From the NCBI GenBank assembly GCA_008501735.1, contig QQUF01000032.1:1-64000 (forward strand): a stretch of 64,000 nt of DNA, written 5' to 3'. The position numbers and the translations under genes were made by a program. The notes below the pieces were generated by a model, which did not search any database, was not told the DNA's origin, and saw only the letters and a program-made list of their open reading frames with translations. Positions 1 to 64,000 of the stretch are shown piece after piece (the stretch's first letter is position 1; each line of letters begins with the position of its first letter). Origin of the DNA: Calditrichota bacterium. GTDB taxonomy: Bacteria; CLD3.

Positions 1-26
1 CTTTTTTCTGCTTGTGAAACACTTGT

Positions 27-1475
27 TTAGTTTTTCCGCTTGTAAGAATTCCCAGCCTTTTGTCCTAAAACATTAAACTGATGAAGAGCTTTTTCTAAAG
101 TTTTTGAACTAATGTCATTTAAAACAGGGTCAATTTCGGATAGTTTGTTTTTTAATTCTGCAAATTGAGCTGTAATTTTTTCACTAAAATCCGAAATCAT
201 TTTTTCTGGTGTTTCGCCAAGATTCTCAAGAATTGCTTTCACAAATTCATCTTCATTTTGGAAAGAATCCTTTAGCTCAATTCCGAGTTTGCCCAAAAGT
301 CTCTGAATTCTTTTCTCAAGCAAAATCACACTGCTTCTTGGAAAAATAACAGGTTCGGCAATTTCAAAAATAGGGTAGAGTTTGAGAATTTGTGCAAAGT
401 AAGCGACTTCCGAAGGACCTCCAACATAAGCAACTGTCGGAAGTAAAAAGTCTTGGTAAAGTGGTCGAAGTACAACATTTGTAACAAAAAGATTTGGGGT
501 TACATCTGTAAGACTCAAGAGTTCTTCTTTCGTGAAATTTTCTTCTCGACCACTTAGAGAGTAGTTCTCACCTTCGCGAGTTAGTTTGTGTCTCTCTTTT
601 TCAAGAAGTAAAAACAAATTTGAGTTTTCAGGTTGTGTTGCAATTTGAGGTGAAAAACCTTCTGCTTCAATTTCGCCTTTTATTTTTTCGAGTGCTTGAG
701 AGATTTTCTCATTTTTAGAGATTGCAGTTTCAAAAAATGCGACTGAATTTTTCTTCCAAAATGTGTCGTGTGGGTTTATCGTAACAACTCCAAAATCACC
801 AAGTAACTTGTGGAAAAGTGTACCAAAAGCCTCCGCAAATGTTTTTCCTCCAGTATAACTTTCGCTTAATACTTTCTTCAACTCTTCTGAAAATTCAGTA
901 CTTCCAGTTTGAGTAAAAATTTCGTCAGTTATTTCAGAAATTTCCTGGGAGAATTCAAGGCTTCCAACAGGAATCTTTTTGTTAGGAGCATTTTTGTAAC
1001 TCGTTTCAAAAAGCTGTCCTTGCTGTGTAAGAAAGTAATTCTTTGCAGCTTCCGCAAAGTCGTGGTCTTCTGATTCCATCCAAAAAACAGGCACGAAATT
1101 TTTGTCGGGAAACCAAGATTTTAATTTTTCGCAAAGTTTAACAGTCGTGAGTGCTTTGTAAGTTGTGTAAAGAGGACCGAGAAAAATTCCCATTTGTTGT
1201 CCTGTTACGACTGCAAAAGTATTTTCATCGCCGAGAAGTTTTATGTTTGCTAAAGTCTTTTTAGTTGCTCCAAGAGAATTGTTTTCTGCAAGTAAACCTT
1301 CGACAAGTTCTTCACGAAGGATTTCTTCTTTTGCTTTGGAAGAAATTACTTTTGCAAAGTCTTCTTTTGTTTTAAAACCGTTTGGGTAATACTTTGAGAC
1401 CTTTGGGTTTTCTTCCAAATAATCTAAGAAAAATTGCGATATTTTTGGGATTTGTGAAAATGGTATTTTTTGCAT
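27..1475 (-). CDS. bshC: bacillithiol biosynthesis cysteine-adding enzyme BshC
   Basis: 482 residues. BshC is the putative last enzyme of bacillithiol synthesis, joining cysteine to glucosaminyl-malate in the cytoplasm. The family signature is clear: TGQQMGIFLGPLY at about residues 91-103 and FWMESEDHDF at 131-140, followed by a Rossmann-like core (VVLRPLYQDFLLPTVAYVGGPSEVAYFAQ) and a charged, probably coiled-coil C-terminus. It is somewhat shorter than the roughly 540 residues I recall for the family, mostly near the C-terminus, but has a proper TAA stop. It lies 3 bp downstream of ispH on the same strand, so the two are probably co-transcribed. bshA and bshB are not in the window. Family assignment is firm; the biochemical role follows the family. 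Confidence 0.93.
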   Translation of the reverse strand: MQKIPFSQIPKISQFFLDYLEENPKVSKYYPNGFKTKEDFAKVISSKAKEEILREELVEGLLAENNSLGATKKTLANIKLLGDENTFAVVTGQQMGIFLGPLYTTYKALTTVKLCEKLKSWFPDKNFVPVFWMESEDHDFAEAAKNYFLTQQGQLFETSYKNAPNKKIPVGSLEFSQEISEITDEIFTQTGSTEFSEELKKVLSESYTGGKTFAEAFGTLFHKLLGDFGVVTINPHDTFWKKNSVAFFETAISKNEKISQALEKIKGEIEAEGFSPQIATQPENSNLFLLLEKERHKLTREGENYSLSGREENFTKEELLSLTDVTPNLFVTNVVLRPLYQDFLLPTVAYVGGPSEVAYFAQILKLYPIFEIAEPVIFPRSSVILLEKRIQRLLGKLGIELKDSFQNEDEFVKAILENLGETPEKMISDFSEKITAQFAELKNKLSEIDPVLNDISSKTLEKALHQFNVLGQKAGNSYKRKN

Positions 1476-1478
1476 TTT

Positions 1479-2666
1479 TTAACTCATCACTCCTAATTCT
1501 TTTTGAAGATTTAAGAATCGGTGAATCACTTCTTCGACGAGGTTGTCTGGAGTCGAAGCTCCAGAAGTAACACCGATTTCTAAAATTTCCTTTTCGGGAA
1601 TCCAGTTTTCAGTTCTTTCAGTTCCGCCGTTCAAAAGTTTATGTTCGATTTCGTTTGAATTAAGCATTCTTTCAGGACAATCAATGTGATAAGAAGGAAT
1701 GTTGTGAAGCTCACCAATTTCCTTTAAGTGAGTTGTGTTTGAACTATTAAAACCACCAATTACAAGCATTAAATCTAAATCTTCTTTAACCAATTCAAGC
1801 ACTGCATCTTGGCGTTCTTGGGTTGCATTACAAATTGTATCGAAACTTTTAAAATGGTCGTTTAAGTTTTCGATACCATATTTTTTCATCATTGTTTTTT
1901 CAAAAAGTTTTGCAATTTCAAGTGATTCACTTGAAAGCATTGTTGTTTGATTTGCAAGTCCAACACTTACTAAATCTTTTTTGGGATCAAAGTCTTTAGA
2001 ACAAGAGAGACCAAATTTTTCCATAAATTCTTTTGAGTTTCCATCATTTAAAATAAAATTACTAACCCATTTTGCTTCTTCAATGTTCAAAAGAATTAGA
2101 AATTTTGATGCTCTTGAGCTTGTAGCAACAGCTTCTTCGTGTTTGTATTTTCCGTGAATTAGAGAAGTGAATTCCCTTTTCTCGTAGTGTTTAACTCGGT
2201 TCCAAACAGCACTTACCCAAGGACAAGTTGTGTCAACAATTGGACAGCCTTTTTTTTCAAGTAAAGCAATTTCTTCAATGCTTGCCCCAAAAGCAGGTAA
2301 AATTACGACTTCACCTTTTTGAATTGGTGAGAAATCTTTTTCACCATTTTCGTCAAGTTCGATGAATTTTATGCCTTTATCCTTGAGGTTTTTATTTACC
2401 AAAGGATTGTGAATTATTTCGTTGGTAATCCAAATTGTTTCATTTTTCCAACGCTCACGAGCTTCAAACGCCATTGAAACTGCTTTATCAACTCCCCAAC
2501 AAAAACCGAATTCTTGTGCAAGGTGAATTGTTACGTTCCCGACTTTGTAAAGTCCGCCTGAATCTTTTATCTTTTTTACTAATTTGCTTTCGTAGTAGCC
2601 TTTAAATTCCTCAACAACTTCTTCTTTAAATCCGATTCCACCGCGAAAATAATTTTCTCTTTTCAT
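1479..2666 (-). CDS. ispH: 4-hydroxy-3-methylbut-2-enyl diphosphate reductase (IspH/LytB)
   Basis: 395 residues. Last step of the MEP isoprenoid pathway, reducing HMBPP to IPP and DMAPP with a 4Fe-4S cluster. The three cluster cysteines are visible: Cys56 in FGFCWGVD, Cys148 in DTTCPWV and Cys279 in DTICNATQERQ. It is the long form of the family (about 400 residues, as in cyanobacteria and plants) rather than the roughly 310-residue enterobacterial form, with an N-terminal extension of about 45 residues. First gene of a two-gene unit with bshC. Confidence 0.95.
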   Translation of the reverse strand: MKRENYFRGGIGFKEEVVEEFKGYYESKLVKKIKDSGGLYKVGNVTIHLAQEFGFCWGVDKAVSMAFEARERWKNETIWITNEIIHNPLVNKNLKDKGIKFIELDENGEKDFSPIQKGEVVILPAFGASIEEIALLEKKGCPIVDTTCPWVSAVWNRVKHYEKREFTSLIHGKYKHEEAVATSSRASKFLILLNIEEAKWVSNFILNDGNSKEFMEKFGLSCSKDFDPKKDLVSVGLANQTTMLSSESLEIAKLFEKTMMKKYGIENLNDHFKSFDTICNATQERQDAVLELVKEDLDLMLVIGGFNSSNTTHLKEIGELHNIPSYHIDCPERMLNSNEIEHKLLNGGTERTENWIPEKEILEIGVTSGASTPDNLVEEVIHRFLNLQKELGVMS

Positions 2667-2734
2667 TTTTTAGCTTTGTAATTTTGTGTTAAAGTTCGCA
2701 GAATGTAGTAAAAAAATTAAGGATTGAGAATGAA

Positions 2735-2770
2735 CTTTGTAGGGAACAAAAATCTTTATTCCCTACAAAG
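2735..2770. terminator. 12-bp stem hairpin downstream of the hybrid kinase gene
   Basis: Perfect inverted repeat ctttgtagggaa (2735-2746) / ttccctacaaag (2759-2770) with a 12-nt loop. It lies just past the stop codon of the minus-strand kinase gene and 68 bp before the ispH start. Its position fits a terminator for the kinase. The U-tract is poor on both strands, so a repeat-derived hairpin is also possible. Confidence 0.55.
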
Positions 2771-2775
2771 CAATT

Positions 2776-5667
2776 TTAAGAAGTTATTGTTGATTGAAGA
2801 ATGTCTTCAACCACTGAAAGCAACTCTCTTTTGCGGATAGGTTTTTGAAGGTAACTCGAACAACCTGAATCAAGACATTTCTGAATTGCTTCGTGTCCTT
2901 GATGAGCAGTGAGAGCAATTATTGGAATCTCTTTTCCATTTTCTAAATCTCTGATTTGCTTGGTTGCTTCGTATCCGTTTAAAACAGGCATTTCCATATC
3001 CATTAATATTAAAGAAACAGGAGTCTTCTTAAAATAATCGACGGCTTCTTTTCCGTTTTGAGCAAAAGCAACTTTAAATAAATTGGCTTTTTTCAAATAA
3101 TTTGCTATCAAATTTTGATTGTCTTTTGTATCGTCAACTACTAAAATTATCGGTCTGTTATCTAACCATTCATTAATTTTATTTATTAAATCTTGTTTCT
3201 TTAAAGGCTTTGTCAAGTAATCATCCATATCGTGTTGTAAACATTTTTCACGGTAGCCTTGCAAAGCGTGAGCAGTTAAAGCTATAATTGGAGTTCTTTC
3301 TTTTTGATTTTGGTGTTCCAAAAACCTAATCATTTCAGTTGCTTGAAATCCGTCAAGCAAAGGCATTTGAACATCCATCAAAATCAAACCGTAATTAAAA
3401 TCTTCTGTTGCATTTACAGCTTGATGCCCGTTTGAAACTACATCAATTCTAAAATCGCCTTTCTCTAAAATCGTCTTTATAAGGTGTTGGTTAGTAGAAT
3501 TATCTTCTGCTAAAAGTATTTTTGGCTTAATCTTTAATTTCTGTTTTGATAGCTCAATTGGAATCTCTTTTTTGATTCTTCTATCTTTTTTTACCTTGAG
3601 GGTTTCGGTTAAAACATCAAATAATCTTGATTGTTTAACGGGTTTTGTCACGTACTGAACAATGTCTAAGGTTTCACGAATATCTGCTTTTACTTCACCG
3701 AAAGATGATAAAATTATTATTTTAACTTCATCAAATTTAGGGTTCTTTCTGACTTTTTGGACAAATTCAACGCCGTCCATTTCAGGCATTTGGTAATCTG
3801 AAATGATTAAATCAAATTGTTTAGTTTCTAAAGCCTGCAAACCTTCTTTACCACTTTTCGCTAAGTCAACTTCAAACCCCCAAGCCTTAAGAGTTTTTTC
3901 CAAAATGAAAAGATTCGTATTGTTGTCGTCAACTACTAAAATTTTTATTTCTTCGAAGCCGTATTTCTGAGGTGTTGCAATGAGATTTGAGTCCTTTGAA
4001 TTTTTCTCCAAAAATACGTAAAAATGAAAAGTACTTCCTTTGCCAAGTTCACTCTCAATCCACATTTTACCATTCATTAAACTTACAAGAGATTTTGAAA
4101 TGCTCAGCCCCAAACCTGTTCCGCCAAATTTCCGAGTCGTGGAATTATCGGCTTGTGTGAATTTTTCGAAAATTTTGTCAATATTTTCTTGCGAGATTCC
4201 AATTCCTGTGTCTTTGACTGAAAAGTGAACGGCTATGAAACCTGACGAGGTTAAATCGCTGTTTTCATAAGGCTCAACTGTGATTGAAATTTCTCCTTTT
4301 GAAGTAAATTTTATTGAATTCCCAACAAGGTTTATTAAAATTTGACGTAAACGTAAAGGGTCTCCTTTGAGGTCAGTGTTAAGATTTGGGTCAACGAAGC
4401 AAAGCATTTCTAAACCTTTTTTTTCTGCACGGGTTCCGAGAATGTCAACAATGCTTTCGATAACCTCGATTAAATCAAATTCTGAATCGTCTAAAGTCAT
4501 CTGACCCGCTTCTATCTTTGAGAAATCCAAAATGTCGTTGATGAGACCAAGAAGTGCTTCTGAAGAATTCTCGACTACTCGCAAAAACTCGCTTTGTTCT
4601 TCGTCAAGTTCAGTGTCAAGTGTTAGCTCTGTCATTCCAATAATTGCATTCAAAGGAGTTCGGATTTCGTGGCTCATATTTGCCAAAAATTCGCTTTTAG
4701 CTTTGCTTGCTTCCTCTGCTTGAAGTTTAGAATCTTTAAGTTCCTTCTCTGCTTCCTTTCGCTCAGTGATGTCAGCCAAACGAATTAGGATTACACTTTT
4801 TTCTCTTAATTTTATTTCTTTAAGTTCAATGTCACCCCAAAAAATTTCGCCTTCAAAATCAACGTATTTCGATTCTTTTTTCCAATGATTTTCTTTAATC
4901 AAATCTTTTAATGTTGATTCCTCAAAATTTCCTGATTTACCAGAAGGGTGAAGTTCTTGAATTCTCAAATCAATAATTTCTTCTCGGCTTTTTGCCTGGA
5001 AAAGATTCAGAGCTTGTTCGTTACAGTTTAAGATTTTATTAGTTTCAAGTGCAACCAAGAACAACGCATCTGCTGAATCTTCAAAAATTGAGCTCATCAA
5101 CCTTTCACTGTCAGAAAGTGCCGTTTGGATTTTGATTCTTGAAGAAAGGACAAAATATGAAATCAAACCAATCGCAAAAATTACACTGACGAGCATTAAA
5201 GGTTTTATGGCAGGTTCGGAAATAAAAGTTGAAGTTGTGAAAGTACCAATTGTTGCAAAAAAAACGTAAGCAGCAAGAGATTTGCGTTTCTTAAAAGCTA
5301 ATGTTGAACCAAAAATTAAAAGTAAAAATGCAAAAGAAAAACCAACTGAAACGCTGTTTGCATACATCAATGCAAACTGCCAAAGAGTTAAACAGTAAAG
5401 CACGAAGTAGAAAAAAGGAACAGCATATTTTTTTGCTAAAGCATTTTTTGCCGTTAGAAAAAAATAGCTCAAACAGACAGCAGAAATGATTAATCTTAAT
5501 GACATCCAATCAACAGCATTTGGGTCTGTGATTTTTTTTATAACACCAAAAAGAGGAATCAAGACCGCCGCAAGAATTGCTAAAGTTCTATAAAAAATCA
5601 AACTTTGGTCAAAGTTCTTATTAGATTTTTCTTTTTGAAATCTTTTAAACATTATTTTAAAATCCAT
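2776..5667 (-). CDS. membrane hybrid histidine kinase with PAS and three receiver domains
   Basis: 963 residues. Domains in order: about six hydrophobic segments (residues about 25-190), one PAS domain (about 190-310) ending in the usual [12 protein letters not shown] linker, HisKA with [12 protein letters not shown] (phospho-acceptor His at about 333), HATPase_c with N, G1 (DTGIGI) and G2 ([10 protein letters not shown]) boxes, and three receiver domains. Each receiver has its acidic pair and phospho-Asp: [26 protein letters not shown] and [13 protein letters not shown]. There is no HPt or DNA-binding domain, so output must go through another protein. It is divergent from thyA and no partner regulator lies next to it. 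Signal unknown. Confidence 0.9.
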
Positions 5668-5781
5668 AAAAATGTGGCGAAGGAATCGGATAGAAACTTA
5701 AATCTAAAACTTAGAGTTTCCAAATTAAATTCCTATATTTCAAGCCATATTATTATTAGAAAAAAGATTCGGAGAATTTCG

Positions 5782-6576
5782 ATGAAGCAATACTTAGATT
5801 TGCTTAAGTTTGTTCTTGAAAACGGTACATTCAAAGAAGACAGAACAGGAACAGGAACGAAAAGTGTTTTCGGTTACCAAATGCGTTTTGCCCTTTCAAA
5901 AGGTTTTCCTTTAGTTACGACCAAAAAGACTCACTTAAAGTCAATAATTTACGAACTTCTTTGGTTTCTTAAAGGCGACACAAATATTCGTTTTTTGAAA
6001 GAAAATGGAGTTTCGATTTGGGACGAATGGGCTGATGAGAACGGAAATTTAGGTCCTGTTTACGGCTCTCAGTGGAGAAGTTGGGCAACACAAAACGGTG
6101 AAACAATTGACCAAATTTCACAACTTGTTGACCAGATTAAAAACAATCCTGATTCGAGAAGAATGATTGTTTCAGCTTGGAATGTTGGTGAAATTTCTGA
6201 AATGAAACTTCCACCTTGTCATTGCCTTTTTCAATTTTACGTCGCAAACGGAAAACTTTCGTGTCAACTCTACCAAAGAAGTGCAGATATTTTTCTTGGC
6301 GTTCCTTTTAATATCGCTTCTTACGCACTTCTGACGATGATGCTTGCACAAGTTTGCGGACTTGAAGCAGGCGATTTTGTGCACACTTTTGGGGACGCAC
6401 ATATTTATTCAAATCATTTTGAGCAAGTAAATTTACAGTTGAGTCGTGAACCTTTTCCTTTGCCAAAAATGAAAATTAATCCAGATGTAAAATCTATTTT
6501 TGATTTCAACTACGAAGACTTTACACTCGAAAATTACCAATCACATTCAAGAATTAAAGCAGCAGTTGCAGTATGA
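5782..6576 (+). CDS. thyA: thymidylate synthase
   Basis: 264 residues, the same length as the E. coli enzyme. Makes dTMP from dUMP with methylene-tetrahydrofolate. EDRTGTGT near the N-terminus, catalytic Cys146 in LPPCHC, and [17 protein letters not shown] for dUMP binding are all present. I start at 5782 ([10 protein letters not shown]) because it follows a good ribosome site (ggaga) and matches the family N-terminus; the open frame extends upstream to 5605 but without homology. It overlaps folA by 4 bp (ATGA), the usual dTMP/folate pair. Confidence 0.97.
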
Positions 6577-7058
6577 GAATTTCATTAATTTTTGCAAAAT
6601 CTTCCAACGGAGTAATTGGAAAAGAAAATACTCTTCCTTGGCATCTCTCAGCTGACTTAAAAAGGTTTAAGAAAATCACGTCTGGAAATTCGATTCTGAT
6701 GGGAAGAAAAACTTACGAGTCAATCGGCAGACCTTTACCAAACCGTAAAAATGTTGTCATAACTCGTCAAAAAGACTTTGAAGCAAAAGGTTGTGTAGTT
6801 GCAAATTCACTTGAAGAAGCAATCGAAGGTTGTAAAGATGAAGCCGAAATTTTTGTAATTGGCGGTTCTGAAATTTATAAACAAGCAATGAAATTTGCTG
6901 ACAGAATCCACCTTACAGAAATTCACGAAGATTTTGAAGGCGATGCTTTTGCACCTGAATTTGATTTGAAAGATTGGCAAGAAACTTCTCGTGAAGATTT
7001 TGAACCTAATGAAAAAAATAAGTACTCTTACAGTTTTATAATTTTAGACAAAAATTAA
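6573..7058 (+). CDS. folA: dihydrofolate reductase
   Basis: 161 residues. Regenerates tetrahydrofolate from the dihydrofolate released by ThyA, using [24 protein letters not shown] carries the catalytic acidic residue and the Met20-like loop; [18 protein letters not shown] and [11 protein letters not shown] are the cofactor-binding motifs. The start codon overlaps the thyA stop (ATGA), so translation is probably coupled. Confidence 0.96.
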
Positions 7059-7073
7059 ATTCCCTTATTAGAA

Positions 7074-8138
7074 ATGCAAAAACAAACTCAGTTCTACATT
7101 TTAATTCTTTTGACTTTTTTCGCCAATTTGAGTTTCTCTCAGGAGAAACATTTGGTCGTTGGAACAAAAATCTCTCCGCCTTTTGTGATGGAAAATTACG
7201 ACGGAACTTTGACAGGAATCAGCATTGATTTGTGGAAAGAAATCGCTGATGACTTAGAAGTTACTTACGAGTTCAAAAAATCTAACCTTCAAGAAATGCT
7301 TGAAAATGTCGAAACAGGAAAAGTTGACTTAGCAATTTCGGCAATTACGGTAAATGCCGAAAGAGAAGAATTTTTGGACTTTTCGCACTCTTACTATGCA
7401 ACAGGACTTGGAATTGCAGTTTTACCAAAGCAAAAAAAAAGTTGGTTTAGTCTTTTTGAGAGCTTTCTTTCGATTGAGTTTTTAAAAGTTCTTTTCGGGC
7501 TTTCAATGTTAATTTTGGTTTTTGGTTTTTTACTTTGGCTTTTTGAACGCAAACGAAATCCCGGACAGTTTGGCGAAAGTGCCTTAAAAGGAATCGGTTC
7601 AGGTTTTTGGTGGTCAGCTGTAACGATGACAACTGTTGGTTACGGAGATAAATCGCCAATAACTTTTGGTGGAAGACTTGTCGCTTTGGTTTGGATGTTT
7701 GTCGGAATAATCACGATTTCAGGTTTTACGGCAGCAATTACAAGTTCATTGACTTTGAGCCAATTTGAAACAGTTGTCGCAGGACCAGAAGACTTGTCAA
7801 AAGTTAGAGTAACAACTGTTGAAGGCTCTTCAAGTGAAATTTATTTGAAGTCAAAAAGAATAAATTACAATTCTTACCCAAGTCTTAATGAAGCACTTTT
7901 AGCACTTTCAAAAGGCGAACAAGACGCAGTTGTTTTCGATTTCCCGATTTTGAAATTCACTTCAAACAATGATTTTAATGGGAAAATTAAAGTCTTAGCT
8001 AATTCCTTTGAAAGCCAAGAATACGCAATCGCACTTCCGACCAACAGTCCTTTAAGAGAGGAAGTCAACTTAGCACTTCTGCGAAAAATACATTCTTCCA
8101 CCAAAAAAGAAATCATTACAAAATATTTTGGACAATAA
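7074..8138 (+). CDS. ionotropic glutamate receptor-like potassium channel (GluR0 type)
   Basis: 354 residues. Signal peptide (residues 1-22), then the first half of a periplasmic binding-protein-like ligand domain (about 25-125, with ISAITVNAEREEFLDFS containing the family ligand-binding Arg). Next come a membrane helix (about 138-160), a pore loop with the K+ selectivity filter TVGYGD at residues 187-192, a second helix (about 200-225), and the second half of the ligand domain to the C-terminus. This S1-M1-pore-M2-S2 order is that of bacterial GluR0 channels. Ligand (an amino acid?) is not determinable. It lies 15 bp after folA, followed by a terminator. Confidence 0.9.
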   Translation: MQKQTQFYILILLTFFANLSFSQEKHLVVGTKISPPFVMENYDGTLTGISIDLWKEIADDLEVTYEFKKSNLQEMLENVETGKVDLAISAITVNAEREEFLDFSHSYYATGLGIAVLPKQKKSWFSLFESFLSIEFLKVLFGLSMLILVFGFLLWLFERKRNPGQFGESALKGIGSGFWWSAVTMTTVGYGDKSPITFGGRLVALVWMFVGIITISGFTAAITSSLTLSQFETVVAGPEDLSKVRVTTVEGSSSEIYLKSKRINYNSYPSLNEALLALSKGEQDAVVFDFPILKFTSNNDFNGKIKVLANSFESQEYAIALPTNSPLREEVNLALLRKIHSSTKKEIITKYFGQ

Positions 8139-8174
8139 AAAAAGGTCTAACAGTTAGACTGCAAGACCTTTTTT
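8138..8174 (+). terminator. rho-independent terminator after the GluR0-like channel gene
   Basis: Six A plus ggtct (8138-8148) pairs with agacc plus six T (8164-8174), around a 15-nt loop, and a second T-run follows. It starts at the stop codon of the channel gene. Symmetrical A/T flanks would let it work in both directions. Confidence 0.8.
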
Positions 8175-8215
8175 GTTTTTTGTACACTCTAGATTGGGCT
8201 AGAATAGTTAAGAAT

Positions 8216-8383
8216 TCAATTCTTGAGGGGGAGTAGATTTGATTTCTTTAGTTGAGTTTTGATTTCTTTAGTTGAGTTTTGATTACTTTCTTCAATTACT
8301 TCTAAAACTTTGTTATTACTTACTGTTGAGAAGTCATCATCATCTAAAATTAAAAAACCGTTTGTGCAAAGTAGAAGTGACAT
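8216..8383 (-). CDS. possible 55-residue peptide gene
   Basis: Not recognised. ATG at 8383 preceded by a gagg-type ribosome site (agaggtataaaATG), open for 55 codons to TGA at 8216. The peptide begins MSLLLCTNGFLILDDDD and has a charged, Gln/Lys-rich C-terminal half. That half covers the 20-bp tandem repeat at 8241-8280, which is read in two different frames. No family is visible. It could be a small regulatory or precursor peptide, or chance; it sits 23 bp downstream of a second tiny ORF with its own ribosome site. Confidence 0.3.
   Translation of the reverse strand: MSLLLCTNGFLILDDDDFSTVSNNKVLEVIEESNQNSTKEIKTQLKKSNLLPLKN
8241..8280. repeat. 20-bp perfect tandem duplication
   Basis: gatttctttagttgagtttt occurs twice in direct succession (8241-8260 and 8261-8280). 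The unit is not a multiple of three. Whether it is recent or conserved cannot be told from one sequence. Confidence 0.95.
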
Positions 8384-8406
8384 TTTATACCTCTATCAAA
8401 GACTAA

Positions 8407-8484
8407 TTAAAAGTTAGTGGTTAAGCCTGACAATACTGAAATTACAAGTATTGCAAGTAGAAAAAACATTTGATTTCTTTTCAT
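8407..8484 (-). CDS. possible 25-residue hydrophobic peptide gene
   Basis: Not recognised. ATG at 8484 with a ribosome site aggaactaaagaaATG, 25 codons to TAA at 8407. The peptide starts MKRNQ and continues with a hydrophobic stretch of about 16 residues (MFFLLAILVISVLSGL), like a signal peptide or a single-span membrane peptide. It is followed 23 bp later by the 55-residue ORF on the same strand. The surrounding 405 bp (8139-8543) hold only a terminator, these two small ORFs, a tandem repeat and a palindrome. Confidence 0.35.
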   Translation of the reverse strand: MKRNQMFFLLAILVISVLSGLTTNF

Positions 8485-8503
8485 TTCTTTAGTTCCTAAG
8501 GTA

Positions 8504-8534
8504 AACCTGAAAGGTTTTTAAAACCTTTCAGGTT
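8504..8534. repeat. REP-like palindrome (acctgaaaggt type), possible terminator
   Basis: 15-bp perfect arms, aacctgaaaggtttt (8504-8518) and its complement (8520-8534), with a 1-nt loop. It lies 9 bp after the stop of the minus-strand lipoprotein gene and could end its transcript. It resembles the palindromes at 9674-9709 and 18435-18463, so it is probably one member of a dispersed family. Confidence 0.75.
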
Positions 8535-8543
8535 CGAGAAAAA

Positions 8544-9464
8544 TTATTGGCTAACGACTTTGTAAGGGAAATTCCAAGTAACAGAATTGTAAGCGGCATT
8601 TTCGTCTTCGATTGTGTCTTTATCAATGAAGTCAATTATTAAAAGATGTTTGCCGTATCTTTGTTTAACAGTCCAAGTTCCTGAGTAAATTCCGTCTCCT
8701 GCAACTAAGTCTGGAGCAATTCCTTCATCGTTGAATTTCGTTCTTGCTCTGTGTTTGTGTCTTTTGTTTACGCCGTAGTGTAAAAGTCCAACGAGTTCTT
8801 CGCCAAGGTTGTTAGTTTCAACAAAAATGTTTATTTCTTCATCTTTTACAACTTCAATTAACTCGTCTTTTTTGATTACAAAAGTGTGCGGGTCGGTAAT
8901 TTCAATTGATTCTGCAAAGGAAGGTGCGTCAATTGTAACTTTTGTAAAATCAAAAGTGTTGTTTGGAACTTCTGCTTCGCTTGAGTAACCAACTCCAACG
9001 TAAGAGTTTTCCCATTCCCAAATTTCATCTCCAGCAGAGTTTGTTGAAGCAGTGAAGTCAACATTTCTTTGAACTTTGTGTTGGTAATTTTTTTCGTAAA
9101 GCAAACCGTCTTCTCTTGTTCCAACTTTGAAAGTTCCATCAAAAATATGAGTTACAACACTTGTAGCACTTGTTCCGTCAATTTCAAAAGAAAAATATTT
9201 TGTTTTGTCAGTCATTTTTCTTCCGAATTTCAAATCTGTTGCGTTTGAATCTTCAATCGAAGTTCCTGAGTCAAAATTGTTGTACTCAGCGTCTTTCATT
9301 CCCTCGTCGTTTCCGCCTTCTGTGTAGAATGTTTCATCAGATTCTACGACTGCTTGAATTTGTTCTTCGCTTGTTTGGGCATTTTCGGATTCTTGTGAAC
9401 AGCCGATTAAAGCGATTCCAAGACTCAATCCTAAAGCCGTTGCGAAAAAAGTGTTAGCTTTCAT
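8544..9464 (-). CDS. lipoprotein of unknown function
   Basis: 306 residues. An N-terminal signal with lipobox ALIGC (Cys22) predicts a lipid-anchored envelope protein. After a low-complexity acidic linker (Glu/Asp/Ser-rich, to about residue 75) comes a beta-rich region. The C-terminal part (about 195-306) carries DLVAGDGIYSGTW, a motif seen in extracellular beta-sandwich 'anchor' domains of secreted proteins; that likeness is from memory. No catalytic motif is visible. It stands alone, with a hairpin behind it and the divergent amylase gene in front. Confidence 0.8.
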   Translation of the reverse strand: MKANTFFATALGLSLGIALIGCSQESENAQTSEEQIQAVVESDETFYTEGGNDEGMKDAEYNNFDSGTSIEDSNATDLKFGRKMTDKTKYFSFEIDGTSATSVVTHIFDGTFKVGTREDGLLYEKNYQHKVQRNVDFTASTNSAGDEIWEWENSYVGVGYSSEAEVPNNTFDFTKVTIDAPSFAESIEITDPHTFVIKKDELIEVVKDEEINIFVETNNLGEELVGLLHYGVNKRHKHRARTKFNDEGIAPDLVAGDGIYSGTWTVKQRYGKHLLIIDFIDKDTIEDENAAYNSVTWNFPYKVVSQ

Positions 9465-9623
9465 TTTGATTCTCCTTTGAGAATTTAGTTGTTTAAATTA
9501 TTTGTTAGCTCCTGACTAACTTTCTTTCAAGACTTGTGCCAAATTCTAAAATTTGCCATTAAAGGTCTGAAATGAAGTTTTTAATTCAAACTCATCAGTT
9601 TTGCACACTTTAAAAAGTTAAAA

Positions 9624-11255
9624 GTGTACGATTCGGTACAAACGAAAATGGTAAAAATGCTCGAATGCACCAAAAGACCTGACAGGTTTTCGAAAACCTG
9701 TCAGGTCTTAAACAAGGTCTTAACTCTAATACTTTTCTCAACATTTCTAAATTGTTCGCAACAAAAAATGTACAAACCGAAAACTTACTTTCCCTCTCCC
9801 CAGACTTGGCAAGACAAAACATTTTACTTCGCAGTTACTGACAGATTCATTGACGGAGATTCTACAAACAACAATTTGAGTGGAAATTTCGACCCAAAGA
9901 ATCCGTACAAAGTTCACGGTGGAGATTTCAAAGGAGTTACAAAAGCAATTCCTTACCTAAAAAGTCTTGGTGTTGATGTTCTTTGGCTGACACCAATTCA
10001 AAAACAGGCTTATGGAGAATATCACGGTTACGCAATCTCAGATTTTTATTCAGTAAATCCAACTCTCGGAACTTTCGGAGAATTTAGAGAACTTGTCAAA
10101 ACTGCACACGAATACGGAATTTATGTTTGCCTTGACGTTATTGTGAACCACTCTGGCGATTTGCTCAACGCAAAAAGTGGGAAGTGGAAATGGAACCCCG
10201 AAGGTTACGAACTCGCTTACAAAGACAAAAAGAAGAAGCATTTTCCAAAGATTTTCCAAAATCCTGAACTTTTTCACAACTACGGAAACGTCGCGGATTG
10301 GAACGACCCGAAGCAAGTTCTTTACGGAGAATTTCCGGGCGGACTTGACGACTTTAAAACCGAAAATCCAATTGTGCGTGAAGAAATGCTGAAAATTTGG
10401 TCTTGGTGGATTGAACACACTGACGTTGATGCTTTTAGAATTGACACTGCAAAGCACGTTGAAATTTCATTTTGGAATGATTTTATCAAAGGAATTAAAA
10501 CCAAAGCCAAAGAACTTGGCAAAGACAACTTTTGGATTTTTGCAGAAAGCTACGAATTTGAGGACCATAAAAGTCAACGTTTCTTAAATCCTGACTCAAT
10601 CGGCGAAAATACTTTTGACTCGGTTTTGAACTACACACTTTGGGGAACACAAAAAGAAGTTTTTGGAAAAAATGGAAGCGTTCGCAAACTTGCTGAAATT
10701 TGGGAGGAAAATAAAAAATCCTTCGGTGAAACAACTTGCAACAAATTAATGACTTTTGTCGAAAACCACGACCAACCACGACTTTTGAGTTACCAAGAAA
10801 ATGCGAATCCGAATTTGTTGAAACTTGCTTTAGTTTACAATTTCACTGCTCCCGGAATTCCAATTGTTTACTACGGAGCGGAAATTCCTTTTAAAGGTGG
10901 AAATGACCCTGAAAACCGCGAGGATTTTTTCAAAACTGAAAACCCACTTTCGACGGAAAAGGAAAATTTCAAACTGATTTCTTATCTTGCTTCGATTCGT
11001 AAAAAATTCAGAGGAATTTCTGAAGGCTCTTTTGAAATTTATTTTGTTGATGACAAAAGTATTCTTTTCAAACGTTCTTTTGGACCTGAAAAGCCAATTT
11101 GGGTTGCAATCAATTTGAGTAACGAAAAAGTCAAACTTGATTTGCCGAAAAGGGGAATTTACTACCAAAATACTTACAACCAAATTGCAATGCTTTTGAG
11201 TTCGAGTGTTTTTGTTGAGCCATACGGTTTTGAAATTTTAACTCAGGAAAGATAA
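9624..11255 (+). CDS. lipoprotein alpha-amylase, GH13 family
   Basis: 543 residues as drawn. All four GH13 regions are present: DVIVNHS (about 170), FRIDTAKH with the nucleophile Asp (about 273), FAESYEF with the acid/base Glu (about 307), and VENHDQPR (about 380). A lipoprotein signal LTLILFSTFLNC (lipobox FLNC, Cys at about 45) suggests surface anchoring. The N-terminus is odd: residues about 18-29 are encoded by a 36-bp perfect palindrome, leaving an unusually long region before the signal. An internal ATG at 9768 would give a cytoplasmic form. asnB follows after 2 bp. Confidence 0.88.
   Translation: MYDSVQTKMVKMLECTKRPDRFSKTCQVLNKVLTLILFSTFLNCSQQKMYKPKTYFPSPQTWQDKTFYFAVTDRFIDGDSTNNNLSGNFDPKNPYKVHGGDFKGVTKAIPYLKSLGVDVLWLTPIQKQAYGEYHGYAISDFYSVNPTLGTFGEFRELVKTAHEYGIYVCLDVIVNHSGDLLNAKSGKWKWNPEGYELAYKDKKKKHFPKIFQNPELFHNYGNVADWNDPKQVLYGEFPGGLDDFKTENPIVREEMLKIWSWWIEHTDVDAFRIDTAKHVEISFWNDFIKGIKTKAKELGKDNFWIFAESYEFEDHKSQRFLNPDSIGENTFDSVLNYTLWGTQKEVFGKNGSVRKLAEIWEENKKSFGETTCNKLMTFVENHDQPRLLSYQENANPNLLKLALVYNFTAPGIPIVYYGAEIPFKGGNDPENREDFFKTENPLSTEKENFKLISYLASIRKKFRGISEGSFEIYFVDDKSILFKRSFGPEKPIWVAINLSNEKVKLDLPKRGIYYQNTYNQIAMLLSSSVFVEPYGFEILTQER
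9674..9709. repeat. 36-bp perfect palindrome (gacctgacaggt type) inside the amylase 5' end
   Basis: Two 18-bp arms meet at ttttc|gaaaa with outer sequence agacctgacagg. It is the longest and most perfect of three related palindromes in the window. It lies between the apparent amylase start and its signal peptide. Alternatively it is a transcriptional hairpin upstream of a non-ATG start. Confidence 0.85.
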
Positions 11256-11257
11256 AA

Positions 11258-13159
11258 ATGTGCGGAATTACAGGAGTTTACTTTTTCGATAAAAATAGGC
11301 AAGTTGAGTTCCAAACTCTTGCAAGAATGAACCACAAAATTTTTCACAGAGGTCCGGACGATGCAGGTTTTTTCTTAAAAGATAACGTCGGTTTGGCGAT
11401 GCGAAGACTTTCGATAATCGACCTTGCAGGCGGAACTCAGCCGATTCAAGACGAAGAGGAAAAGTTCACGATTGTTTTTAACGGTGAAATTTACAACTAC
11501 AAAGACCTTCGCAAAGATTTAAAAAAACAAGGACACAGATTTAAAACTCATTCGGACACAGAAAGCATTTTGCGTGGTTTTATGTCTTACGGAGACAAGG
11601 TTTTTTCCAAGTTAAACGGAATGTTTGGACTCGCACTTTACGAAGCAGAAAACCGAACTTTGACAGTTACAAGAGACCGAATCGGAATCAAACCGATTTA
11701 CTACTACGAAGACCACGAAAAATTAATTTTCGGCTCGGAAATCAAATCAATTTTGGAATTTGGCAATCTCAAAAATTCCCTCGACAAAGAAGCACTTTAC
11801 GAATACTTGACTTACCTTTACATTCCTGCTCCGAAGACGATTTTCTCAAACATCAAAAAGCTAAAACCCGGACATTTTTTGAAAATAAATCCTGACGGAG
11901 TTCACGTTGAAAAATTTTGGGATTTAAAATATGAGCCAATCGAAAACCTAACACTACAAGACGCAACGGACAAATTTGGTGAGCTTGTCGAAGATGCCGT
12001 GAAAATCCGAATGATGAGTGAAGTTCCGCTTGGAGCTTTCCTTTCGGGTGGAATTGACTCGGGAACAATTGCTGCTTTGATGCAAAAAAACTCAAGCCAA
12101 AAAATTAACACTTTCTCAATCGGTTTTCCTGTCGAAACAGAATTTAACGAACTTCCCGATTCAATCGAAACAGCAAAAAAACTCGGCACAAATCACCACA
12201 CTTTAGTAGTTGAACCTGACTCAATTTCTCTGCTCGAAAAAATAATTTATCACCTTGATGAACCGATGGCAGATTCTTCTGTGATTCCAACATTTTTACT
12301 TTCAGAATTCACGAAGACAAAAGTTACAGTTTCACTTTCAGGCGATGGAGGAGACGAACTTTTTGCAGGTTACTTGAGGCACAAACTTGTGAAAGGAGCA
12401 ATTCTTTACAACAAAATCCCAAGTTTTATTCGCAAAGAAGTTTTAGGAAATTTGCTTAAAACTCAAAAAGTCAGAGAACAAACTCCGGGAAAATTTGAGT
12501 CATTAAAAAGAGTTTGGCGAGATTTTGACGGCGGAAGTGAATTTACTTTTTTACGTTGGATTACAAACTTCAACCAAGATTTTCTAAAAGAAATTTGTAC
12601 CGAAAAAATCCTAAACGATTTTGCAAAATTCGATTTTCATAAAGTTGCGAAACATTACTTGAGCGATGGTTTTAACGGTCAAGGTGAGTTGAACAGAATT
12701 TTAAATTTTGAAACAAAAGTTTACGAACCAGACGATTTGCTTATGAAAGTTGATAAAATGAGTATGGCGAATTCTTTGGAAGTTCGAGTTCCATTTCTTG
12801 ACCACAGACTTGTAGAGTTTGCGGCAGTTTTACCTGAATCAATGAAACTCAAAGGTTTCGATTCTAAGTTTTTACTGAAAAATTTTAGTAAAAGCCTTTT
12901 GCCTGAACAAGTTGTGCGGAAGAAAAAACAAGGCTTTGTCCCACCACTTCGCGAGTGGTTCAGAAGTGATTTGAAAGATTTTGCAAAAGAAAACCTTCTT
13001 TCCTCGAATGCTTTCACGAGAGAATTTTTCACAAAAGACAAAGTCTCAAAAATTTTAGACGAGCATATAAAAGGCGAAAGAAATTACGAATACCAAATTT
13101 GGGTAATTCTAACTCTCGAACTTTGGGCAAAACAATTTGGGAGAATGATAAATGACTAA
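11258..13159 (+). CDS. asnB: asparagine synthase (glutamine-hydrolysing)
   Basis: 633 residues. N-terminal class II glutaminase with nucleophile Cys2 (MCGITGVY), RGPDD and NGEIYNY. The C-terminal ATP-dependent synthetase has the PP-loop SGGIDS at about 264 and SGDGGDELFAGY. Converts aspartate and glutamine to asparagine and glutamate. Full family length. It begins 2 bp after the amylase stop with a ribosome site (aggaaagataaaaATG) inside the amylase end, so the two are probably one transcript; no metabolic link is obvious. Confidence 0.95.
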   Translation: MCGITGVYFFDKNRQVEFQTLARMNHKIFHRGPDDAGFFLKDNVGLAMRRLSIIDLAGGTQPIQDEEEKFTIVFNGEIYNYKDLRKDLKKQGHRFKTHSDTESILRGFMSYGDKVFSKLNGMFGLALYEAENRTLTVTRDRIGIKPIYYYEDHEKLIFGSEIKSILEFGNLKNSLDKEALYEYLTYLYIPAPKTIFSNIKKLKPGHFLKINPDGVHVEKFWDLKYEPIENLTLQDATDKFGELVEDAVKIRMMSEVPLGAFLSGGIDSGTIAALMQKNSSQKINTFSIGFPVETEFNELPDSIETAKKLGTNHHTLVVEPDSISLLEKIIYHLDEPMADSSVIPTFLLSEFTKTKVTVSLSGDGGDELFAGYLRHKLVKGAILYNKIPSFIRKEVLGNLLKTQKVREQTPGKFESLKRVWRDFDGGSEFTFLRWITNFNQDFLKEICTEKILNDFAKFDFHKVAKHYLSDGFNGQGELNRILNFETKVYEPDDLLMKVDKMSMANSLEVRVPFLDHRLVEFAAVLPESMKLKGFDSKFLLKNFSKSLLPEQVVRKKKQGFVPPLREWFRSDLKDFAKENLLSSNAFTREFFTKDKVSKILDEHIKGERNYEYQIWVILTLELWAKQFGRMIND

Positions 13160-13230
13160 TGAATAATGAATAATATTTTGAGAGGTTTCGCTTTCAGTGA
13201 GCTTCTTAATTTTTTAAAAGGCAAAGTAAA

Positions 13231-16200
13231 ATGGTAAATGAAAAAAAGTATAATTGGAAAAGATATTTCATTAAAAGAGGTGAACAATTACCTCTAACTC
13301 AAGAAGGTTTTCTACAAGATATTTCATTTCTTGATATTTACAATATCGGTAAAAATTTGAAATCAACTGAAGAGATTCAAGAGTTTCATTCACTTATAAT
13401 TTTAGGCGAACCCGGAATTGGAAAATCTACAATCTTAAAAGAAATGTATTCTAAACTTGGTGAAAAGAATAAGTTACTAGTTGATTTAAATGGAATTAGT
13501 GAGAAGAGCGAGTTAAAAGAAGAACTTTTTGAAAGCTCTTCTTTTAAGGATTTTCTTGTAAGTGATTACAAATTACATATTTTTTTAGATAGTTTTGACG
13601 AGTGTCTTTTAGAGATAAAGACTTTAGTTAATTTTGTAAAAAAGCAACTTGATAAATTAGATTCGGCATTAAGTAATAAAATTTTTTTCAGAATTGCTTG
13701 TCGTACCTTTGATTGGGAAAAACAGTGTCAGTCATTAGAAGAGAAAATAGAAAATTTTTTTGGAAGTGTTGATGTTTTTGAATTAGCTCCTCTGAGAGTG
13801 AAAGATGTTAACGAAGCAGCGAGTTCCAAAGGATTGAATTCAGCTAAATTTATTGAAGAAGTGTATCAAAAAGAAGTTGGAGCATTTGCTTCCAAGCCCG
13901 TAACATTTGAATTTTTAATTGAGAGTTTTAGTGAGGACCAAAAATTACCAAAATCTAAGGTAGAAATTTATGAAGTTGGTTGTGAAAGGCTCTGTGAGGT
14001 ACTGAATGAAAGTAGAATTGAAACTAATAGAGGAATGAGTTTTCCAATCAGCGAAAGAGTTGAAAATGCGAAATTCTTAGCATTCATTTTTATCTTTTCA
14101 AACAAAGATTCCGTTTATTTGGGTAATTTGATGAAAGAAAATAAGTTTCTAAAGCTTTCCGATTTGGAAGGCAGGAAAGTTTATGGAGTAGAAACAAAAT
14201 CTGATTTACTCAGAGAAACTTTAGATACAGGTTTGTTTACTGGACGAGGAAACCAAAGAATTGGTTTTGCTCATAAGAGTTATGCCGAATTTCTTGCTTC
14301 AAAGTTTTTAATAGAAAAAAAACTTCCTATAGAACAAATCTTAAATCTATTAATTAATAACTCTCAAGTCGTTCCCCAACTTGAAGAAGTGGCTTCTTGG
14401 TTAGCTTCAATGAGTAAAGAGTTTGCTAGAAAACTTTTAGAAATTGAACCTGAATTACTTCTTAGAGGAGATTCAATTCAACTTGAAGATTCTTTAAAAG
14501 AAAAATTAGTTTTAGAACTTATGAAAAAATTGGATAAAGGGTTGTTACCTTTTTTCTTTCGAGATTACATTCAATTCTTTGATAAACTAAATCATAGAAA
14601 TTTATCAAAACAAATAGCTAAACTTTTACCTAAGCCAGTTAAATTCACAAAAGCTAAGAAGTTTTTGATTAACCTGATTGAATATTGTGAACTTTCGGAA
14701 TTTAAACAAGAGTTGTTAGAAATTGCACTTACAAAAGATGATAAAAGTAGAGTAGAAGCCGTTCACGCTCTAACTTTTGTCGGAGATAAAAAAACAAATT
14801 TAAATCTTAAGTCTATTCTTAATGAAAATAATGAAGATGATTACGAAAGATTAAGAGGTTGTACCTTTGAGGCAATTTGGAAATTTAAGTCCATTCCAAT
14901 TAACGAAATTTTAGAGATTATCACCCCTCGAAAACGTGATAATTATTTTGGCTCATACGCACATTTTTTGAGTTACAGCTTGATTGAGTATTCTGACTTA
15001 AAAGATTTAAAAATCGCCTTAAATTGGGCTTTGTGTTTATTAGTAAAACGAAATACGATGGCTAATTCAAATTCTCAATACTGCCAAATTAATTTTATTC
15101 AAGATAACGAGTGGTTGAAAAAGATATTCAATGAATCTGATGTAGATTATTTTCACAAATTTTCATCTTTAATAGATAAAATCATACTTAAATCTTGGAA
15201 AGAAATTGAAAATGATAGTGAAATATTTGAGAAATTTTCTTTGTTAATTTTCTATAAACTCAAATATGAATATGGGAAAATGCTTAATATTGATTTGCAC
15301 CATAAATTTGAAAATGAATGGAAAAATAATGATAGTAAAAGAAGGTCTGTGCTTAAAAGGGTAATTGAATTGTTCAAAGAAAAAAAAGGTGATATTTATG
15401 ATATTTCTCATCTTAGATTTTTGTGTGAAGAAAATGATATAGAGTATTTTATTAATTGGATTGGGAACGAAAGGTCAGAATGTATTCAAAAATATTTAGC
15501 TGAACTTATTAGGAACTTTCATACACAAATTTATGATTTTAGTTCCTTGTTATTAGACTTGTGTTGGAAAAAAGAAATTCTCAAAAAAACTCTTAGTAGA
15601 AATATTGAGGCTTGGGAAATAGAGTCTGAATCGGCAAAAAGCGTGAAGGAAGGATTTATTAGAAATAAAAAGAATGAATTGATTTTAAGCAATAAATTAA
15701 GTGAAATAGAAATTGGGTTAACAAGATGTGAAAAAGATAATAGTTTTTGGTGGAAATTCTCTCAGGATTTAATAGGAAGAGGATTTGATTTAGACTTGAC
15801 TAGATTGACTATCAGTAACGGAAATGTCTTTGGAAGAAATCAAATAAATGTATGGGAATCTATTCAAAAGAATGAAAAAAAGAGATTTCTTGAGATAGCT
15901 AAAAAATATTTACTAGAACAAAGTGCAAATAATGATAATTGGTTTGGAAAAGATGTTATTCACTTACCAGCACTTGCAGGATTGCGTTCTTTAATTCTTC
16001 TATTAAATGAAAGTAAGAATACACTTAATAAGTTTGATAAATTAATTTGGGAAAAATGGATACTCTTTATCCTGTTTTTTGTAAAATATTCAAGTTATGA
16101 AGAAACAAAATTGATTAATGAGTTGATTGAAATAGCTTATTCTAAAAGCCCTAATGTGGTTATTAATGCCTTTGAATCATTATTAAACAAAAGCAAAGAT

Positions 16201-17523
16201 TCTTCTAAGTTAATTAGAGCTTTTAGTAAACTTAGGAACCAAGAAGTTTTAAATATCCTAATTGATAAACTTAATGAGGAAAATGAGCTTTCAGAAACTA
16301 AAGAAGTAATTTTAGAAGAGTTACTTAAACAAAATGATCTACAAGCTCAAGAATTTGTAAAAAAACAAATTTCTAAAACCATTTCAAATGAAGAAATACA
16401 CAGAGAAAAACAACTAAGAATTATGAATTTAGCATATATTTTTCTAGATAAAGAAATTTGGGTAAGAGTTTGGGAAGTTTTAAATAATGAAGTTGAATTT
16501 GGGAAAAAATTAATTCATAAAATTGCTTCCGATTATCGGCATCAAAGCTCTAACTTATTTGAAATACTCACAACTGAGCAACTCGGAAAATTATACTCTT
16601 TTTTGTTAACAAACTTTCCAAAGGAAAAAGACCTTATAATAGATGGAAGTCCTGTAGGTTCTAGGTTTGAAGTAGAGCGATTCAGAGATTCAATTCTCGA
16701 CTACATTTGCAAAATAGGAACTAAAAAATCATATAACGAAGTACTTAGGATCAAAGAAGAGTTTCCGCAGTATGAATGGTTGAAGTACCAAGTTGAAGAA
16801 GCAAGGAAAGAGTTTTTAAAAAATAGCTGGCTCCCAAAAAATCCTGATGATTTAATCAGGTTCATTTCAGATAAAAATCTTCGTTTCGTTGAAAATAGTG
16901 AGCAGTTGCTAAGTGTTGTTATTTCTTCTTTGAAAAAATTCGAGGAAAAATTGCAAGGGGATAATTCTTTGATTAACAATTTGTGGAATGAATTCAAATT
17001 TCCAAATCCAGCAAAAAGAGTAGAAAAGAAAAAAGTTAAACAAGTTGTCAGGTTTAGTCCTAAAGATGAAAATCACTTATCTGATAATTTAGTAAGTCAT
17101 TTAGTAGATAATTTAGAGTTGAATGGAATAGTCGTGAATCGTGAGGTAGAGATAAGAAAAGGTGAAAAAGTGGATATTTTTGTAGTAGCAAAACCAAATG
17201 ATGAGAAAAATTTTGATAGTCTCTCGCTCATTATTGAAGTAAAAGGTTGTTGGCACGATGAAGTCAAAACAGCAATGAGAACCCAACTTTTGAATAGGTA
17301 TTTAAAAGATAATAAAATTGATTGTGGAATATACTTAGTTGGCTGTTTCTCTTGTGAGAAATGGGATAGTGAAGATTTAAAATCGGGAAAACCAGTTTCA
17401 AAATGGAGTTTAGAAAAGTCAAAAGTTTTTTTTGAAAAACAAGCTAATGATTTAAGCACAGAAGAAAAGCCAATTAAAGCATTTGTTTTAAATACAGCGT
17501 TAAGGGTAAAGAATAAAAAATGA
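13231..17523 (+). CDS. NACHT/STAND-type NTPase with HEAT-like middle and C-terminal PD-(D/E)xK-like nuclease
   Basis: 1430 residues, not a named gene. Walker A GEPGIGKST at 59-67, Walker B LHIFLDSFDE at 115-124 (NACHT-like double acidic end) and an arginine-rich sensor stretch RIACRTFDWEK near 160. A long helical region (about 430-1230) looks like HEAT/ARM repeats and would be the sensor. The C-terminus has KVDIFV (Asp1315) and IIEVKGCW (Glu1336, Lys1338), the D-x20-E-x-K spacing of restriction-type nucleases. This NTPase-sensor-nuclease order suggests an antiphage protein, with the effector at the C-terminus. Codon use looks more AT-rich (many ATA, TTA, AAT) than asnB, hinting at transfer. 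Overlaps the next gene by 4 bp. Function inferred. Confidence 0.8.
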   Translation: MVNEKKYNWKRYFIKRGEQLPLTQEGFLQDISFLDIYNIGKNLKSTEEIQEFHSLIILGEPGIGKSTILKEMYSKLGEKNKLLVDLNGISEKSELKEELFESSSFKDFLVSDYKLHIFLDSFDECLLEIKTLVNFVKKQLDKLDSALSNKIFFRIACRTFDWEKQCQSLEEKIENFFGSVDVFELAPLRVKDVNEAASSKGLNSAKFIEEVYQKEVGAFASKPVTFEFLIESFSEDQKLPKSKVEIYEVGCERLCEVLNESRIETNRGMSFPISERVENAKFLAFIFIFSNKDSVYLGNLMKENKFLKLSDLEGRKVYGVETKSDLLRETLDTGLFTGRGNQRIGFAHKSYAEFLASKFLIEKKLPIEQILNLLINNSQVVPQLEEVASWLASMSKEFARKLLEIEPELLLRGDSIQLEDSLKEKLVLELMKKLDKGLLPFFFRDYIQFFDKLNHRNLSKQIAKLLPKPVKFTKAKKFLINLIEYCELSEFKQELLEIALTKDDKSRVEAVHALTFVGDKKTNLNLKSILNENNEDDYERLRGCTFEAIWKFKSIPINEILEIITPRKRDNYFGSYAHFLSYSLIEYSDLKDLKIALNWALCLLVKRNTMANSNSQYCQINFIQDNEWLKKIFNESDVDYFHKFSSLIDKIILKSWKEIENDSEIFEKFSLLIFYKLKYEYGKMLNIDLHHKFENEWKNNDSKRRSVLKRVIELFKEKKGDIYDISHLRFLCEENDIEYFINWIGNERSECIQKYLAELIRNFHTQIYDFSSLLLDLCWKKEILKKTLSRNIEAWEIESESAKSVKEGFIRNKKNELILSNKLSEIEIGLTRCEKDNSFWWKFSQDLIGRGFDLDLTRLTISNGNVFGRNQINVWESIQKNEKKRFLEIAKKYLLEQSANNDNWFGKDVIHLPALAGLRSLILLLNESKNTLNKFDKLIWEKWILFILFFVKYSSYEETKLINELIEIAYSKSPNVVINAFESLLNKSKDSSKLIRAFSKLRNQEVLNILIDKLNEENELSETKEVILEELLKQNDLQAQEFVKKQISKTISNEEIHREKQLRIMNLAYIFLDKEIWVRVWEVLNNEVEFGKKLIHKIASDYRHQSSNLFEILTTEQLGKLYSFLLTNFPKEKDLIIDGSPVGSRFEVERFRDSILDYICKIGTKKSYNEVLRIKEEFPQYEWLKYQVEEARKEFLKNSWLPKNPDDLIRFISDKNLRFVENSEQLLSVVISSLKKFEEKLQGDNSLINNLWNEFKFPNPAKRVEKKKVKQVVRFSPKDENHLSDNLVSHLVDNLELNGIVVNREVEIRKGEKVDIFVVAKPNDEKNFDSLSLIIEVKGCWHDEVKTAMRTQLLNRYLKDNKIDCGIYLVGCFSCEKWDSEDLKSGKPVSKWSLEKSKVFFEKQANDLSTEEKPIKAFVLNTALRVKNKK

Positions 17524-17789
17524 GTAAACTTAAAAATTTTATGGACGAGAATGGGAAGCTGAAACAGTGGTCTTCTAAGTCTAAGAACCAAAAGCCAATG
17601 CTTGAATTTTTAGCTGAAAAATTTGAATTTGGAATTGATTACACCGAAAAAGAAGTGAACGAAATCTTGAACAATTTTCACACTTTCAAAGATTCAGCCT
17701 TGTTGAGGCGAGAACTTTTTGAACAGAAATTTTTAGATCGCACTGAAAATGGAAGTCGTTACTGGAAAATCAAGAAAAATGCTGATTGA
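17520..17789 (+). CDS. DUF2087 domain protein
   Basis: 89 residues. The C-terminal 50 residues match the DUF2087 pattern: YTEKEVNEIL, a short spacer, then ALLRREL, FLDR and GSRYWKI, a small winged-helix-like fold often attached to transcription factors. Here it stands almost alone, with a 30-residue basic N-terminus. The start overlaps the NTPase-nuclease stop (ATGA), so the two are translationally coupled. It could be a regulator or a nucleic-acid-binding partner of the NTPase; that is inference. Confidence 0.8.
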   Translation: MSKLKNFMDENGKLKQWSSKSKNQKPMLEFLAEKFEFGIDYTEKEVNEILNNFHTFKDSALLRRELFEQKFLDRTENGSRYWKIKKNAD

Positions 17790-18291
17790 CAAATTTTTAC
17801 CGAATTTCACCTTCAATGAAATTCACAAAACTAAAGTTAATTCTACTCCTGAAAAGATTTACCCAATTCTTCCAAGTTTAGATTTTTCTGATTCTTGGAT
17901 TTCTAAAATTTTGTTTAGGCTTCGAGGCTTGCCTGTAGAAGAATTCAATTTTAAATCAATGTTTGAAGGAATGAAATTTTCGATTTTGGAAGAAAATCAA
18001 CCAAATGAAATTCTAATCGGTTTACTCGTCAATTCTAAACCTGAAACTGTTAAAATCCCAAATTCTGATTTCTTTGTGAAGTTTAATGAAAACAATTCTC
18101 TTAAGATTGCTTGGAATTTTACCTTAGAAAAATTATCAGACTCACAAACTTTAGTGCAAACGGAAACAAGAATTCTTTGTTCAGGCAAAAAGATGAAAAA
18201 CAGATTTTCGATTTACTGGTTTTTTGTGAGACCTTTTAGCGGGTTAATTAGAATGGAAATGTTGAAGATTGTTAAGAAAAAGTGTGAGTAA
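17779..18291 (+). CDS. SRPBCC-like (polyketide cyclase/DUF2867-type) protein
   Basis: 170 residues from ATG 17779 (MLIDKFLPNF); the frame is open upstream to 17749 but that part reads through the DUF2087 gene. Sequence order, HKTKVNSTPEKIYPILPSLDFSD then ISKILFRLRGLP then IAWNFTLEKLSDSQTLVQTETRILC, fits the helix-grip SRPBCC fold that binds hydrophobic ligands. It overlaps the DUF2087 gene by 11 bp, so it belongs to the same operon, but its codon use looks more like the host genes. Ligand and role unknown. Confidence 0.7.
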   Translation: MLIDKFLPNFTFNEIHKTKVNSTPEKIYPILPSLDFSDSWISKILFRLRGLPVEEFNFKSMFEGMKFSILEENQPNEILIGLLVNSKPETVKIPNSDFFVKFNENNSLKIAWNFTLEKLSDSQTLVQTETRILCSGKKMKNRFSIYWFFVRPFSGLIRMEMLKIVKKKCE

Positions 18292-18307
18292 AAAATGTAG
18301 AGACAAA

Positions 18308-18425
18308 CCTGTTCTTTGCGTTTTGCCCACAGGAAGCGTTCAACCCGCTTGAGAAGGATATTTTTTACAAGTAAAAAAGTTCAAATTTAGCGGGTCGAAT
18401 GCGAATGCAGGCGAAACGCAACAGG
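18308..18425. repeat. long imperfect inverted repeat, MITE-like
   Basis: The left arm (18308-18349) starts cctgtt, continues gcgttttgcc and ends caacccgct. The right arm (18389-18425) starts agcgggtcgaa, continues ggcgaaacgc and ends aacagg; the blocks are complementary in matching order. The arms are about 37-42 nt with a 39-nt AT-rich centre. It has no coding content and may be a miniature mobile element or a structured RNA at the end of the STAND operon. Confidence 0.6.
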
Positions 18426-18434
18426 CCCCAAAAA

Positions 18435-18463
18435 GCACTGACAAGTTTTAAACCTGTCAGGGC
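18435..18463. repeat. degenerate copy of the acctgacaggt palindrome
   Basis: ctgacaagtttt / aaacctgtcag forms a hairpin with one mismatch, flanked by gc...gc. It is a decayed relative of the palindromes at 8504 and 9674. Sitting just after the minus-strand oxidoreductase gene, it may also terminate that transcript. Confidence 0.55.
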
Positions 18464-18483
18464 TAAAAAGGTCTAAACCAAAT

Positions 18484-20034
18484 CTAAATTATTCCAGCCA
18501 ACTCTTGTAAAAGATGCCAGTTTTTGAGTCTGTCTTCTTGTGCTAAATTGAGTTCCTTGCTTGGATTCCCATCTCTGTCGAATTGTTTACGGAATCTTCC
18601 TTCTGTTTTTGCAAAGTGAATAAAATCAATTTGCTCTTTTGTCTTAGGGTGAACATACCAATCATCTTTGAGAGCAGGATTTCCTTTCAAATCAATTCTG
18701 TCTCGTAATCGTTCACCACCTTCAGGGTCGTGTATGAAAAGTGGAAAAGCTCTTGAGTTTACAGCGTGCCTACTTTGTTGAGCTGAAACATCGTCGCCGA
18801 TTCCGTGTTCAGGCTGACAAGGAGTGTAAACATTAACAATCGAAGGTCCTTCGTACTCATTAGCTCTTAAAATTGCTTTGTAAAAATGATTAATGTGTGC
18901 ACAAGTCGTTTGAGCTACAAATATGTCGGGATGCATTGTTGCAATTTGTGCGATTTCTTTTCTTCGCTCAATTTTTCCGTGAAGAGATTTACCGTGTGCA
19001 GACATCTTTGATTCTTGACTTGTAAATGAAGCTGTTGAAGCTTGTCCGCCAGTGTTTGAGTAAACTTGCGTGTCAAGAACCATTACATTAATATTCATTC
19101 CCGAGGCAAGCATTCTTGAAAGTGCCTGGAATCCGATGTCAAACATTGCTCCGTCTCCGCCAAGAAGCCAAAGTTTTTTGTCTGCATCGCCTTTTTGATT
19201 CCATCTTGAACGAATTCCCATTCCGAAAGTGGCTACGTTTTCAAAAAGTGAATTTGACCAAGGAATTGTGTAAGGATTGTAAGGGTAAGTTGAACCGTAA
19301 ACTGTGTTGCAACCTGTTGCTGCTGCAATTCCAACACTGTCTTTTCCGTAAACAAAACCTGTTGCAGCAAGCATCATTCGGATTGCTGTTGCTTCTCCAC
19401 AACCCATACAAGAGCCTGCTCCTCCGACAAAAAGTAAAGAATCTCCTGCAAGCATCATATCAGCTAAAACTTTTTCGTTGATGAATTCTTTTGGAGTATC
19501 GGGAAGGTCGTCGAAAAATTCAAATGTCTTTTGGAAAATAGGTAAATTTTCATCGTCTTTATGAACCATTTTTAAAGCATTGTGGTCACCGCAAACGTCA
19601 ACACATTCTGCACAACCTTTACACTTAGTTGGGTCAATGAAAATTCCGAATCTTCCGCCTTCATTTCCTTTTTTCTTCGGGTTTTCGTAGTATTTTTTCG
19701 TTTTGTTAAAACTGCTGTTAATTAATTCCCGCACCGGTTCATTCTCTACTTTTGAGATTTTGGTTTCTAAGTAATCTTCACCAAAGACTTTTGCTAAAAT
19801 AGCAGTGTCAGGACACTCTGTAACACATTCCATACAACCGACACAGTTTTCACCAATGAGAACAGGAATATCGGGAGCAATGTAAGAAAAATCCCTCAAA
19901 GAACCTGTTCCGGGAGGAATTAAACTTCTTGAAACAGTTTGTTCGGCAGGCAAACAAGCTTCGGCAGTTCCGTTGTTGTAAGCACCTACAATTTCTTCAT
20001 TAAAAAATTCAAAATCTAAAATTTGCTTATCCAT
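18484..20034 (-). CDS. pyruvate:ferredoxin oxidoreductase-type enzyme, ferredoxin plus TPP-binding (beta) part
   Basis: 516 residues, equivalent to the C-terminal half of NifJ-type PFOR. Two 4Fe-4S motifs: Cys64/67/70/74 (CVGCMECVTEC) and Cys138/141/144/148 (CKGCAECVDVC). A TPP domain follows, with GSCMGCGEAT, GGDGAMFDIG and DTQVYSNTGGQ. Together with the upstream gene it would oxidise pyruvate (or another 2-oxoacid) to acetyl-CoA and CO2, reducing ferredoxin. Seventeen bp separate it from the alpha/gamma gene. Substrate is inferred from the close NifJ-like motifs. Confidence 0.9.
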   Translation of the reverse strand: MDKQILDFEFFNEEIVGAYNNGTAEACLPAEQTVSRSLIPPGTGSLRDFSYIAPDIPVLIGENCVGCMECVTECPDTAILAKVFGEDYLETKISKVENEPVRELINSSFNKTKKYYENPKKKGNEGGRFGIFIDPTKCKGCAECVDVCGDHNALKMVHKDDENLPIFQKTFEFFDDLPDTPKEFINEKVLADMMLAGDSLLFVGGAGSCMGCGEATAIRMMLAATGFVYGKDSVGIAAATGCNTVYGSTYPYNPYTIPWSNSLFENVATFGMGIRSRWNQKGDADKKLWLLGGDGAMFDIGFQALSRMLASGMNINVMVLDTQVYSNTGGQASTASFTSQESKMSAHGKSLHGKIERRKEIAQIATMHPDIFVAQTTCAHINHFYKAILRANEYEGPSIVNVYTPCQPEHGIGDDVSAQQSRHAVNSRAFPLFIHDPEGGERLRDRIDLKGNPALKDDWYVHPKTKEQIDFIHFAKTEGRFRKQFDRDGNPSKELNLAQEDRLKNWHLLQELAGII

Positions 20035-20051
20035 TTTTTTACCTTTCTTTT

Positions 20052-21995
20052 TTAAGAGCTTTCACCCGAAATGATTTCTTGTGGAATTTCAAAAACTTCA
20101 TTAAAACCTTTTTCAACGCATTTCAAATTATCTTGGACGACTCGTTCACCTCGTTTTCCAAAATATTTACGAATTGACTTTTCAACTCCACTAATCAAGT
20201 GTTCGTAGTCCAAATTGTCTCTTTCCATAAAAGGAGTAACTTTTAAGAAAATACCGAGTAACACAATTCCTTGCATTCTTTGGATAAGTTCGGGAGTACT
20301 TGCAACCTCACGTGCAATCTTTTTTGTGTCAAGTGCAAAGATTCTTGCATTTTGTTCCCAAATTATTTTTTTACCAAAACCGGGAATCCTGTCCCAAATT
20401 ACTTTCGGGTCTGTTTGACTTGTTTGTAAGAAAACCATTCCATTTTTTGAAAGTCCTGTGAGCGGATTTCCGACATTAAAAGCATTAATGTCGTTCAGTG
20501 GAATGAATTCGACTCTGTTAAGCTCACAGTGAGTCATAATTTGACCGTGAGCGATTGTTAGGTAGTAAGTTGTAGGAAGTCCTTTTTTTTCAGAACCGTA
20601 TTTTGGGTAAGCTTGAACATTCAAATCAAAAACATCAGCTGCAATTGTTGCGATTACTTTGTTTGTCGTTACCGAACCGAAACCACCAACTGAATGACCT
20701 CTCATCGAAAAAGCTCCTTTTGGTCTTACGTCAGGGTCTTCTTTCATCTTCAAAGAAGTTTCGTGGTCAATTCCGACTGAGAAGTAATCCTTTCTTTCAG
20801 CTTCCTTACAAATCATATTTTTAAAAATGCTAACAATGTCTCCAGGACGAACATCTCGCGAGCCAAGTCCTCCTGAACCAGAAAGAACCAAAGGAACTCT
20901 TGAAATTGGGTGATGTCCTTTAACGCCGTTTAAAGCATCAATGAACGATGACTTAATTTCAGTTGTCAAAGGATTTGATTCTGCCAAGGGATTGTCCATT
21001 CTTTCGAGAACAGAAAAGCCTTTGAGGTGTTTTAATGCATCCACAACTTCGTTTGCAGGAAATGGACGGAAACATTTGACGTGCAGAACACCAGCTTTTA
21101 TTCCTTGTTCACGAAGGTAATCAGCTGTAACCATTGCAGTTTCCATAAAAGAACCCATTCCAACAACTGCGTATTCTGCATCTTCAAGTTTATAAGATTC
21201 AACAACAGAATGTTTCCTTCCAGTTAGTTCGTAAAATTCTTGCATTGTGTCTTTTATCTCTTGCAAAATTTTATCGGTAAACATTCTTTGAGCGATTTTG
21301 CCTTTCATATAAGAGTCTTGGTTCTGAACAACTCCACTCATAATTGGCTTTGAAGTAGTCATCAAATCCCAAATGTGGTCTTCGGGTTTGCCTACAAATT
21401 CTTTCATAAATTCTTTTTCGGGAAGAAGAACATTTTCGACAGTGTGAGTTGTAAGAAATCCGTCAGTAACACTCATAAAAGGCGTTTCGCATTTCTCAGC
21501 AACTTTTCTTGAAATTAGAGAGAGGTCGCAAGCATCTTGTGCATTTTTGCCAAAAACCATTCCCCAACCTGTGTCAGCAACAGCCATTACGTCGTCGTGT
21601 CCAGCGTGAACATTCAAAGAATGCGAAGTCAAAGCTCTTGCACCGATGTTAAAAACAACAGGAAGCCTTTTCCCAGCGATTGTGTAGAGAACTTCTTTCA
21701 TCAGAACCAAACCTTGTCCCGAAGTGAAATTCGCGATTCTACCGCCTGCAAGTGCAAAACCTTCACAAGCCGAAGCAGAACTGTGTTCAGATTCAGGTTC
21801 AATAAAAGCTAATTCGTCTCCCCACAAATTTGTTTGACCGTTTGCCACTGATCTTTGGAATCCAACTCCCATTTCTGTTGAAGGAGTAATTGGGTAAGCA
21901 CAAGCACCTTGAGTAATGTTTGTTTCTACCCAAACAATTGCTCCTGTTCCGTCAGAGGTCGTTGGAATTCCAGGATATTTAAACTTTTTTTCCAT
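20052..21995 (-). CDS. pyruvate:ferredoxin oxidoreductase-type enzyme, alpha plus gamma part
   Basis: 647 residues from ATG 21995 (MEKKFKYPG), chosen because aaaggtaaagaa is a ribosome site just upstream; the frame opens six codons earlier at a TTG. The alpha (pyrimidine-binding) domain has NITQGACAYPITPSTEMG. The central transketolase-C-like domain has VVGMGSFMETAMVTADYL. The C-terminal gamma domain has RGHSVGGFGSVTTNKVIATI and YGSEKKGLPTTYYLTIA. This is the N-terminal half of a NifJ-type enzyme whose gene is split at the gamma/ferredoxin boundary. Confidence 0.9.
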   Translation of the reverse strand: MEKKFKYPGIPTTSDGTGAIVWVETNITQGACAYPITPSTEMGVGFQRSVANGQTNLWGDELAFIEPESEHSSASACEGFALAGGRIANFTSGQGLVLMKEVLYTIAGKRLPVVFNIGARALTSHSLNVHAGHDDVMAVADTGWGMVFGKNAQDACDLSLISRKVAEKCETPFMSVTDGFLTTHTVENVLLPEKEFMKEFVGKPEDHIWDLMTTSKPIMSGVVQNQDSYMKGKIAQRMFTDKILQEIKDTMQEFYELTGRKHSVVESYKLEDAEYAVVGMGSFMETAMVTADYLREQGIKAGVLHVKCFRPFPANEVVDALKHLKGFSVLERMDNPLAESNPLTTEIKSSFIDALNGVKGHHPISRVPLVLSGSGGLGSRDVRPGDIVSIFKNMICKEAERKDYFSVGIDHETSLKMKEDPDVRPKGAFSMRGHSVGGFGSVTTNKVIATIAADVFDLNVQAYPKYGSEKKGLPTTYYLTIAHGQIMTHCELNRVEFIPLNDINAFNVGNPLTGLSKNGMVFLQTSQTDPKVIWDRIPGFGKKIIWEQNARIFALDTKKIAREVASTPELIQRMQGIVLLGIFLKVTPFMERDNLDYEHLISGVEKSIRKYFGKRGERVVQDNLKCVEKGFNEVFEIPQEIISGESS

Positions 21996-22218
21996 TTCTT
22001 TACCTTTAGACAAATTGAATTTAAAATTCTTAAATTATCAAATATTGAATAGGAGTTAAGTCAAATTAAATGCCACAACTTTGAGAGGATTCTAAGCGGA
22101 TTTTGCCCTAAAATATTCTCTCAATTCTAAGACTAAGTTTCTAATTCTCTTAAATTTGCAAAAAAAGTATTTTGGTTACAGAAAGGAACTTTGTGAGGAA
22201 GGTTTTGTTAGAAAAAAG

Positions 22219-22245
22219 GTAGAGACGTAAAAATTACGCCTCTAC
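22219..22245 (-). terminator. terminator after the 977-residue T9SS protein (tagagacg-type hairpin)
   Basis: gtagagacgtaa / ttacgcctctac with a 3-nt loop and one mismatch, 7 bp beyond the stop codon. On the minus strand it is followed by ccttttttc, a good U-tract. The stem sequence belongs to a tagagacg palindrome type also seen at 27507-27537. Confidence 0.75.
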
Positions 22246-22252
22246 AAAATTT

Positions 22253-25186
22253 TTATTTTAAGAAAAGCATTTTGCGGGTTTGTGAGAATTTTCCTGCTTC
22301 AAGTCGGTAAAAATAAACGCCACTCGAAACTTGCATTCCATTTGAATTTGTTCCATTCCAAACGATTGTGCTTTTAGGGGTTACTAATTCAAACTCGTTT
22401 ACTTTTTCACCCAAAATATTAAAAATCGTGATTTTTCCGATTTCGTTGTTACCTAAATCATAACTGATTTTTGTGCTTGGATTAAAAGGGTTTGGGAAGT
22501 TTTGTGATAGTGAAAACTCCTTAGGCACATTTTGTTCTTCTTCTGTACTAACAAAAGTAATGTCTGCTTCGAGTGAAACTTGTATAGGAGTTCCCTGAGC
22601 ATCGTGTTGAATTTCAAGGGTTGCTAAGAATGTATCAATTGTATTTACATCAAGTTCTACAAAAACTTTTTCAGATTGTCCGGGTTCGATTGTAAAAGTT
22701 GTTGGGCTTGTAATAGCAAAATCTGAAGCATTCGCTCCTGCAAGAGTAATTCCTGTAACATTAATTATTTGCCCGCCAACATTGTAAACTGTTACTGAAT
22801 CACTTCCGACAATGTTCGGTGCTGTTGTGTAGTTTGAATTATAAAAATTGAGGACATCGCTGTCAGAGAAAATTAATGAAGGTCCTGTTCCTGTACCAAC
22901 GAAAACTTGTGTAGCGTTGCTTCCGTCAGTTTCGTAAAGACTGCCATTGATGTCGTAAACAACGGTTGTGGCGTATGAGTAAATATTTCCTTGGGTTACT
23001 CCTGTATCAACAAAACTTAAGTCAGTTCCATTATAAACCACATTTCCACCTTGAAGTACCCAATTTCCATTTTGGAAATTACCGTCTCTTCGGTAGAGTT
23101 TGTATTCTGAAGCAGGATAAGAAGATTGAAGTTGTTCAGTATCGCTTGCATAACAACGAATCATTGGAATTACTTGACCGTAAAGAGGAACTAATGCTTC
23201 GAGTAAAGACCAATTTGAAGTTCCAATTTGAAGGTAAAAATGGTTGTTTTTGAATAAATTCGGAAGATTTAAACTTGTGTCTCCTCCAAGTGAAATTCTG
23301 TCAATCCCAACTTGTTCAACTGCGACAAAGAAGTCTCCATTTCCAACTTCAACACCTAAGCCAGTAGCTTGGTCAACGAAATCAATGTTTACGAATCCAC
23401 CAAAAGGTGAAGTCTGTTGTAAAATATCAGTTTCTGCAATAAGGTTATTTGGTAATCCATTTTGTGTTGCTGAAAGGATTTTGACTTTGTATTCAGAAGT
23501 TGCAATTGCTCCTGTTGGAATAAAAATCTTAACTGAGTCAATCAAACCATTACCTGTAAAACCAACTTCTGAAAGATTAAATTTACTTGCAAAAGTTGAG
23601 TTATTTGGGTTGTTGAGTCCTGGAGGAGAGCCGGGAAGAATTGATTGAAATTCACTTGTTCCGTCGTCGTATTTAAGTTCTAAGCTGTTTACACCAGGTT
23701 GACCCCAATTATGACTTACGCTGTTAGTGTCAGCATTTGAAATTAGTGAACCTGATCTCACAAGTTGAGTTGTGAACTTGTAAACATTATTTGCAGGGTC
23801 TTGAAGAAGGTTTTGTGGAGAGTAGCTGAAATTACCCAAAGAGTCTTTTGCAGAAAAATAATAGTAAGCATTTGTAGTTTGAACATTTGGAATCATCGGG
23901 ATTGGAGCATTGTAATAATTTTCCTGAACTTCTGTCATTGGGACTTCTGTAAAACTTCCAAAGTCTCCAAACCTGTAATGCATTTTTGCAAATTCAACAC
24001 CAGCGTTGTCAAAAATTAAAGCAGAAGTTGAAAAATCACTTACAAAATTGTCATTGCTTTCAATTTGTGTTGGAAAGAAAATATTAGGTCCAGCAACGTC
24101 AAATTGTGAGAAAATGTGAAAATCATCAATGTACCAAACGTCAAAGTATTCTGTTTGGCTTGTGGTTGCGTGGTTTCTAAATCTAAGTTGAAAATTCGGA
24201 TGGTAAGCGTTTTGTGGTAAAGTAAAATATTGGAAATCGAAATTGCTTTGTGATTGTCCTCCTGGAAGTTGCACAATAGATTCCCAAAAGCCACCACTAC
24301 CCCAAAACTCACAAATGAGAGAATCATTTTCTTCAGGAGTATTTCCATTTCCTCCTCTTTGTGTACGAAATTCAACTATAACATTAGATTCAAAACTCAA
24401 GTCAAGTACACAAGTTTTAACAACATCAACTCCGTCAGGATTTCCATTAAGTTCTAAAGCTCTTGTTCCAGAAGGTGGATTTATTACATCAGGGCTATTT
24501 ACCCAATTATTTCCATCATTGTCAGAAGGAATCCAAAAAGCAGGATTTAAAGAACTTGCTTCAAAATCATCAAAGATTGGTAAGTAACAAGGAAGAGGTG
24601 GTGGAGGTTCTTCACCAATGTAAAAATCATCAATGAACCAAGTATCGTTGTGAGCATTCGGGTTAATTACTGCTGTTGCATAATTTCTGAATCTAATTTT
24701 AAAATTCGGGTGGAAAGCACCACCGGGCAGAACAAAAGAATAATCTGTAAAATTTGTTTCCGCAACAGTGCCACCTGGTAAAGCAAGAATTGGAACCCAA
24801 TTGTTTGTGAAATTGTAGTATTCACAAATTAAAGAATCTTGAGGCTCAGGGATATTTCCATTTCCAGCCATTTGGACACTAAATTGTAAAAGAGTTTGTG
24901 CAGGAGCAGTTGAAAGGTCAATCGTACAAGTTACAACAGTATCGGAAGTGCTTGGGTTTCCGTCAAGTTGCAAAGCATTTGGAAAAGATGGTGGATTTAA
25001 AACATTTGGGCTATTAATCCAATTGTTCCCATCACTTGCACTTGTTTCTACCCAAATGCTTGTGTCAAGGCTTGTTCCGTCAAAATTATCAGAAACAGGA
25101 ATTGTACACTGTGAATGAGTTAAGTTTGAGAAGTAAAGAACTAAACTAAATGAGAGAATGAGTTTTGTTAGTAAAAGATTTTTCAT
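22253..25186 (-). CDS. T9SS-exported multidomain surface protein
   Basis: 977 residues. Signal peptide to about residue 26 (ending THSQ). Two tandem copies of a roughly 165-residue beta-sandwich module follow (about 27-190 and 195-365), each starting C..P..D.F and sharing DGNNW.NSP, DSLICE and HPNF..RFRN. Next come Ig-like and fibronectin-like regions, a choice-of-anchor D type domain (about 790-880) and the T9SS sorting domain (NFPNPFNPSTKISY ... SSGVYFYRL ... MLFLK). It should be secreted and anchored at the surface. No enzymatic motif is seen; adhesion or matrix roles are guesses. Confidence 0.85.
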   Translation of the reverse strand: MKNLLLTKLILSFSLVLYFSNLTHSQCTIPVSDNFDGTSLDTSIWVETSASDGNNWINSPNVLNPPSFPNALQLDGNPSTSDTVVTCTIDLSTAPAQTLLQFSVQMAGNGNIPEPQDSLICEYYNFTNNWVPILALPGGTVAETNFTDYSFVLPGGAFHPNFKIRFRNYATAVINPNAHNDTWFIDDFYIGEEPPPPLPCYLPIFDDFEASSLNPAFWIPSDNDGNNWVNSPDVINPPSGTRALELNGNPDGVDVVKTCVLDLSFESNVIVEFRTQRGGNGNTPEENDSLICEFWGSGGFWESIVQLPGGQSQSNFDFQYFTLPQNAYHPNFQLRFRNHATTSQTEYFDVWYIDDFHIFSQFDVAGPNIFFPTQIESNDNFVSDFSTSALIFDNAGVEFAKMHYRFGDFGSFTEVPMTEVQENYYNAPIPMIPNVQTTNAYYYFSAKDSLGNFSYSPQNLLQDPANNVYKFTTQLVRSGSLISNADTNSVSHNWGQPGVNSLELKYDDGTSEFQSILPGSPPGLNNPNNSTFASKFNLSEVGFTGNGLIDSVKIFIPTGAIATSEYKVKILSATQNGLPNNLIAETDILQQTSPFGGFVNIDFVDQATGLGVEVGNGDFFVAVEQVGIDRISLGGDTSLNLPNLFKNNHFYLQIGTSNWSLLEALVPLYGQVIPMIRCYASDTEQLQSSYPASEYKLYRRDGNFQNGNWVLQGGNVVYNGTDLSFVDTGVTQGNIYSYATTVVYDINGSLYETDGSNATQVFVGTGTGPSLIFSDSDVLNFYNSNYTTAPNIVGSDSVTVYNVGGQIINVTGITLAGANASDFAITSPTTFTIEPGQSEKVFVELDVNTIDTFLATLEIQHDAQGTPIQVSLEADITFVSTEEEQNVPKEFSLSQNFPNPFNPSTKISYDLGNNEIGKITIFNILGEKVNEFELVTPKSTIVWNGTNSNGMQVSSGVYFYRLEAGKFSQTRKMLFLK

Positions 25187-25284
25187 CTTTGATTTCCTCT
25201 TGGTTAAAGTCTTGTGAGCGAGAAGTGCGGTAATTTAAATCACAACTTCACAATTCCAAAAGATAAATTCAAAGAACACAAAAG

Positions 25285-27489
25285 TTAAGGGCTAATTTTG
25301 AAATTTTTTAATCTCAAAGAATTTGAGACAACTGAAACAGAACTTAATGCCATTGCTGCTCCTGCGAAAATTGGGTTGAGGAATCCAAAAACTGCCAAAG
25401 GAATTCCGATTACGTTGTAAATGAAAGCCCAAAAGAGATTTTGGTGAATTATTTTTACGGTTGATTTTGCAAGATTAATAGCGGTTACAATTTTGGAAAT
25501 ATCGCCACCAAGAATTGTGATTGAAGCTGTTTCCATTGCGATGTCTGTTCCTGTTGCCATTGCAATTCCTACGTCAGATTGAGCTAAAGCTGGAGCGTCA
25601 TTGATTCCGTCTCCAACCATTGCGACAACTTTTTTCTCGTTCTGTAAATCGCTAATAATTTTGAATTTATCGTTTGGCAAGACTTCTGAATAAAATTTTG
25701 AAATGCCAAGTTTTTGAGAAATAATTTCCGCAGTTTTGCTCGTGTCTCCTGTAATTAAAACTGACTCAATGGAATTTTCTTTAAGGTCTGAAATCATCTT
25801 GGAAGCGTTTGGCTTCGCAGAATCACTGACGGCAATTATTCCGATAATTTCTTTGTCTTTTGCTACTAAAATATTTGTGAAACCATTTTCTGAAAACTCT
25901 TCAAATTGTGTCTGTAAGTCTCCAAGAGAAATTTCATTTTGCTCCAAAAGTTTCTTGTTGCCAATTAAAATTTCTGAGCCTTTGATTTTACCTTTTATTC
26001 CAAAACCAGTAATTGCTTCAAAACTTTCGGCTCTTTCAGAAGCAATTCCTTTTTCTTTTGCAAAGTCCAAAATTGCTTTTGAAATCGGGTGTTCAGAATC
26101 TCTTTCGAGTGAGCTTGCAAAACTTAAAAGTTGGCTTTCAGAGTGGTTCTGTGAAACTGCGATTTTGGTAACTTTTGGCTTTCCTTCTGTGAGAGTTCCT
26201 GTCTTGTCGAAAGCGACGATGTTTACCTCTTTCAGCTTTTCGAGACTTTCGGCATTTTTTATTAAAATTCCAAGTTCTGCACCTTTTCCTGTTCCTGTGA
26301 TAATTGCAGTTGGAGTTGCAAGTCCCATTGCACAAGGGCAAGCAATTACGAGAACCGAAACCGAATTAATCAAAGCAGTTGTAAAATCTCCATCAAAAAT
26401 CATCCAACCTGCGAAGCCTATAATTGCTATTAAAATTACAACGGGTGCAAAGATTGAAGCGATTTTATCTGTTAGCTGTTGGATTGGAGCTTTGGAACTT
26501 TGGGCTGTTTGGACAGTTTGAATTATTTTTGCCAAAAAAGTGTCCTGCCCGATTTGAGTAGTTTCAAGCGTGAAAGATTTTGAAGTGTTTAAAGAACCTC
26601 CGATGACTTTTTGTCCTTTTGCTCTGTCGGCTGGAATACTTTCGCCTGTAATCATTGATTCGTCAATCGAAGGATTTCCGTCGAAAATTATTCCGTCAGT
26701 TGGAATTATTTCGCCAGGTTTGACAAGTAAAAGGTCGCCGATTTTTACATTTTTTAGTTCAACTTCCTCAACACCATTTTCAGTTAGTTTGTGAGCAATC
26801 TTTGGAGTAAGATTCATCAGCTTTTTAATTGCACTTGAGGTGTTAGACTTTGCTCTTGTCTCAAGCCATTTTCCGAGTAGAATCAAACAAATTACTGTCG
26901 AAGCGGAGTCAAAGTAAATGTTGTTCATTTGGTCAGTGATTCCCAAAAGTTCAGGCGAAAAAGTTACAACTGTGGAAAAAAGAAAAGCTGCTCCTGTTCC
27001 AACTGAAACGAGAGTGTTCATATCGGCAGAAAATTGAGTTGCTCCTTTAAAAGCGTGAATGAAAAAATCTTTCCCTGAGTAAAAAAGGACAATGAAAGTG
27101 CTGATGAATTGCAAAAAATTGGAAATTTGCATTCGATTTCCTTCCATCAGCCAATGTTCAAAAGGAGGAAAAATCATTGGAAACATTGAAAGGAAAAGAA
27201 CAAGGAATGAGAAGGGTAAAGCTACGAAAAATTTGAGTCTTGATTTTTCGACTTCTTCGGAATCGTCTGTTGTTTCACCTTGTTGGATTTCGGTTGCAGT
27301 GAATCCCATTTTATTGACTTTAACTACCAATTCTTCTTCGGGAATTTTTTGTTCGGTTGTTACGACTGCGGAGTTTGTTGCAAGATTGACTTTTGCGTCA
27401 AGGACGCCTTCAATTTTGCGGAATCCTTTCTCGACTCGCATCACACAAGAAGCACAAGTCATTCCGTCAATTTTGAAAAATCTTTCCAT
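25285..27489 (-). CDS. copA: copper-translocating P1B-type ATPase
   Basis: 734 residues. One N-terminal heavy-metal-associated domain with MTCASC (residues 9-14), eight membrane segments, the ion-path CPC in IACPCAMGLATPTA (about 383-396), phosphorylation site DKTGTLTEGKP (Asp at about 426), HPISKAIL (the P1B histidine-proline) and VGDGINDAPAL. Exports Cu+ from the cytoplasm. CPC with HMA CxxC fits Cu+ rather than Zn/Cd. No copper chaperone or regulator is adjacent. Confidence 0.93.
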   Translation of the reverse strand: MERFFKIDGMTCASCVMRVEKGFRKIEGVLDAKVNLATNSAVVTTEQKIPEEELVVKVNKMGFTATEIQQGETTDDSEEVEKSRLKFFVALPFSFLVLFLSMFPMIFPPFEHWLMEGNRMQISNFLQFISTFIVLFYSGKDFFIHAFKGATQFSADMNTLVSVGTGAAFLFSTVVTFSPELLGITDQMNNIYFDSASTVICLILLGKWLETRAKSNTSSAIKKLMNLTPKIAHKLTENGVEEVELKNVKIGDLLLVKPGEIIPTDGIIFDGNPSIDESMITGESIPADRAKGQKVIGGSLNTSKSFTLETTQIGQDTFLAKIIQTVQTAQSSKAPIQQLTDKIASIFAPVVILIAIIGFAGWMIFDGDFTTALINSVSVLVIACPCAMGLATPTAIITGTGKGAELGILIKNAESLEKLKEVNIVAFDKTGTLTEGKPKVTKIAVSQNHSESQLLSFASSLERDSEHPISKAILDFAKEKGIASERAESFEAITGFGIKGKIKGSEILIGNKKLLEQNEISLGDLQTQFEEFSENGFTNILVAKDKEIIGIIAVSDSAKPNASKMISDLKENSIESVLITGDTSKTAEIISQKLGISKFYSEVLPNDKFKIISDLQNEKKVVAMVGDGINDAPALAQSDVGIAMATGTDIAMETASITILGGDISKIVTAINLAKSTVKIIHQNLFWAFIYNVIGIPLAVFGFLNPIFAGAAMALSSVSVVSNSLRLKNFKISP

Positions 27490-27506
27490 TGGTGGGGGCT
27501 TTCAGG

Positions 27507-27537
27507 GTAGAAAAGACGCACATTCGTGCGTCTCTAC
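27507..27537. terminator. tagagacg-type hairpin between the FAD-subunit gene and copA
   Basis: agacgcac (27514-27521) pairs with gtgcgtct (27526-27533); gtag/ctac extend the stem with a bulge. It lies 14 bp after the stop of the minus-strand FAD-subunit gene and 18 bp before the copA start. It could end the first transcript or attenuate read-through into copA. Confidence 0.6.
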
Positions 27538-27550
27538 GGAAAATAAAAAT

Positions 27551-28540
27551 TTAAAAACCTGCTAATTCTTCCAAAGCTCTTTTGACAAAAACTCTGACCA
27601 TTTTCTTTCTGTAAAGTGGAGGAGCATTAGTTAAGTCCAAAGGTTTAGCGATTTTGTAAGCGAGTTCTGAGGCTTGAGCGATTAATTCTTGAGTCGGTTT
27701 TTTCCCTTCAAGAAGTTTTGAGGCTTCGGGAACTTCCATTGGTGAAGATTGAATTGCTGTCATCACGATTCTTGGGTTTTCCATTTCTCCATTTGCATTT
27801 TCTACGTAACTAACTGCAACTCCAAGCATTGGATAATCAATTGTTTCGCGTCTGCGGAGTTTGTGATAAGTTGCTTTGAAACCTTTTGGTGAATTTGGAA
27901 TGTTTACTGAAACTAAAATTTCGTTAGGCTGAATTCTTCGCCATTCCATTCCGTCTTCGTTGTAAAATTCGTCTAATGGAATTGTTCTTTCACCACTGTT
28001 CGAAAGAAAAGTTACGGTCGCATTTAAAGTTATGAGAGCAGGAACGATGTCAGTTGAAATTATTGCACGACAACTTGAACTTCCAGGAGCAACGTGGCAA
28101 ATTGTTCCGTCTTTTTTCATACAGTAACCGAGAGATTTTCTCCAGAAAAAAGATTGGTTGTAGTAGTAGCAACGAGTGTCAAGCAAGACATTTCCGCCGA
28201 TTGTTCCTTTGTTACGGAGTGTTACAGTTGCAACTTTTCCTGCTGCAAGTGCTAAGACGGGAAACTTTTCTTGAATCTTTTTATTTGAAGTAATTTCGGC
28301 AATTGTAACTGCTGCACCAAGTTTTAAGCCTTCTGAGTCTGAAAACTCAGTTGATTTAAGTTCTTTTAATTTGTCAAGACCAATGAGATAATTTGGAGTG
28401 AAAAGCTTTTGCTTCATACTGACAAGTAAGTCAGTTCCACCAGCAATAACTTTTGCCTCATCTGAGTGCTTATCTAAAAGTTCTACAGCTTCTTTGAGTG
28501 TTTCAGGTGCTAAAAACTGAAACTTAGGTAAAGTCATCAT
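27551..28540 (-). CDS. molybdo-hydroxylase FAD-binding subunit with 4Fe-4S loop (4-hydroxybenzoyl-CoA reductase beta-like)
   Basis: 329 residues. Xanthine-dehydrogenase-type FAD subunit: VIAGGTDLLVSMK (FAD loop), TLRNKGTIGGNV and a C-terminal CO-dehydrogenase flavoprotein domain. An inserted loop carries Cys124, Cys140, Cys148 and Cys157. The spacing 16-8-9 equals, as I recall, that of the cysteines binding the extra 4Fe-4S cluster in HcrB of 4-hydroxybenzoyl-CoA reductase. The molybdenum and 2Fe-2S subunits are not next to it: copA lies downstream and a divergent T9SS gene upstream. Partners must be elsewhere. Confidence 0.85.
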   Translation of the reverse strand: MMTLPKFQFLAPETLKEAVELLDKHSDEAKVIAGGTDLLVSMKQKLFTPNYLIGLDKLKELKSTEFSDSEGLKLGAAVTIAEITSNKKIQEKFPVLALAAGKVATVTLRNKGTIGGNVLLDTRCYYYNQSFFWRKSLGYCMKKDGTICHVAPGSSSCRAIISTDIVPALITLNATVTFLSNSGERTIPLDEFYNEDGMEWRRIQPNEILVSVNIPNSPKGFKATYHKLRRRETIDYPMLGVAVSYVENANGEMENPRIVMTAIQSSPMEVPEASKLLEGKKPTQELIAQASELAYKIAKPLDLTNAPPLYRKKMVRVFVKRALEELAGF

Positions 28541-28699
28541 TTTGCAAAACTTTCCTTAATTTATTCTAATTTATTTTTAAGTTCATTTTAATCGCCTCGC
28601 AATTTAACCAAAATTTTATCAAAAATTTATAATTTCATTCAGATTTTTAACAAAACATTTTTAGATTTTCCTCAAACGTCTTAACGAATGGGTTTGATA

Positions 28700-30028
28700 A
28701 TGAAAAATATCTTAGCTTTGACTTGTCTTTTTATAGTTTTGAGTTCTGTAAATGCACAATTCTGTCCAATCAATTTAAATCTAACTGGCAATTTCCTTGA
28801 GATTGAGGAGTCAACAGAATTCCAAAATAATGACGTGAATATGGGAAATGCGGTAAATAATTGTCTTGAAGGTTTTAATTCAAATGGCTCAGATTACTTA
28901 GTTTCATTTGTTCCACCAACAAGTGGCAAATACGATTTTGTCTTGGAAAATTATAACTTTGACGCACAACTTTATGTCTTGAGTCAGTGCAATCCTTTGG
29001 TTTGTGTTCAAGGTGCAAATGTTTCAGGATTTTCTTCTTCACCTCTTAATACTTTAGCTTTACCTGATGTGAATTTACAAGCAGGAGTGAATTACATTGT
29101 TGCTGTCGACGGGTGGCAAAGCAATGATTATGGTGATTTTAAATTAAGTATTGGTGAGAATTTAGTGACTTTTGGAACACATTTTTCAGATCCACAAAAT
29201 GATTTTGTTGATGGAACAATTGGAGACGATTTGAAAAAAATTAGCACTAACTTCACTTCGAGCGGAGTAGTTTTTGAATTAGAATTTTATGGGAATGTAA
29301 AAAAACCATCACTCTTTGGAAATTTAGGAACTTTTGCTTCGATTTCAATTGATTTAGATAAAAATGAATTTACAGGAAACCCAATTTCCTATTCAGACCA
29401 AATGGCATTTTTTTCGGATAAAAACCATTTAGGCTGTGAACTTTTTCTTGATATTGGAACTTACCTTAAATTTAATGGAAGTTTCCCTAGTCTTGAAAAT
29501 TCAAACATTAGCGATGAAGTATCTATTTGGGATGAAAATTGGTCTAAGATTGCCACTGAAAACAATGTTGTTTACTCGCAGAATAAAATTACAGTAACTC
29601 TAGGTAATAATTTTTTGAATGGAGTTTCGGATTTTAACTTTGCCGTCGGAGCAGAAACTTTTGCAGGAACGAAAGATATCGTACCAGAATTTGGAAGGTT
29701 AAACACAGCACTTCCAACAGATTTGAATGAGACTCCAAATCAAACTTTACCTACAAACTTTCATCTTTCTAACTTCCCAAACCCTTTTAATCCAACAACT
29801 ACGATTAATTACGAATTACGAATTACAAATTACAAATTTGGTAAATTGGTAATTTGTAATGTTATAGGACAAAAGGTAAAAGAATTTGTTTTGGAAAATG
29901 CAAAAGGTTCAGTTATTTGGAATGGAATTGATTATTTAGGCAATCAAGTAGCGAGTGGAATTTATTTCTATCGAATTGAGACAGGATTTGAGAATTCAAA
30001 AATTCATAAAATGGTATTGATAAAATAA
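28700..30028 (+). CDS. T9SS-exported protein with PPC-like N-terminal domain
   Basis: 442 residues from ATG 28700 (MKNILAL); an in-frame ATG at 28688 would add four residues. Signal peptide ends at about residue 20 (NAQ). Residues about 25-140 look like a pre-peptidase C-terminal beta-sandwich (SDYLVSFVPPTSGKYDFVL ... GVNYIVAVDGW). The middle is unrecognised. The end is a T9SS sorting domain (NFPNPFNPTTTINY ... SGIYFYRIE ... MVLIK) containing a 7-bp nucleotide repeat. No catalytic motif. Divergent from the FAD-subunit gene. Confidence 0.8.
   Translation: MKNILALTCLFIVLSSVNAQFCPINLNLTGNFLEIEESTEFQNNDVNMGNAVNNCLEGFNSNGSDYLVSFVPPTSGKYDFVLENYNFDAQLYVLSQCNPLVCVQGANVSGFSSSPLNTLALPDVNLQAGVNYIVAVDGWQSNDYGDFKLSIGENLVTFGTHFSDPQNDFVDGTIGDDLKKISTNFTSSGVVFELEFYGNVKKPSLFGNLGTFASISIDLDKNEFTGNPISYSDQMAFFSDKNHLGCELFLDIGTYLKFNGSFPSLENSNISDEVSIWDENWSKIATENNVVYSQNKITVTLGNNFLNGVSDFNFAVGAETFAGTKDIVPEFGRLNTALPTDLNETPNQTLPTNFHLSNFPNPFNPTTTINYELRITNYKFGKLVICNVIGQKVKEFVLENAKGSVIWNGIDYLGNQVASGIYFYRIETGFENSKIHKMVLIK
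29807..29834. repeat. four 7-bp tandem units inside a T9SS sorting domain
   Basis: aattacg, aattacg, aattaca, aattaca run consecutively in the reading frame encoding NYELRITNYKFGK. Because 3 x 7 = 21 nt, the repeat gives a seven-residue protein period. Confidence 0.85.
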
Positions 30029-30153
30029 TTCAAAAACACGCCTCAGAATTATTTCTTTCCACTAAAAATAAATTAAAGGAATGGACTTTTTTTACTTAAA
30101 TTTAGAAGTAATTTTTAGGTAATTAGGTTCACAAAATTTCGAGGAAAGTTTCT

Positions 30154-31569
30154 ATGTCAGCTATTAGTTTTTTCGACCAAGTCAATCGTAACTTTGACCG
30201 AGCAGCTTCTCTTATGAGTTATGATTCAGGTTTACTACACCAAATTAAAGTTTGTAACAGTGTTTATTATACAACTTTTCCACTTCGCAGAGATGATGGT
30301 TCAATTGAAACAATTGAGGCTTGGAGAGCAGAACATAGTCAACATAAACTTCCCACAAAAGGTGGAATTCGTTACAGTATGGCTGTAAATGAAGATGAAG
30401 TTAAAGCACTTTCAGCTCTTATGACTTATAAATGTGCAATTGTTGACGTGCCTTTCGGAGGTGCAAAAGGTGGAATCAAAATTAGTCGTCCTCGTTACTC
30501 ACAAAATGAACTTGAGAGACTAACAAGACGTTATACTTTTGAACTTGTAAGAAAAAACTTTATTGGACCTGGAGTTGATGTTCCAGCTCCTGATTACGGC
30601 TCTGGTGCTGCGGAAATGGCTTGGATTGCTGATACTTACGCTGCAATTACTCCTTCACAAATTGACAGCCTTGCTTGTGTAACAGGAAAACCAATTGGGC
30701 AAGGTGGAGTTCGTGGAAGAACAGAAGCAACTGGGCGTGGAGTATTTTTTGGAATTAGACAACTTTGTGACTACCCTGAAGATATGAAAAAATTAGGTTT
30801 GGAAACGGGAATTAAAGGCAAAAGAGTAATCGTTCAAGGACTCGGAAACGTTGGTTATCACGCTGCTAAGTTTATTCAAGAAGGTGGCGGAATTATCATT
30901 GGACTTTCAGAATACGAAGGCGGAGTTTATGACAAAAATGGAATAGATGTTGAAGACCTTGTCAAGCACCGAAAAGAAACTGGTTCAATTCTTCACTACA
31001 AAAATGCTCAAAATTTTGAACGTGGAAATGATGTTCTTGAGCAAGAGTGTGATATTTTAGTTCCTGCTGCATTAGAAAATCAAATTACAATGGAAAATGC
31101 TCCAAGAATTAAAGCCAAAATTATCGCAGAAGCAGCAAACGGACCAGTAACTTCCGATGCAAGTGAATATTTCACAAATTCAGGAAAGAAAATGGTAATA
31201 CCAGATGCTTACTTAAATGCTGGTGGAGTTGTGGTTTCTTATTTTGAATGGCTCAAAAACCTTTCTCACATTCGTTTTGGTAGAATGGAAAAAAGATTTG
31301 AGGAAGGTGCTTTTACGAGGCTTCTTGCAGCAGTTGAAAATGCTTCTAATACGAAGTTTTCGGATTTGGAAATTAAAGAACTTACTCACGGTGCAGATGA
31401 AGAAGATTTGGTAAACTCTGGACTTGAGGAAACTATGATTGAAGCTTACAACCAAATTAGAGAAGTTAGGGCAAGACACAATAATAATATTGACTTGAGA
31501 ACTGCTTCATTTATTAGTGCGATTGACAAAATTGCAAGTGCTTACTTATCTCTTGGCGTTTTTCCTTAA
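30154..31569 (+). CDS. gdhA: glutamate dehydrogenase (Glu/Leu/Phe/Val dehydrogenase family)
   Basis: 471 residues. Interconverts glutamate and 2-oxoglutarate plus ammonia. Substrate-binding Lys69 (PTKGGIRY) and Lys93, catalytic Lys105 in PFGGAKGGI, GRTEATGRGV, and the NAD(P) loop VIVQGLGNVG are present. A ribosome site gaggaaagtttct precedes the ATG. The coenzyme (NAD or NADP) cannot be told with certainty. The 124 bp upstream should hold the promoter; a strong hairpin follows the gene. Confidence 0.93.
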   Translation: MSAISFFDQVNRNFDRAASLMSYDSGLLHQIKVCNSVYYTTFPLRRDDGSIETIEAWRAEHSQHKLPTKGGIRYSMAVNEDEVKALSALMTYKCAIVDVPFGGAKGGIKISRPRYSQNELERLTRRYTFELVRKNFIGPGVDVPAPDYGSGAAEMAWIADTYAAITPSQIDSLACVTGKPIGQGGVRGRTEATGRGVFFGIRQLCDYPEDMKKLGLETGIKGKRVIVQGLGNVGYHAAKFIQEGGGIIIGLSEYEGGVYDKNGIDVEDLVKHRKETGSILHYKNAQNFERGNDVLEQECDILVPAALENQITMENAPRIKAKIIAEAANGPVTSDASEYFTNSGKKMVIPDAYLNAGGVVVSYFEWLKNLSHIRFGRMEKRFEEGAFTRLLAAVENASNTKFSDLEIKELTHGADEEDLVNSGLEETMIEAYNQIREVRARHNNNIDLRTASFISAIDKIASAYLSLGVFP

Positions 31570-31593
31570 ACGATAAAAATTATTTCTATTGTT

Positions 31594-31623
31594 GGTAGCA
31601 TTTCTCAAAGTAGAGATGCTACC
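31594..31623. terminator. bidirectional terminator between gdhA and the DinB-like gene
   Basis: ggtagcat (31594-31601) pairs with atgctacc (31616-31623); tctc/gaga inside lengthen the stem. A seven-T run follows on the plus strand. It lies between convergent genes, so one hairpin can serve both. Confidence 0.85.
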
Positions 31624-31629
31624 ATTTTT

Positions 31630-32175
31630 TTACTTGAGTTTTCCTTTGCGAATCAAAGTAAACATTTGTCCACGATGATGAGCTTCGTGTTCAATTAAGT
31701 GATATAGAATCCACTTAATTGAAATTTCCCAAGGCTCTTCTGCGTTTTTTAGAGTTTTTTTCAAAAGAACGAACCTTTCCAAATCTGAATCTTTTAATCC
31801 AAAAATAAAATCTTTGAGTCTGTTTCTAACTTTCTGTAAACCATTAAGGTACTCTTCGACTTTTAAAGGTTTTGTAGGAGGTTTCGGATTCTTCTCAGAA
31901 GGGTCGAACCAATGATTTTCATAAATTTCTTGTTTTAGTTCTTTAGGTTGTTCTGTCTCAGAAGCGACTCCAAGCCAAAAGAGTTCTGCTTCTGCAAAGT
32001 GAAACAAATAAGCTCCAATTGGATATTCTCCTTCAATTGGTTCTTGAAAAAGTTGCTCTTTTGTTAAGCCTTCAATTCCTTTGAGTGAAATTTTTCTGAC
32101 ATCTTCGAGCATTCCCCAAATCAAACCAACTTGAGGCTCTAAAGTTTTTTCGGTTTTTAAATCTTTTTTAGGCAT
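31630..32175 (-). CDS. DinB-like metal-binding four-helix protein
   Basis: 181 residues. Helical bundle with conserved histidines: HFAEAELFWLG in the middle and HLIEHEAHHRGQMF near the C-terminus, the DinB/YfiT metal-site pattern. Members include thiol-dependent S-transferases using bacillithiol; bshC elsewhere in the window makes that plausible but unproven. Single gene, convergent with gdhA. Confidence 0.85.
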   Translation of the reverse strand: MPKKDLKTEKTLEPQVGLIWGMLEDVRKISLKGIEGLTKEQLFQEPIEGEYPIGAYLFHFAEAELFWLGVASETEQPKELKQEIYENHWFDPSEKNPKPPTKPLKVEEYLNGLQKVRNRLKDFIFGLKDSDLERFVLLKKTLKNAEEPWEISIKWILYHLIEHEAHHRGQMFTLIRKGKLK

Positions 32176-32400
32176 TTTTCCCCATTTTGAATGAAAATTA
32201 GACTTGGAATGTAGCGAATTTCTTTTTGGTAAAAAGAAATTTTTGGTGACAAAAAAATATTTGATAAATAGTTATTTTAATTTAAGTTCCGAATCCGTTT
32301 GAGTTATGAAAGTAGAAAAACTTAAGCAATTTTACAAGTAATCTACTTTTTCTAGACTACGTATAAAAATCATTTACTCATAATTTTTAGGTAACTCGGA

Positions 32401-33750
32401 ATGAGAGTTCTCAAGTTTGGCGGAACTTCTGTAAAAGATGCAGAAGCTATGCAAAGGGTTGAAAATATTTTAGAACAGTTTACAGGTAAATTAATTGTTG
32501 TTCTTTCTGCGACTTCAGGAACAACAAATATTCTTTTAGAAATGTTGACTTTTGCTTCAAAAGGAATTTTGGAAGAAGCACAAAAGTTGAAAAATGAGAG
32601 CAAGAAAAGGCATTTTGAGATTATTGAAAAACTTGGATTAATGAGTTCTAACTCGTTAATTGAAGAAATAGAGGGAGTCTTTCAAAACCTTGAAAGCCTT
32701 TTAAAGGGTGTTTATTACTTACGTGAAACTACTGAAAGAGCTTCTGATGTTGCAATCTCATTTGGTGAAATAATTTCAACTAAAATATTTACTGAATACT
32801 TAAAAGCTAAGAATAAAAAATGTGTTTGGTTTGATGCAAGAGAGGTAATTATTACTTCAAAGGATTCACAAAATTCACCGAGTTTGGTAAGAATCAAAAA
32901 TGCTTCTCAATTAAAAATATCGCCTCTTTTTCATGAAAATGATTTGATTATCACTCAAGGATTTATTGCAAAAGATGAAAATGAAATCCCAACAACACTT
33001 GGAAGAGGTGGAAGCGATTTAACAGCTTCATTACTTGGAAATGCACTTGAGGCAGAAGCGATTGAAATTTGGACTGATGTTAGTGGAGTAATGACAGTTG
33101 ACCCGAGAACCGTTGAGACAGCTTTTGCACAAAAGGAACTTTCTTTCAAAGAAGCGGCAGAGTTGGCTTACTTTGGTGCAAGAGTTTTGCACCCGAGAAC
33201 GATTCAACCTGCAATGGATAAAAATATTCCTGTTTGGGTAAAAAACACTCTTTTGCCGAATGATTTTGGGACTTTGATAACAAATGAAAGCAAAAATATA
33301 AAAACCGTTAAAGCAATTGCTTTTAGAAAAAACATTACTGTTATCACTGTTCAATCAACAGGAATGTTTATGGCTCACGGGTTTCTAGAAAAACTTTTTC
33401 AGATATTTTCTAAATATGAAATAGCGATAGATTTAATTTCGACATCGGAAATAACAGTTTCACTGACGATTGATGACACTAAAAATCTTGAAAAAGCAAA
33501 AATTGAACTTGAAGAACTTGCAAAAGTTAGAGTTATGGAAAATCTTTCGATAATTGCACTTGTTGGAGAAGAAATAAAAAATAGCGAAGGTTTTTTGAAA
33601 AAAGTTTTTACAGCTTTAGACAAAATTCCTATCGAAATGATTAGTTTTGGAGCTTCAAATGTAAACTTGAGCCTTGTTCTTCCAAATGTAAATTTGAATG
33701 AAGCAGTGAGAAAACTACATAAAGAATTATTTGAAAAAGAGGATTTATAA
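32401..33750 (+). CDS. lysC: aspartate kinase
   Basis: 449 residues, monofunctional. First step of the aspartate family pathway. KFGGTSVKD at the N-terminus, TLGRGGSDLTASLLG and WTDVSGVMTVDPR in the kinase core, then two ACT-type regulatory regions (about 305-449) for feedback control. No homoserine dehydrogenase fusion. I saw no lysine riboswitch in the 225 bp upstream; only an 11-bp inverted repeat at 32217-32241 is there. lysA starts 2 bp after the stop. Confidence 0.94.
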   Translation: MRVLKFGGTSVKDAEAMQRVENILEQFTGKLIVVLSATSGTTNILLEMLTFASKGILEEAQKLKNESKKRHFEIIEKLGLMSSNSLIEEIEGVFQNLESLLKGVYYLRETTERASDVAISFGEIISTKIFTEYLKAKNKKCVWFDAREVIITSKDSQNSPSLVRIKNASQLKISPLFHENDLIITQGFIAKDENEIPTTLGRGGSDLTASLLGNALEAEAIEIWTDVSGVMTVDPRTVETAFAQKELSFKEAAELAYFGARVLHPRTIQPAMDKNIPVWVKNTLLPNDFGTLITNESKNIKTVKAIAFRKNITVITVQSTGMFMAHGFLEKLFQIFSKYEIAIDLISTSEITVSLTIDDTKNLEKAKIELEELAKVRVMENLSIIALVGEEIKNSEGFLKKVFTALDKIPIEMISFGASNVNLSLVLPNVNLNEAVRKLHKELFEKEDL

Positions 33751-33751
33751 A

Positions 33752-34999
33752 ATGATTTTAAGAGATAAAAACAAAAATTTGTTGATTGAAGAAACTCAAA
33801 TTAGTGAACTTGCAAAGCAATTTGGAACACCGATTTATGCTTACTCAGAAAAGCAAATTCGCAAAAATATTCAAAGTTTAAAAACTTCACTTTCAAAACA
33901 TTTTGAGAAATTTCAAATTCTTTATGCTATCAAGGCAAATAGTAATCCACATATTTTAAGAATTTTTCAAGAAGAAGGTCTAGGAGCTGATTGCAGTTGT
34001 GAAGGTGAAATTTTTATTGCTGAAAAACTTGGTTTCTCAATGAAAGATTCAATTTACACAGCAAATTATCAACTCGAAGAAGATTTGGCAAGAGCTTCGC
34101 AAAAAGGAATTATCTTAAATCTTGATGACTACAACCAACTTGACGAACTTTGTAAAATCTCAAAACCTGAAATTATTTCTTTTCGGATTAACCCTGGAAT
34201 AGGAAGAGGTGGTTTTGAAGGAATTGTAACAGGTGGAACAGATGCAAAATTTGGTTTCCCGTACGAAGAAACGGAAAAAGCCTACCGTAAAGCCTTAGAT
34301 TTAGGAATCAAAAGATTTGGAATTCATATGATGACAGGTTCTAATAATTTAGAACCTTTTTACTTTGCGGAAATCACACAAAAGATTATGACAATTGCAG
34401 GAGAATCTCTGTCAAAACTTGGTATTCAACTTGAATTTGTTGATATCGGAGGTGGCTTTGGAATTCCTTACACAGAAAATGAATCGGAGATTGACTTAGA
34501 TTTAACTTTCAAACTTACTTCTGACGCTTTTTATGAAGGAGTGAAAAAATACAGCCTTGGAAATCCAAAGTTGATTGTAGAGCCTGGTAGGTTTTTAGTC
34601 GGAAATGCTGGAGTTTTGATTAGTCAAGTAACTCACGTAAAACAGACTTACAAAAGATTTGCAGGTTTAGATGCAGGAATGAGTACTTTGCTCAGACCTT
34701 CACTTTATGAAGCGTATCATAAAATTTTAATCGACAGAAAAAGCGAGCAGAATGAGAAGTATTTTCTCACTGGACAAATTTGTGAAAACTCGGATATTCA
34801 CCCGCAAGAAAGAGAAATGCCAAATTTAGAGCAAGGAGATTTGGCAGTGATTACAGATGTTGGTGCTTACGGTTTTGTGATGAGTTCTCATTACAACCAC
34901 AGACCAAAACCTGCTGAAATTTTAGTTTCGGGAAAAAATGTAAAATTGATTCGTCGTGCTGAAACTCTCGAAGATATTTGGCAGAAAATAGAAGCCTAA
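33752..34999 (+). CDS. lysA: diaminopimelate decarboxylase
   Basis: 415 residues from ATG 33752, which follows gaggatttataaa; the frame opens seven codons earlier inside lysC. PLP enzyme making lysine from meso-diaminopimelate. PLP-lysine Lys61 (YAIKANSNPH), ADCSCEGE, the glycine loop VDIGGGFGIPY, EPGRFLVGNAG and the late catalytic Cys region ICENSDIH are present. Forms a lysine unit with lysC. It overlaps the convergent RNase H gene by 4 bp. Confidence 0.94.
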   Translation: MILRDKNKNLLIEETQISELAKQFGTPIYAYSEKQIRKNIQSLKTSLSKHFEKFQILYAIKANSNPHILRIFQEEGLGADCSCEGEIFIAEKLGFSMKDSIYTANYQLEEDLARASQKGIILNLDDYNQLDELCKISKPEIISFRINPGIGRGGFEGIVTGGTDAKFGFPYEETEKAYRKALDLGIKRFGIHMMTGSNNLEPFYFAEITQKIMTIAGESLSKLGIQLEFVDIGGGFGIPYTENESEIDLDLTFKLTSDAFYEGVKKYSLGNPKLIVEPGRFLVGNAGVLISQVTHVKQTYKRFAGLDAGMSTLLRPSLYEAYHKILIDRKSEQNEKYFLTGQICENSDIHPQEREMPNLEQGDLAVITDVGAYGFVMSSHYNHRPKPAEILVSGKNVKLIRRAETLEDIWQKIEA

Positions 35000-35571
35000 T
35001 TTTTATTTGCACCTTCTTTGGAAAGTTTGTCTGCAATAGTGTTGTATTCTCTTCTCACGTGGCTAACTTTCCAATTGCTAATTTTTGAAAGTTCTGCTTG
35101 GATTCGTTTGTTCAAATCCCTCAAATCAGGATTTTTTATTTTGTAAACTCCGTTAATTTGCTTGACAACAAGCTCGCTGTCTAACTTAAAGTGGCAGTAT
35201 TTTTCTTTTAAATCCGTTTGAGTCAAGAACTGACAAGCAATCAATAAAGCAGAGTACTCTGCAACATTATTCGTTGCCACTCCAAGTGGTTCGGCAATTG
35301 AGAAAATCTCTTCTTTGTCAGCAGTTTGTACAAAAACTCCAGCTCCAGCTTTTCCAGGATTTCCAAGTGAGGCTCCATCAGTGTAAATTTCGATTAAACC
35401 CGATTTAGGTACTTCAATGTCAAAATCTGTCTGAATTGGTTTTGTGCTTGGAAATTTTGCCATAACTCTACTTTTGAGAATTTGCAAATCAGCTTTGTCA
35501 ATTCCTTGAGCCTCAATTTTGTCCAAATCGACGGCATCAAAAATTATCTTTAGTTTTTCTTGTGTGTCCAT
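34996..35571 (-). CDS. ribonuclease HI family protein
   Basis: 191 residues. The N-terminal 60 residues are a helical extension of unknown role. The C-terminal domain is RNase H: IEIYTDGASLGNPGKAGAG (first Asp), NNVAEYSALL (Glu), LDSELVVKQING (Asp) and YNTIADKLSKEG (last Asp), giving the DEDD metal site. Degrades RNA in RNA-DNA hybrids. The variant without the basic protrusion of E. coli RnhA is common in this lineage. Convergent with lysA; 20 bp downstream of the metallopeptidase gene. Confidence 0.9.
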   Translation of the reverse strand: MDTQEKLKIIFDAVDLDKIEAQGIDKADLQILKSRVMAKFPSTKPIQTDFDIEVPKSGLIEIYTDGASLGNPGKAGAGVFVQTADKEEIFSIAEPLGVATNNVAEYSALLIACQFLTQTDLKEKYCHFKLDSELVVKQINGVYKIKNPDLRDLNKRIQAELSKISNWKVSHVRREYNTIADKLSKEGANKN

Positions 35572-35591
35572 TTTTGCTTTCTAATTTTGTT

Positions 35592-38453
35592 TTACTTTAA
35601 TAAAACCATTTTTTGCATTTTGCCGATTTGCGTGTCTGTTTCAATTCTGTAAAAATAAATTCCGCTTGAAACTTGTTTACCAAAGTCATTAGTTCCATTC
35701 CAAATAACAGAGCCTTTTGAATTTACCAACTGAAATTCTTTCACTTTTTGTCCAAGAACATTAAAAATTAGCAACTTGCCAAATTCGTAATTCGTAATTC
35801 GTAATTCGTAATTTATCGTAGTCGTTGGGTTGAATGGGTTTGGGAAATTTTGACTTAAAATAAAAGTTTCAGGAAGTGCTTCCGATTCTTCGACAAGTCC
35901 AAAAATCCCCACTGAATTAGCTTGAGTGATAACTTTTCCATTTTCTGCTCGGTAATTTAATTTTAACCAAATTCCATTTCGGAAAATTGCAGGAACAAAG
36001 TTTGGCTTTTGCTCAAACATAATCTCTAAGTCATTGACTTCTTTTGTTGTGGAAACTTCAAAACCTTTTGTGTTTCCAATTTCTCGTTCAAACAAAAATG
36101 CTTTTGTGTTCTTCTCGGCTTCAAAATTTGCACTAAAAGTTTTTGCTTGGTTTGAAACGCTCAAGTTCCCTTTTGACAAAGCGATGTTGTAATTGAATTG
36201 AACTGAATCTTGGAATTGTGTCGGAGTTGTTGAGTAGAGTTCTGTTGCACTTGCTGTTAGTGTGTAAAATCCAGAGGTTGCAAAATTTACGCTTCCAACG
36301 TAAGAATTGAGGCTTAATTTATTCCCATTTTCAAAAACGATAGGGAAATTTTGATTTTCAGTTTTCAAAGTTCCACTTAGTTCAGAAATTGGATTGTCAG
36401 CATAGGCAATTATTTTTAATCCTGTTTGGTCGAATGGATCTAAAAAAGCATTTACGTTAAAGGCAGTTACAAGGTGTTCGCCGAAAATTTCTGCTGAAAC
36501 AGAAAAAACCAAATCTCCTTCAAGAGCTTCACCATCAACTTGAAAATTCTGAATTGGTTGTAATTGTGAATTTGGAATTGCAACCCAACTTTTTCCCTCA
36601 AGTGGTAAAGTTCTGTCAACAGCAAAAGACATTGTATTAGTAACTTGAGACTCAAAAACTGCAAAAAATGGATTGTCAGTTGTAAGGTTCAAAGCTGTTA
36701 AATCGAAAGTGTTAAGACCACTTCCAAGATTCACAGAAACAGATTTAAAAGAACTTCCAACTACAAAATCTCCACTTTGTGTTGGAATTGCATTGTAAAA
36801 TTTAAGTGTAACATTCGAAGCACTTCCACCCAGAGCCGTTATTTTTTTTATTTGAATTGGGTAAGTCGGGTAGTCAACAATAATTCCAGCTTTTGTCATT
36901 CCTGCAATCGAAGAACCTTCCGAAGTTCCGTCAGAGGAAGTGAAAACTAAGTTTGTTGAACCGCCACTTCCGTTAGCGGAGTAAGTAAAATTCCCATCTG
37001 AAAAGTTTGTGTTTGTAACTACAATTTTTGTAATGTCGTTCCCATTTTGGTTGTGGAAGGAAGAAGCGTCATAATCGAAATTCCCGTTTGAAGTTGGGAT
37101 TTCAACGACTTGCAAATTTGCTCCTGTATGAATTGCAAAAGCACGTGAGCCATTTTCCCCGTTAAAAATAACGTTCAAATTTTCACCTCCGAGGAATTCA
37201 AAACTTTTAGAAGCAAGTGAAGAAAATTGTGAGGTTTTATCAGAAACTGGTAACCTGTCGTGAGAAGCAAAAGAAACCGAAGAACTTACACTCATTTTGG
37301 CATCAGAAACGTCAAGTTTGTAACCAAGTGAATTTGAACTTTGTCCAATTGCATTTGCCAGACCGAAAAAATTTACTAAATCTGCTAAATCTCCAATTTG
37401 TTTTGTGCCTCTCGAAAAGTTGTTGTTTTTGACCAAATTGTCAAGGGCAGTGATTCCCGAATCTTGAGAAGTTGTTACTTCGATGAATTTTGTTCTGTTG
37501 TCGTAACCAATTGTTTCGTAAAGGTAAACACCAAACAAAAGAACTTTTTCGTAATCAGCAAAATCGTCAAGGTCAAGTCTAAATCTTGTGAGGTTAATGT
37601 CATTATTATTTTGAAATTTTGTAACAGTCCTTACAGGATAACCACAAATGTAATTACTCAATTCAGAAAAAGATTCATTAAGCCAAAGAGCTTGATTTTT
37701 ATTTCCATTAAAATTCAAAAGGTGTTGGTATTCGTGAGCAGCAGTTCCAAGGAAAACATCAAGATTTGAACTTGTGAGTCCTGGGTCAGAATCAAGATAA
37801 AGAATATCAGCAAAATTTCCATTTTGTGAAACAAATTGGTCTGTTGGGGAAAAGTAACCTGCGACAAAACCGTTGTTCCCTGTTGAAGGGTCGAAGGAAT
37901 CGCGAATGTCGTAAATCAACAAAATCACTTTCCCGTTTCCATCAATGTCAGAAGGTGAACCGAAAAATCCTTCTGTGATTTCACGAATTCCTTGAGATGG
38001 AAATTCTGGAGTTGAATTCTCAAAAGCATTTTCAACGATATTTAATTCCGATTGTGAAATCGAGCCACTTTCTGCATTGTCCACATAAATCAAAAAATGG
38101 TCTGTTTCTGCTCTTAAAGTCGCAGTGATTGTCTCAACACCTGCGTTAGTGTTGAGAACGTTTTTAAAAACTTTAAAGTCCTTTTCCTCTAAGATTACAG
38201 AATTTTTTAAGTTTGCTTTTGAAATTGGGATTCGAGGGTTTGCCAAAGAAAAATGACTTGCATTTGGGTGTCCACAAATCGGAACAGGATTTTCTGCTTT
38301 TAGGAAGGTGAAAAAGAGTAGTAGAAAAAAAGTTGTAAGAATGGATTCCTGCCTTCTCAAGAATGACAAGCAATTTTTTCTTTCTTTTTCTTTGAGTGTC
38401 TTTAGTGTGTTTCGTGGGCTAAAAAAATAACTTCTAAGTTTCAACGTTTTCAT
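35592..38453 (-). CDS. T9SS-exported metallopeptidase (M30-like)
   Basis: 953 residues from ATG 38453, which has gagag upstream and overlaps the ftsW end; the frame opens 14 codons earlier. The zinc motif HEYQH (in TAAHEYQHLL) with a downstream Glu in NESFSE gives a gluzincin-type HExxH site, most like hyicolysin-type M30 peptidases. The signal region (TTFFLLLFFTFLKA) comes late, at about residues 54-68, because residues about 38-48 derive from an inserted repeat. The C-terminal domain is T9SS (NFPNPFNPTTTINY ... SGIYFYRIE). Secreted protease role inferred from motifs. Confidence 0.82.
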   Translation of the reverse strand: MKTLKLRSYFFSPRNTLKTLKEKERKNCLSFLRRQESILTTFFLLLFFTFLKAENPVPICGHPNASHFSLANPRIPISKANLKNSVILEEKDFKVFKNVLNTNAGVETITATLRAETDHFLIYVDNAESGSISQSELNIVENAFENSTPEFPSQGIREITEGFFGSPSDIDGNGKVILLIYDIRDSFDPSTGNNGFVAGYFSPTDQFVSQNGNFADILYLDSDPGLTSSNLDVFLGTAAHEYQHLLNFNGNKNQALWLNESFSELSNYICGYPVRTVTKFQNNNDINLTRFRLDLDDFADYEKVLLFGVYLYETIGYDNRTKFIEVTTSQDSGITALDNLVKNNNFSRGTKQIGDLADLVNFFGLANAIGQSSNSLGYKLDVSDAKMSVSSSVSFASHDRLPVSDKTSQFSSLASKSFEFLGGENLNVIFNGENGSRAFAIHTGANLQVVEIPTSNGNFDYDASSFHNQNGNDITKIVVTNTNFSDGNFTYSANGSGGSTNLVFTSSDGTSEGSSIAGMTKAGIIVDYPTYPIQIKKITALGGSASNVTLKFYNAIPTQSGDFVVGSSFKSVSVNLGSGLNTFDLTALNLTTDNPFFAVFESQVTNTMSFAVDRTLPLEGKSWVAIPNSQLQPIQNFQVDGEALEGDLVFSVSAEIFGEHLVTAFNVNAFLDPFDQTGLKIIAYADNPISELSGTLKTENQNFPIVFENGNKLSLNSYVGSVNFATSGFYTLTASATELYSTTPTQFQDSVQFNYNIALSKGNLSVSNQAKTFSANFEAEKNTKAFLFEREIGNTKGFEVSTTKEVNDLEIMFEQKPNFVPAIFRNGIWLKLNYRAENGKVITQANSVGIFGLVEESEALPETFILSQNFPNPFNPTTTINYELRITNYEFGKLLIFNVLGQKVKEFQLVNSKGSVIWNGTNDFGKQVSSGIYFYRIETDTQIGKMQKMVLLK
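35784..35811. repeat. four perfect 7-bp tandem units inside a T9SS sorting domain
   Basis: ttcgtaa repeated four times (aattacg-type on the coding strand), encoding NYELRITNYEFGK. It corresponds in position and sequence to the repeat at 29807-29834 in another T9SS gene. Confidence 0.9.
38337..38367. repeat. TCATTC..GGAATCC-type dispersed repeat within the metallopeptidase 5' end
   Basis: On the coding strand it reads gtcattcttgagaaggcagg followed by aatccattctt and is translated SFLRRQESIL. This resembles a palindromic element found in many copies across unrelated bacterial genomes, recognised from memory. It separates the start codon from the signal peptide. Confidence 0.6.
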
Positions 38454-39588
38454 TTTCAAACTCTCTTTCTGTAAGATTTTGCAATTCGAGTGCATTTCCT
38501 TGCCTTGAAATATTTAGTAGAATTCCGACTGACCACAGAGTTAAAACTACTGAAGTTCCACCGTAACTAATAAAAGGTAAAGGAAGTCCTGTCGTTGGTA
38601 CAAGTCCTGTAACGACCGAAATATTCAAAAAAGCATAAATTACAACAGCAACTGTAATTCCTGCTGCTAAGAACTGACCAAAACTGTCAGGGCTTCTTTT
38701 TGCGGTTCTCAAACCTCGTGCAAGGAAAATTAGAAATAATAAAATAACTAAAAATTCACCAATTAAACCAAGTTCCTCTCCAAGAATTGCAAAAATAAAA
38801 TCTGTGTATTGCTCAGGAAGAAACATTAATTTTTGTTTTGACTCACCGATTCCGACTCCTGAGATTCCACCACTTCCAAGTCCGATGTAAGCCTGTTTCA
38901 TTTGGTAACTCATATTTTCAAAGTCGCTTGCGATGAAATTCATTACTCTTTGTTTTCGGTAAGCACTTGTAAAAACTGCTGCAATTCCTGTTGGAATTAC
39001 AACTGCTGCAAGTGCTAAAAAATGAGTGATTTTGGCTCCACCCATATAAAGCATTGTGAAAATTATTAGCCCGATTACTGCTGCCGTTGAAAAATCAGGT
39101 TGTAAAAAGATTAGGAATGCAAAAAGTCCGACAACTCCCAGAGCTGTTCCAAAGCCTTTTTTAATGTCTCTTACTAAAGCTCCTTTTCGGGAAAGAAAAT
39201 CGGCGAAGTAAATTACCAAAACAAATTTTGCGAGTTCAGAAGGCATAAAAGAAAAGCCAAAAATGCTAAACCAACGCGAAGCACCTTTGATTTTTAAACC
39301 AACAAAAGGAACTAAGATTAAAAGGATTAAACTGAAAATTAGGAGCAGGACGACGTAGTCTTGATATTTTTTGTAGTCAATTCTCGCAATGATTAACATT
39401 CCGACAATCCCGAGGACAATTCTCAAAAAATGTTTTGTAAGGAATGCGTGGCTTGAACCGAATTTCTCAAAAGCAACAGCACTACTTGCACTAAAAATCA
39501 TAATTACGCCAATTCCAGAAAGTGCTAAAACTGTCGCAATTAGCATATTGTCCATTCTACCAACAGGACTTTTGATTAAATCATCCAT
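38434..39588 (-). CDS. ftsW: lipid II polymerase/flippase-family cell-division protein FtsW
   Basis: 384 residues, about ten membrane segments, SEDS family. PTTGLPLPFISYGGTSV is the diagnostic loop; GLGSGGISGVGIGESKQK and FLPEQYTDFIFAILGEE are also typical. Its place directly after murD favours FtsW (septal glycosyltransferase) over RodA. It overlaps murD by 8 bp at its start and the metallopeptidase gene at its end. Confidence 0.92.
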   Translation of the reverse strand: MDDLIKSPVGRMDNMLIATVLALSGIGVIMIFSASSAVAFEKFGSSHAFLTKHFLRIVLGIVGMLIIARIDYKKYQDYVVLLLIFSLILLILVPFVGLKIKGASRWFSIFGFSFMPSELAKFVLVIYFADFLSRKGALVRDIKKGFGTALGVVGLFAFLIFLQPDFSTAAVIGLIIFTMLYMGGAKITHFLALAAVVIPTGIAAVFTSAYRKQRVMNFIASDFENMSYQMKQAYIGLGSGGISGVGIGESKQKLMFLPEQYTDFIFAILGEELGLIGEFLVILLFLIFLARGLRTAKRSPDSFGQFLAAGITVAVVIYAFLNISVVTGLVPTTGLPLPFISYGGTSVVLTLWSVGILLNISRQGNALELQNLTEREFENENVET

Positions 39589-40957
39589 TTTTTCCGAATT
39601 CTTTTACAAGCAATTGAACTTCGTTTTTGAAATCTTTTCCACGCATCTCAAAATTTTCATACATATCGAAACTAGAACAAGCTGGTGAGAGCAAAACAAT
39701 TTCATCTTCACTCGCTAACTCAAATGCTTTTCTGACAGCTTCGTGCATAGTTTCAACTTTTAAAACTTCGCCTTTTACGTAGCTTCCCAAATCTTTCTTG
39801 AGTTTATTAGCGGTTTCACCAAGTAGAATTAAATTTTTTACACGTTTGTTAACGACTTCCTTGAGTCGTTCAAAGTCAACGCCTTTGTCTTTTCCGCCTG
39901 CAATCAAGGTTAAAGGTTTGTCGAAACTTCCCAAAGCCCACCAAACCGAATCAACATTTGTGGCTTTTGAGTCGTTAATAAATTCGATTCCGTTGATTGT
40001 TGCAACACCTTCAAGTCTGTGTTCAACTCCTTTAAATTCTTTTAGTCCTTCAACTATTTTTTCTTCAGGAATTTCAAAAATTTTTGCGACACTAATCGCT
40101 GCTAAAGCATTTAGCAAATTGTGTTCGCCTTTGATTCCGATTTCGTTTTTGTTGCAGAAAAGTCTTTTTTGATTGTCAGTACTGATTGCAACGTTGTCCT
40201 CAACAACCATCAAACCATCAACGAGATTTTGCCTTGAAGAAAATGGAACTTTTTTTGCAACGGTTTCCAAAGCAGCTTGTGCGACAATTGAGTCGTCAAA
40301 ATTGTAAATGAAAAAGTCGTCTTCGTCCAAATTTTTGAAAATCTGTTTTTTAGCTTTTACGTAATCGATAAAACTTGCGTAACGATCTAAGTGGTCAGGA
40401 GTCAAATTTAAAAGCATTGCGACTTTTGGTTTAAACTTAGCAATTCTTTCAAGTTGGAAAGAGCTTACTTCGATTATTGCAACACCTTTACGGCGGACTT
40501 TGTGAACAACTTCTGAAAATGCCAAACCGATGTTGCCTGCGACAACACAAGGGATTTCCGCTTTTTCGAAGATTTTACCAAGCATTGAAGTTGTAGTTGT
40601 TTTTCCGTTTGAACCTGTAATTGCGACAATTGGTGCTTCACAAAATTGAGAAGCAATTTCAATTTCACTGTAAAGAGGAATTCCCTTTTTTAAGGCTTTT
40701 TGTAGGATTTGAATTTTGTCTGGAATCCCTGGACTAACAACGATAAAATCCGATTCAAGAACTTTGTCAGTGTGTCCACCAAACTCGTAATTTATTCCTT
40801 CAATTTCAAAAACTCTTTTTTCGCCTTCGAAATTTTTATCAGATTGTAACTCGCTGACAAGCACTTCTGCATTAGCATTTCTTAGCAATTTTGCAACAGC
40901 GATTCCGCTTCTTGCACAACCGAGAACAGTAATTTTTTTATCTGTAAAATCTTGCAT
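39581..40957 (-). CDS. murD: UDP-N-acetylmuramoylalanine-D-glutamate ligase
   Basis: 458 residues. Adds D-glutamate to UDP-MurNAc-Ala. N-terminal Rossmann domain (VLGCARSGIAVAKLL), ATP loop ITGSNGKTTTTSM at about 112-124, VSSFQLE, LNLTPDHLDRY and NDSKATN are present. 18 bp after mraY; same operon as ftsW. Confidence 0.95.
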   Translation of the reverse strand: MQDFTDKKITVLGCARSGIAVAKLLRNANAEVLVSELQSDKNFEGEKRVFEIEGINYEFGGHTDKVLESDFIVVSPGIPDKIQILQKALKKGIPLYSEIEIASQFCEAPIVAITGSNGKTTTTSMLGKIFEKAEIPCVVAGNIGLAFSEVVHKVRRKGVAIIEVSSFQLERIAKFKPKVAMLLNLTPDHLDRYASFIDYVKAKKQIFKNLDEDDFFIYNFDDSIVAQAALETVAKKVPFSSRQNLVDGLMVVEDNVAISTDNQKRLFCNKNEIGIKGEHNLLNALAAISVAKIFEIPEEKIVEGLKEFKGVEHRLEGVATINGIEFINDSKATNVDSVWWALGSFDKPLTLIAGGKDKGVDFERLKEVVNKRVKNLILLGETANKLKKDLGSYVKGEVLKVETMHEAVRKAFELASEDEIVLLSPACSSFDMYENFEMRGKDFKNEVQLLVKEFGKNG

Positions 40958-40975
40958 TTATTCCTCTAAAATTTT

Positions 40976-42079
40976 TTATCGAATTTTGAAAGTTGAGAGA
41001 GTGAGAAGGGCAAAAAGAACTCCAATAATCCAAAAACGAATTACAATTTTTGCTTCGTGCCAACCTTCTTTTTCAAAGTGATGATGAATTGGAGCCATTT
41101 TGAAAACTCTTCGACCTTCGCCGTATTTTTTCTTTGTGTATTTGAAGTATCTTCTTTGGATAATGACTGAAAGTGTTTCGCCAACAAAAACTCCACCGAG
41201 AATTAAAAGGTAAAGTTCTTTTTTGAGCAAAACTGCGAGAATTCCTAAAGCTCCTCCAAGAGCAAGTGAACCTGTGTCGCCCATAAAAATTTGTGCTGGA
41301 TGAGTGTTGTACCAAAGGAATCCCAAACTTGCACCAACAATTGCTGCACAGAAAACTGTGAGTTCGCCAGAACCTGGAATGAAATTAATATTCAAGTATT
41401 GGCTAAAGTTTATGTGTCCTGAAACGTAAGCGATTCCTGCAAAAGTTAGGAAACAAATTCCCGAAAGTCCGATTGCAAGTCCGTCAAGTCCGTCTGAAAG
41501 GTTCACTGCATTAGTAGTTCCTGCAACAACAAAAACGACAAATGGAATGTAAAAATAACCGATGTCAATTGTATAACTTTTTGCGAACGGAATAGCGATT
41601 GTCGTTGCTTCGGAAGGAAGTGCAGGAAAAAAATAAAGAAAGCAGCCGACTAAAATTCCGATAGAAATTTGACCAAAAAGTTTGGTTTTTTCTTGTAGTC
41701 CACTTTTATCTTTTTTTACAACTTTAATGTAATCGTCAGCTAAACCAATAACTCCCATCCAAATTGTCCCAAATAAAATCATTAAGACAAAACCATTCCG
41801 GAGGTTTCCCCACAAAAGCATTGGGACGACAACAGAAATTAGGACTATTATTCCTCCCATTGTGGGAGTTCCTGCTTTTACAAAATGAGTTTCAGGTCCA
41901 TCTTTTCTGATTTCCTCTTTAATTTGATTTTTGCCGAGAGCTTTTATTACAAGAGGTCCAACAATGAAACTTACGAGTAAAGCAGTAATTGCTGCAAAAG
42001 CTGAACGAAAAGTGATGTAACGGACAACGTTAAAACCAGAATCAATTGTGAGTAAAAAATCTAGAAATTCGTAAAACAT
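40976..42079 (-). CDS. mraY: phospho-N-acetylmuramoyl-pentapeptide transferase
   Basis: 367 residues, about ten membrane segments. Makes lipid I. KAGTPTMGG near the N-terminus, DDYIKV, NAVNLSDGLDGLA and FMGDTGSLALGG (catalytic Asp) and APIHHHFEKEGWHE are present. First gene of the mraY-murD-ftsW set, with no murE/murF upstream in the window. Confidence 0.95.
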   Translation of the reverse strand: MFYEFLDFLLTIDSGFNVVRYITFRSAFAAITALLVSFIVGPLVIKALGKNQIKEEIRKDGPETHFVKAGTPTMGGIIVLISVVVPMLLWGNLRNGFVLMILFGTIWMGVIGLADDYIKVVKKDKSGLQEKTKLFGQISIGILVGCFLYFFPALPSEATTIAIPFAKSYTIDIGYFYIPFVVFVVAGTTNAVNLSDGLDGLAIGLSGICFLTFAGIAYVSGHINFSQYLNINFIPGSGELTVFCAAIVGASLGFLWYNTHPAQIFMGDTGSLALGGALGILAVLLKKELYLLILGGVFVGETLSVIIQRRYFKYTKKKYGEGRRVFKMAPIHHHFEKEGWHEAKIVIRFWIIGVLFALLTLSTFKIR

Positions 42080-42219
42080 AGGTGATTATTTTTTATAGAA
42101 TTTTGTGGAAAAATTGAATGAAAAAGTTAAGAATAAATTTTCCTTGTTGCTAAGCATTTTTATTTTTTAATTAGGCGAGTTAAAAATTAATCAAAACTCA
42201 AAACTTTCGTGGAGAAAAA

Positions 42220-42696
42220 ATGAAACTCACCATTCTAATTGCACTGCTTTTGACAGTTAATTTGGCTTTGGGACAAGCCAAAGACTACAAACTTAATGGA
42301 GAAGTTAGAAAAGTCTTTCGTGAAGAAATGTCAAAAATTGATAGCACTTTTCAAGAAATGAATCATCACCTTGTGCGAGGAAATCTGATTTCTTACAGAA
42401 ATTGTGTGAGAAAAATTAAAGAAGGATTTGTTTTAAAATCTAAATTAACAATTGAACAGCACAAAGAAATTGATTCAAAACTTTCCAAACGTTACAAAAG
42501 TTATGCTTCAAAATTTGAAAGACACTTGAGAAAACTCTCTTCTGCTGCGAAAAAACGAGATTTGGAATTAATTAATTTTTATCACGGTAAAGTTCTTGAA
42601 GACTGCACAAGTTGTCATAAAAATGTAGTTTCAGAGAAGTTTCCGAATTTTAAAAGTAAAAAGAAAAGCACTTCTAAGAAAAAAGGTCAAAAATGA
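42220..42696 (+). CDS. cytochrome c-type protein with C-terminal CxxCH (cytochrome c'-like)
   Basis: 158 residues. Signal peptide to about residue 19 (ending LALGQA) predicts export. The body is helical and very Lys-rich. A single heme motif CTSCH at residues 129-133 lies near the C-terminus, the layout of four-helix cytochrome c'-like proteins. The Lys/Ser-rich tail is about 25 residues. It overlaps the next (selenoprotein) gene by 4 bp (ATGA), so a shared redox role is possible. Class is by layout only. Confidence 0.72.
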   Translation: MKLTILIALLLTVNLALGQAKDYKLNGEVRKVFREEMSKIDSTFQEMNHHLVRGNLISYRNCVRKIKEGFVLKSKLTIEQHKEIDSKLSKRYKSYASKFERHLRKLSSAAKKRDLELINFYHGKVLEDCTSCHKNVVSEKFPNFKSKKKSTSKKKGQK

Positions 42697-42914
42697 AAAA
42701 CATCTCAATTGAATACTGTGTAGTTTGAAATTACGAACCACGTGCGGTCAGTTTGGCAGCAGAAGTTAAAGAGAATTTTGGAGTTGAAGTGAAAATGATT
42801 CCTTCAAGCGGTGGAGTCTTTGAAGTCGTTGTTGATGGCGATTTAATCTTCTCAAAAAAAGAACTCAAACGACACGCCGAAGAAGGCGAAATTCTTGGAA
42901 TCTTAAAAAAGTAA
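42693..42914 (+). CDS. SelW/Rdx-family selenoprotein with in-frame UGA (selenocysteine)
   Basis: 73 residues if UGA at 42726-42728 is read as selenocysteine. The N-terminus reads ISIEYCVVU then NYEPRA, the Rdx-family CxxC redox motif with Sec in place of the second Cys (C9-V-V-U12). Downstream are SLAAEVKENFG, IPSSGGVFEVVVDG and LIFSKKELKRHAEEGEI, the conserved 'GG-FEV' and 'FSKK' blocks of SelW/SelT-like thioredoxin-fold proteins. Homology is continuous across the UGA, and UGA is a normal stop elsewhere. A short hairpin (acc/ggt around 42738-42750) follows the UGA as a possible SECIS core, unproven. Overlaps the cytochrome gene stop (ATGA). Confidence 0.88.
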
Positions 42915-42933
42915 GTGTGAATTGATTTTATTT

Positions 42934-42967
42934 TATGTCGATACGCAATGCATTGCGTATCGACATA
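42934..42967. terminator. 34-bp perfect palindrome, bidirectional terminator
   Basis: 17-bp arms starting tatgtcgatacg meet at caatg|cattg. It lies between the convergent selenoprotein gene and trkA, with T-rich flanks on both sides. A terminator fits; the perfect symmetry would also allow cruciform formation or protein binding. Confidence 0.75.
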
Positions 42968-42979
42968 ATTTGTTTAGCT

Positions 42980-44332
42980 TTAAGCAAAAAATTGGTTCAC
43001 TTCTTTGATGGCTTTTGGTAAAGTAAAAACTACAACTCTGTCATAAGGGTGAATTTGTGTCGCACCAGTTGGAACAATAATTTCGTGTGAAGAATCCGAC
43101 TCAACAGAGCCAATAATCGCATCTTTTGGGAATTTGAGTTTATTAATTGTTTTTTTTGTAATTTTAGAATTTGGTTGTGCAATGAATTCAATTGCCTCAG
43201 TTTCGATTCCTTTCAAAGTTGCAACTGAAACTACTTCACCTTTCAAAATAAATTTCAAAATTGCATTTACAGTTGCCATTTTATTGCTTACCGTAACATC
43301 AACGCCAATTGTTGAGATGATTGGCAAGTAATCTGTTTTGTCAACTAATGCGATAGTTTTGGGAACTTTTAAGTGTTTTGCCAAAAGTGTCGAAATGATA
43401 TTCTTTTCTTGGTCATTACTCACTGCAAGAAAAACATCTGCGTCAGTAATTCCTTCGTTTGCCAAAAAATCCATATCAGTTGCATCGGCATTTAAAACTA
43501 AAGTTTTTCTAAGTTGTTCGGCAATCTTGAATGACTTCTCAGAATCGGGCTCAATAATTTTGATGTTCATTTCGGACTTCTTTTCGAGTTCTTTTGCTAC
43601 AAGTTTTCCTATTCTACCACCACCAAATATCATTACGTTTTCGATTCTCGTTTCAGTTTTGCCTGTTAATTTCAAAACTTCTGGAACAGATTCGGCTTTG
43701 GCAATTACAAAAACTTGGTCATTTGGCATAAAAACGTCTTCACTTCCTGGAGCAATTGTTCTTCCTTTGCGGTCAATTGCAACTGTACGAAAAGTTAGTG
43801 ACTCATAATCTTTTCCAACTTCACGTAAAGTTTTGTAAACTATTGGAGCATTTTGGTCAATCTTTACACCGAGAAGTTGAATTTGCCCGTCTGAAAATTC
43901 AATTACATCGTTTGCCGCAGACCTTTCGATTAAGCGGATAATTTCGTCGGCTGCTTCTTTCTCAGGGTGAATCATCAAGTCAATTCCGAGTTGGTCAGCA
44001 GTAAGAATTGCATTGTTTGCACTGTATTCGTAATTTCTTACTCTTGCAACTTTTTTGCCGTCGAAAAGTTTTGCAGCCATCATACAAGAGACAATGTTAA
44101 TTTCATCAATGCTTGAAACAGCAACCAAAAGGTCAGCTTTTTTGATTCCTGCCTCGACGAGTGTTTGAGCACTTGCTCCGTTACCTTCAATAACCATTAC
44201 GTCAAGGTTATTTTGAGCTCTTGAAACAGATTCGTGTTTTGACTCAATAATTGTGATTTCGTGGTCATCTTCTGAGAGTAATTTTGCCAAATGAAACCCA
44301 ACTTCACCACCGCCAATAATTACAATTTTCAT
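42980..44332 (-). CDS. trkA: Trk potassium uptake system NAD-binding protein TrkA
   Basis: 450 residues, two RCK halves, each a Rossmann NAD fold plus a TrkA_C domain: VIIGGGEVGFHLAKLL at 4-19 and MIFGGGRIGKLVAKEL at about 234. Cytoplasmic gating subunit of a Trk/Ktr K+ channel. The membrane partner TrkH is not next to it. 15 bp after the SNF2 helicase gene. Confidence 0.93.
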   Translation of the reverse strand: MKIVIIGGGEVGFHLAKLLSEDDHEITIIESKHESVSRAQNNLDVMVIEGNGASAQTLVEAGIKKADLLVAVSSIDEINIVSCMMAAKLFDGKKVARVRNYEYSANNAILTADQLGIDLMIHPEKEAADEIIRLIERSAANDVIEFSDGQIQLLGVKIDQNAPIVYKTLREVGKDYESLTFRTVAIDRKGRTIAPGSEDVFMPNDQVFVIAKAESVPEVLKLTGKTETRIENVMIFGGGRIGKLVAKELEKKSEMNIKIIEPDSEKSFKIAEQLRKTLVLNADATDMDFLANEGITDADVFLAVSNDQEKNIISTLLAKHLKVPKTIALVDKTDYLPIISTIGVDVTVSNKMATVNAILKFILKGEVVSVATLKGIETEAIEFIAQPNSKITKKTINKLKFPKDAIIGSVESDSSHEIIVPTGATQIHPYDRVVVFTLPKAIKEVNQFFA

Positions 44333-44347
44333 TTCCTATCCTAAAAG

Positions 44348-46273
44348 TTAATCGGAAATTAGCTTTGAAACTATTTCCTCTAAATTTTTAATTTTACTAA
44401 ACTTTTTCTTAACAGTCTCGATTTCCATTCCTAAATCCAAAAATTTCTTTTCAATTTCTTTTTCTGAACGACTGTTAATCCAAATTTCGTGAATACTTTT
44501 TTCAAAACTTTTCTTCTCTTCCATAATTCCTAGAATCAAATCAAGTTCACCAATTACGATTTCAAACATTCTGATTTTATGAATTAGAAGTTCAAGAACT
44601 CTTGCTTCAATTGTTCCTGCAACTGCGTAATTGAAAATGTTGACTTCGTGTTTTTGCCCAAGTCTGTGAACTCTTCCGATTCGTTGTTCAACTTTCATCG
44701 GATTCCAAGGCAAGTCATAATTTATTAACCTATGGCAAAATTGTAAATTCAAACCTTCTCCGCCAGCTTGAGTACAAATCATTACGTCTTGATTTTCACG
44801 GAACTCTTCAATTGCATTTCGTCTTGCTGTAACTCCTGAAAGTCCTCCATAAAACTTTCCAACTTTATATCCTTCTTTTTCAAGTTCATTTTTTAAGACT
44901 TCCATTGTGTGCAAATACTCTGTAAAAATCAAGTACTTACCAGGAAATTTTTTGAGAATCTCTACTGTTGCTGTAATTTTTCTGACTCTTCTAATTCGGT
45001 TACAAAGTTTGACAAATTCTTTAAGTTTGAGTCTGACTTTATCTGAATAATCTTCACGGGCAATCATTTTCAAAAGCGTTGACTTTACTGCTTGAGGCGA
45101 ACTACAAACTGAGCGTTGGAGTGTAATTAATGAGAGAATTCTGAATTGGTCATTTGAATCTCTGTCGAGTTCCCAACGAATATACTCGCTAATTTCATTG
45201 TAAAGTTTTTGCTCAGCAGGAAAGAAATTTAAGTGATAAATCCCACCTCGTCTTTGCGGAAGCCTGATTCCAACTTTGTCCCTTCTGTTACGAATCATAA
45301 TTTCTTTGAGTAAACGTTTTAGTTGTGCAGGATTCGATGGCTTTCTTGGGTCAACTTTTGAGACGTAGTTCTTTTTAAAATTACGAATTGTTCCAAGTAG
45401 TCCAGGTTTTAGAATTGTAACAAGGCTGTAAAGCTCGGTCAAATCATTGTGAACAGGAGTCGCTGTGAGCATCAAAACGTATTTCTTCTTGACTTGATTA
45501 ATGAATTTGAAAAGAATTGTTGAGCGATTTTTGAGTCTGTGTGCTTCGTCAATTATTAACAAATCGAAATTTTGTTCTAAGACGTATTTGCCTTGGCTTT
45601 TGCTTTTTGCAAAATCCAAAGAAGCTACAATTTTATCTGCTTGCCAATCTTCGGGTTTGTTTGGAATTGTAAATTTTTCGCCAAATTTTACAAGAAGTTC
45701 ATCTTGCCACTGACCAACAATTGAAGCTGGAGTAAGAATCAAAATCCTTCTTACAAGATTTCTTTCGACTAGTTCTTTGAGAATTAAACCTGCTTCGATT
45801 GTTTTACCAAGCCCAACTTCGTCTGCAAGCAAAACTTGTCCACGCATTTTGGAAAGTGCTTTCAGAGCAGTTCGGATTTGGTAGTCGTAATGATTAATGT
45901 CTAAGTCGGGAAGAGTGATGAGTCTGTCAAAGCCAAAACTCAAGTTTGCCTTTTCGGCTTCAAGTCTTAGTTTGTAATTTTCAAAGGAGTCATATTTTTT
46001 TTTGCGGAGAACGTGTTTGTAATCGCCAACAAGTGAAATTTCAGTTTCAGGAATTTTGATTCCTTCTTTGGCAAAAAAGTTGAGTTGAATTGGTGCAACT
46101 TCAAAGTTAAAACCACATCGAAAACATTCAGAGATGTCTTCTTGGTCAAGCCAACCACATTGCGGACAACGTTTTGAGGCTTTAGATTCGTTTTCTTGGT
46201 CATCAGAGTTAGAATCACTTTCAGCAGTCGGAACTTGAATCCATTCAAACTGTTCTTCAAAAGAATCGGGCAT
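44348..46273 (-). CDS. SNF2-family ATP-dependent helicase with N-terminal zinc ribbon
   Basis: 641 residues. An acidic N-terminus, then a zinc ribbon with Cys36/39/50/53. The helicase core has ADEVGLGKTIEAG (motif I), IDEAH (II), LTATPVHN (III), YLIFTEYLHTME (IV), MICTQAGGEGLNLQ (V) and QRIGRVHRLGQ (VI). The short C-terminus is a coiled coil. It resembles RapA/HepA-like SNF2 proteins but lacks their extra domains. A host chromatin/RNA polymerase role is likelier than defence because it is coupled to trkA, but defence is not excluded. Confidence 0.88.
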   Translation of the reverse strand: MPDSFEEQFEWIQVPTAESDSNSDDQENESKASKRCPQCGWLDQEDISECFRCGFNFEVAPIQLNFFAKEGIKIPETEISLVGDYKHVLRKKKYDSFENYKLRLEAEKANLSFGFDRLITLPDLDINHYDYQIRTALKALSKMRGQVLLADEVGLGKTIEAGLILKELVERNLVRRILILTPASIVGQWQDELLVKFGEKFTIPNKPEDWQADKIVASLDFAKSKSQGKYVLEQNFDLLIIDEAHRLKNRSTILFKFINQVKKKYVLMLTATPVHNDLTELYSLVTILKPGLLGTIRNFKKNYVSKVDPRKPSNPAQLKRLLKEIMIRNRRDKVGIRLPQRRGGIYHLNFFPAEQKLYNEISEYIRWELDRDSNDQFRILSLITLQRSVCSSPQAVKSTLLKMIAREDYSDKVRLKLKEFVKLCNRIRRVRKITATVEILKKFPGKYLIFTEYLHTMEVLKNELEKEGYKVGKFYGGLSGVTARRNAIEEFRENQDVMICTQAGGEGLNLQFCHRLINYDLPWNPMKVEQRIGRVHRLGQKHEVNIFNYAVAGTIEARVLELLIHKIRMFEIVIGELDLILGIMEEKKSFEKSIHEIWINSRSEKEIEKKFLDLGMEIETVKKKFSKIKNLEEIVSKLISD

Positions 46274-46369
46274 TTACAAATCTCGCTTTTCAAAATTGAA
46301 CTCGAAATTTAATTTTTTGTCCGTTCTTTTGCACTAAAAATAAAAATTAGTATTTAGTTTTGTACATAA

Positions 46370-46402
46370 AAAAAGCGGTGAAGAAAAACTCCACCGCTTT
46401 TT
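46370..46402 (-). terminator. terminator after the CHRD protein gene
   Basis: aaaaagcggtg (46370-46380) pairs with caccgcttttt (46392-46402) around an 11-nt loop. It lies 18 bp after the stop, with A/T runs on both sides (bidirectional form). Confidence 0.88.
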
Positions 46403-46420
46403 AAAAATCCCAAAAGAAAG

Positions 46421-47512
46421 CTATTTAAGGAAAACAGCTTTTTTAATGTCTGTGAAATCATTTGCTTTTAATTTGTAAAAATAAACCCCTGAAGAAACAG
46501 ATTTTCCATTTGAATCAGTTCCATTCCAGTTCACATTGTATTCATTTCCACCTGCATATTTTTCATTACTAACTAAAGTATTGATTAACTGACCTTTAGT
46601 ATTGTAAATATCCAAAGAAACATTTGCATCATTTGTAAGTGAGAATGAAATTGTTGTAGAAGGATTGAATGGGTTTGGATAATTTTGTTTTAGTTTGTAA
46701 CGTAAGTTTTTAGAACCTTCATTTATAACGCTTGCTCTTACTAAAACACTTTCATCATAAATTGTTGTAACATTATCAAAGTCAACATCTGCTACCCAAT
46801 AGTAATAATCTTTGTCAGCAGGAAAACTAATTGAATAGTTTTGTTCAGAAGCTGAATTTGAGTTTTGACTTCTGAGAGCAGGGAAGTTTTTATAACTCAT
46901 AAAAACATTTTCAGTTTTAGGCATTTCATTGGTTTTGGTTCTGTAAATGTTGAAACCTGTATTGTTGTCTTCAGAAGAAGTTATCCAATTAAGGTTCACA
47001 TTTCCGTCTCTGTAGTTTCCAGCAAATTCAGACATCGAAACAGAAAGAGGAGCGTCAGCAATCAAATGAACTCTAATTTCTCCACCACCATGAGCTGATG
47101 TATGAATGTTTAGGTAAACTAAACCACCAAGCAAATGTGCTTCGTTTGCACCAGAAAAATCATCAGCTTCAGGTCCTGCTGAGCCAGAAGTTGTTCCTGC
47201 TCCTGTTGGGATTGGAGGAGAAGTTCCGACTAAAACTCCACCATTTGCACCTTGAACTGCTGGTCCGTGGAAATGTGAGGTCGTAATTGTTCCTTCTAAG
47301 TTATTCCAAGTGGCAGACCAAGTTAATAAACCTGTTGCATCGTCATAAGAACCATTAAAAACTCCTGTTGCAGCAGAGCCTGTTCCATTGTCAGCTGAAC
47401 TGATAACAAGGTTTGTAAAAGTTGTTACTGCACCGAAAGCAAATCCACTCATTGCAACAATTCCTGTTGCTGCTAAAAGTGAAGTCATTAGTTTTTTGGC
47501 TGTTTTTTTCAT
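46421..47512 (-). CDS. CHRD-domain T9SS-exported protein
   Basis: 363 residues. Signal peptide to about residue 27. A CHRD domain follows (about 30-155: GSYDDATGLLTWSATWNNLEG ... HFHGPA ... YLNIHTSAHGGGEIR), first named from chordin. Next is a fibronectin-like module starting LSVSMSEFAGNYRDG, then the T9SS sorting domain (NYPNPFNPSTTISF ... SSGVYFYKL). The fibronectin-like module is paralogous to that in the DUF4331 protein at 49024. An inverted repeat ttgtaac/gttacaa (47550-47570) lies in its upstream region. Confidence 0.86.
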   Translation of the reverse strand: MKKTAKKLMTSLLAATGIVAMSGFAFGAVTTFTNLVISSADNGTGSAATGVFNGSYDDATGLLTWSATWNNLEGTITTSHFHGPAVQGANGGVLVGTSPPIPTGAGTTSGSAGPEADDFSGANEAHLLGGLVYLNIHTSAHGGGEIRVHLIADAPLSVSMSEFAGNYRDGNVNLNWITSSEDNNTGFNIYRTKTNEMPKTENVFMSYKNFPALRSQNSNSASEQNYSISFPADKDYYYWVADVDFDNVTTIYDESVLVRASVINEGSKNLRYKLKQNYPNPFNPSTTISFSLTNDANVSLDIYNTKGQLINTLVSNEKYAGGNEYNVNWNGTDSNGKSVSSGVYFYKLKANDFTDIKKAVFLK

Positions 47513-47549
47513 AACAAAATCCTTTGGTAAAAGTTAAAGTGATTGTTTG

Positions 47550-47570
47550 TTGTAACAAATATAGTTACAA
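47550..47570 (-). promoter_or_regulatory. inverted repeat and candidate promoter box upstream of the CHRD gene
   Basis: ttgtaac (47550-47556) and gttacaa (47564-47570) are perfect inverted repeats with a 7-nt spacer. On the minus strand the centre reads TATATTTG, which fits the Bacteroidota -7 box TAnnTTTG; no clear -33 TTG is found. Position 38-58 bp before the start codon suits a promoter or operator. Confidence 0.35.
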
Positions 47571-47604
47571 AAAATTATAACTGTAAAGTAATTTTTTAAA
47601 ATTT

Positions 47605-48921
47605 TTAATTTTGACACTTGTCGATTTGTTGTTGGATTTCTTCAACTTCACTAAAAGTCAATTCATACGCTTCTTCGAAAGCCATTTGCCATTTCTCGCA
47701 AGATTTTGCTTCATTTAATTTTGAAGAAATCATCGCTGAGTGAAGTAAAACGCTTGGTTCTTTGCTAAGCTTTAGAGCCTTTTCTGAAAACTCTTTTGCT
47801 AATTTTAAATCACCTTTTTGTAAGTAAACATAACTTAAGCAGTCAAAAGATTCTCTTGTTGGTCTGCGTTCGAAATCTCTTTTTGCCAATTTTAAAGCTA
47901 AGTTGATTTTGTTAGAGTCTTCAGAGTAGATTAAAGCTAAAGGTCTGTCAAACCAACCATTTAATTTCTCATCTGAGTTTTCGGCAATAAAGATAAAATT
48001 TTCTTCTGATTTCTTTGAGTCTTCCAATTTTCCCAAATTTCTTTGAATTTCAGAGAGCATCAAATAAGTTTCTGGTTCTGCTCCCCAAAGTAAAGAAGTT
48101 TCATAAATTTTGTGTGCAAGTTCAAGATTCTTGTCTTCTTTGTAAACAATCCAACCGATTGCATCTAACAAACCTGCATTTACTTCAATTGCCAAACCTT
48201 TGAAAAGAAATTCAACTGCAAGTTTTGGATTTCCAGTGTGTCCGCTCAAGTCCGCTAAGCGAAAGTAACACCAAGCTAAATTTGATTTCGGGTAAATTTT
48301 GTGCTTGTCATTCAAAAGAATTTTCTCAGCTTTAAGCATAGTTTCAAAAGCTTTTCCGCCGCTTCCCTCAAAATCTTGCAAAGCTGCTAATCTTGTTAGG
48401 TAAAAGAAATCTTCTTTTGCTTCTACTTTTGCCAAATGTTTTTTTGCTATTTCAATTTCACCAAGTTCACGAAATGCGTCGAATGCGTAAGCGTGAAGAT
48501 AATTTTTACCTCTCAAACGAATTTCATTTTCAATTGCTTCGGAGGCTCCCTTAAAATTGTGAATGTTTGAATTGTAAAAGTATAGGTTTAAGTAAATTCT
48601 ATTAAACGAAGGTTCTTTCTGCCGAATCTCTTCTAAAAGTTTACCTGCTTTGAGTAAGTCTTTTGGGTCGTTTTTTTCTTTAAATTTTGCTAAAAAACTT
48701 CCTGCAAGTGCATTTGTTGTAAAAGCATCAAATTTCTCTTTTTTGACTTTTTGCTGAAAAAGTTTGTCTTCAAGAAATTGAATTTCATTGTCTTGTGATG
48801 AGGTAATTGAAGCGGGAGTTTCTAAAATTTTTAATATTTTTTCTGCTTGAACTAAAGGTTCTTTAGAAAAACTGAGTTGTAAAGAAATTAGAATTAGTAA
48901 AATTGATAAATATTTTTTCAT
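47605..48921 (-). CDS. exported TPR-repeat protein
   Basis: 438 residues. Signal peptide to about residue 19 (ending LSFSK). The rest is helical with recognisable tetratricopeptide repeats, for example PKSNLAWCYFRLADLSGHTG, PETYLMLSEIQRNLGKLEDS and SFDCLSYVYLQKGDLKLAKE. Such proteins are scaffolds; partner unknown. It lies between the CHRD and DUF4331 T9SS genes on the same strand, suggesting a shared envelope setting. Confidence 0.82.
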   Translation of the reverse strand: MKKYLSILLILISLQLSFSKEPLVQAEKILKILETPASITSSQDNEIQFLEDKLFQQKVKKEKFDAFTTNALAGSFLAKFKEKNDPKDLLKAGKLLEEIRQKEPSFNRIYLNLYFYNSNIHNFKGASEAIENEIRLRGKNYLHAYAFDAFRELGEIEIAKKHLAKVEAKEDFFYLTRLAALQDFEGSGGKAFETMLKAEKILLNDKHKIYPKSNLAWCYFRLADLSGHTGNPKLAVEFLFKGLAIEVNAGLLDAIGWIVYKEDKNLELAHKIYETSLLWGAEPETYLMLSEIQRNLGKLEDSKKSEENFIFIAENSDEKLNGWFDRPLALIYSEDSNKINLALKLAKRDFERRPTRESFDCLSYVYLQKGDLKLAKEFSEKALKLSKEPSVLLHSAMISSKLNEAKSCEKWQMAFEEAYELTFSEVEEIQQQIDKCQN

Positions 48922-48941
48922 TTTTTGTCCTAAAAATAATA

Positions 48942-48971
48942 GTAAGGAATAGAATTAAATCTATTCCTTAC
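48942..48971 (-). terminator. terminator after the DUF4331 gene
   Basis: gtaaggaatag (48942-48952) pairs with ctattccttac (48961-48971), an 11-bp perfect stem with an 8-nt loop, followed on the minus strand by tattattttt. It separates the DUF4331 gene from the TPR gene. Confidence 0.8.
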
Positions 48972-49023
48972 AATAAAAGCCATAAGAGAAGGGGATTAAA
49001 TTCCTACTAAAGAATTCTATTTT

Positions 49024-50814
49024 TTACTTAATGAAAGTAGCTTTTTTGATTTCTGAGTAACCTAAAGATTTGATTTGGTAGAGGTAAGTTCCGCTACTTA
49101 CTAAATTTCCTTGGTTGTCAGTTCCGTCCCAAGCAACTTCGTGCAATTGTGCTTCTTCGTAATCCACATTGTTTACTAAAGTTTTGACAAGTTGTCCTTT
49201 GAAGTTGAATACTTGGATGTTAACAGGTGCAGTTCTTGCAATTGAGAACTGAATTGTGGTTGAAGGGTTGAAAGGGTTCGGGAAGTTTTGGTTCAATCTG
49301 TAACTACGAGTAATTGGACCTTCTTCGTGTTCGACTTTTACAAGAATATTTTCTTCAAAAAGAGTTACAATGTTTCCTTCTTCAACGTCAGCTATCCAGT
49401 AGTAGTAAGAATCATCAGTTTTGAAAGTGAAGTTGTAAAATTGTTCTGAAGCTGAGTTTGGGTTTTGACTTCTAAGTTCAGCAAATTTTTCATAAGAAAA
49501 AGTTGGTGTATCTAAGTTAGGAATTTCATTGTTTTTAGTTCTGTAAATGTTGAAACCTAAGTTTTTGTTTTCAGAAGAAGTTGACCAATTAAGAGTTACT
49601 TTTCCGTTTGAGTAATTTCCGTTAAAAGAAGTAAGTTCAACAGAAAGAGGAGTGTCAGCAGCTAAGTAAGGAAAACTTCCTGAAAATGCTTTGTCGTTTG
49701 CACCAACTCCGTCAGAGGCAAAGTTTGTCGGAGCAGTTCCGAGGACTGCGAATAAAGAAAGGTCAATTACGTCATCAGCTAAAGCTCTTCCACCAGAATT
49801 TCCTGCACCAAGTTCGATTCCTAAGTAACTACTTCCAGCTAAAGTTGGATTGTACTGAATTACGTCAGGTAAAAGCACGCTTGTCAAAGTTGCAGGTGGA
49901 AAAGGTTGTGCAGAGTGAGTAACGTTGTTTGCGTGAAAAGATCCTGTTGTTCCGTCGCTAAGAGCAGTAAGAATTGAAGTCATTTTAGTTGAAGCATTTC
50001 CTCCATCAGTTGAAGGAGCTGAACTGTTGAAAGTGTCTCCGTCAGGAGCTCCAAAAAGTCCAACGTAACCGGCAGGTTTGTAGAAAACTGTGTTAAGAGC
50101 AGGTTTTCCCATTCTGTCAAATTGGTCGAAATTTCCACCACCACCATCAGTAGCACTTGTTGCCCAAACTCCGAATTGTCCAGCAGGAAGAGCAGAGTCG
50201 TTCACTTCAACTACAATTGCAGTTACGTTTGAGCCAGCGAAAGAATCTGTTCCACTGATTGTCCCGTCAACTGTTCCGTCTGCTTCATCAAAGTCAACGT
50301 TGTAAACACTTGCTTCAACAGTTGTAAAAGCTCCGAAGTCGAAGAAAAACGGATCGTCAGCGAGTGCAATACTTGCATCAACAATATCACCACTTGAACC
50401 TGTTGGAGTTCCCAAAACTGCAGTTGCAGAAGTTGCTCCAACTGTGTTAGAAGAAGTTCCTGTTGTATAACCTGCGATTGAACCAACTGCCAAAACATCA
50501 CTTACAGAATAATTTGCACCGGAAGGTGTAACTTGAATTACAAAATCTTCAACGTTGTCGCCATTGCTGTCAATTTTAAATTGGTAAAGAGCTCCGTCAG
50601 CAACATTTAACGGATTTCCTGGAGCAGTAAAACCACTTACTGTCATTATGAAAACTGTTTGTGAGGCACTTGCACCTTCAAAGACGTAAACGTCAGCGAT
50701 GTCAAGATTTGGAGTTCCTGCGACTGCTGGAGAATCAACGTGATCAGCTGCGAGAACCGAACTTGCTAATCCTAAAGCAAGAATCGAGGATAAGGTTTTT
50801 TGCATTGGCTTCAT
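49024..50814 (-). CDS. DUF4331 T9SS-exported protein
   Basis: 596 residues. Signal peptide to about residue 22 (SVLAADH). The DUF4331 region starts ADHVDSPAV and NLDIADVYVFEG and runs to about residue 390. A fibronectin-like module (PLSVELTSFNGNYSNGKVTL) and a T9SS sorting domain follow (NFPNPFNPSTTIQF ... SSGTYLYQI). The shared module and tail show common ancestry with the CHRD gene 1.5 kb away. Function of DUF4331 is unknown; the protein should be secreted. Confidence 0.87.
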   Translation of the reverse strand: MKPMQKTLSSILALGLASSVLAADHVDSPAVAGTPNLDIADVYVFEGASASQTVFIMTVSGFTAPGNPLNVADGALYQFKIDSNGDNVEDFVIQVTPSGANYSVSDVLAVGSIAGYTTGTSSNTVGATSATAVLGTPTGSSGDIVDASIALADDPFFFDFGAFTTVEASVYNVDFDEADGTVDGTISGTDSFAGSNVTAIVVEVNDSALPAGQFGVWATSATDGGGGNFDQFDRMGKPALNTVFYKPAGYVGLFGAPDGDTFNSSAPSTDGGNASTKMTSILTALSDGTTGSFHANNVTHSAQPFPPATLTSVLLPDVIQYNPTLAGSSYLGIELGAGNSGGRALADDVIDLSLFAVLGTAPTNFASDGVGANDKAFSGSFPYLAADTPLSVELTSFNGNYSNGKVTLNWSTSSENKNLGFNIYRTKNNEIPNLDTPTFSYEKFAELRSQNPNSASEQFYNFTFKTDDSYYYWIADVEEGNIVTLFEENILVKVEHEEGPITRSYRLNQNFPNPFNPSTTIQFSIARTAPVNIQVFNFKGQLVKTLVNNVDYEEAQLHEVAWDGTDNQGNLVSSGTYLYQIKSLGYSEIKKATFIK

Positions 50815-50872
50815 TTAAGAATCCCTTTCGATTGTAGTTAGTGTGAAATTGTTTAGGTCTAATCTAAGGGAA

Positions 50873-51808
50873 ATGAAAGTGAGTCTCTACGTGATTAATG
50901 GGAAAGTATGTGTGAAAATTGCGAAAGAGCAATTTTGTTGGCTTTTGCAAAATTTTGGTATTAATTTGTGCCAAACAAAAAGCTATAAAGATTGCCAAAT
51001 GGAAGAAGTTTCCAAAAAACAAAATCAAATTTTGAATTTCAAAAACTACGTTATTCAACTTTATTACAATGATAAAGTTATTGAACGAGGAGAGCATTCT
51101 CACGACGAAATTGAGCTAATTATTCCTCTTAATTTGAAGAATGAGAACCTCACAATGCCGAACCTTTACCGAGTTGTGAACGCCACGAATCCACACAGTT
51201 TTTCCTCTAAAGAATTGCCTTGTGACCAATATTTGTTAATTTTTATTCCGCCTGAAAAAATCGAAGAACACTCTTACGAGCTTGAGGGGAAAAATAAGAA
51301 AATCGAATTTCAGGATTTCACAAGATTACAACCCTTAGAGTTTAACATAATTTGTAAATCATTTAGAAGAGAGCTGATTTCTAATTCTTATGGCAAGAAC
51401 CTTTTGATTGATTTGTTTCTTAACCAAATTGAGATTCACTTGATTCGAGAAGTTTTTAACCTTACAAATGAAGACAAAACTCCAAAACTTGGTTCAAGAA
51501 CTGGAATTCAGAGGTCTATTGATTTTATAAAGGAAAATTACAAAGAAGAAATGACAGTCGATGATTTGGCAGAAATTAGTGCAATGTCTAAGTATCACTT
51601 TATTTATACCTTCAAGAATTTCACTGGTGAAACTCCTTACCAATTTATTTTGAAAACAAGAATTGACGAATCAGTAAAACTTCTCAAAAAAGACTTACCA
51701 ATTATTGATATTGCTTACAATGTTGGCTTCGGAGATGTTAGCCAATTCAACCGAGCTTTCAAAAAAGTAATGCTTACTTCTCCAACTCAGTTGAGGAAAG
51801 AACTTTAA
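50873..51808 (+). CDS. AraC-family transcriptional regulator
   Basis: 311 residues from ATG 50873. The C-terminal domain has two helix-turn-helix motifs: MTVDDLAEISAMSKYHFIYTFKN and IIDIAYNVGFGDVSQFNRAFKK. The N-terminal part is cupin-like (ERGEHSHDEIELIIPL), an effector-sensing domain. The start is uncertain: GTG 50843, ATG 50873 and ATG 50999 are all in frame. The last gives a 269-residue protein of more usual length and leaves a normal upstream region. It is divergent from the DUF4331 gene and may regulate it. Confidence 0.85.
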   Translation: MKVSLYVINGKVCVKIAKEQFCWLLQNFGINLCQTKSYKDCQMEEVSKKQNQILNFKNYVIQLYYNDKVIERGEHSHDEIELIIPLNLKNENLTMPNLYRVVNATNPHSFSSKELPCDQYLLIFIPPEKIEEHSYELEGKNKKIEFQDFTRLQPLEFNIICKSFRRELISNSYGKNLLIDLFLNQIEIHLIREVFNLTNEDKTPKLGSRTGIQRSIDFIKENYKEEMTVDDLAEISAMSKYHFIYTFKNFTGETPYQFILKTRIDESVKLLKKDLPIIDIAYNVGFGDVSQFNRAFKKVMLTSPTQLRKEL

Positions 51809-52160
51809 AATTCATTTTAATTTTCTCTAATACTCCTTGTAGATTTTCAAAAATCATTTTGTTTTCAAATCTTAAAACTTTTATGCCGTAGGAATTTAAG
51901 ATTTTCGTTCTTTGTTGGTCGTAAGTAAAATTTTCTTCATTAAAGTGAATTTTGCCGTCTAACTCAATTGCAAGTTTTTCACTTGGACAGTAAAAATCTA
52001 AAATAAAACTTCCGAAACTGTGTTGTCGCCTAAATTTTCTTCCTTCTAACTGAGAATTTTTCAGATAAATCCAAAGTCTTTTTTCTGCTTGAGTTGAGTT
52101 ATTCCTTAGTTCTCTTCGAGCTTCTTTAAGGTATTTTTTGTTGTTTAATTTGTTAGTCAT
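51774..52160 (-). CDS. DUF559 (Vsr-like endonuclease fold) protein
   Basis: 128 residues. AEKRLWIYLKNSQLEGRKFRRQH, then ILDFYCPSEKLAIELDGKIH and KVLRFENKMIFENL match DUF559, a PD-(D/E)xK-fold family related to very-short-patch repair nucleases. The Asp/Glu site residues are in DFYC and IELDG. Its end overlaps the convergent AraC gene by 35 bp. Often found near mobile or restriction loci, as here. Confidence 0.88.
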   Translation of the reverse strand: MTNKLNNKKYLKEARRELRNNSTQAEKRLWIYLKNSQLEGRKFRRQHSFGSFILDFYCPSEKLAIELDGKIHFNEENFTYDQQRTKILNSYGIKVLRFENKMIFENLQGVLEKIKMNFKVLSSTELEK

Positions 52161-52199
52161 TTTAGCTTTCTCAATTTGATTCTAAATTTAACCATTTTT

Positions 52200-52378
52200 C
52201 TAACCACCTCTGAAAAAAATTCTCAACGCTTCGCTTGAATTTTATTCTGTCTCATCCTTTAAAAGTAGGAGAGATTTTGGTTGTGCGAAAGATAAAATTT
52301 TCTCCCCGCCTTTTTAAGGAGGGGAATTTATTCGTTTCAAACTTTAGTTTGCGAAAACGAATAAATGGGGGTGGTTAG
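52200..52378. repeat. ctaaccacc element E1 (full), left of the restriction-modification gene
   Basis: About 179 bp with terminal inverted repeats ctaaccacc / ggtggttag and internal hairpins (ctccccgcc..aaggagggg; cgtttcaaact..agtttgcgaaaacg). The gene-free stretch 52161-52496 consists of E1, a 37-bp spacer and the start of E2. No ORF is visible in it. Confidence 0.8.
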
Positions 52379-52415
52379 ACACACTTTAAATTTCAGTGCT
52401 ATTTTTAACAAGTGT

Positions 52416-52496
52416 CTAACCACCTCTGAAAAAAATTCTCAACGCTTCGCTTGAATTTTATTCTGTCTCCTCCTTTAAAAGTAGGAGAGAAAATTT
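52416..52496. repeat. ctaaccacc element E2 (5' part only)
   Basis: Its first 75 bp match E1 with a single difference (ctcctcc for ctcatcc). It is cut off at the stop codon of the restriction-modification gene, whose final codons abut it. Confidence 0.85.
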
Positions 52497-55400
52497 TCAC
52501 TCTACTTCAATTTTATCAATTTCTTTCATTAATCTGTCTGTTTCGGTTAGTGCTACGATAATTTTTTGGTAGTGTAAAATATCTTCAAAATTCAATTTTC
52601 TGCCTTCTTCTCTACCTTTTGGTGAACGGTCTTTGAGCCATTTTTGTGCTGGTTGGTAACCTCCGATGTAAAATTCCCAAGCTACTAAAGGAACTTTGTC
52701 AAAATATTGTTGCTCGTTAATCCAGACTTTACCGAGTTTGTTTTGTTCATCTGTTAGTTGGAAACCCGGACTTTTGGCAGTGAGTTTGCGAGTAATTACG
52801 TTGTCGCCGTCTTGTGGGTAAGTTGTGATGAATTCTTCTACTTTTGAGGATTCTAACAAATGAATTTGTCTGAGTTCTCCGCCTAATTTTACTAATTCCC
52901 AAAAAATCTTTGTGGATTTTGGAAACGGGATTCTTGGGAAATCAATCTTTAAAAACTCTTTGTATTTTTCTCGGTAAGTTGGTGAGTGCAAAACGGCGTA
53001 AATGTAATCAAGAATGTCAATCGGTGCAAAAGTGTCTTCCGTTTCCTCTTTTTCGTTGGTGAATTTCAAGCCTACTTTTTTAGCAATTTTCGTTACAAGT
53101 TTCAAATCCAAATTCGGCTTTCTTACCTCTTCTGAAAATAAATCTTCTTTGTCAGAGTAAAGGTAAAGTGGGAAAGTATTTCCTCCACCTCTTCTATAAA
53201 TATTTAAATCTGTCATAAATTTAGTAATAAAACCTAGATTCCAAGTCATTTGTCCAACAGCTAAACCTTGTCTTCCAAGCACTAATCCTAAGTTGTCTTT
53301 TTTAAAAAAGTGTTTCATAACATCACCTCTTGGCATACAATGAAAACCTTTTGATTTTCCTGTGAAGTATGTTTTTTTATTTTCAAAAGGACGGTAAGAA
53401 ATAGTTGTAATGTTGTTGAAATCGCAATTACTTTTAATTAAATCTGCTTTTGCAAATTCAATTTTCCAATCTCTTACATCATTTCCAAGTTTAAATTTTT
53501 CTCTTGCAACTTCATTCTCCAATTCTAAAAAACTTTGAATGGTTGATATTACTTCTTCTTTAGTTTCGTGAATTGTAAAATGGTCTCTTGATGTTGCTAC
53601 TCCAACTGAGTTGATTTGAAATAAATCAATTATTGAAATAAATTCGTCATAATTTTTCTTTACATCAAAATCTTTTGGAACGAAGTAAAAATTAGGTTTT
53701 ACGTTTTGTAATTCATTCCAAGCAATTGTTTTAAGAGAATTTTTATTCAGAAATTCATATTTTTTATTTCGCTTTCCATAAAGGTCAAAATGAAAAACTT
53801 GAGCGAGTGTTTTACTTTTGGTTTCCTTCACAAAAATATTAATGCTTACGCCTTGCATAATGTCAAAAACATTTTGGTCAATACTTCCGTCAGGCGAAAC
53901 TTCTTTTTTCTTAGAATTTCCGTGCAAATCAATTGTGTAAATTTTGTCAAAAGCTCTTAGCAGATTCCAACGCATTCCTCTAAAAGTTGGATTGTCAAGA
54001 AAACCGTGAGGATTGATGAAAGCCAAAATTCCTTCACCATTTTTTTCGATGTAAAACTGTGCGAAACGCATAAATTTTACGTAGTCGTCATTAATCCATT
54101 TAGGATTTCGTTCTTGCAATTTTTGTTTTCCACCCGGTTCTTTTTTGTAATCTTCCATTATTTTCATAATCCAATCACCTTTGTTTTTACTTTCTCCCAA
54201 ATATGGTGGATTTCCAATAATACACATTACAGGATTGTCTCTTTTAATGTGATTCGCTTCGTTAGCTTCATTGCTAAGCCAACTTGCAAAAATAGTTCCT
54301 GTGTCAGGGTGATTTTCTTCCAAAGAATTTGTTAGGTAAATATTTAGTCTTTGGTTTTTCTTTGGCTTGTAACCTGTTTCGGTCAAAAGCATATCCAATT
54401 TTAAATGAGCCATTGAGTAAGAAGCCATAAGAAGTTCAAAACCGTTCAAACGTGGAATTAAATGTTCCTCAACGTAACCGTTCCAAGCACCTTGCATTTT
54501 TTTGAAATTTTGGTGGTAAATATTTTTTATGACTTCTGCAAGAAAAGTTCCTGTTCCAGTTGCAGGGTCAAGAATTTGGACTTTGTGAACTTCCTTTGTC
54601 TGCATTTTATTTTTACTACTGCCTTGAATTGGAACTTTGATTTTTGTTTTAGAAATGTCTGCCAAACCTTGTTTTAGCTCAAACTCCGTTTTAAGAATTT
54701 CGTCAACAGCACGAACAATAAAATTCACAACAGGTTCAGGCGTGTACCAAACTCCTCTTGATTTCCGAAGTTTTGGGTCGTACTCTGCCAAAAATGTTTC
54801 GTAAAAATGAATCATTGGGTCGTTTGTTTGGGTACTTTTTCCAAAGCTTTTCAGAAGTTCTTCAACATTTGTTGCTCTGAAAACTTCGGCGAGATTGTCA
54901 ACAGTTCGTTTAATTCTTTCATCAATATCAGGACCTGCGACGTAACCAAAAAGTTTTCTCAAAAATGGATTGGATTTCGGAATGAGTTCAGCGGCTTCTT
55001 GGCGACTAAAGTCATTTAAAGAAGTGTCGTGCAAACGAGCGGCAAACATTCCGTAAGCAAGAGTTTGAGCGTAAATATCTGCGAATTCTTTTGTCTTTAA
55101 ATCGTGAATTAGGAATGCTTTGAAAGTGTTGAATTGTTCTTTAAGCGAAGAATTTTCTTGAGATTTTTCATCAGAATTCAAAGCTCTTTCCAAAATGTCT
55201 TTTAGCAAACGAGCTTTTGCCGCCATCATTTCGGCGAGTTTTTTGGAGGATTTTATAGATTGCCCAAGAAATGAGCAAAAGTTTTGCAAAAGGTGTTTGA
55301 ATTCCTCAAAATTTTCAGGAATCGGTTTAACCAACTCTTCTTCAATTTCTCCGATTTTTATTTCGTGAACCAAGTCGCCGTTTTGGAAAAACTGAAATTT

Positions 55401-55706
55401 CAAATAGTCGGTGATGATTAAATTATCAAGGGCTTTTCGGTAACGAGTAAACTGTTCTTTGTATTGTTTCGACTTTAGGTCTTTTCCAATGTCTTTTGCT
55501 TCGATGTAACCAATAGGAATTTTTCCTTTTGTGATTACGTAGTCAGGATTCCCACAATCTGTAACATTTGAAGGCTCATTTGTAATTTCAATTCCTTTAA
55601 TCAATTCACGAATCAAAATTTCCAAATCGCTTCGATAAGAATGTTCCCTTGAAATTCCAGATTTGAAACGTGTATTAATTTTCTCAAGGTAATTTTGAAT
55701 AGGCAT
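52497..55706 (-). CDS. single-chain restriction-modification enzyme (Type ISP/IIG-like, N6-adenine methylase)
   Basis: 1069 residues. The N-terminal nuclease has Asp55 (NPDYVI), Glu69 and Lys71 (YIEAK), a PD-(D/E)xK site. After a helical spacer comes the methylase: RKSRGVWYTPEPVVNFIV, SAM motif DPATGTGTFLAEV (about 377) and catalytic NPPYLGES (about 500). The C-terminal target-recognition part ends PLVAWEFYIGGYQPAQKWL and DILHYQKIIVAL, as in Type ISP enzymes. No SNF2/DEAD translocase lies between nuclease and methylase, so it is closer to Type IIG in build. Flanked on both sides by the ctaaccacc repeats. Confidence 0.9.
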   Translation of the reverse strand: MPIQNYLEKINTRFKSGISREHSYRSDLEILIRELIKGIEITNEPSNVTDCGNPDYVITKGKIPIGYIEAKDIGKDLKSKQYKEQFTRYRKALDNLIITDYLKFQFFQNGDLVHEIKIGEIEEELVKPIPENFEEFKHLLQNFCSFLGQSIKSSKKLAEMMAAKARLLKDILERALNSDEKSQENSSLKEQFNTFKAFLIHDLKTKEFADIYAQTLAYGMFAARLHDTSLNDFSRQEAAELIPKSNPFLRKLFGYVAGPDIDERIKRTVDNLAEVFRATNVEELLKSFGKSTQTNDPMIHFYETFLAEYDPKLRKSRGVWYTPEPVVNFIVRAVDEILKTEFELKQGLADISKTKIKVPIQGSSKNKMQTKEVHKVQILDPATGTGTFLAEVIKNIYHQNFKKMQGAWNGYVEEHLIPRLNGFELLMASYSMAHLKLDMLLTETGYKPKKNQRLNIYLTNSLEENHPDTGTIFASWLSNEANEANHIKRDNPVMCIIGNPPYLGESKNKGDWIMKIMEDYKKEPGGKQKLQERNPKWINDDYVKFMRFAQFYIEKNGEGILAFINPHGFLDNPTFRGMRWNLLRAFDKIYTIDLHGNSKKKEVSPDGSIDQNVFDIMQGVSINIFVKETKSKTLAQVFHFDLYGKRNKKYEFLNKNSLKTIAWNELQNVKPNFYFVPKDFDVKKNYDEFISIIDLFQINSVGVATSRDHFTIHETKEEVISTIQSFLELENEVAREKFKLGNDVRDWKIEFAKADLIKSNCDFNNITTISYRPFENKKTYFTGKSKGFHCMPRGDVMKHFFKKDNLGLVLGRQGLAVGQMTWNLGFITKFMTDLNIYRRGGGNTFPLYLYSDKEDLFSEEVRKPNLDLKLVTKIAKKVGLKFTNEKEETEDTFAPIDILDYIYAVLHSPTYREKYKEFLKIDFPRIPFPKSTKIFWELVKLGGELRQIHLLESSKVEEFITTYPQDGDNVITRKLTAKSPGFQLTDEQNKLGKVWINEQQYFDKVPLVAWEFYIGGYQPAQKWLKDRSPKGREEGRKLNFEDILHYQKIIVALTETDRLMKEIDKIEVE

Positions 55707-55772
55707 TTACACTTCCTCTTCTAATTTTTTGGCTTTTGCGTAAATAAAGTTTAGTACCAAACTTAACGCTTT

Positions 55773-55900
55773 TTAACCACCCCCGAAAATAGAATTTCCC
55801 AAACTTCGTTTGTAAATCCTATTTTCTCCCCTCTTTAATCAAGGAGGGGATTTTTTCCGTTTCAAACTTTAGGTTGCGAAAACGAAAAAATGGGGTGGTT
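55773..55900. repeat. ctaaccacc element E3 (shorter variant), right of the restriction-modification gene
   Basis: Begins ttaaccacccccgaaaa and ends aaaatggggtggttt. Its right half (ctcccctctttaatcaagg, then cgtttcaaactttaggttgcg) matches the right half of E1. The stretch 55707-56100 holds E3, a 39-bp spacer, E4 and a hairpin, with no ORF. Confidence 0.78.
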
Positions 55901-55939
55901 TCGCAGAACTTTAAATTTATTTCCAATTTAACCGTGTGT

Positions 55940-56050
55940 CTAACCACCTCTGAAAAAAATTACGAACCGCTTCGCTTGAATTTTTTTCTGTCTCCTCCTT
56001 TAAAAGGTGGAGAGTTTTAGTTTGTGAAAAGCACGACAATTTTTCTCTCC
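55940..56050. repeat. ctaaccacc element E4 (partial)
   Basis: Begins ctaaccacctctgaaaaaaa and keeps cgcttcgcttgaattttt and ctcctcctttaaaaggtgg, as in E1/E2, then diverges. The spacer before it (actttaaattt...gtgt) also resembles that between E1 and E2. Confidence 0.75.
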
Positions 56051-56060
56051 TTTTGAAGTC

Positions 56061-56089
56061 TTCAAAGTTTTCCTACCTAAAACTTTGAA
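56061..56089 (-). terminator. hairpin after the unknown 345-residue gene
   Basis: ttcaaagtttt (56061-56071) pairs with aaaactttgaa (56079-56089), an 11-bp perfect stem with a 7-nt loop, 12 bp past the stop. No long U-tract follows on the minus strand. Confidence 0.55.
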
Positions 56090-56100
56090 AATTAACAAAA

Positions 56101-57138
56101 TTAAAAAACTTCAATTCCTAAATAGGTATATGAGTCAGTGTTTCTCGCAATTTTTTTCTTTTTGGCTCTTCTCTTTCCTTTTCTCCACCATTTTTTTATG
56201 TCGTAATAGCCTTCAAAGTAATCTTCCAATTCAGCAAAAGAATTTTTGTCAATCATTTTTCTGACATTCTCATCTGTAATTTCGATTTCTTCGATTTCTT
56301 CCTCAGAAAGATTTTCCCAATCCTCATCTAAGTTTGCACGGTAAAAAGCAAAGCTGAAATTAAATTCTTTCTCTTCGAACCTTTCCGCCACTTCGCCTTC
56401 TTTCAAATTTTTAGCAATATTAAAATAATACCTTAATGCTTTTTTGGTGATTTTCCGAGAGTAACCATTTCCCCACCAATTTCTAATTTCACCAGAATAT
56501 CTGTTTTCAAAATCTGTCAGAAGTTTTTCATTGAAAGTTCCTGCGAGGTCTCTGTCTATTTTTTCCAATTCGATTTTCTGTTTTTTAGTTAATTTCATTT
56601 CACCTAAAGCTGAACGCAAATTTACGAGTTTATCAGAATCTCCTTCAACAAGAGATTCCCTTAACCCGAATCTGTCGGTCAAATAGACAAAATATCTGTA
56701 TGTGAAAAACCCGTCGCCGAATTCATTGTTGTATCTTAATTTCTCATTTTCAAGGTATCTAACATAACCTTTCCATTTGTCTCTGTATTTTGGGATTGTC
56801 CCAGCGTAAGCTCTTTTATGGGTTTTAAGAAAAACTTCTCCAACCGATAAATTTTTCAATTTCCATTTAGGAATATCGTAAAGTCCGCCAACTATTTTAT
56901 CAATTCCAAGTTCCAAAGACCAAAAAATATCGGCATCAAGAAGGTCTTCAAAGTAAAGAAAGACCATTTCATTTTTGACGATTTTTATAAAATCAGTACG
57001 ACCTGAAAGTGATTTTTCAAGTTTCAGACTTCTCGGTCTTTGTGGGCGATTTGTAGCTTCTAACGTGCATTCATAGTAATCATCAGAAAATGACACTACT
57101 TTTAAAATCACGTTATCTTTTTTTTCAACTTTTTTCAT
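56101..57138 (-). CDS. uncharacterised protein next to the restriction-modification locus
   Basis: 345 residues, not recognised. No signal peptide or membrane segment. It is rich in Lys, Glu and aromatic residues. The N-terminal 60 residues look like a beta-barrel (LKVVSFSDDYYECTLEATN); the rest is mixed. Two paired-tryptophan basic motifs, RNWWGNGYSRK (about 218) and KKWWRKGKRRAKKKK (about 316), suggest nucleic-acid contact. It stands between the repeat-flanked enzyme and the MBL gene, with its own hairpin, and may be an accessory gene. I assign no function. Confidence 0.75.
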   Translation of the reverse strand: MKKVEKKDNVILKVVSFSDDYYECTLEATNRPQRPRSLKLEKSLSGRTDFIKIVKNEMVFLYFEDLLDADIFWSLELGIDKIVGGLYDIPKWKLKNLSVGEVFLKTHKRAYAGTIPKYRDKWKGYVRYLENEKLRYNNEFGDGFFTYRYFVYLTDRFGLRESLVEGDSDKLVNLRSALGEMKLTKKQKIELEKIDRDLAGTFNEKLLTDFENRYSGEIRNWWGNGYSRKITKKALRYYFNIAKNLKEGEVAERFEEKEFNFSFAFYRANLDEDWENLSEEEIEEIEITDENVRKMIDKNSFAELEDYFEGYYDIKKWWRKGKRRAKKKKIARNTDSYTYLGIEVF

Positions 57139-57191
57139 AGTTTTAGTAAAAATAATTTATTGTTTGTGTGAACTAAAATTCTATTGTTTTC

Positions 57192-58337
57192 TCATTTAAA
57201 CAATTCCCACCACTTACTTTCGGGAAAATTTTCTTCACCTAAAACAAGTGGCTCTCCGATTTGTGGTGTGGAAATTGGCATTTTCATTTCGTGTGCTTTT
57301 GCAGTTACTCTTTCGATTGGGTCAGTCCAACTATGAGTTGCAAGTGTAAAAGCTCCCCAATGAATCGGTAAAATTAATTCTGCTTTTACATCAAATCCTG
57401 CTTGAACAGTTTCTTCGGGCATCAAATGAACATCTTTCCACAAAAGGTTGTACTGACCGCATTCCATAAGTCCAATGTCAAAAGGTCCGTACTTTTCGCC
57501 GATTTTCTTAAAATGTTCTCCGTAACCCCCGTCTCCACTAAAATAAATTTTATCATTTTTTCCAAGCAGAACCCAAGAACCCCATAAAGTGCAAGATTGG
57601 TCGTTCAAACCTCTTCCTGACATATGTCTTGAAGGAGTAAAAGCAATTTTAATTGAACCTAATTCGGCTTCATTCCACCAATCCATTTCGTGGATATTTT
57701 CAGATTTTATGCCCCAAACTCTCAAATGATTTCCGACTCCAAGCGGAGCAAAAAATTCTTTAGTTTTAGATTTTAATTTTTCAATCGAAGGATAATCCAA
57801 GTGGTCGTAATGGTCGTGAGAAATGAAAATTGCATCAATTTCTGGGAGTTCTTCAATTTCGATTGGCATTTCACTGTTGTATCTTTTTCTTCCCAAAAGT
57901 GAATGAGGTGCTGCGTAATCACTAAAAATTGGGTCGATTAAAATGATTTTCCCGTCTAACTCAATTAAAAATGTGGAATGTCCAAACCAAGTAATTCTTG
58001 CAAGTGAGTCGGGTTTACTGATTAAACTTTGTTGGTCAATTTTCTGAACTTTTATGTCGCTTTTTGGTGCAAGGTTAGGAACAGGTTGCAAAAATTCTTT
58101 GAGCATTTGACTAATGCTGTGGCAATCAACCAACATTTCTATTTCTTCAAAGTTTATAAATTTACCTTCTTCAAAATGACCAGTTTTTGCAAATTCAATT
58201 TTCTGTTTTTCTGTTAGGCTTCCACCAAATTGCGGACTCAAGTTGAGAAACAGAATTCCAATAATTAAAATTAATCCTAAAAATGAACCAATTGTAATTC
58301 CTAACCACTTTAAAAATTTCAAAATTTTACTTCTCAA
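57192..58337 (-). CDS. MBL-fold metallohydrolase (NAPE-PLD/UlaG-like)
   Basis: 381 residues. One N-terminal membrane anchor (about 10-32). Metallo-beta-lactamase fold: TWFGHSTFLIELDG, SHDHYDHLD (HxHxDH at about 173), FTPSRHMSGRG, FSGDGGYGEHF and LPIHWGAFTLATHSW. This order is that of N-acyl-phosphatidylethanolamine phospholipase D-like hydrolases, suggesting a phospholipid-type substrate at the membrane. It overlaps the mscS gene by 11 bp; last gene of a four-gene run. Confidence 0.88.
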   Translation of the reverse strand: MRSKILKFLKWLGITIGSFLGLILIIGILFLNLSPQFGGSLTEKQKIEFAKTGHFEEGKFINFEEIEMLVDCHSISQMLKEFLQPVPNLAPKSDIKVQKIDQQSLISKPDSLARITWFGHSTFLIELDGKIILIDPIFSDYAAPHSLLGRKRYNSEMPIEIEELPEIDAIFISHDHYDHLDYPSIEKLKSKTKEFFAPLGVGNHLRVWGIKSENIHEMDWWNEAELGSIKIAFTPSRHMSGRGLNDQSCTLWGSWVLLGKNDKIYFSGDGGYGEHFKKIGEKYGPFDIGLMECGQYNLLWKDVHLMPEETVQAGFDVKAELILPIHWGAFTLATHSWTDPIERVTAKAHEMKMPISTPQIGEPLVLGEENFPESKWWELFK

Positions 58338-59178
58338 TTTCTGCTTTCTTGTCCAAAATTACGTTGATTGTTTCAAAAGGCATTTTTACGTCAGCTTTTA
58401 CTAAAGTATCTAAAATCTGTTCTCTAAGTTTGAATCTGATTGGAATGTGTTTTTTCTCATCTTTAATCCAAACCCTAAAAATGAGTTCAATGTTAAAATC
58501 TTTAATGTCATTCAGAACGATTTCAGGAGCAGGTTCTGCTAAATAAATTTCTTTGTCTTGCACAATTTCAAACAACTTTTCTCTAATGTTTTCAAGGTTT
58601 TCAGAAACGTCAACTGTAAATTTGATGTCAATTCTTAGATTGGGGAAATTCGTGTAAGAGGCAACCATTGAGTTGACAATTTGAGTGTTTGGGATTGCAA
58701 TCATTTTTCCGTCAATTGTGCTAACTCTTGTTGACCTCATTGTAATTTGCTCGACTTTTCCGTACTGACCATTGATTTCAATCAAATCGCCGATTACAAA
58801 AGGTCTGTCCCAAAAGATGAACAATCCTGAAATTATGTTTGAAAGTGCATCTTTTGCAGCAAAACCGATTGTCAGACCTGCGACTCCAAGACTTGCCAAA
58901 ATCGAACCTGTGTTAATTCCGACTTGAGACAAAGCCGTAATTATTGCTATTAAAAAAATTACATTTTTGGTAATCTGAATTATGAAACTCTGAATTGTTG
59001 TGTCTAAGTCAATTCTTTTAAATGAAACTTTAAGCAGTTTGTCAATGATTTTCCAGAAAATTACAAAAAACAAAATCACAAAAAATGATGCAACTAAACT
59101 TGGGAAAAAATCCACAAATTTCGCAGTCATTTGTTCGTAAGAAAATAAGTGAAGTAGTTTTTCCGAAATTGTATCCAT
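58327..59178 (-). CDS. mscS: small-conductance mechanosensitive channel, MscS family
   Basis: 283 residues. Three membrane segments (about 22-110), the pore helix GVAGLTIGFAAKDALSNIISG, then the beta domain PFVIGDLIEINGQYGKVEQITMR and the alpha/beta C-terminus. Full family length. Releases solutes on hypo-osmotic shock. The operon partners suggest an envelope-stress unit. Confidence 0.93.
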   Translation of the reverse strand: MDTISEKLLHLFSYEQMTAKFVDFFPSLVASFFVILFFVIFWKIIDKLLKVSFKRIDLDTTIQSFIIQITKNVIFLIAIITALSQVGINTGSILASLGVAGLTIGFAAKDALSNIISGLFIFWDRPFVIGDLIEINGQYGKVEQITMRSTRVSTIDGKMIAIPNTQIVNSMVASYTNFPNLRIDIKFTVDVSENLENIREKLFEIVQDKEIYLAEPAPEIVLNDIKDFNIELIFRVWIKDEKKHIPIRFKLREQILDTLVKADVKMPFETINVILDKKAEIEK

Positions 59179-59210
59179 TAAATGAAACCTCCAAATGAGT
59201 TTTTAAAGTA

Positions 59211-59885
59211 TTAGTTCTTTGCTAAAATATTTATGTCTTTGCTTTCGATGACTCTTTGCTCGTATCCATTTAGAACCACGTTAATCATTGCCTTTCCGAT
59301 TGCTTGTGAAGTCGTGGTATGATTTGGGAAAATGACTTTTAGAATTGGATACAAATGTTTGGCAATTTGAATTCCAAAATCGTAAAGTCTGGTTTTTGAT
59401 TTAACTTCGCCAATTGGTTGAATGTAAGCAGGTCGGAAAGCAAACGAGTTTTTGAATGGCATTGCAAGAATTGCATTTTCAGTTTTTCCTTTAACTCTTG
59501 CCCACATTGTTTTGCCTTTTTCCGAGCTGTCAGTTCCTGCTCCAGAAACGTAACAGAAAGTCATTTCTTTATTTTTTTCAAGTAAGGTTTTAGCAAAATT
59601 TATCGCTAAGTCGTAAGTAATTTTGGTGTAGTCTTCTTCCGACATTCCAATCGAAGAAATTCCCAAACTAAAGTAACAAGCGTTGTAATCTTCAAGTTCA
59701 TTTTCGATTTCTTCTAAATTGTAAAAATCCTTGTGAATGATTTCTTTGAGTTTCTCGTGTTTTGTTCCGATAGTCTTGCGGTTGACTACAAGAACGGTTT
59801 CGACGTTCGGATTTTCTAAGCACTCAAGTAAAATCCCTTTTCCTACCATTCCTGTTGAGCCAGTGATAATTGCTTTAATTTTCAT
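59211..59885 (-). CDS. NAD(P)-binding epimerase-like oxidoreductase
   Basis: 224 residues. Rossmann loop ITGSTGMVGKGIL at the N-terminus, CYFSLGISS and FCYVSGAGTDSSEKGK (short-chain-type Ser site), and NSFAFRPAYIQP. Resembles atypical SDR proteins of the HTATIP2/YwnB type. Substrate unknown. It shares one base with the upstream FGE-like gene. Confidence 0.85.
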   Translation of the reverse strand: MKIKAIITGSTGMVGKGILLECLENPNVETVLVVNRKTIGTKHEKLKEIIHKDFYNLEEIENELEDYNACYFSLGISSIGMSEEDYTKITYDLAINFAKTLLEKNKEMTFCYVSGAGTDSSEKGKTMWARVKGKTENAILAMPFKNSFAFRPAYIQPIGEVKSKTRLYDFGIQIAKHLYPILKVIFPNHTTTSQAIGKAMINVVLNGYEQRVIESKDINILAKN

Positions 59886-60868
59886 TAATTTTTTACGACT
59901 CTAAATCCAAAATGGTTGTTTCCTCTGTTCTCAAAATCAGAAGCTCTTGCATAAGTCAACAAAGTTGAAGAATGGTAATTCCAAGAACCGCCTCTTCTAA
60001 CTCTTTTTGATTCTGTTCCAGAACTTGAATTGATTGGGTCAGTTACTCCTTCAGTGTAAAAACTTGCGTCGTAGTAGTCCAAACACCATTCCCAAACATT
60101 TCCGCCTAAATCGTAAAGCCCAAATGGATTTGGCGAGTAAGAACCAACTGCGATTGAATGTCCATTTGGATTGTAAACTCCAGGAGTGTCTCCGTTGTAA
60201 TTTGCTTTGCCAGAATTCAAAGTTCCGTCATCAGTTGGATATTCGAGTTGTTGCCCACCTTTTGCTGCAAATTCCCATTGAGCTTCTGTTGGCAAACTAA
60301 TTTCGTAAAATTCTGTGAAAGCAAAAGCTCCGTACCACTTTACCCAATTTACAGGAAAATCTGATTTCCCTGAATCTAAAAGTTCAAATTTATTTGTTGA
60401 TGAATTGTAAGAAATCCAACTTTTGTTGTCGATGTGTTCTTCTTCTCCACCACTTGTGCAGCCGCCTGTTTCTCCTAATTGCAAAAATATTTGTCCACTA
60501 TTCGGAGCGTCGCCGTTTCCGATTACCATATTTTCTGTGTAAACTCCACAAGGGTCGGCTGTTTGTTGTGCTTCAATTTTTATCCACCCTTTGTCATTTG
60601 CAGAATTTAGAAATTCTACGTACTCGGCATTCGTAATTTCTTTCTCTGAAATTTTAAAAGAAGAAACAGTTACACTAACTTCGGGAGCATCATTGCTCAT
60701 AGTTGTTCCTCCCATCGTAAAAGTTCCACCTGAAATGTCTTTGAAAACAATGCTTGTTGGCAAAGTTGTGGTTGTTTCTGTTGGTTCTGTGTTTGAATCG
60801 TTATCACTACAACCGAATGATAAAATTCCACTGAAAAGAATTGCAAAAGCTATTTTTTGATTTTTCAT
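59885..60868 (-). CDS. FGE/SUMF1-like lipoprotein
   Basis: 327 residues. Lipoprotein signal with lipobox LSFGC (Cys20), then a formylglycine-generating-enzyme-type fold: ISGGTFTMGG, FKISEKEITNAEYVEFLN, LPTEAQWEFAAKGG, GGNVWEWCLDYY, RRGGSWN and HFGFRVVK. In this lineage such lipoproteins are common and often non-catalytic or gliding-related; no sulfatase is adjacent. First gene of the four-gene run ending in the MBL hydrolase. Confidence 0.88.
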   Translation of the reverse strand: MKNQKIAFAILFSGILSFGCSDNDSNTEPTETTTTLPTSIVFKDISGGTFTMGGTTMSNDAPEVSVTVSSFKISEKEITNAEYVEFLNSANDKGWIKIEAQQTADPCGVYTENMVIGNGDAPNSGQIFLQLGETGGCTSGGEEEHIDNKSWISYNSSTNKFELLDSGKSDFPVNWVKWYGAFAFTEFYEISLPTEAQWEFAAKGGQQLEYPTDDGTLNSGKANYNGDTPGVYNPNGHSIAVGSYSPNPFGLYDLGGNVWEWCLDYYDASFYTEGVTDPINSSSGTESKRVRRGGSWNYHSSTLLTYARASDFENRGNNHFGFRVVKN

Positions 60869-61069
60869 TTTTCTTGAAAATTTAGTTGTTAGTTAAAAGT
60901 TGTTCAGAAATTACACATAAAGATTTAATTAAACAAAATTTAATTCTACCAAGCCATAAATCCATTTAATCTTACACTCTAAAATAAACGTATTCATTGA
61001 GTTAGAAAAAAAATTGAAAAACGATTGTTTTTACCTTACATTTCGCAAAAATTTTACGAAAGAACTTTA

Positions 61070-61381
61070 ATGTCAAAATATGGAAAACACGTTTTTATTT
61101 GCACAAACGAAAGACCTGAAGGAAGTCCAAGAGGTTGTTGTGCAAACCAAGATTCTGCTGAAATTCAAATCAAAATGAAAGCAGAGCTTAAAAAACGTGG
61201 AATGAGTAAACAAATCCGTGCAAACAAAGCAGGTTGTTTGAACTTTTGTGAACAAGGTCCTGTTGTAGTTGTTTATCCTGAAGGAACTTGGTACAAAGGA
61301 GTTTCAGCAGAGGACGTTGAAGAAATTGTAGAATCTCATTTAATAAATGACGAGCCTGTCGAAAGATTAATTTTTAAATAA
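61070..61381 (+). CDS. thioredoxin-like [2Fe-2S] ferredoxin
   Basis: 103 residues from ATG 61070 (MSKYGKHVFIC); the frame opens 15 codons earlier. HVFICTNERPEGSPRGCC, then ANKAGCLNFCEQGPVVVVYPEG match thioredoxin-like 2Fe-2S ferredoxins, related to the NuoE fold. The cluster cysteines are the first Cys, one of the GCC pair, and the two in GCLNFC. Carries single electrons; partner unknown. It leads a forward operon. Confidence 0.92.
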   Translation: MSKYGKHVFICTNERPEGSPRGCCANQDSAEIQIKMKAELKKRGMSKQIRANKAGCLNFCEQGPVVVVYPEGTWYKGVSAEDVEEIVESHLINDEPVERLIFK

Positions 61382-61397
61382 AAACTTAGGAAATAAA

Positions 61398-62243
61398 ATG
61401 TCTGAAAAAATCGAAATCAAAGTTGCACACAGTCCTGATTCTGACGATGCATTTATGTTTTATGCTTTGGCGAATGATAAATTGGATACCGGAAATTTAG
61501 AGTTCACTCACAAGTTAGTTGACATAGAATCGCTTAACCAAATGGCTTTAGATAATCCACATTACGAAGTTACAGCTCTTTCTTTTCACGCTTATGCTTA
61601 CTTGTCTGATAAATACGCAGTTTTACCAAGTGGCGGTTCAATGGGTGAAAATTACGGTCCAATGATTGTTGCAAAAAAAGACCTTACAATTGAAGATTTA
61701 AAAGGAATGACAATCGCAATTCCAGGTGAAATGACAAGTGCTTACTTAGCTCTCAAATTATTTTTGCCTGATTGTAAAACCGTAACTTACGACTTTAATA
61801 AAATTATGGATGCAATCGAAAAAGGTGAAGTCGAAGCTGGTTTAATCATTCACGAAGGACAAGTTCTTTACGAATCAATGGGATTCAAAAAAATTGTTGA
61901 CCTTGGAGAATGGTGGCACGAAAGAACTAACGGTTTACCACTTCCACTTGGCTGTAATGGAATTAGAAAAGACTTAGGAATGGACACGATGAAAGAAGTT
62001 TCAAGACTTCTTAAAGCAAGCATTCAACACGCTCTTGACAATCGCGAAGATGCTTTGAATTACGCTTTGACTTTTGCTCGTGGAATGGATCCGAAAATGG
62101 CAGACAAATTTGTTGGAATGTACGTCAATAACTTAACTCTTGATTACGGAGCAGATGGAAGAAAAGCTATCCAACTTTTACTCGATGAAGGTTACGAAAA
62201 AGGAATAATTCCTAACAAAGTAACTGTCGAGTTTATCGATTAA
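61398..62243 (+). CDS. MqnA/MqnD-like substrate-binding-fold protein
   Basis: 281 residues. KVAHSPDSDDAFMFYALAN, THKLVDIESLNQMAL and LPSGGSMGENYGPMIV match the MqnA/MqnD/SBP family of periplasmic-binding-protein folds without a signal peptide. MqnD makes dihydroxynaphthoate in the futalosine menaquinone route. The usual 'SPCPNDTFIF' of true MqnD is here SPDSDDAFMF, so it may be a paralogue of different function. It lies 16 bp after the ferredoxin gene. Confidence 0.8.
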   Translation: MSEKIEIKVAHSPDSDDAFMFYALANDKLDTGNLEFTHKLVDIESLNQMALDNPHYEVTALSFHAYAYLSDKYAVLPSGGSMGENYGPMIVAKKDLTIEDLKGMTIAIPGEMTSAYLALKLFLPDCKTVTYDFNKIMDAIEKGEVEAGLIIHEGQVLYESMGFKKIVDLGEWWHERTNGLPLPLGCNGIRKDLGMDTMKEVSRLLKASIQHALDNREDALNYALTFARGMDPKMADKFVGMYVNNLTLDYGADGRKAIQLLLDEGYEKGIIPNKVTVEFID

Positions 62244-62262
62244 GCTAAAGAATTTACTCCAA

Positions 62263-62772
62263 GTGAATTTTTTAATTGAAACAGAAAGGCTTCGGCTCAG
62301 AAAGTTTTTACCAAAAGATTCACTTGGCTTTTTTCATCTTAACAATGACCCGAAAGTTTTAGAATTTACGGGTGATTCTCCTTTCGCATCAGAAAACAAA
62401 GCACTAAAATTTATCCAAAATTATGATCATTACCAAAAATTTAGATTTGGTAGATGGAGTGTAATTTTAAAGGAAAACCAAAAGTCCATCGGCTTTTGTG
62501 GGCTAAAGTTCACAGAAGAATTAAATGAAATTGATTTAGGTTTTAGATTTTTCCAAGAACATTGGAACAAAGGTTTTGCAACAGAATCCTCAAAGGCTGT
62601 TTTAGATTTTGCATTTTTAGAACTAAAATTAGAAAGAATCGTAGCAAGAGCAATGCCCGAAAACAAAGCATCAATTCGAGTTATCGAAAAACTCGGAATG
62701 AACTTTGTCGAAGAACGAATTTCTGAAAATGCGAAATGGTTAATTTTTGAGAAGTTAAATGAAAACCTTTAG
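62263..62772 (+). CDS. GNAT-family N-acetyltransferase (RimJ/RimL-like)
   Basis: 169 residues from GTG 62263; no ATG fits the conserved start IETERLRLRKF. FRFFQEHWNKGFATESSKAVLDFAF carries the acetyl-CoA loop and ENKASIRVIEKLGM is the typical C-terminal block. Probably acetylates a protein N-terminus or small amine. It overlaps the next gene by 14 bp. Confidence 0.88.
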   Translation: MNFLIETERLRLRKFLPKDSLGFFHLNNDPKVLEFTGDSPFASENKALKFIQNYDHYQKFRFGRWSVILKENQKSIGFCGLKFTEELNEIDLGFRFFQEHWNKGFATESSKAVLDFAFLELKLERIVARAMPENKASIRVIEKLGMNFVEERISENAKWLIFEKLNENL

Positions 62773-63643
62773 TCTATTTTTTTTACTTTTGTTGTTCTGT
62801 TTTGAAGTTTTTGCACATCAAGGTTTTGGAATTTTGGTTGACGAGTCTGAAAATATTTTTTTCACAGACATCTCACGGCAAACAATTTGGAAAATTGATA
62901 AAAACAAGAATCTCATTCCTTTAGCAAAGGAATTTTGGTCGCATCAAATTTGTTTTGATAAAAGCCAAAATCTTTACTTCACAAACGAAGAGGTTGTAAA
63001 GGGAAAAAACGGACACAGTCTGTGGAAACTTTCAAAAAGCGGCAACTTAAAGCAAGTTATTCCACCGACTTCAAGAGACAAATTTATTTCGGATATTTTT
63101 TTAGTCTCCGAAAATGAAGAATTGGTTTTGGCGACTAATTCTAAACTATTTTTTGCACCAAATCTAGAAAACTTAGAGTCACTTTCTATTTTAAAAGAAG
63201 GTTTTGAAAGTATCCGCTCAATTTTCAATTTTGGCGATAAAATTTATGTCGTTGATGGAGATAAAATTAAAATCCTTAGTAATGAGAAAGTCGTTACTTT
63301 AGCTGAGAATTTAGTTGAAAAAGATGTGTCTAATATTTCAATGAATTTTATTCCAAACCCTAAAACCATAAATCGGTTGTTTGGGTTAGCGGTTGACGAA
63401 AGTGAAAATGTTTTTGTCGCTTACTTTGGAAACTCTCAAATCTTAAAAATAGATTCAAAAGGTGAAAAGAGTGTTTTTTATCAATCAAAAGACTCTTGGT
63501 CGCCTGTTGGAATTGCAATTTCAGAGAATGGATTAGTTGTCAAAGAGTCAAAATTTGTTGAAAAGGTTGGTTGGCTTGGACCAAAAATCATAAAAGTTTC
63601 TTGGGATAAAAAAGTAGAAGAAATTTTGAAACTTAAAGATTAA
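62759..63643 (+). CDS. exported NHL/SMP-30-like beta-propeller protein
   Basis: 294 residues. Signal peptide to about residue 19 (EVFAHQ). Repeated blades: GILVDESENIFFTDISRQTIWKI, ICFDKSQNLYFTNEE, GLAVDESENVFVAYFGNSQILKI. Layout fits a six-bladed propeller of the NHL/gluconolactonase-like kind. Periplasmic; ligand unknown. Confidence 0.82.
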   Translation: MKTFSLFFLLLLFCFEVFAHQGFGILVDESENIFFTDISRQTIWKIDKNKNLIPLAKEFWSHQICFDKSQNLYFTNEEVVKGKNGHSLWKLSKSGNLKQVIPPTSRDKFISDIFLVSENEELVLATNSKLFFAPNLENLESLSILKEGFESIRSIFNFGDKIYVVDGDKIKILSNEKVVTLAENLVEKDVSNISMNFIPNPKTINRLFGLAVDESENVFVAYFGNSQILKIDSKGEKSVFYQSKDSWSPVGIAISENGLVVKESKFVEKVGWLGPKIIKVSWDKKVEEILKLKD

Positions 63644-63697
63644 GTTAGACTTGCAATTTGGGCAAAAATAAAAATGAAAACAAACTGAGAGAGTTTG

Positions 63698-64000
63698 ATG
63701 AAAAAATTACGCATTGGAATTGATGCAACTGCTTTACCACCGAATCTTTCAGGAGCAGGAAAATATATTTTTCAACTAATTTTAAACCTTTCAAAGATTG
63801 ACACCGAAAATGAATATTTCATTTTTACAAATTCCCGAATTTTTTTTTCTAAAATTAAAAATCCGAATTTCAGATTTCAAGAATTCAACTTTACAAGTAG
63901 ATTAAAAAGAATTTTGTGGGAGCAAAACTCCTTACCAAAATTTACAAAAGAGCTCAAACTTGACATTCTCCATTCACCTCACTACACTTTTCCACTTAAA
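63698..64000 (+). CDS. glycosyltransferase family 4-like protein (N-terminal part, cut by window end)
   Basis: The first 101 codons are open to the window edge. ATG 63698 follows gagagagtttg. The N-terminus LRIGIDATALPPNLSGAGKY, then LDILHSPHYTFPL, is the acceptor-binding part of GT4 glycosyltransferases. A sugar-polymer role is likely; the catalytic C-terminal domain lies beyond the window. Confidence 0.8.
   Translation, partial: MKKLRIGIDATALPPNLSGAGKYIFQLILNLSKIDTENEYFIFTNSRIFFSKIKNPNFRFQEFNFTSRLKRILWEQNSLPKFTKELKLDILHSPHYTFPLK

Follow-up and report, generated by a model that had tools for sequence, protein, structure and literature searches.

The DNA analysed here (the window; 64,000 nucleotides of contig QQUF01000032.1, assembly GCA_008501735.1, from a Calditrichota bacterium) almost certainly contains, judging from its sequence, a gene encoding a bacterial SelW-like selenoprotein of the Rdx family, in which an in-frame UGA would be read as selenocysteine (Table 1). 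The first-pass annotation had proposed selenocysteine as the best reading of this codon. That reading is supported by the sel genes of the same genome, by UGA codons at the selenocysteine sites of selD and fdhA, by the conservation of the UGA across species and phyla, and by a covarying hairpin. The gene boundaries given at that stage are exact: an ATG at 42693 is followed by 11 sense codons, the TGA, 61 further sense codons, and a TAA at 42912-42914. With the UGA counted as one residue, the product reads MKNISIEYCVVUNYEPRAVSLAAEVKENFGVEVKMIPSSGGVFEVVVDGDLIFSKKELKRHAEEGEILGILKK. As had been anticipated for standard ORF callers, an ordinary gene finder misses the gene, which is a clean case of a gene dropped by standard annotation.

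Table 1. Features of the selW-like locus (positions in the window).
Feature	Position	Strand	Remarks
Cytochrome c'-like monohaem gene	42220..42696	+	Hydrophobic N-terminus MKLTILIALLLTVNLALG, CTSCH haem motif; PF01322 25.8 bits, just under the cut-off of 26.5
selW-like selenoprotein gene (putative)	42693..42914	+	73 aa, Sec12; matches to Pfam Rdx, NCBIfam NF041051 and TIGR02174
UGA read as selenocysteine (predicted)	42726..42728	+	Codon 12, second redox residue of CxxU, the first being Cys9; relatives share a UGA here, and the remaining homologues examined have Cys (TGT/TGC)
Bacterial SECIS-type hairpin UGC-G-GUCA-GUU-UGGC-A-GCA	42743..42761	+	Same register in 55 distinct sequences

The protein on both sides of the UGA had been assigned to the Rdx/SelW family, and the Pfam Rdx match, which covers residues 3-72, indeed spans the UGA (PF10262; 69.8 bits, cut-off 22.6, E 2.3e-19, model positions 1-73 of 74). 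The product also scores above the cut-off of TIGR02174 (58.8 bits, cut-off 34.2). The equivalog model NF041051, "SelT/SelW/SelH family (seleno)protein", has a short name, SelTWH_Campy, that points to Campylobacterota members; the selW product matches it at full length and above its cut-off (101.3 bits, cut-off 88; residues 4-71 on model positions 1-69 of 70). No Rdx-family gene other than the selW-like gene was found in the genome.

The UGA falls, as proposed, on the second redox cysteine of the CxxC motif: the segment YC9VVU12 aligns with the CxxC of 2fa8 and of other chains, and this CxxU follows the first strand, close to the N-terminus. The best match among solved structures is 2fa8 (E 1.9e-9), in which the second Cys of CxxC stands opposite the UGA. 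Proteins such as 2fa8 (Atu0228) and human C17orf37/MIEN1 (2ljk) are Rdx members by sequence whose CxxC aligns with the CxxU of this gene, but they carry Cys where the product described here would carry selenocysteine. A thioredoxin-like fold, as described for MIEN1 (PMC3527542), is predicted for the product from its family membership and its homology to solved Rdx structures. Mammalian selenoprotein W (2npb) belongs to the same family and shares the CxxU redox motif, with a weak sequence match (E 0.043). In eukaryotes the SECIS element sits in the 3'-UTR, whereas the hairpin described here lies just after the UGA. The eukaryotic and bacterial SECIS are of different types (PMC1088965).

The machinery required for selenocysteine decoding was sought in the whole genome, a 4.14-Mb assembly of 59 contigs listed as 100% complete. 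The first-pass annotation had held that absence of every sel gene would count against its reading; selA, selB, selC and selD were all found, above curated cut-offs, with scores of 492 bits for selA (cut-off 268), 371 bits for selB (cut-off 242), 367 bits for selD (cut-off 125) and 61 bits for tRNA-Sec, the selC product (cut-off 47). ARAGORN also calls this tRNA, as tRNA-SeC with the anticodon TCA (UCA). At least two other genes of this genome each have a single in-frame UGA at a selenocysteine site: selD, at the classical site VKCAGU-ASKL (L010, 1531; genome G000, contig C46, about 187319), and the best fdhA, for the formate dehydrogenase alpha-subunit, at VHQCAATU-HAP (L095, 1906; contig C41, about 122282). 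It is therefore likely that selD is itself a selenoprotein gene, and that the genome encodes at least three selenoproteins (selW-like, selD and fdhA), a lower bound given that the selenoproteome was sampled through family searches.

The UGA is conserved wherever the gene was found among relatives. In the phylum of the window the gene is present in five of nine genomes, and all five carriers have UGA at this codon. In a second phylum (that of genome G033) it was found in 51 of 80 genomes, with UGA in all 51 carriers among the matches listed. The protein of a sister genus (G001) is 70% identical (51 of 73 positions, the UGA position counted) and has UGA at the same codon, a correspondence that, on sequence comparison, is far beyond chance. 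Over the 61 codons that follow the UGA, the two genes differ at 20, 10 and 28 sites in codon positions 1, 2 and 3, respectively, which argues that the frame is translated and has not decayed. Alignment with Cys homologues, which had been suggested as a check, placed Cys (TGT/TGC) opposite the UGA in the other homologues examined. More distant homologues (31-45% identical) came from a plasmid search, in 23 records. A profile scan of contigs returned Cys forms only; because the peptide pattern used for it required Cys codons, the scan is uninformative on the relative frequency of Sec and Cys forms.

The distribution of selA was compared with that of selW in the window's phylum. Every one of the five selW carriers has a selA gene, either full or truncated by a contig end; among the four genomes that lack selW, two gave no selA match, one gave weak matches and one has a partial selA. 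Two genomes of the survey (G066 and G060) have second copies (L089 and L090, respectively) that are divergent SelW-like paralogues: UGA occupies the site, but the usual NYxPRA context is missing (YCETU-GTT and YCVFU-LSG); these may form a separate subfamily.

The hairpin just after the UGA fits the bacterial SECIS model, which specifies an upper stem of 4-16 bp, a loop of 3-9 nt with a G in its first two positions, and 16-37 nt between UGA and loop (PMC13188914). Its stem pairs 42743-42745 with 42759-42761 and 42747-42750 with 42754-42757, with one G.A mismatch between the two segments. The loop is AGUUU (42750-42754; GUU if the A-U pair is closed), has G at its second position, and is separated from the UGA by 21 nt. 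Folded as single sequences, neither this hairpin nor the SECIS interval suggested in the first-pass annotation was better than shuffles (z +0.70; -0.72, -0.21). The case for a SECIS element consequently rests on covariation among relatives and not on folding energy. An Rfam scan near the gene returned only sub-threshold chance hits.

For the covariation analysis, the DNA of 55 distinct sequences was aligned without gaps from the UGA onward (column 1 being the T of TGA). Of the 345 helices of 5 bp that are possible, the stem joining columns 20-24 to 30-34 ranked first (93% of its cells are paired), and RNAalifold returned the same stem from the unconstrained alignment. When a sixth pair was added and 32 representative sequences were used, four stem pairs proved to vary on both sides; cells changed on both sides numbered 17, where shuffles gave 5.0 +/- 1.7. 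The score for covariation was 0.331, as opposed to 0.139 in shuffles (reached in 0 of 500, with shuffles that ignore shared ancestry), and it fell to about 0.09 when the partner was slid by one base, a control that keeps shared ancestry. The apical loop has five bases with G at the second position in 54 of the 55 sequences. The sister genus has AAUUU as the homologous loop in that register, so that neither of the first two loop positions is G; an alternative register there, GCU(GUUAAUUU)AGC, would restore the loop G. In four Cys homologues compared at the DNA level, only two or three of the five SECIS core pairs can form. In several selW genes of the other phylum (L079, L080, L084 and L086-L088), columns 22-32 change from G-C to U-A, and both sides of this change alter an amino acid (Ala to Ser or Phe, and Ala to Glu or Lys). 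Since these compensatory changes alter the protein, it appears that RNA structure places constraints on the protein sequence.

That the frame stays open whichever residue the TGA is read as would also be expected if UGA were reassigned throughout the genome, for example to Trp, and the site were an ordinary sense codon. However, the first-pass annotation had observed that UGA is a real stop elsewhere, at the end of thyA (thymidylate synthase, 5605-6576), and this holds more widely: UGA ends six of the 44 long, largely non-overlapping ORFs of the window, thyA among them. In addition, prfB, which encodes RF2, is present and keeps the classical CUU-UGA-C site of programmed +1 autoregulatory frameshifting, GGAGGTATCTTTGAC (L103, around 1534; genome G000, contig C52, about 62774; AGGTATCTTTGAC). 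UGA is therefore a working stop codon recognised by RF2. A tRNA with a UCA anticodon does exist, but it is tRNA-Sec, and the in-frame UGAs that were found sit at Sec/Cys sites only. With reassignment excluded on these grounds, its residual probability is negligible. A sequencing error, or the decay of a CxxC Rdx gene into a pseudogene, could also have produced the codon, given that TGA is one base away from both TGC and TGT and that Cys homologues exist. Against this explanation, the same UGA occurs in more than 50 independent assemblies from at least two phyla, the frame after it is under protein-coding constraint, and the genome decodes selenocysteine. Conservation of the UGA in relatives is what refutes error or decay, which we regard as exceedingly improbable; in view of these relatives, it is very unlikely that reads would show TGT or TGC at the codon.

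Decoding of selenocysteine generally competes with termination by RF2. The UGA might accordingly terminate most of the time and act as a selenium-responsive switch, so that the product is a short peptide except when selenium is abundant, and the downstream frame is rarely translated. The ATGA overlap, through which selW looks translationally coupled to the ORF upstream, is also compatible with such a switch. Nevertheless, the entire downstream domain is conserved, which points to the full-length protein as the selected product, and the locus is without a separate feature of a regulatory leader; a switch of this kind is thus very doubtful.

The selenoprotein reading implies the following course of events. 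The ribosome would translate 11 codons and then meet the UGA, where SelB with Sec-tRNA(Sec), bound to the hairpin 21 nt downstream, would deliver selenocysteine in place of RF2; translation would then resume for 61 codons to the UAA. These decoding steps are deduced from the anatomy of the gene, its conservation and the machinery found, and delivery by SelB at the UGA would follow from established bacterial selenocysteine decoding. The resulting small protein would adopt a thioredoxin fold, its redox centre being Cys9-x-x-Sec12. We infer a redox reaction on a putative substrate in which Cys9 and Sec12 would cycle via a selenenyl-sulphide bond, with thiols as the presumed reductant of that bond.

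Selenoproteins of the SelW-like kind were recognised in bacteria some twenty years ago, and the novelty implied in the first-pass annotation was overstated, given that SelW-like proteins with CxxU are a listed bacterial selenoprotein family (PMC1088965, PMC1794560, PMC13188914). In a survey of the Sargasso Sea, the SelW-like family, with 48 genes and the CxxU motif, outnumbered every other selenoprotein family; its function was considered unclear but probably redox, and an interaction with glutathione was cited (PMC1088965). A 2006 analysis of bacterial genomes included the family and found very few Cys forms of it in organisms that contain Sec (PMC1794560), and a 2026 review lists it as PF10262 with CxxU (PMC13188914). 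The gene described here resembles these members in family, CxxU site, bacterial-type SECIS right after the UGA, and Sec-decoding host; only the host lineage differs, a sparsely sampled phylum (nine species compared).

Directly upstream of selW lies a cytochrome c'-like gene whose TGA stop overlaps the selW ATG. The pair is located between an mraY-murD-ftsW cluster and trkA, both of which are on the other strand. The sister genus likewise has, directly upstream of selW, a gene 48% identical to this one, with a stop/start overlap of one base (TAATG), and mraY is adjacent there too. A genome of the same class (L024) and the other-phylum loci with ORFs listed showed no comparable gene immediately upstream of selW, and the link between cytochrome and selW looks family-specific. 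The gene order hints at a possible partnership of selW with the upstream cytochrome. That SelW is the dedicated partner of this overlapping c'-type cytochrome, for instance in haem-thiol maturation or in its redox repair, is an improbable extension of this idea; if true, it would provide the first assignable substrate for the widespread, functionally obscure bacterial SelW. A literature search for an operon link between SelW-like genes and cytochromes returned only a study of genome mining for unknown amino acids. On the other side of selW, a near-perfect palindrome (ATGTCGATACGCAATGCATTGCGTATCGACAT, 42934-42969) separates selW from trkA, which converges on it; the palindrome is probably either a terminator serving both directions or a small repeat element, and many of the chance hits in the Rfam scan arise from it.

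A SelW-like selenoprotein in a sparsely sampled phylum leaves what is known unchanged in kind. For studying covariation in the SECIS of bacterial SelW, the genomes that carry selW form a good set. Members of two phyla decode selenocysteine and, as far as searched, carry SelW in its Sec form only.
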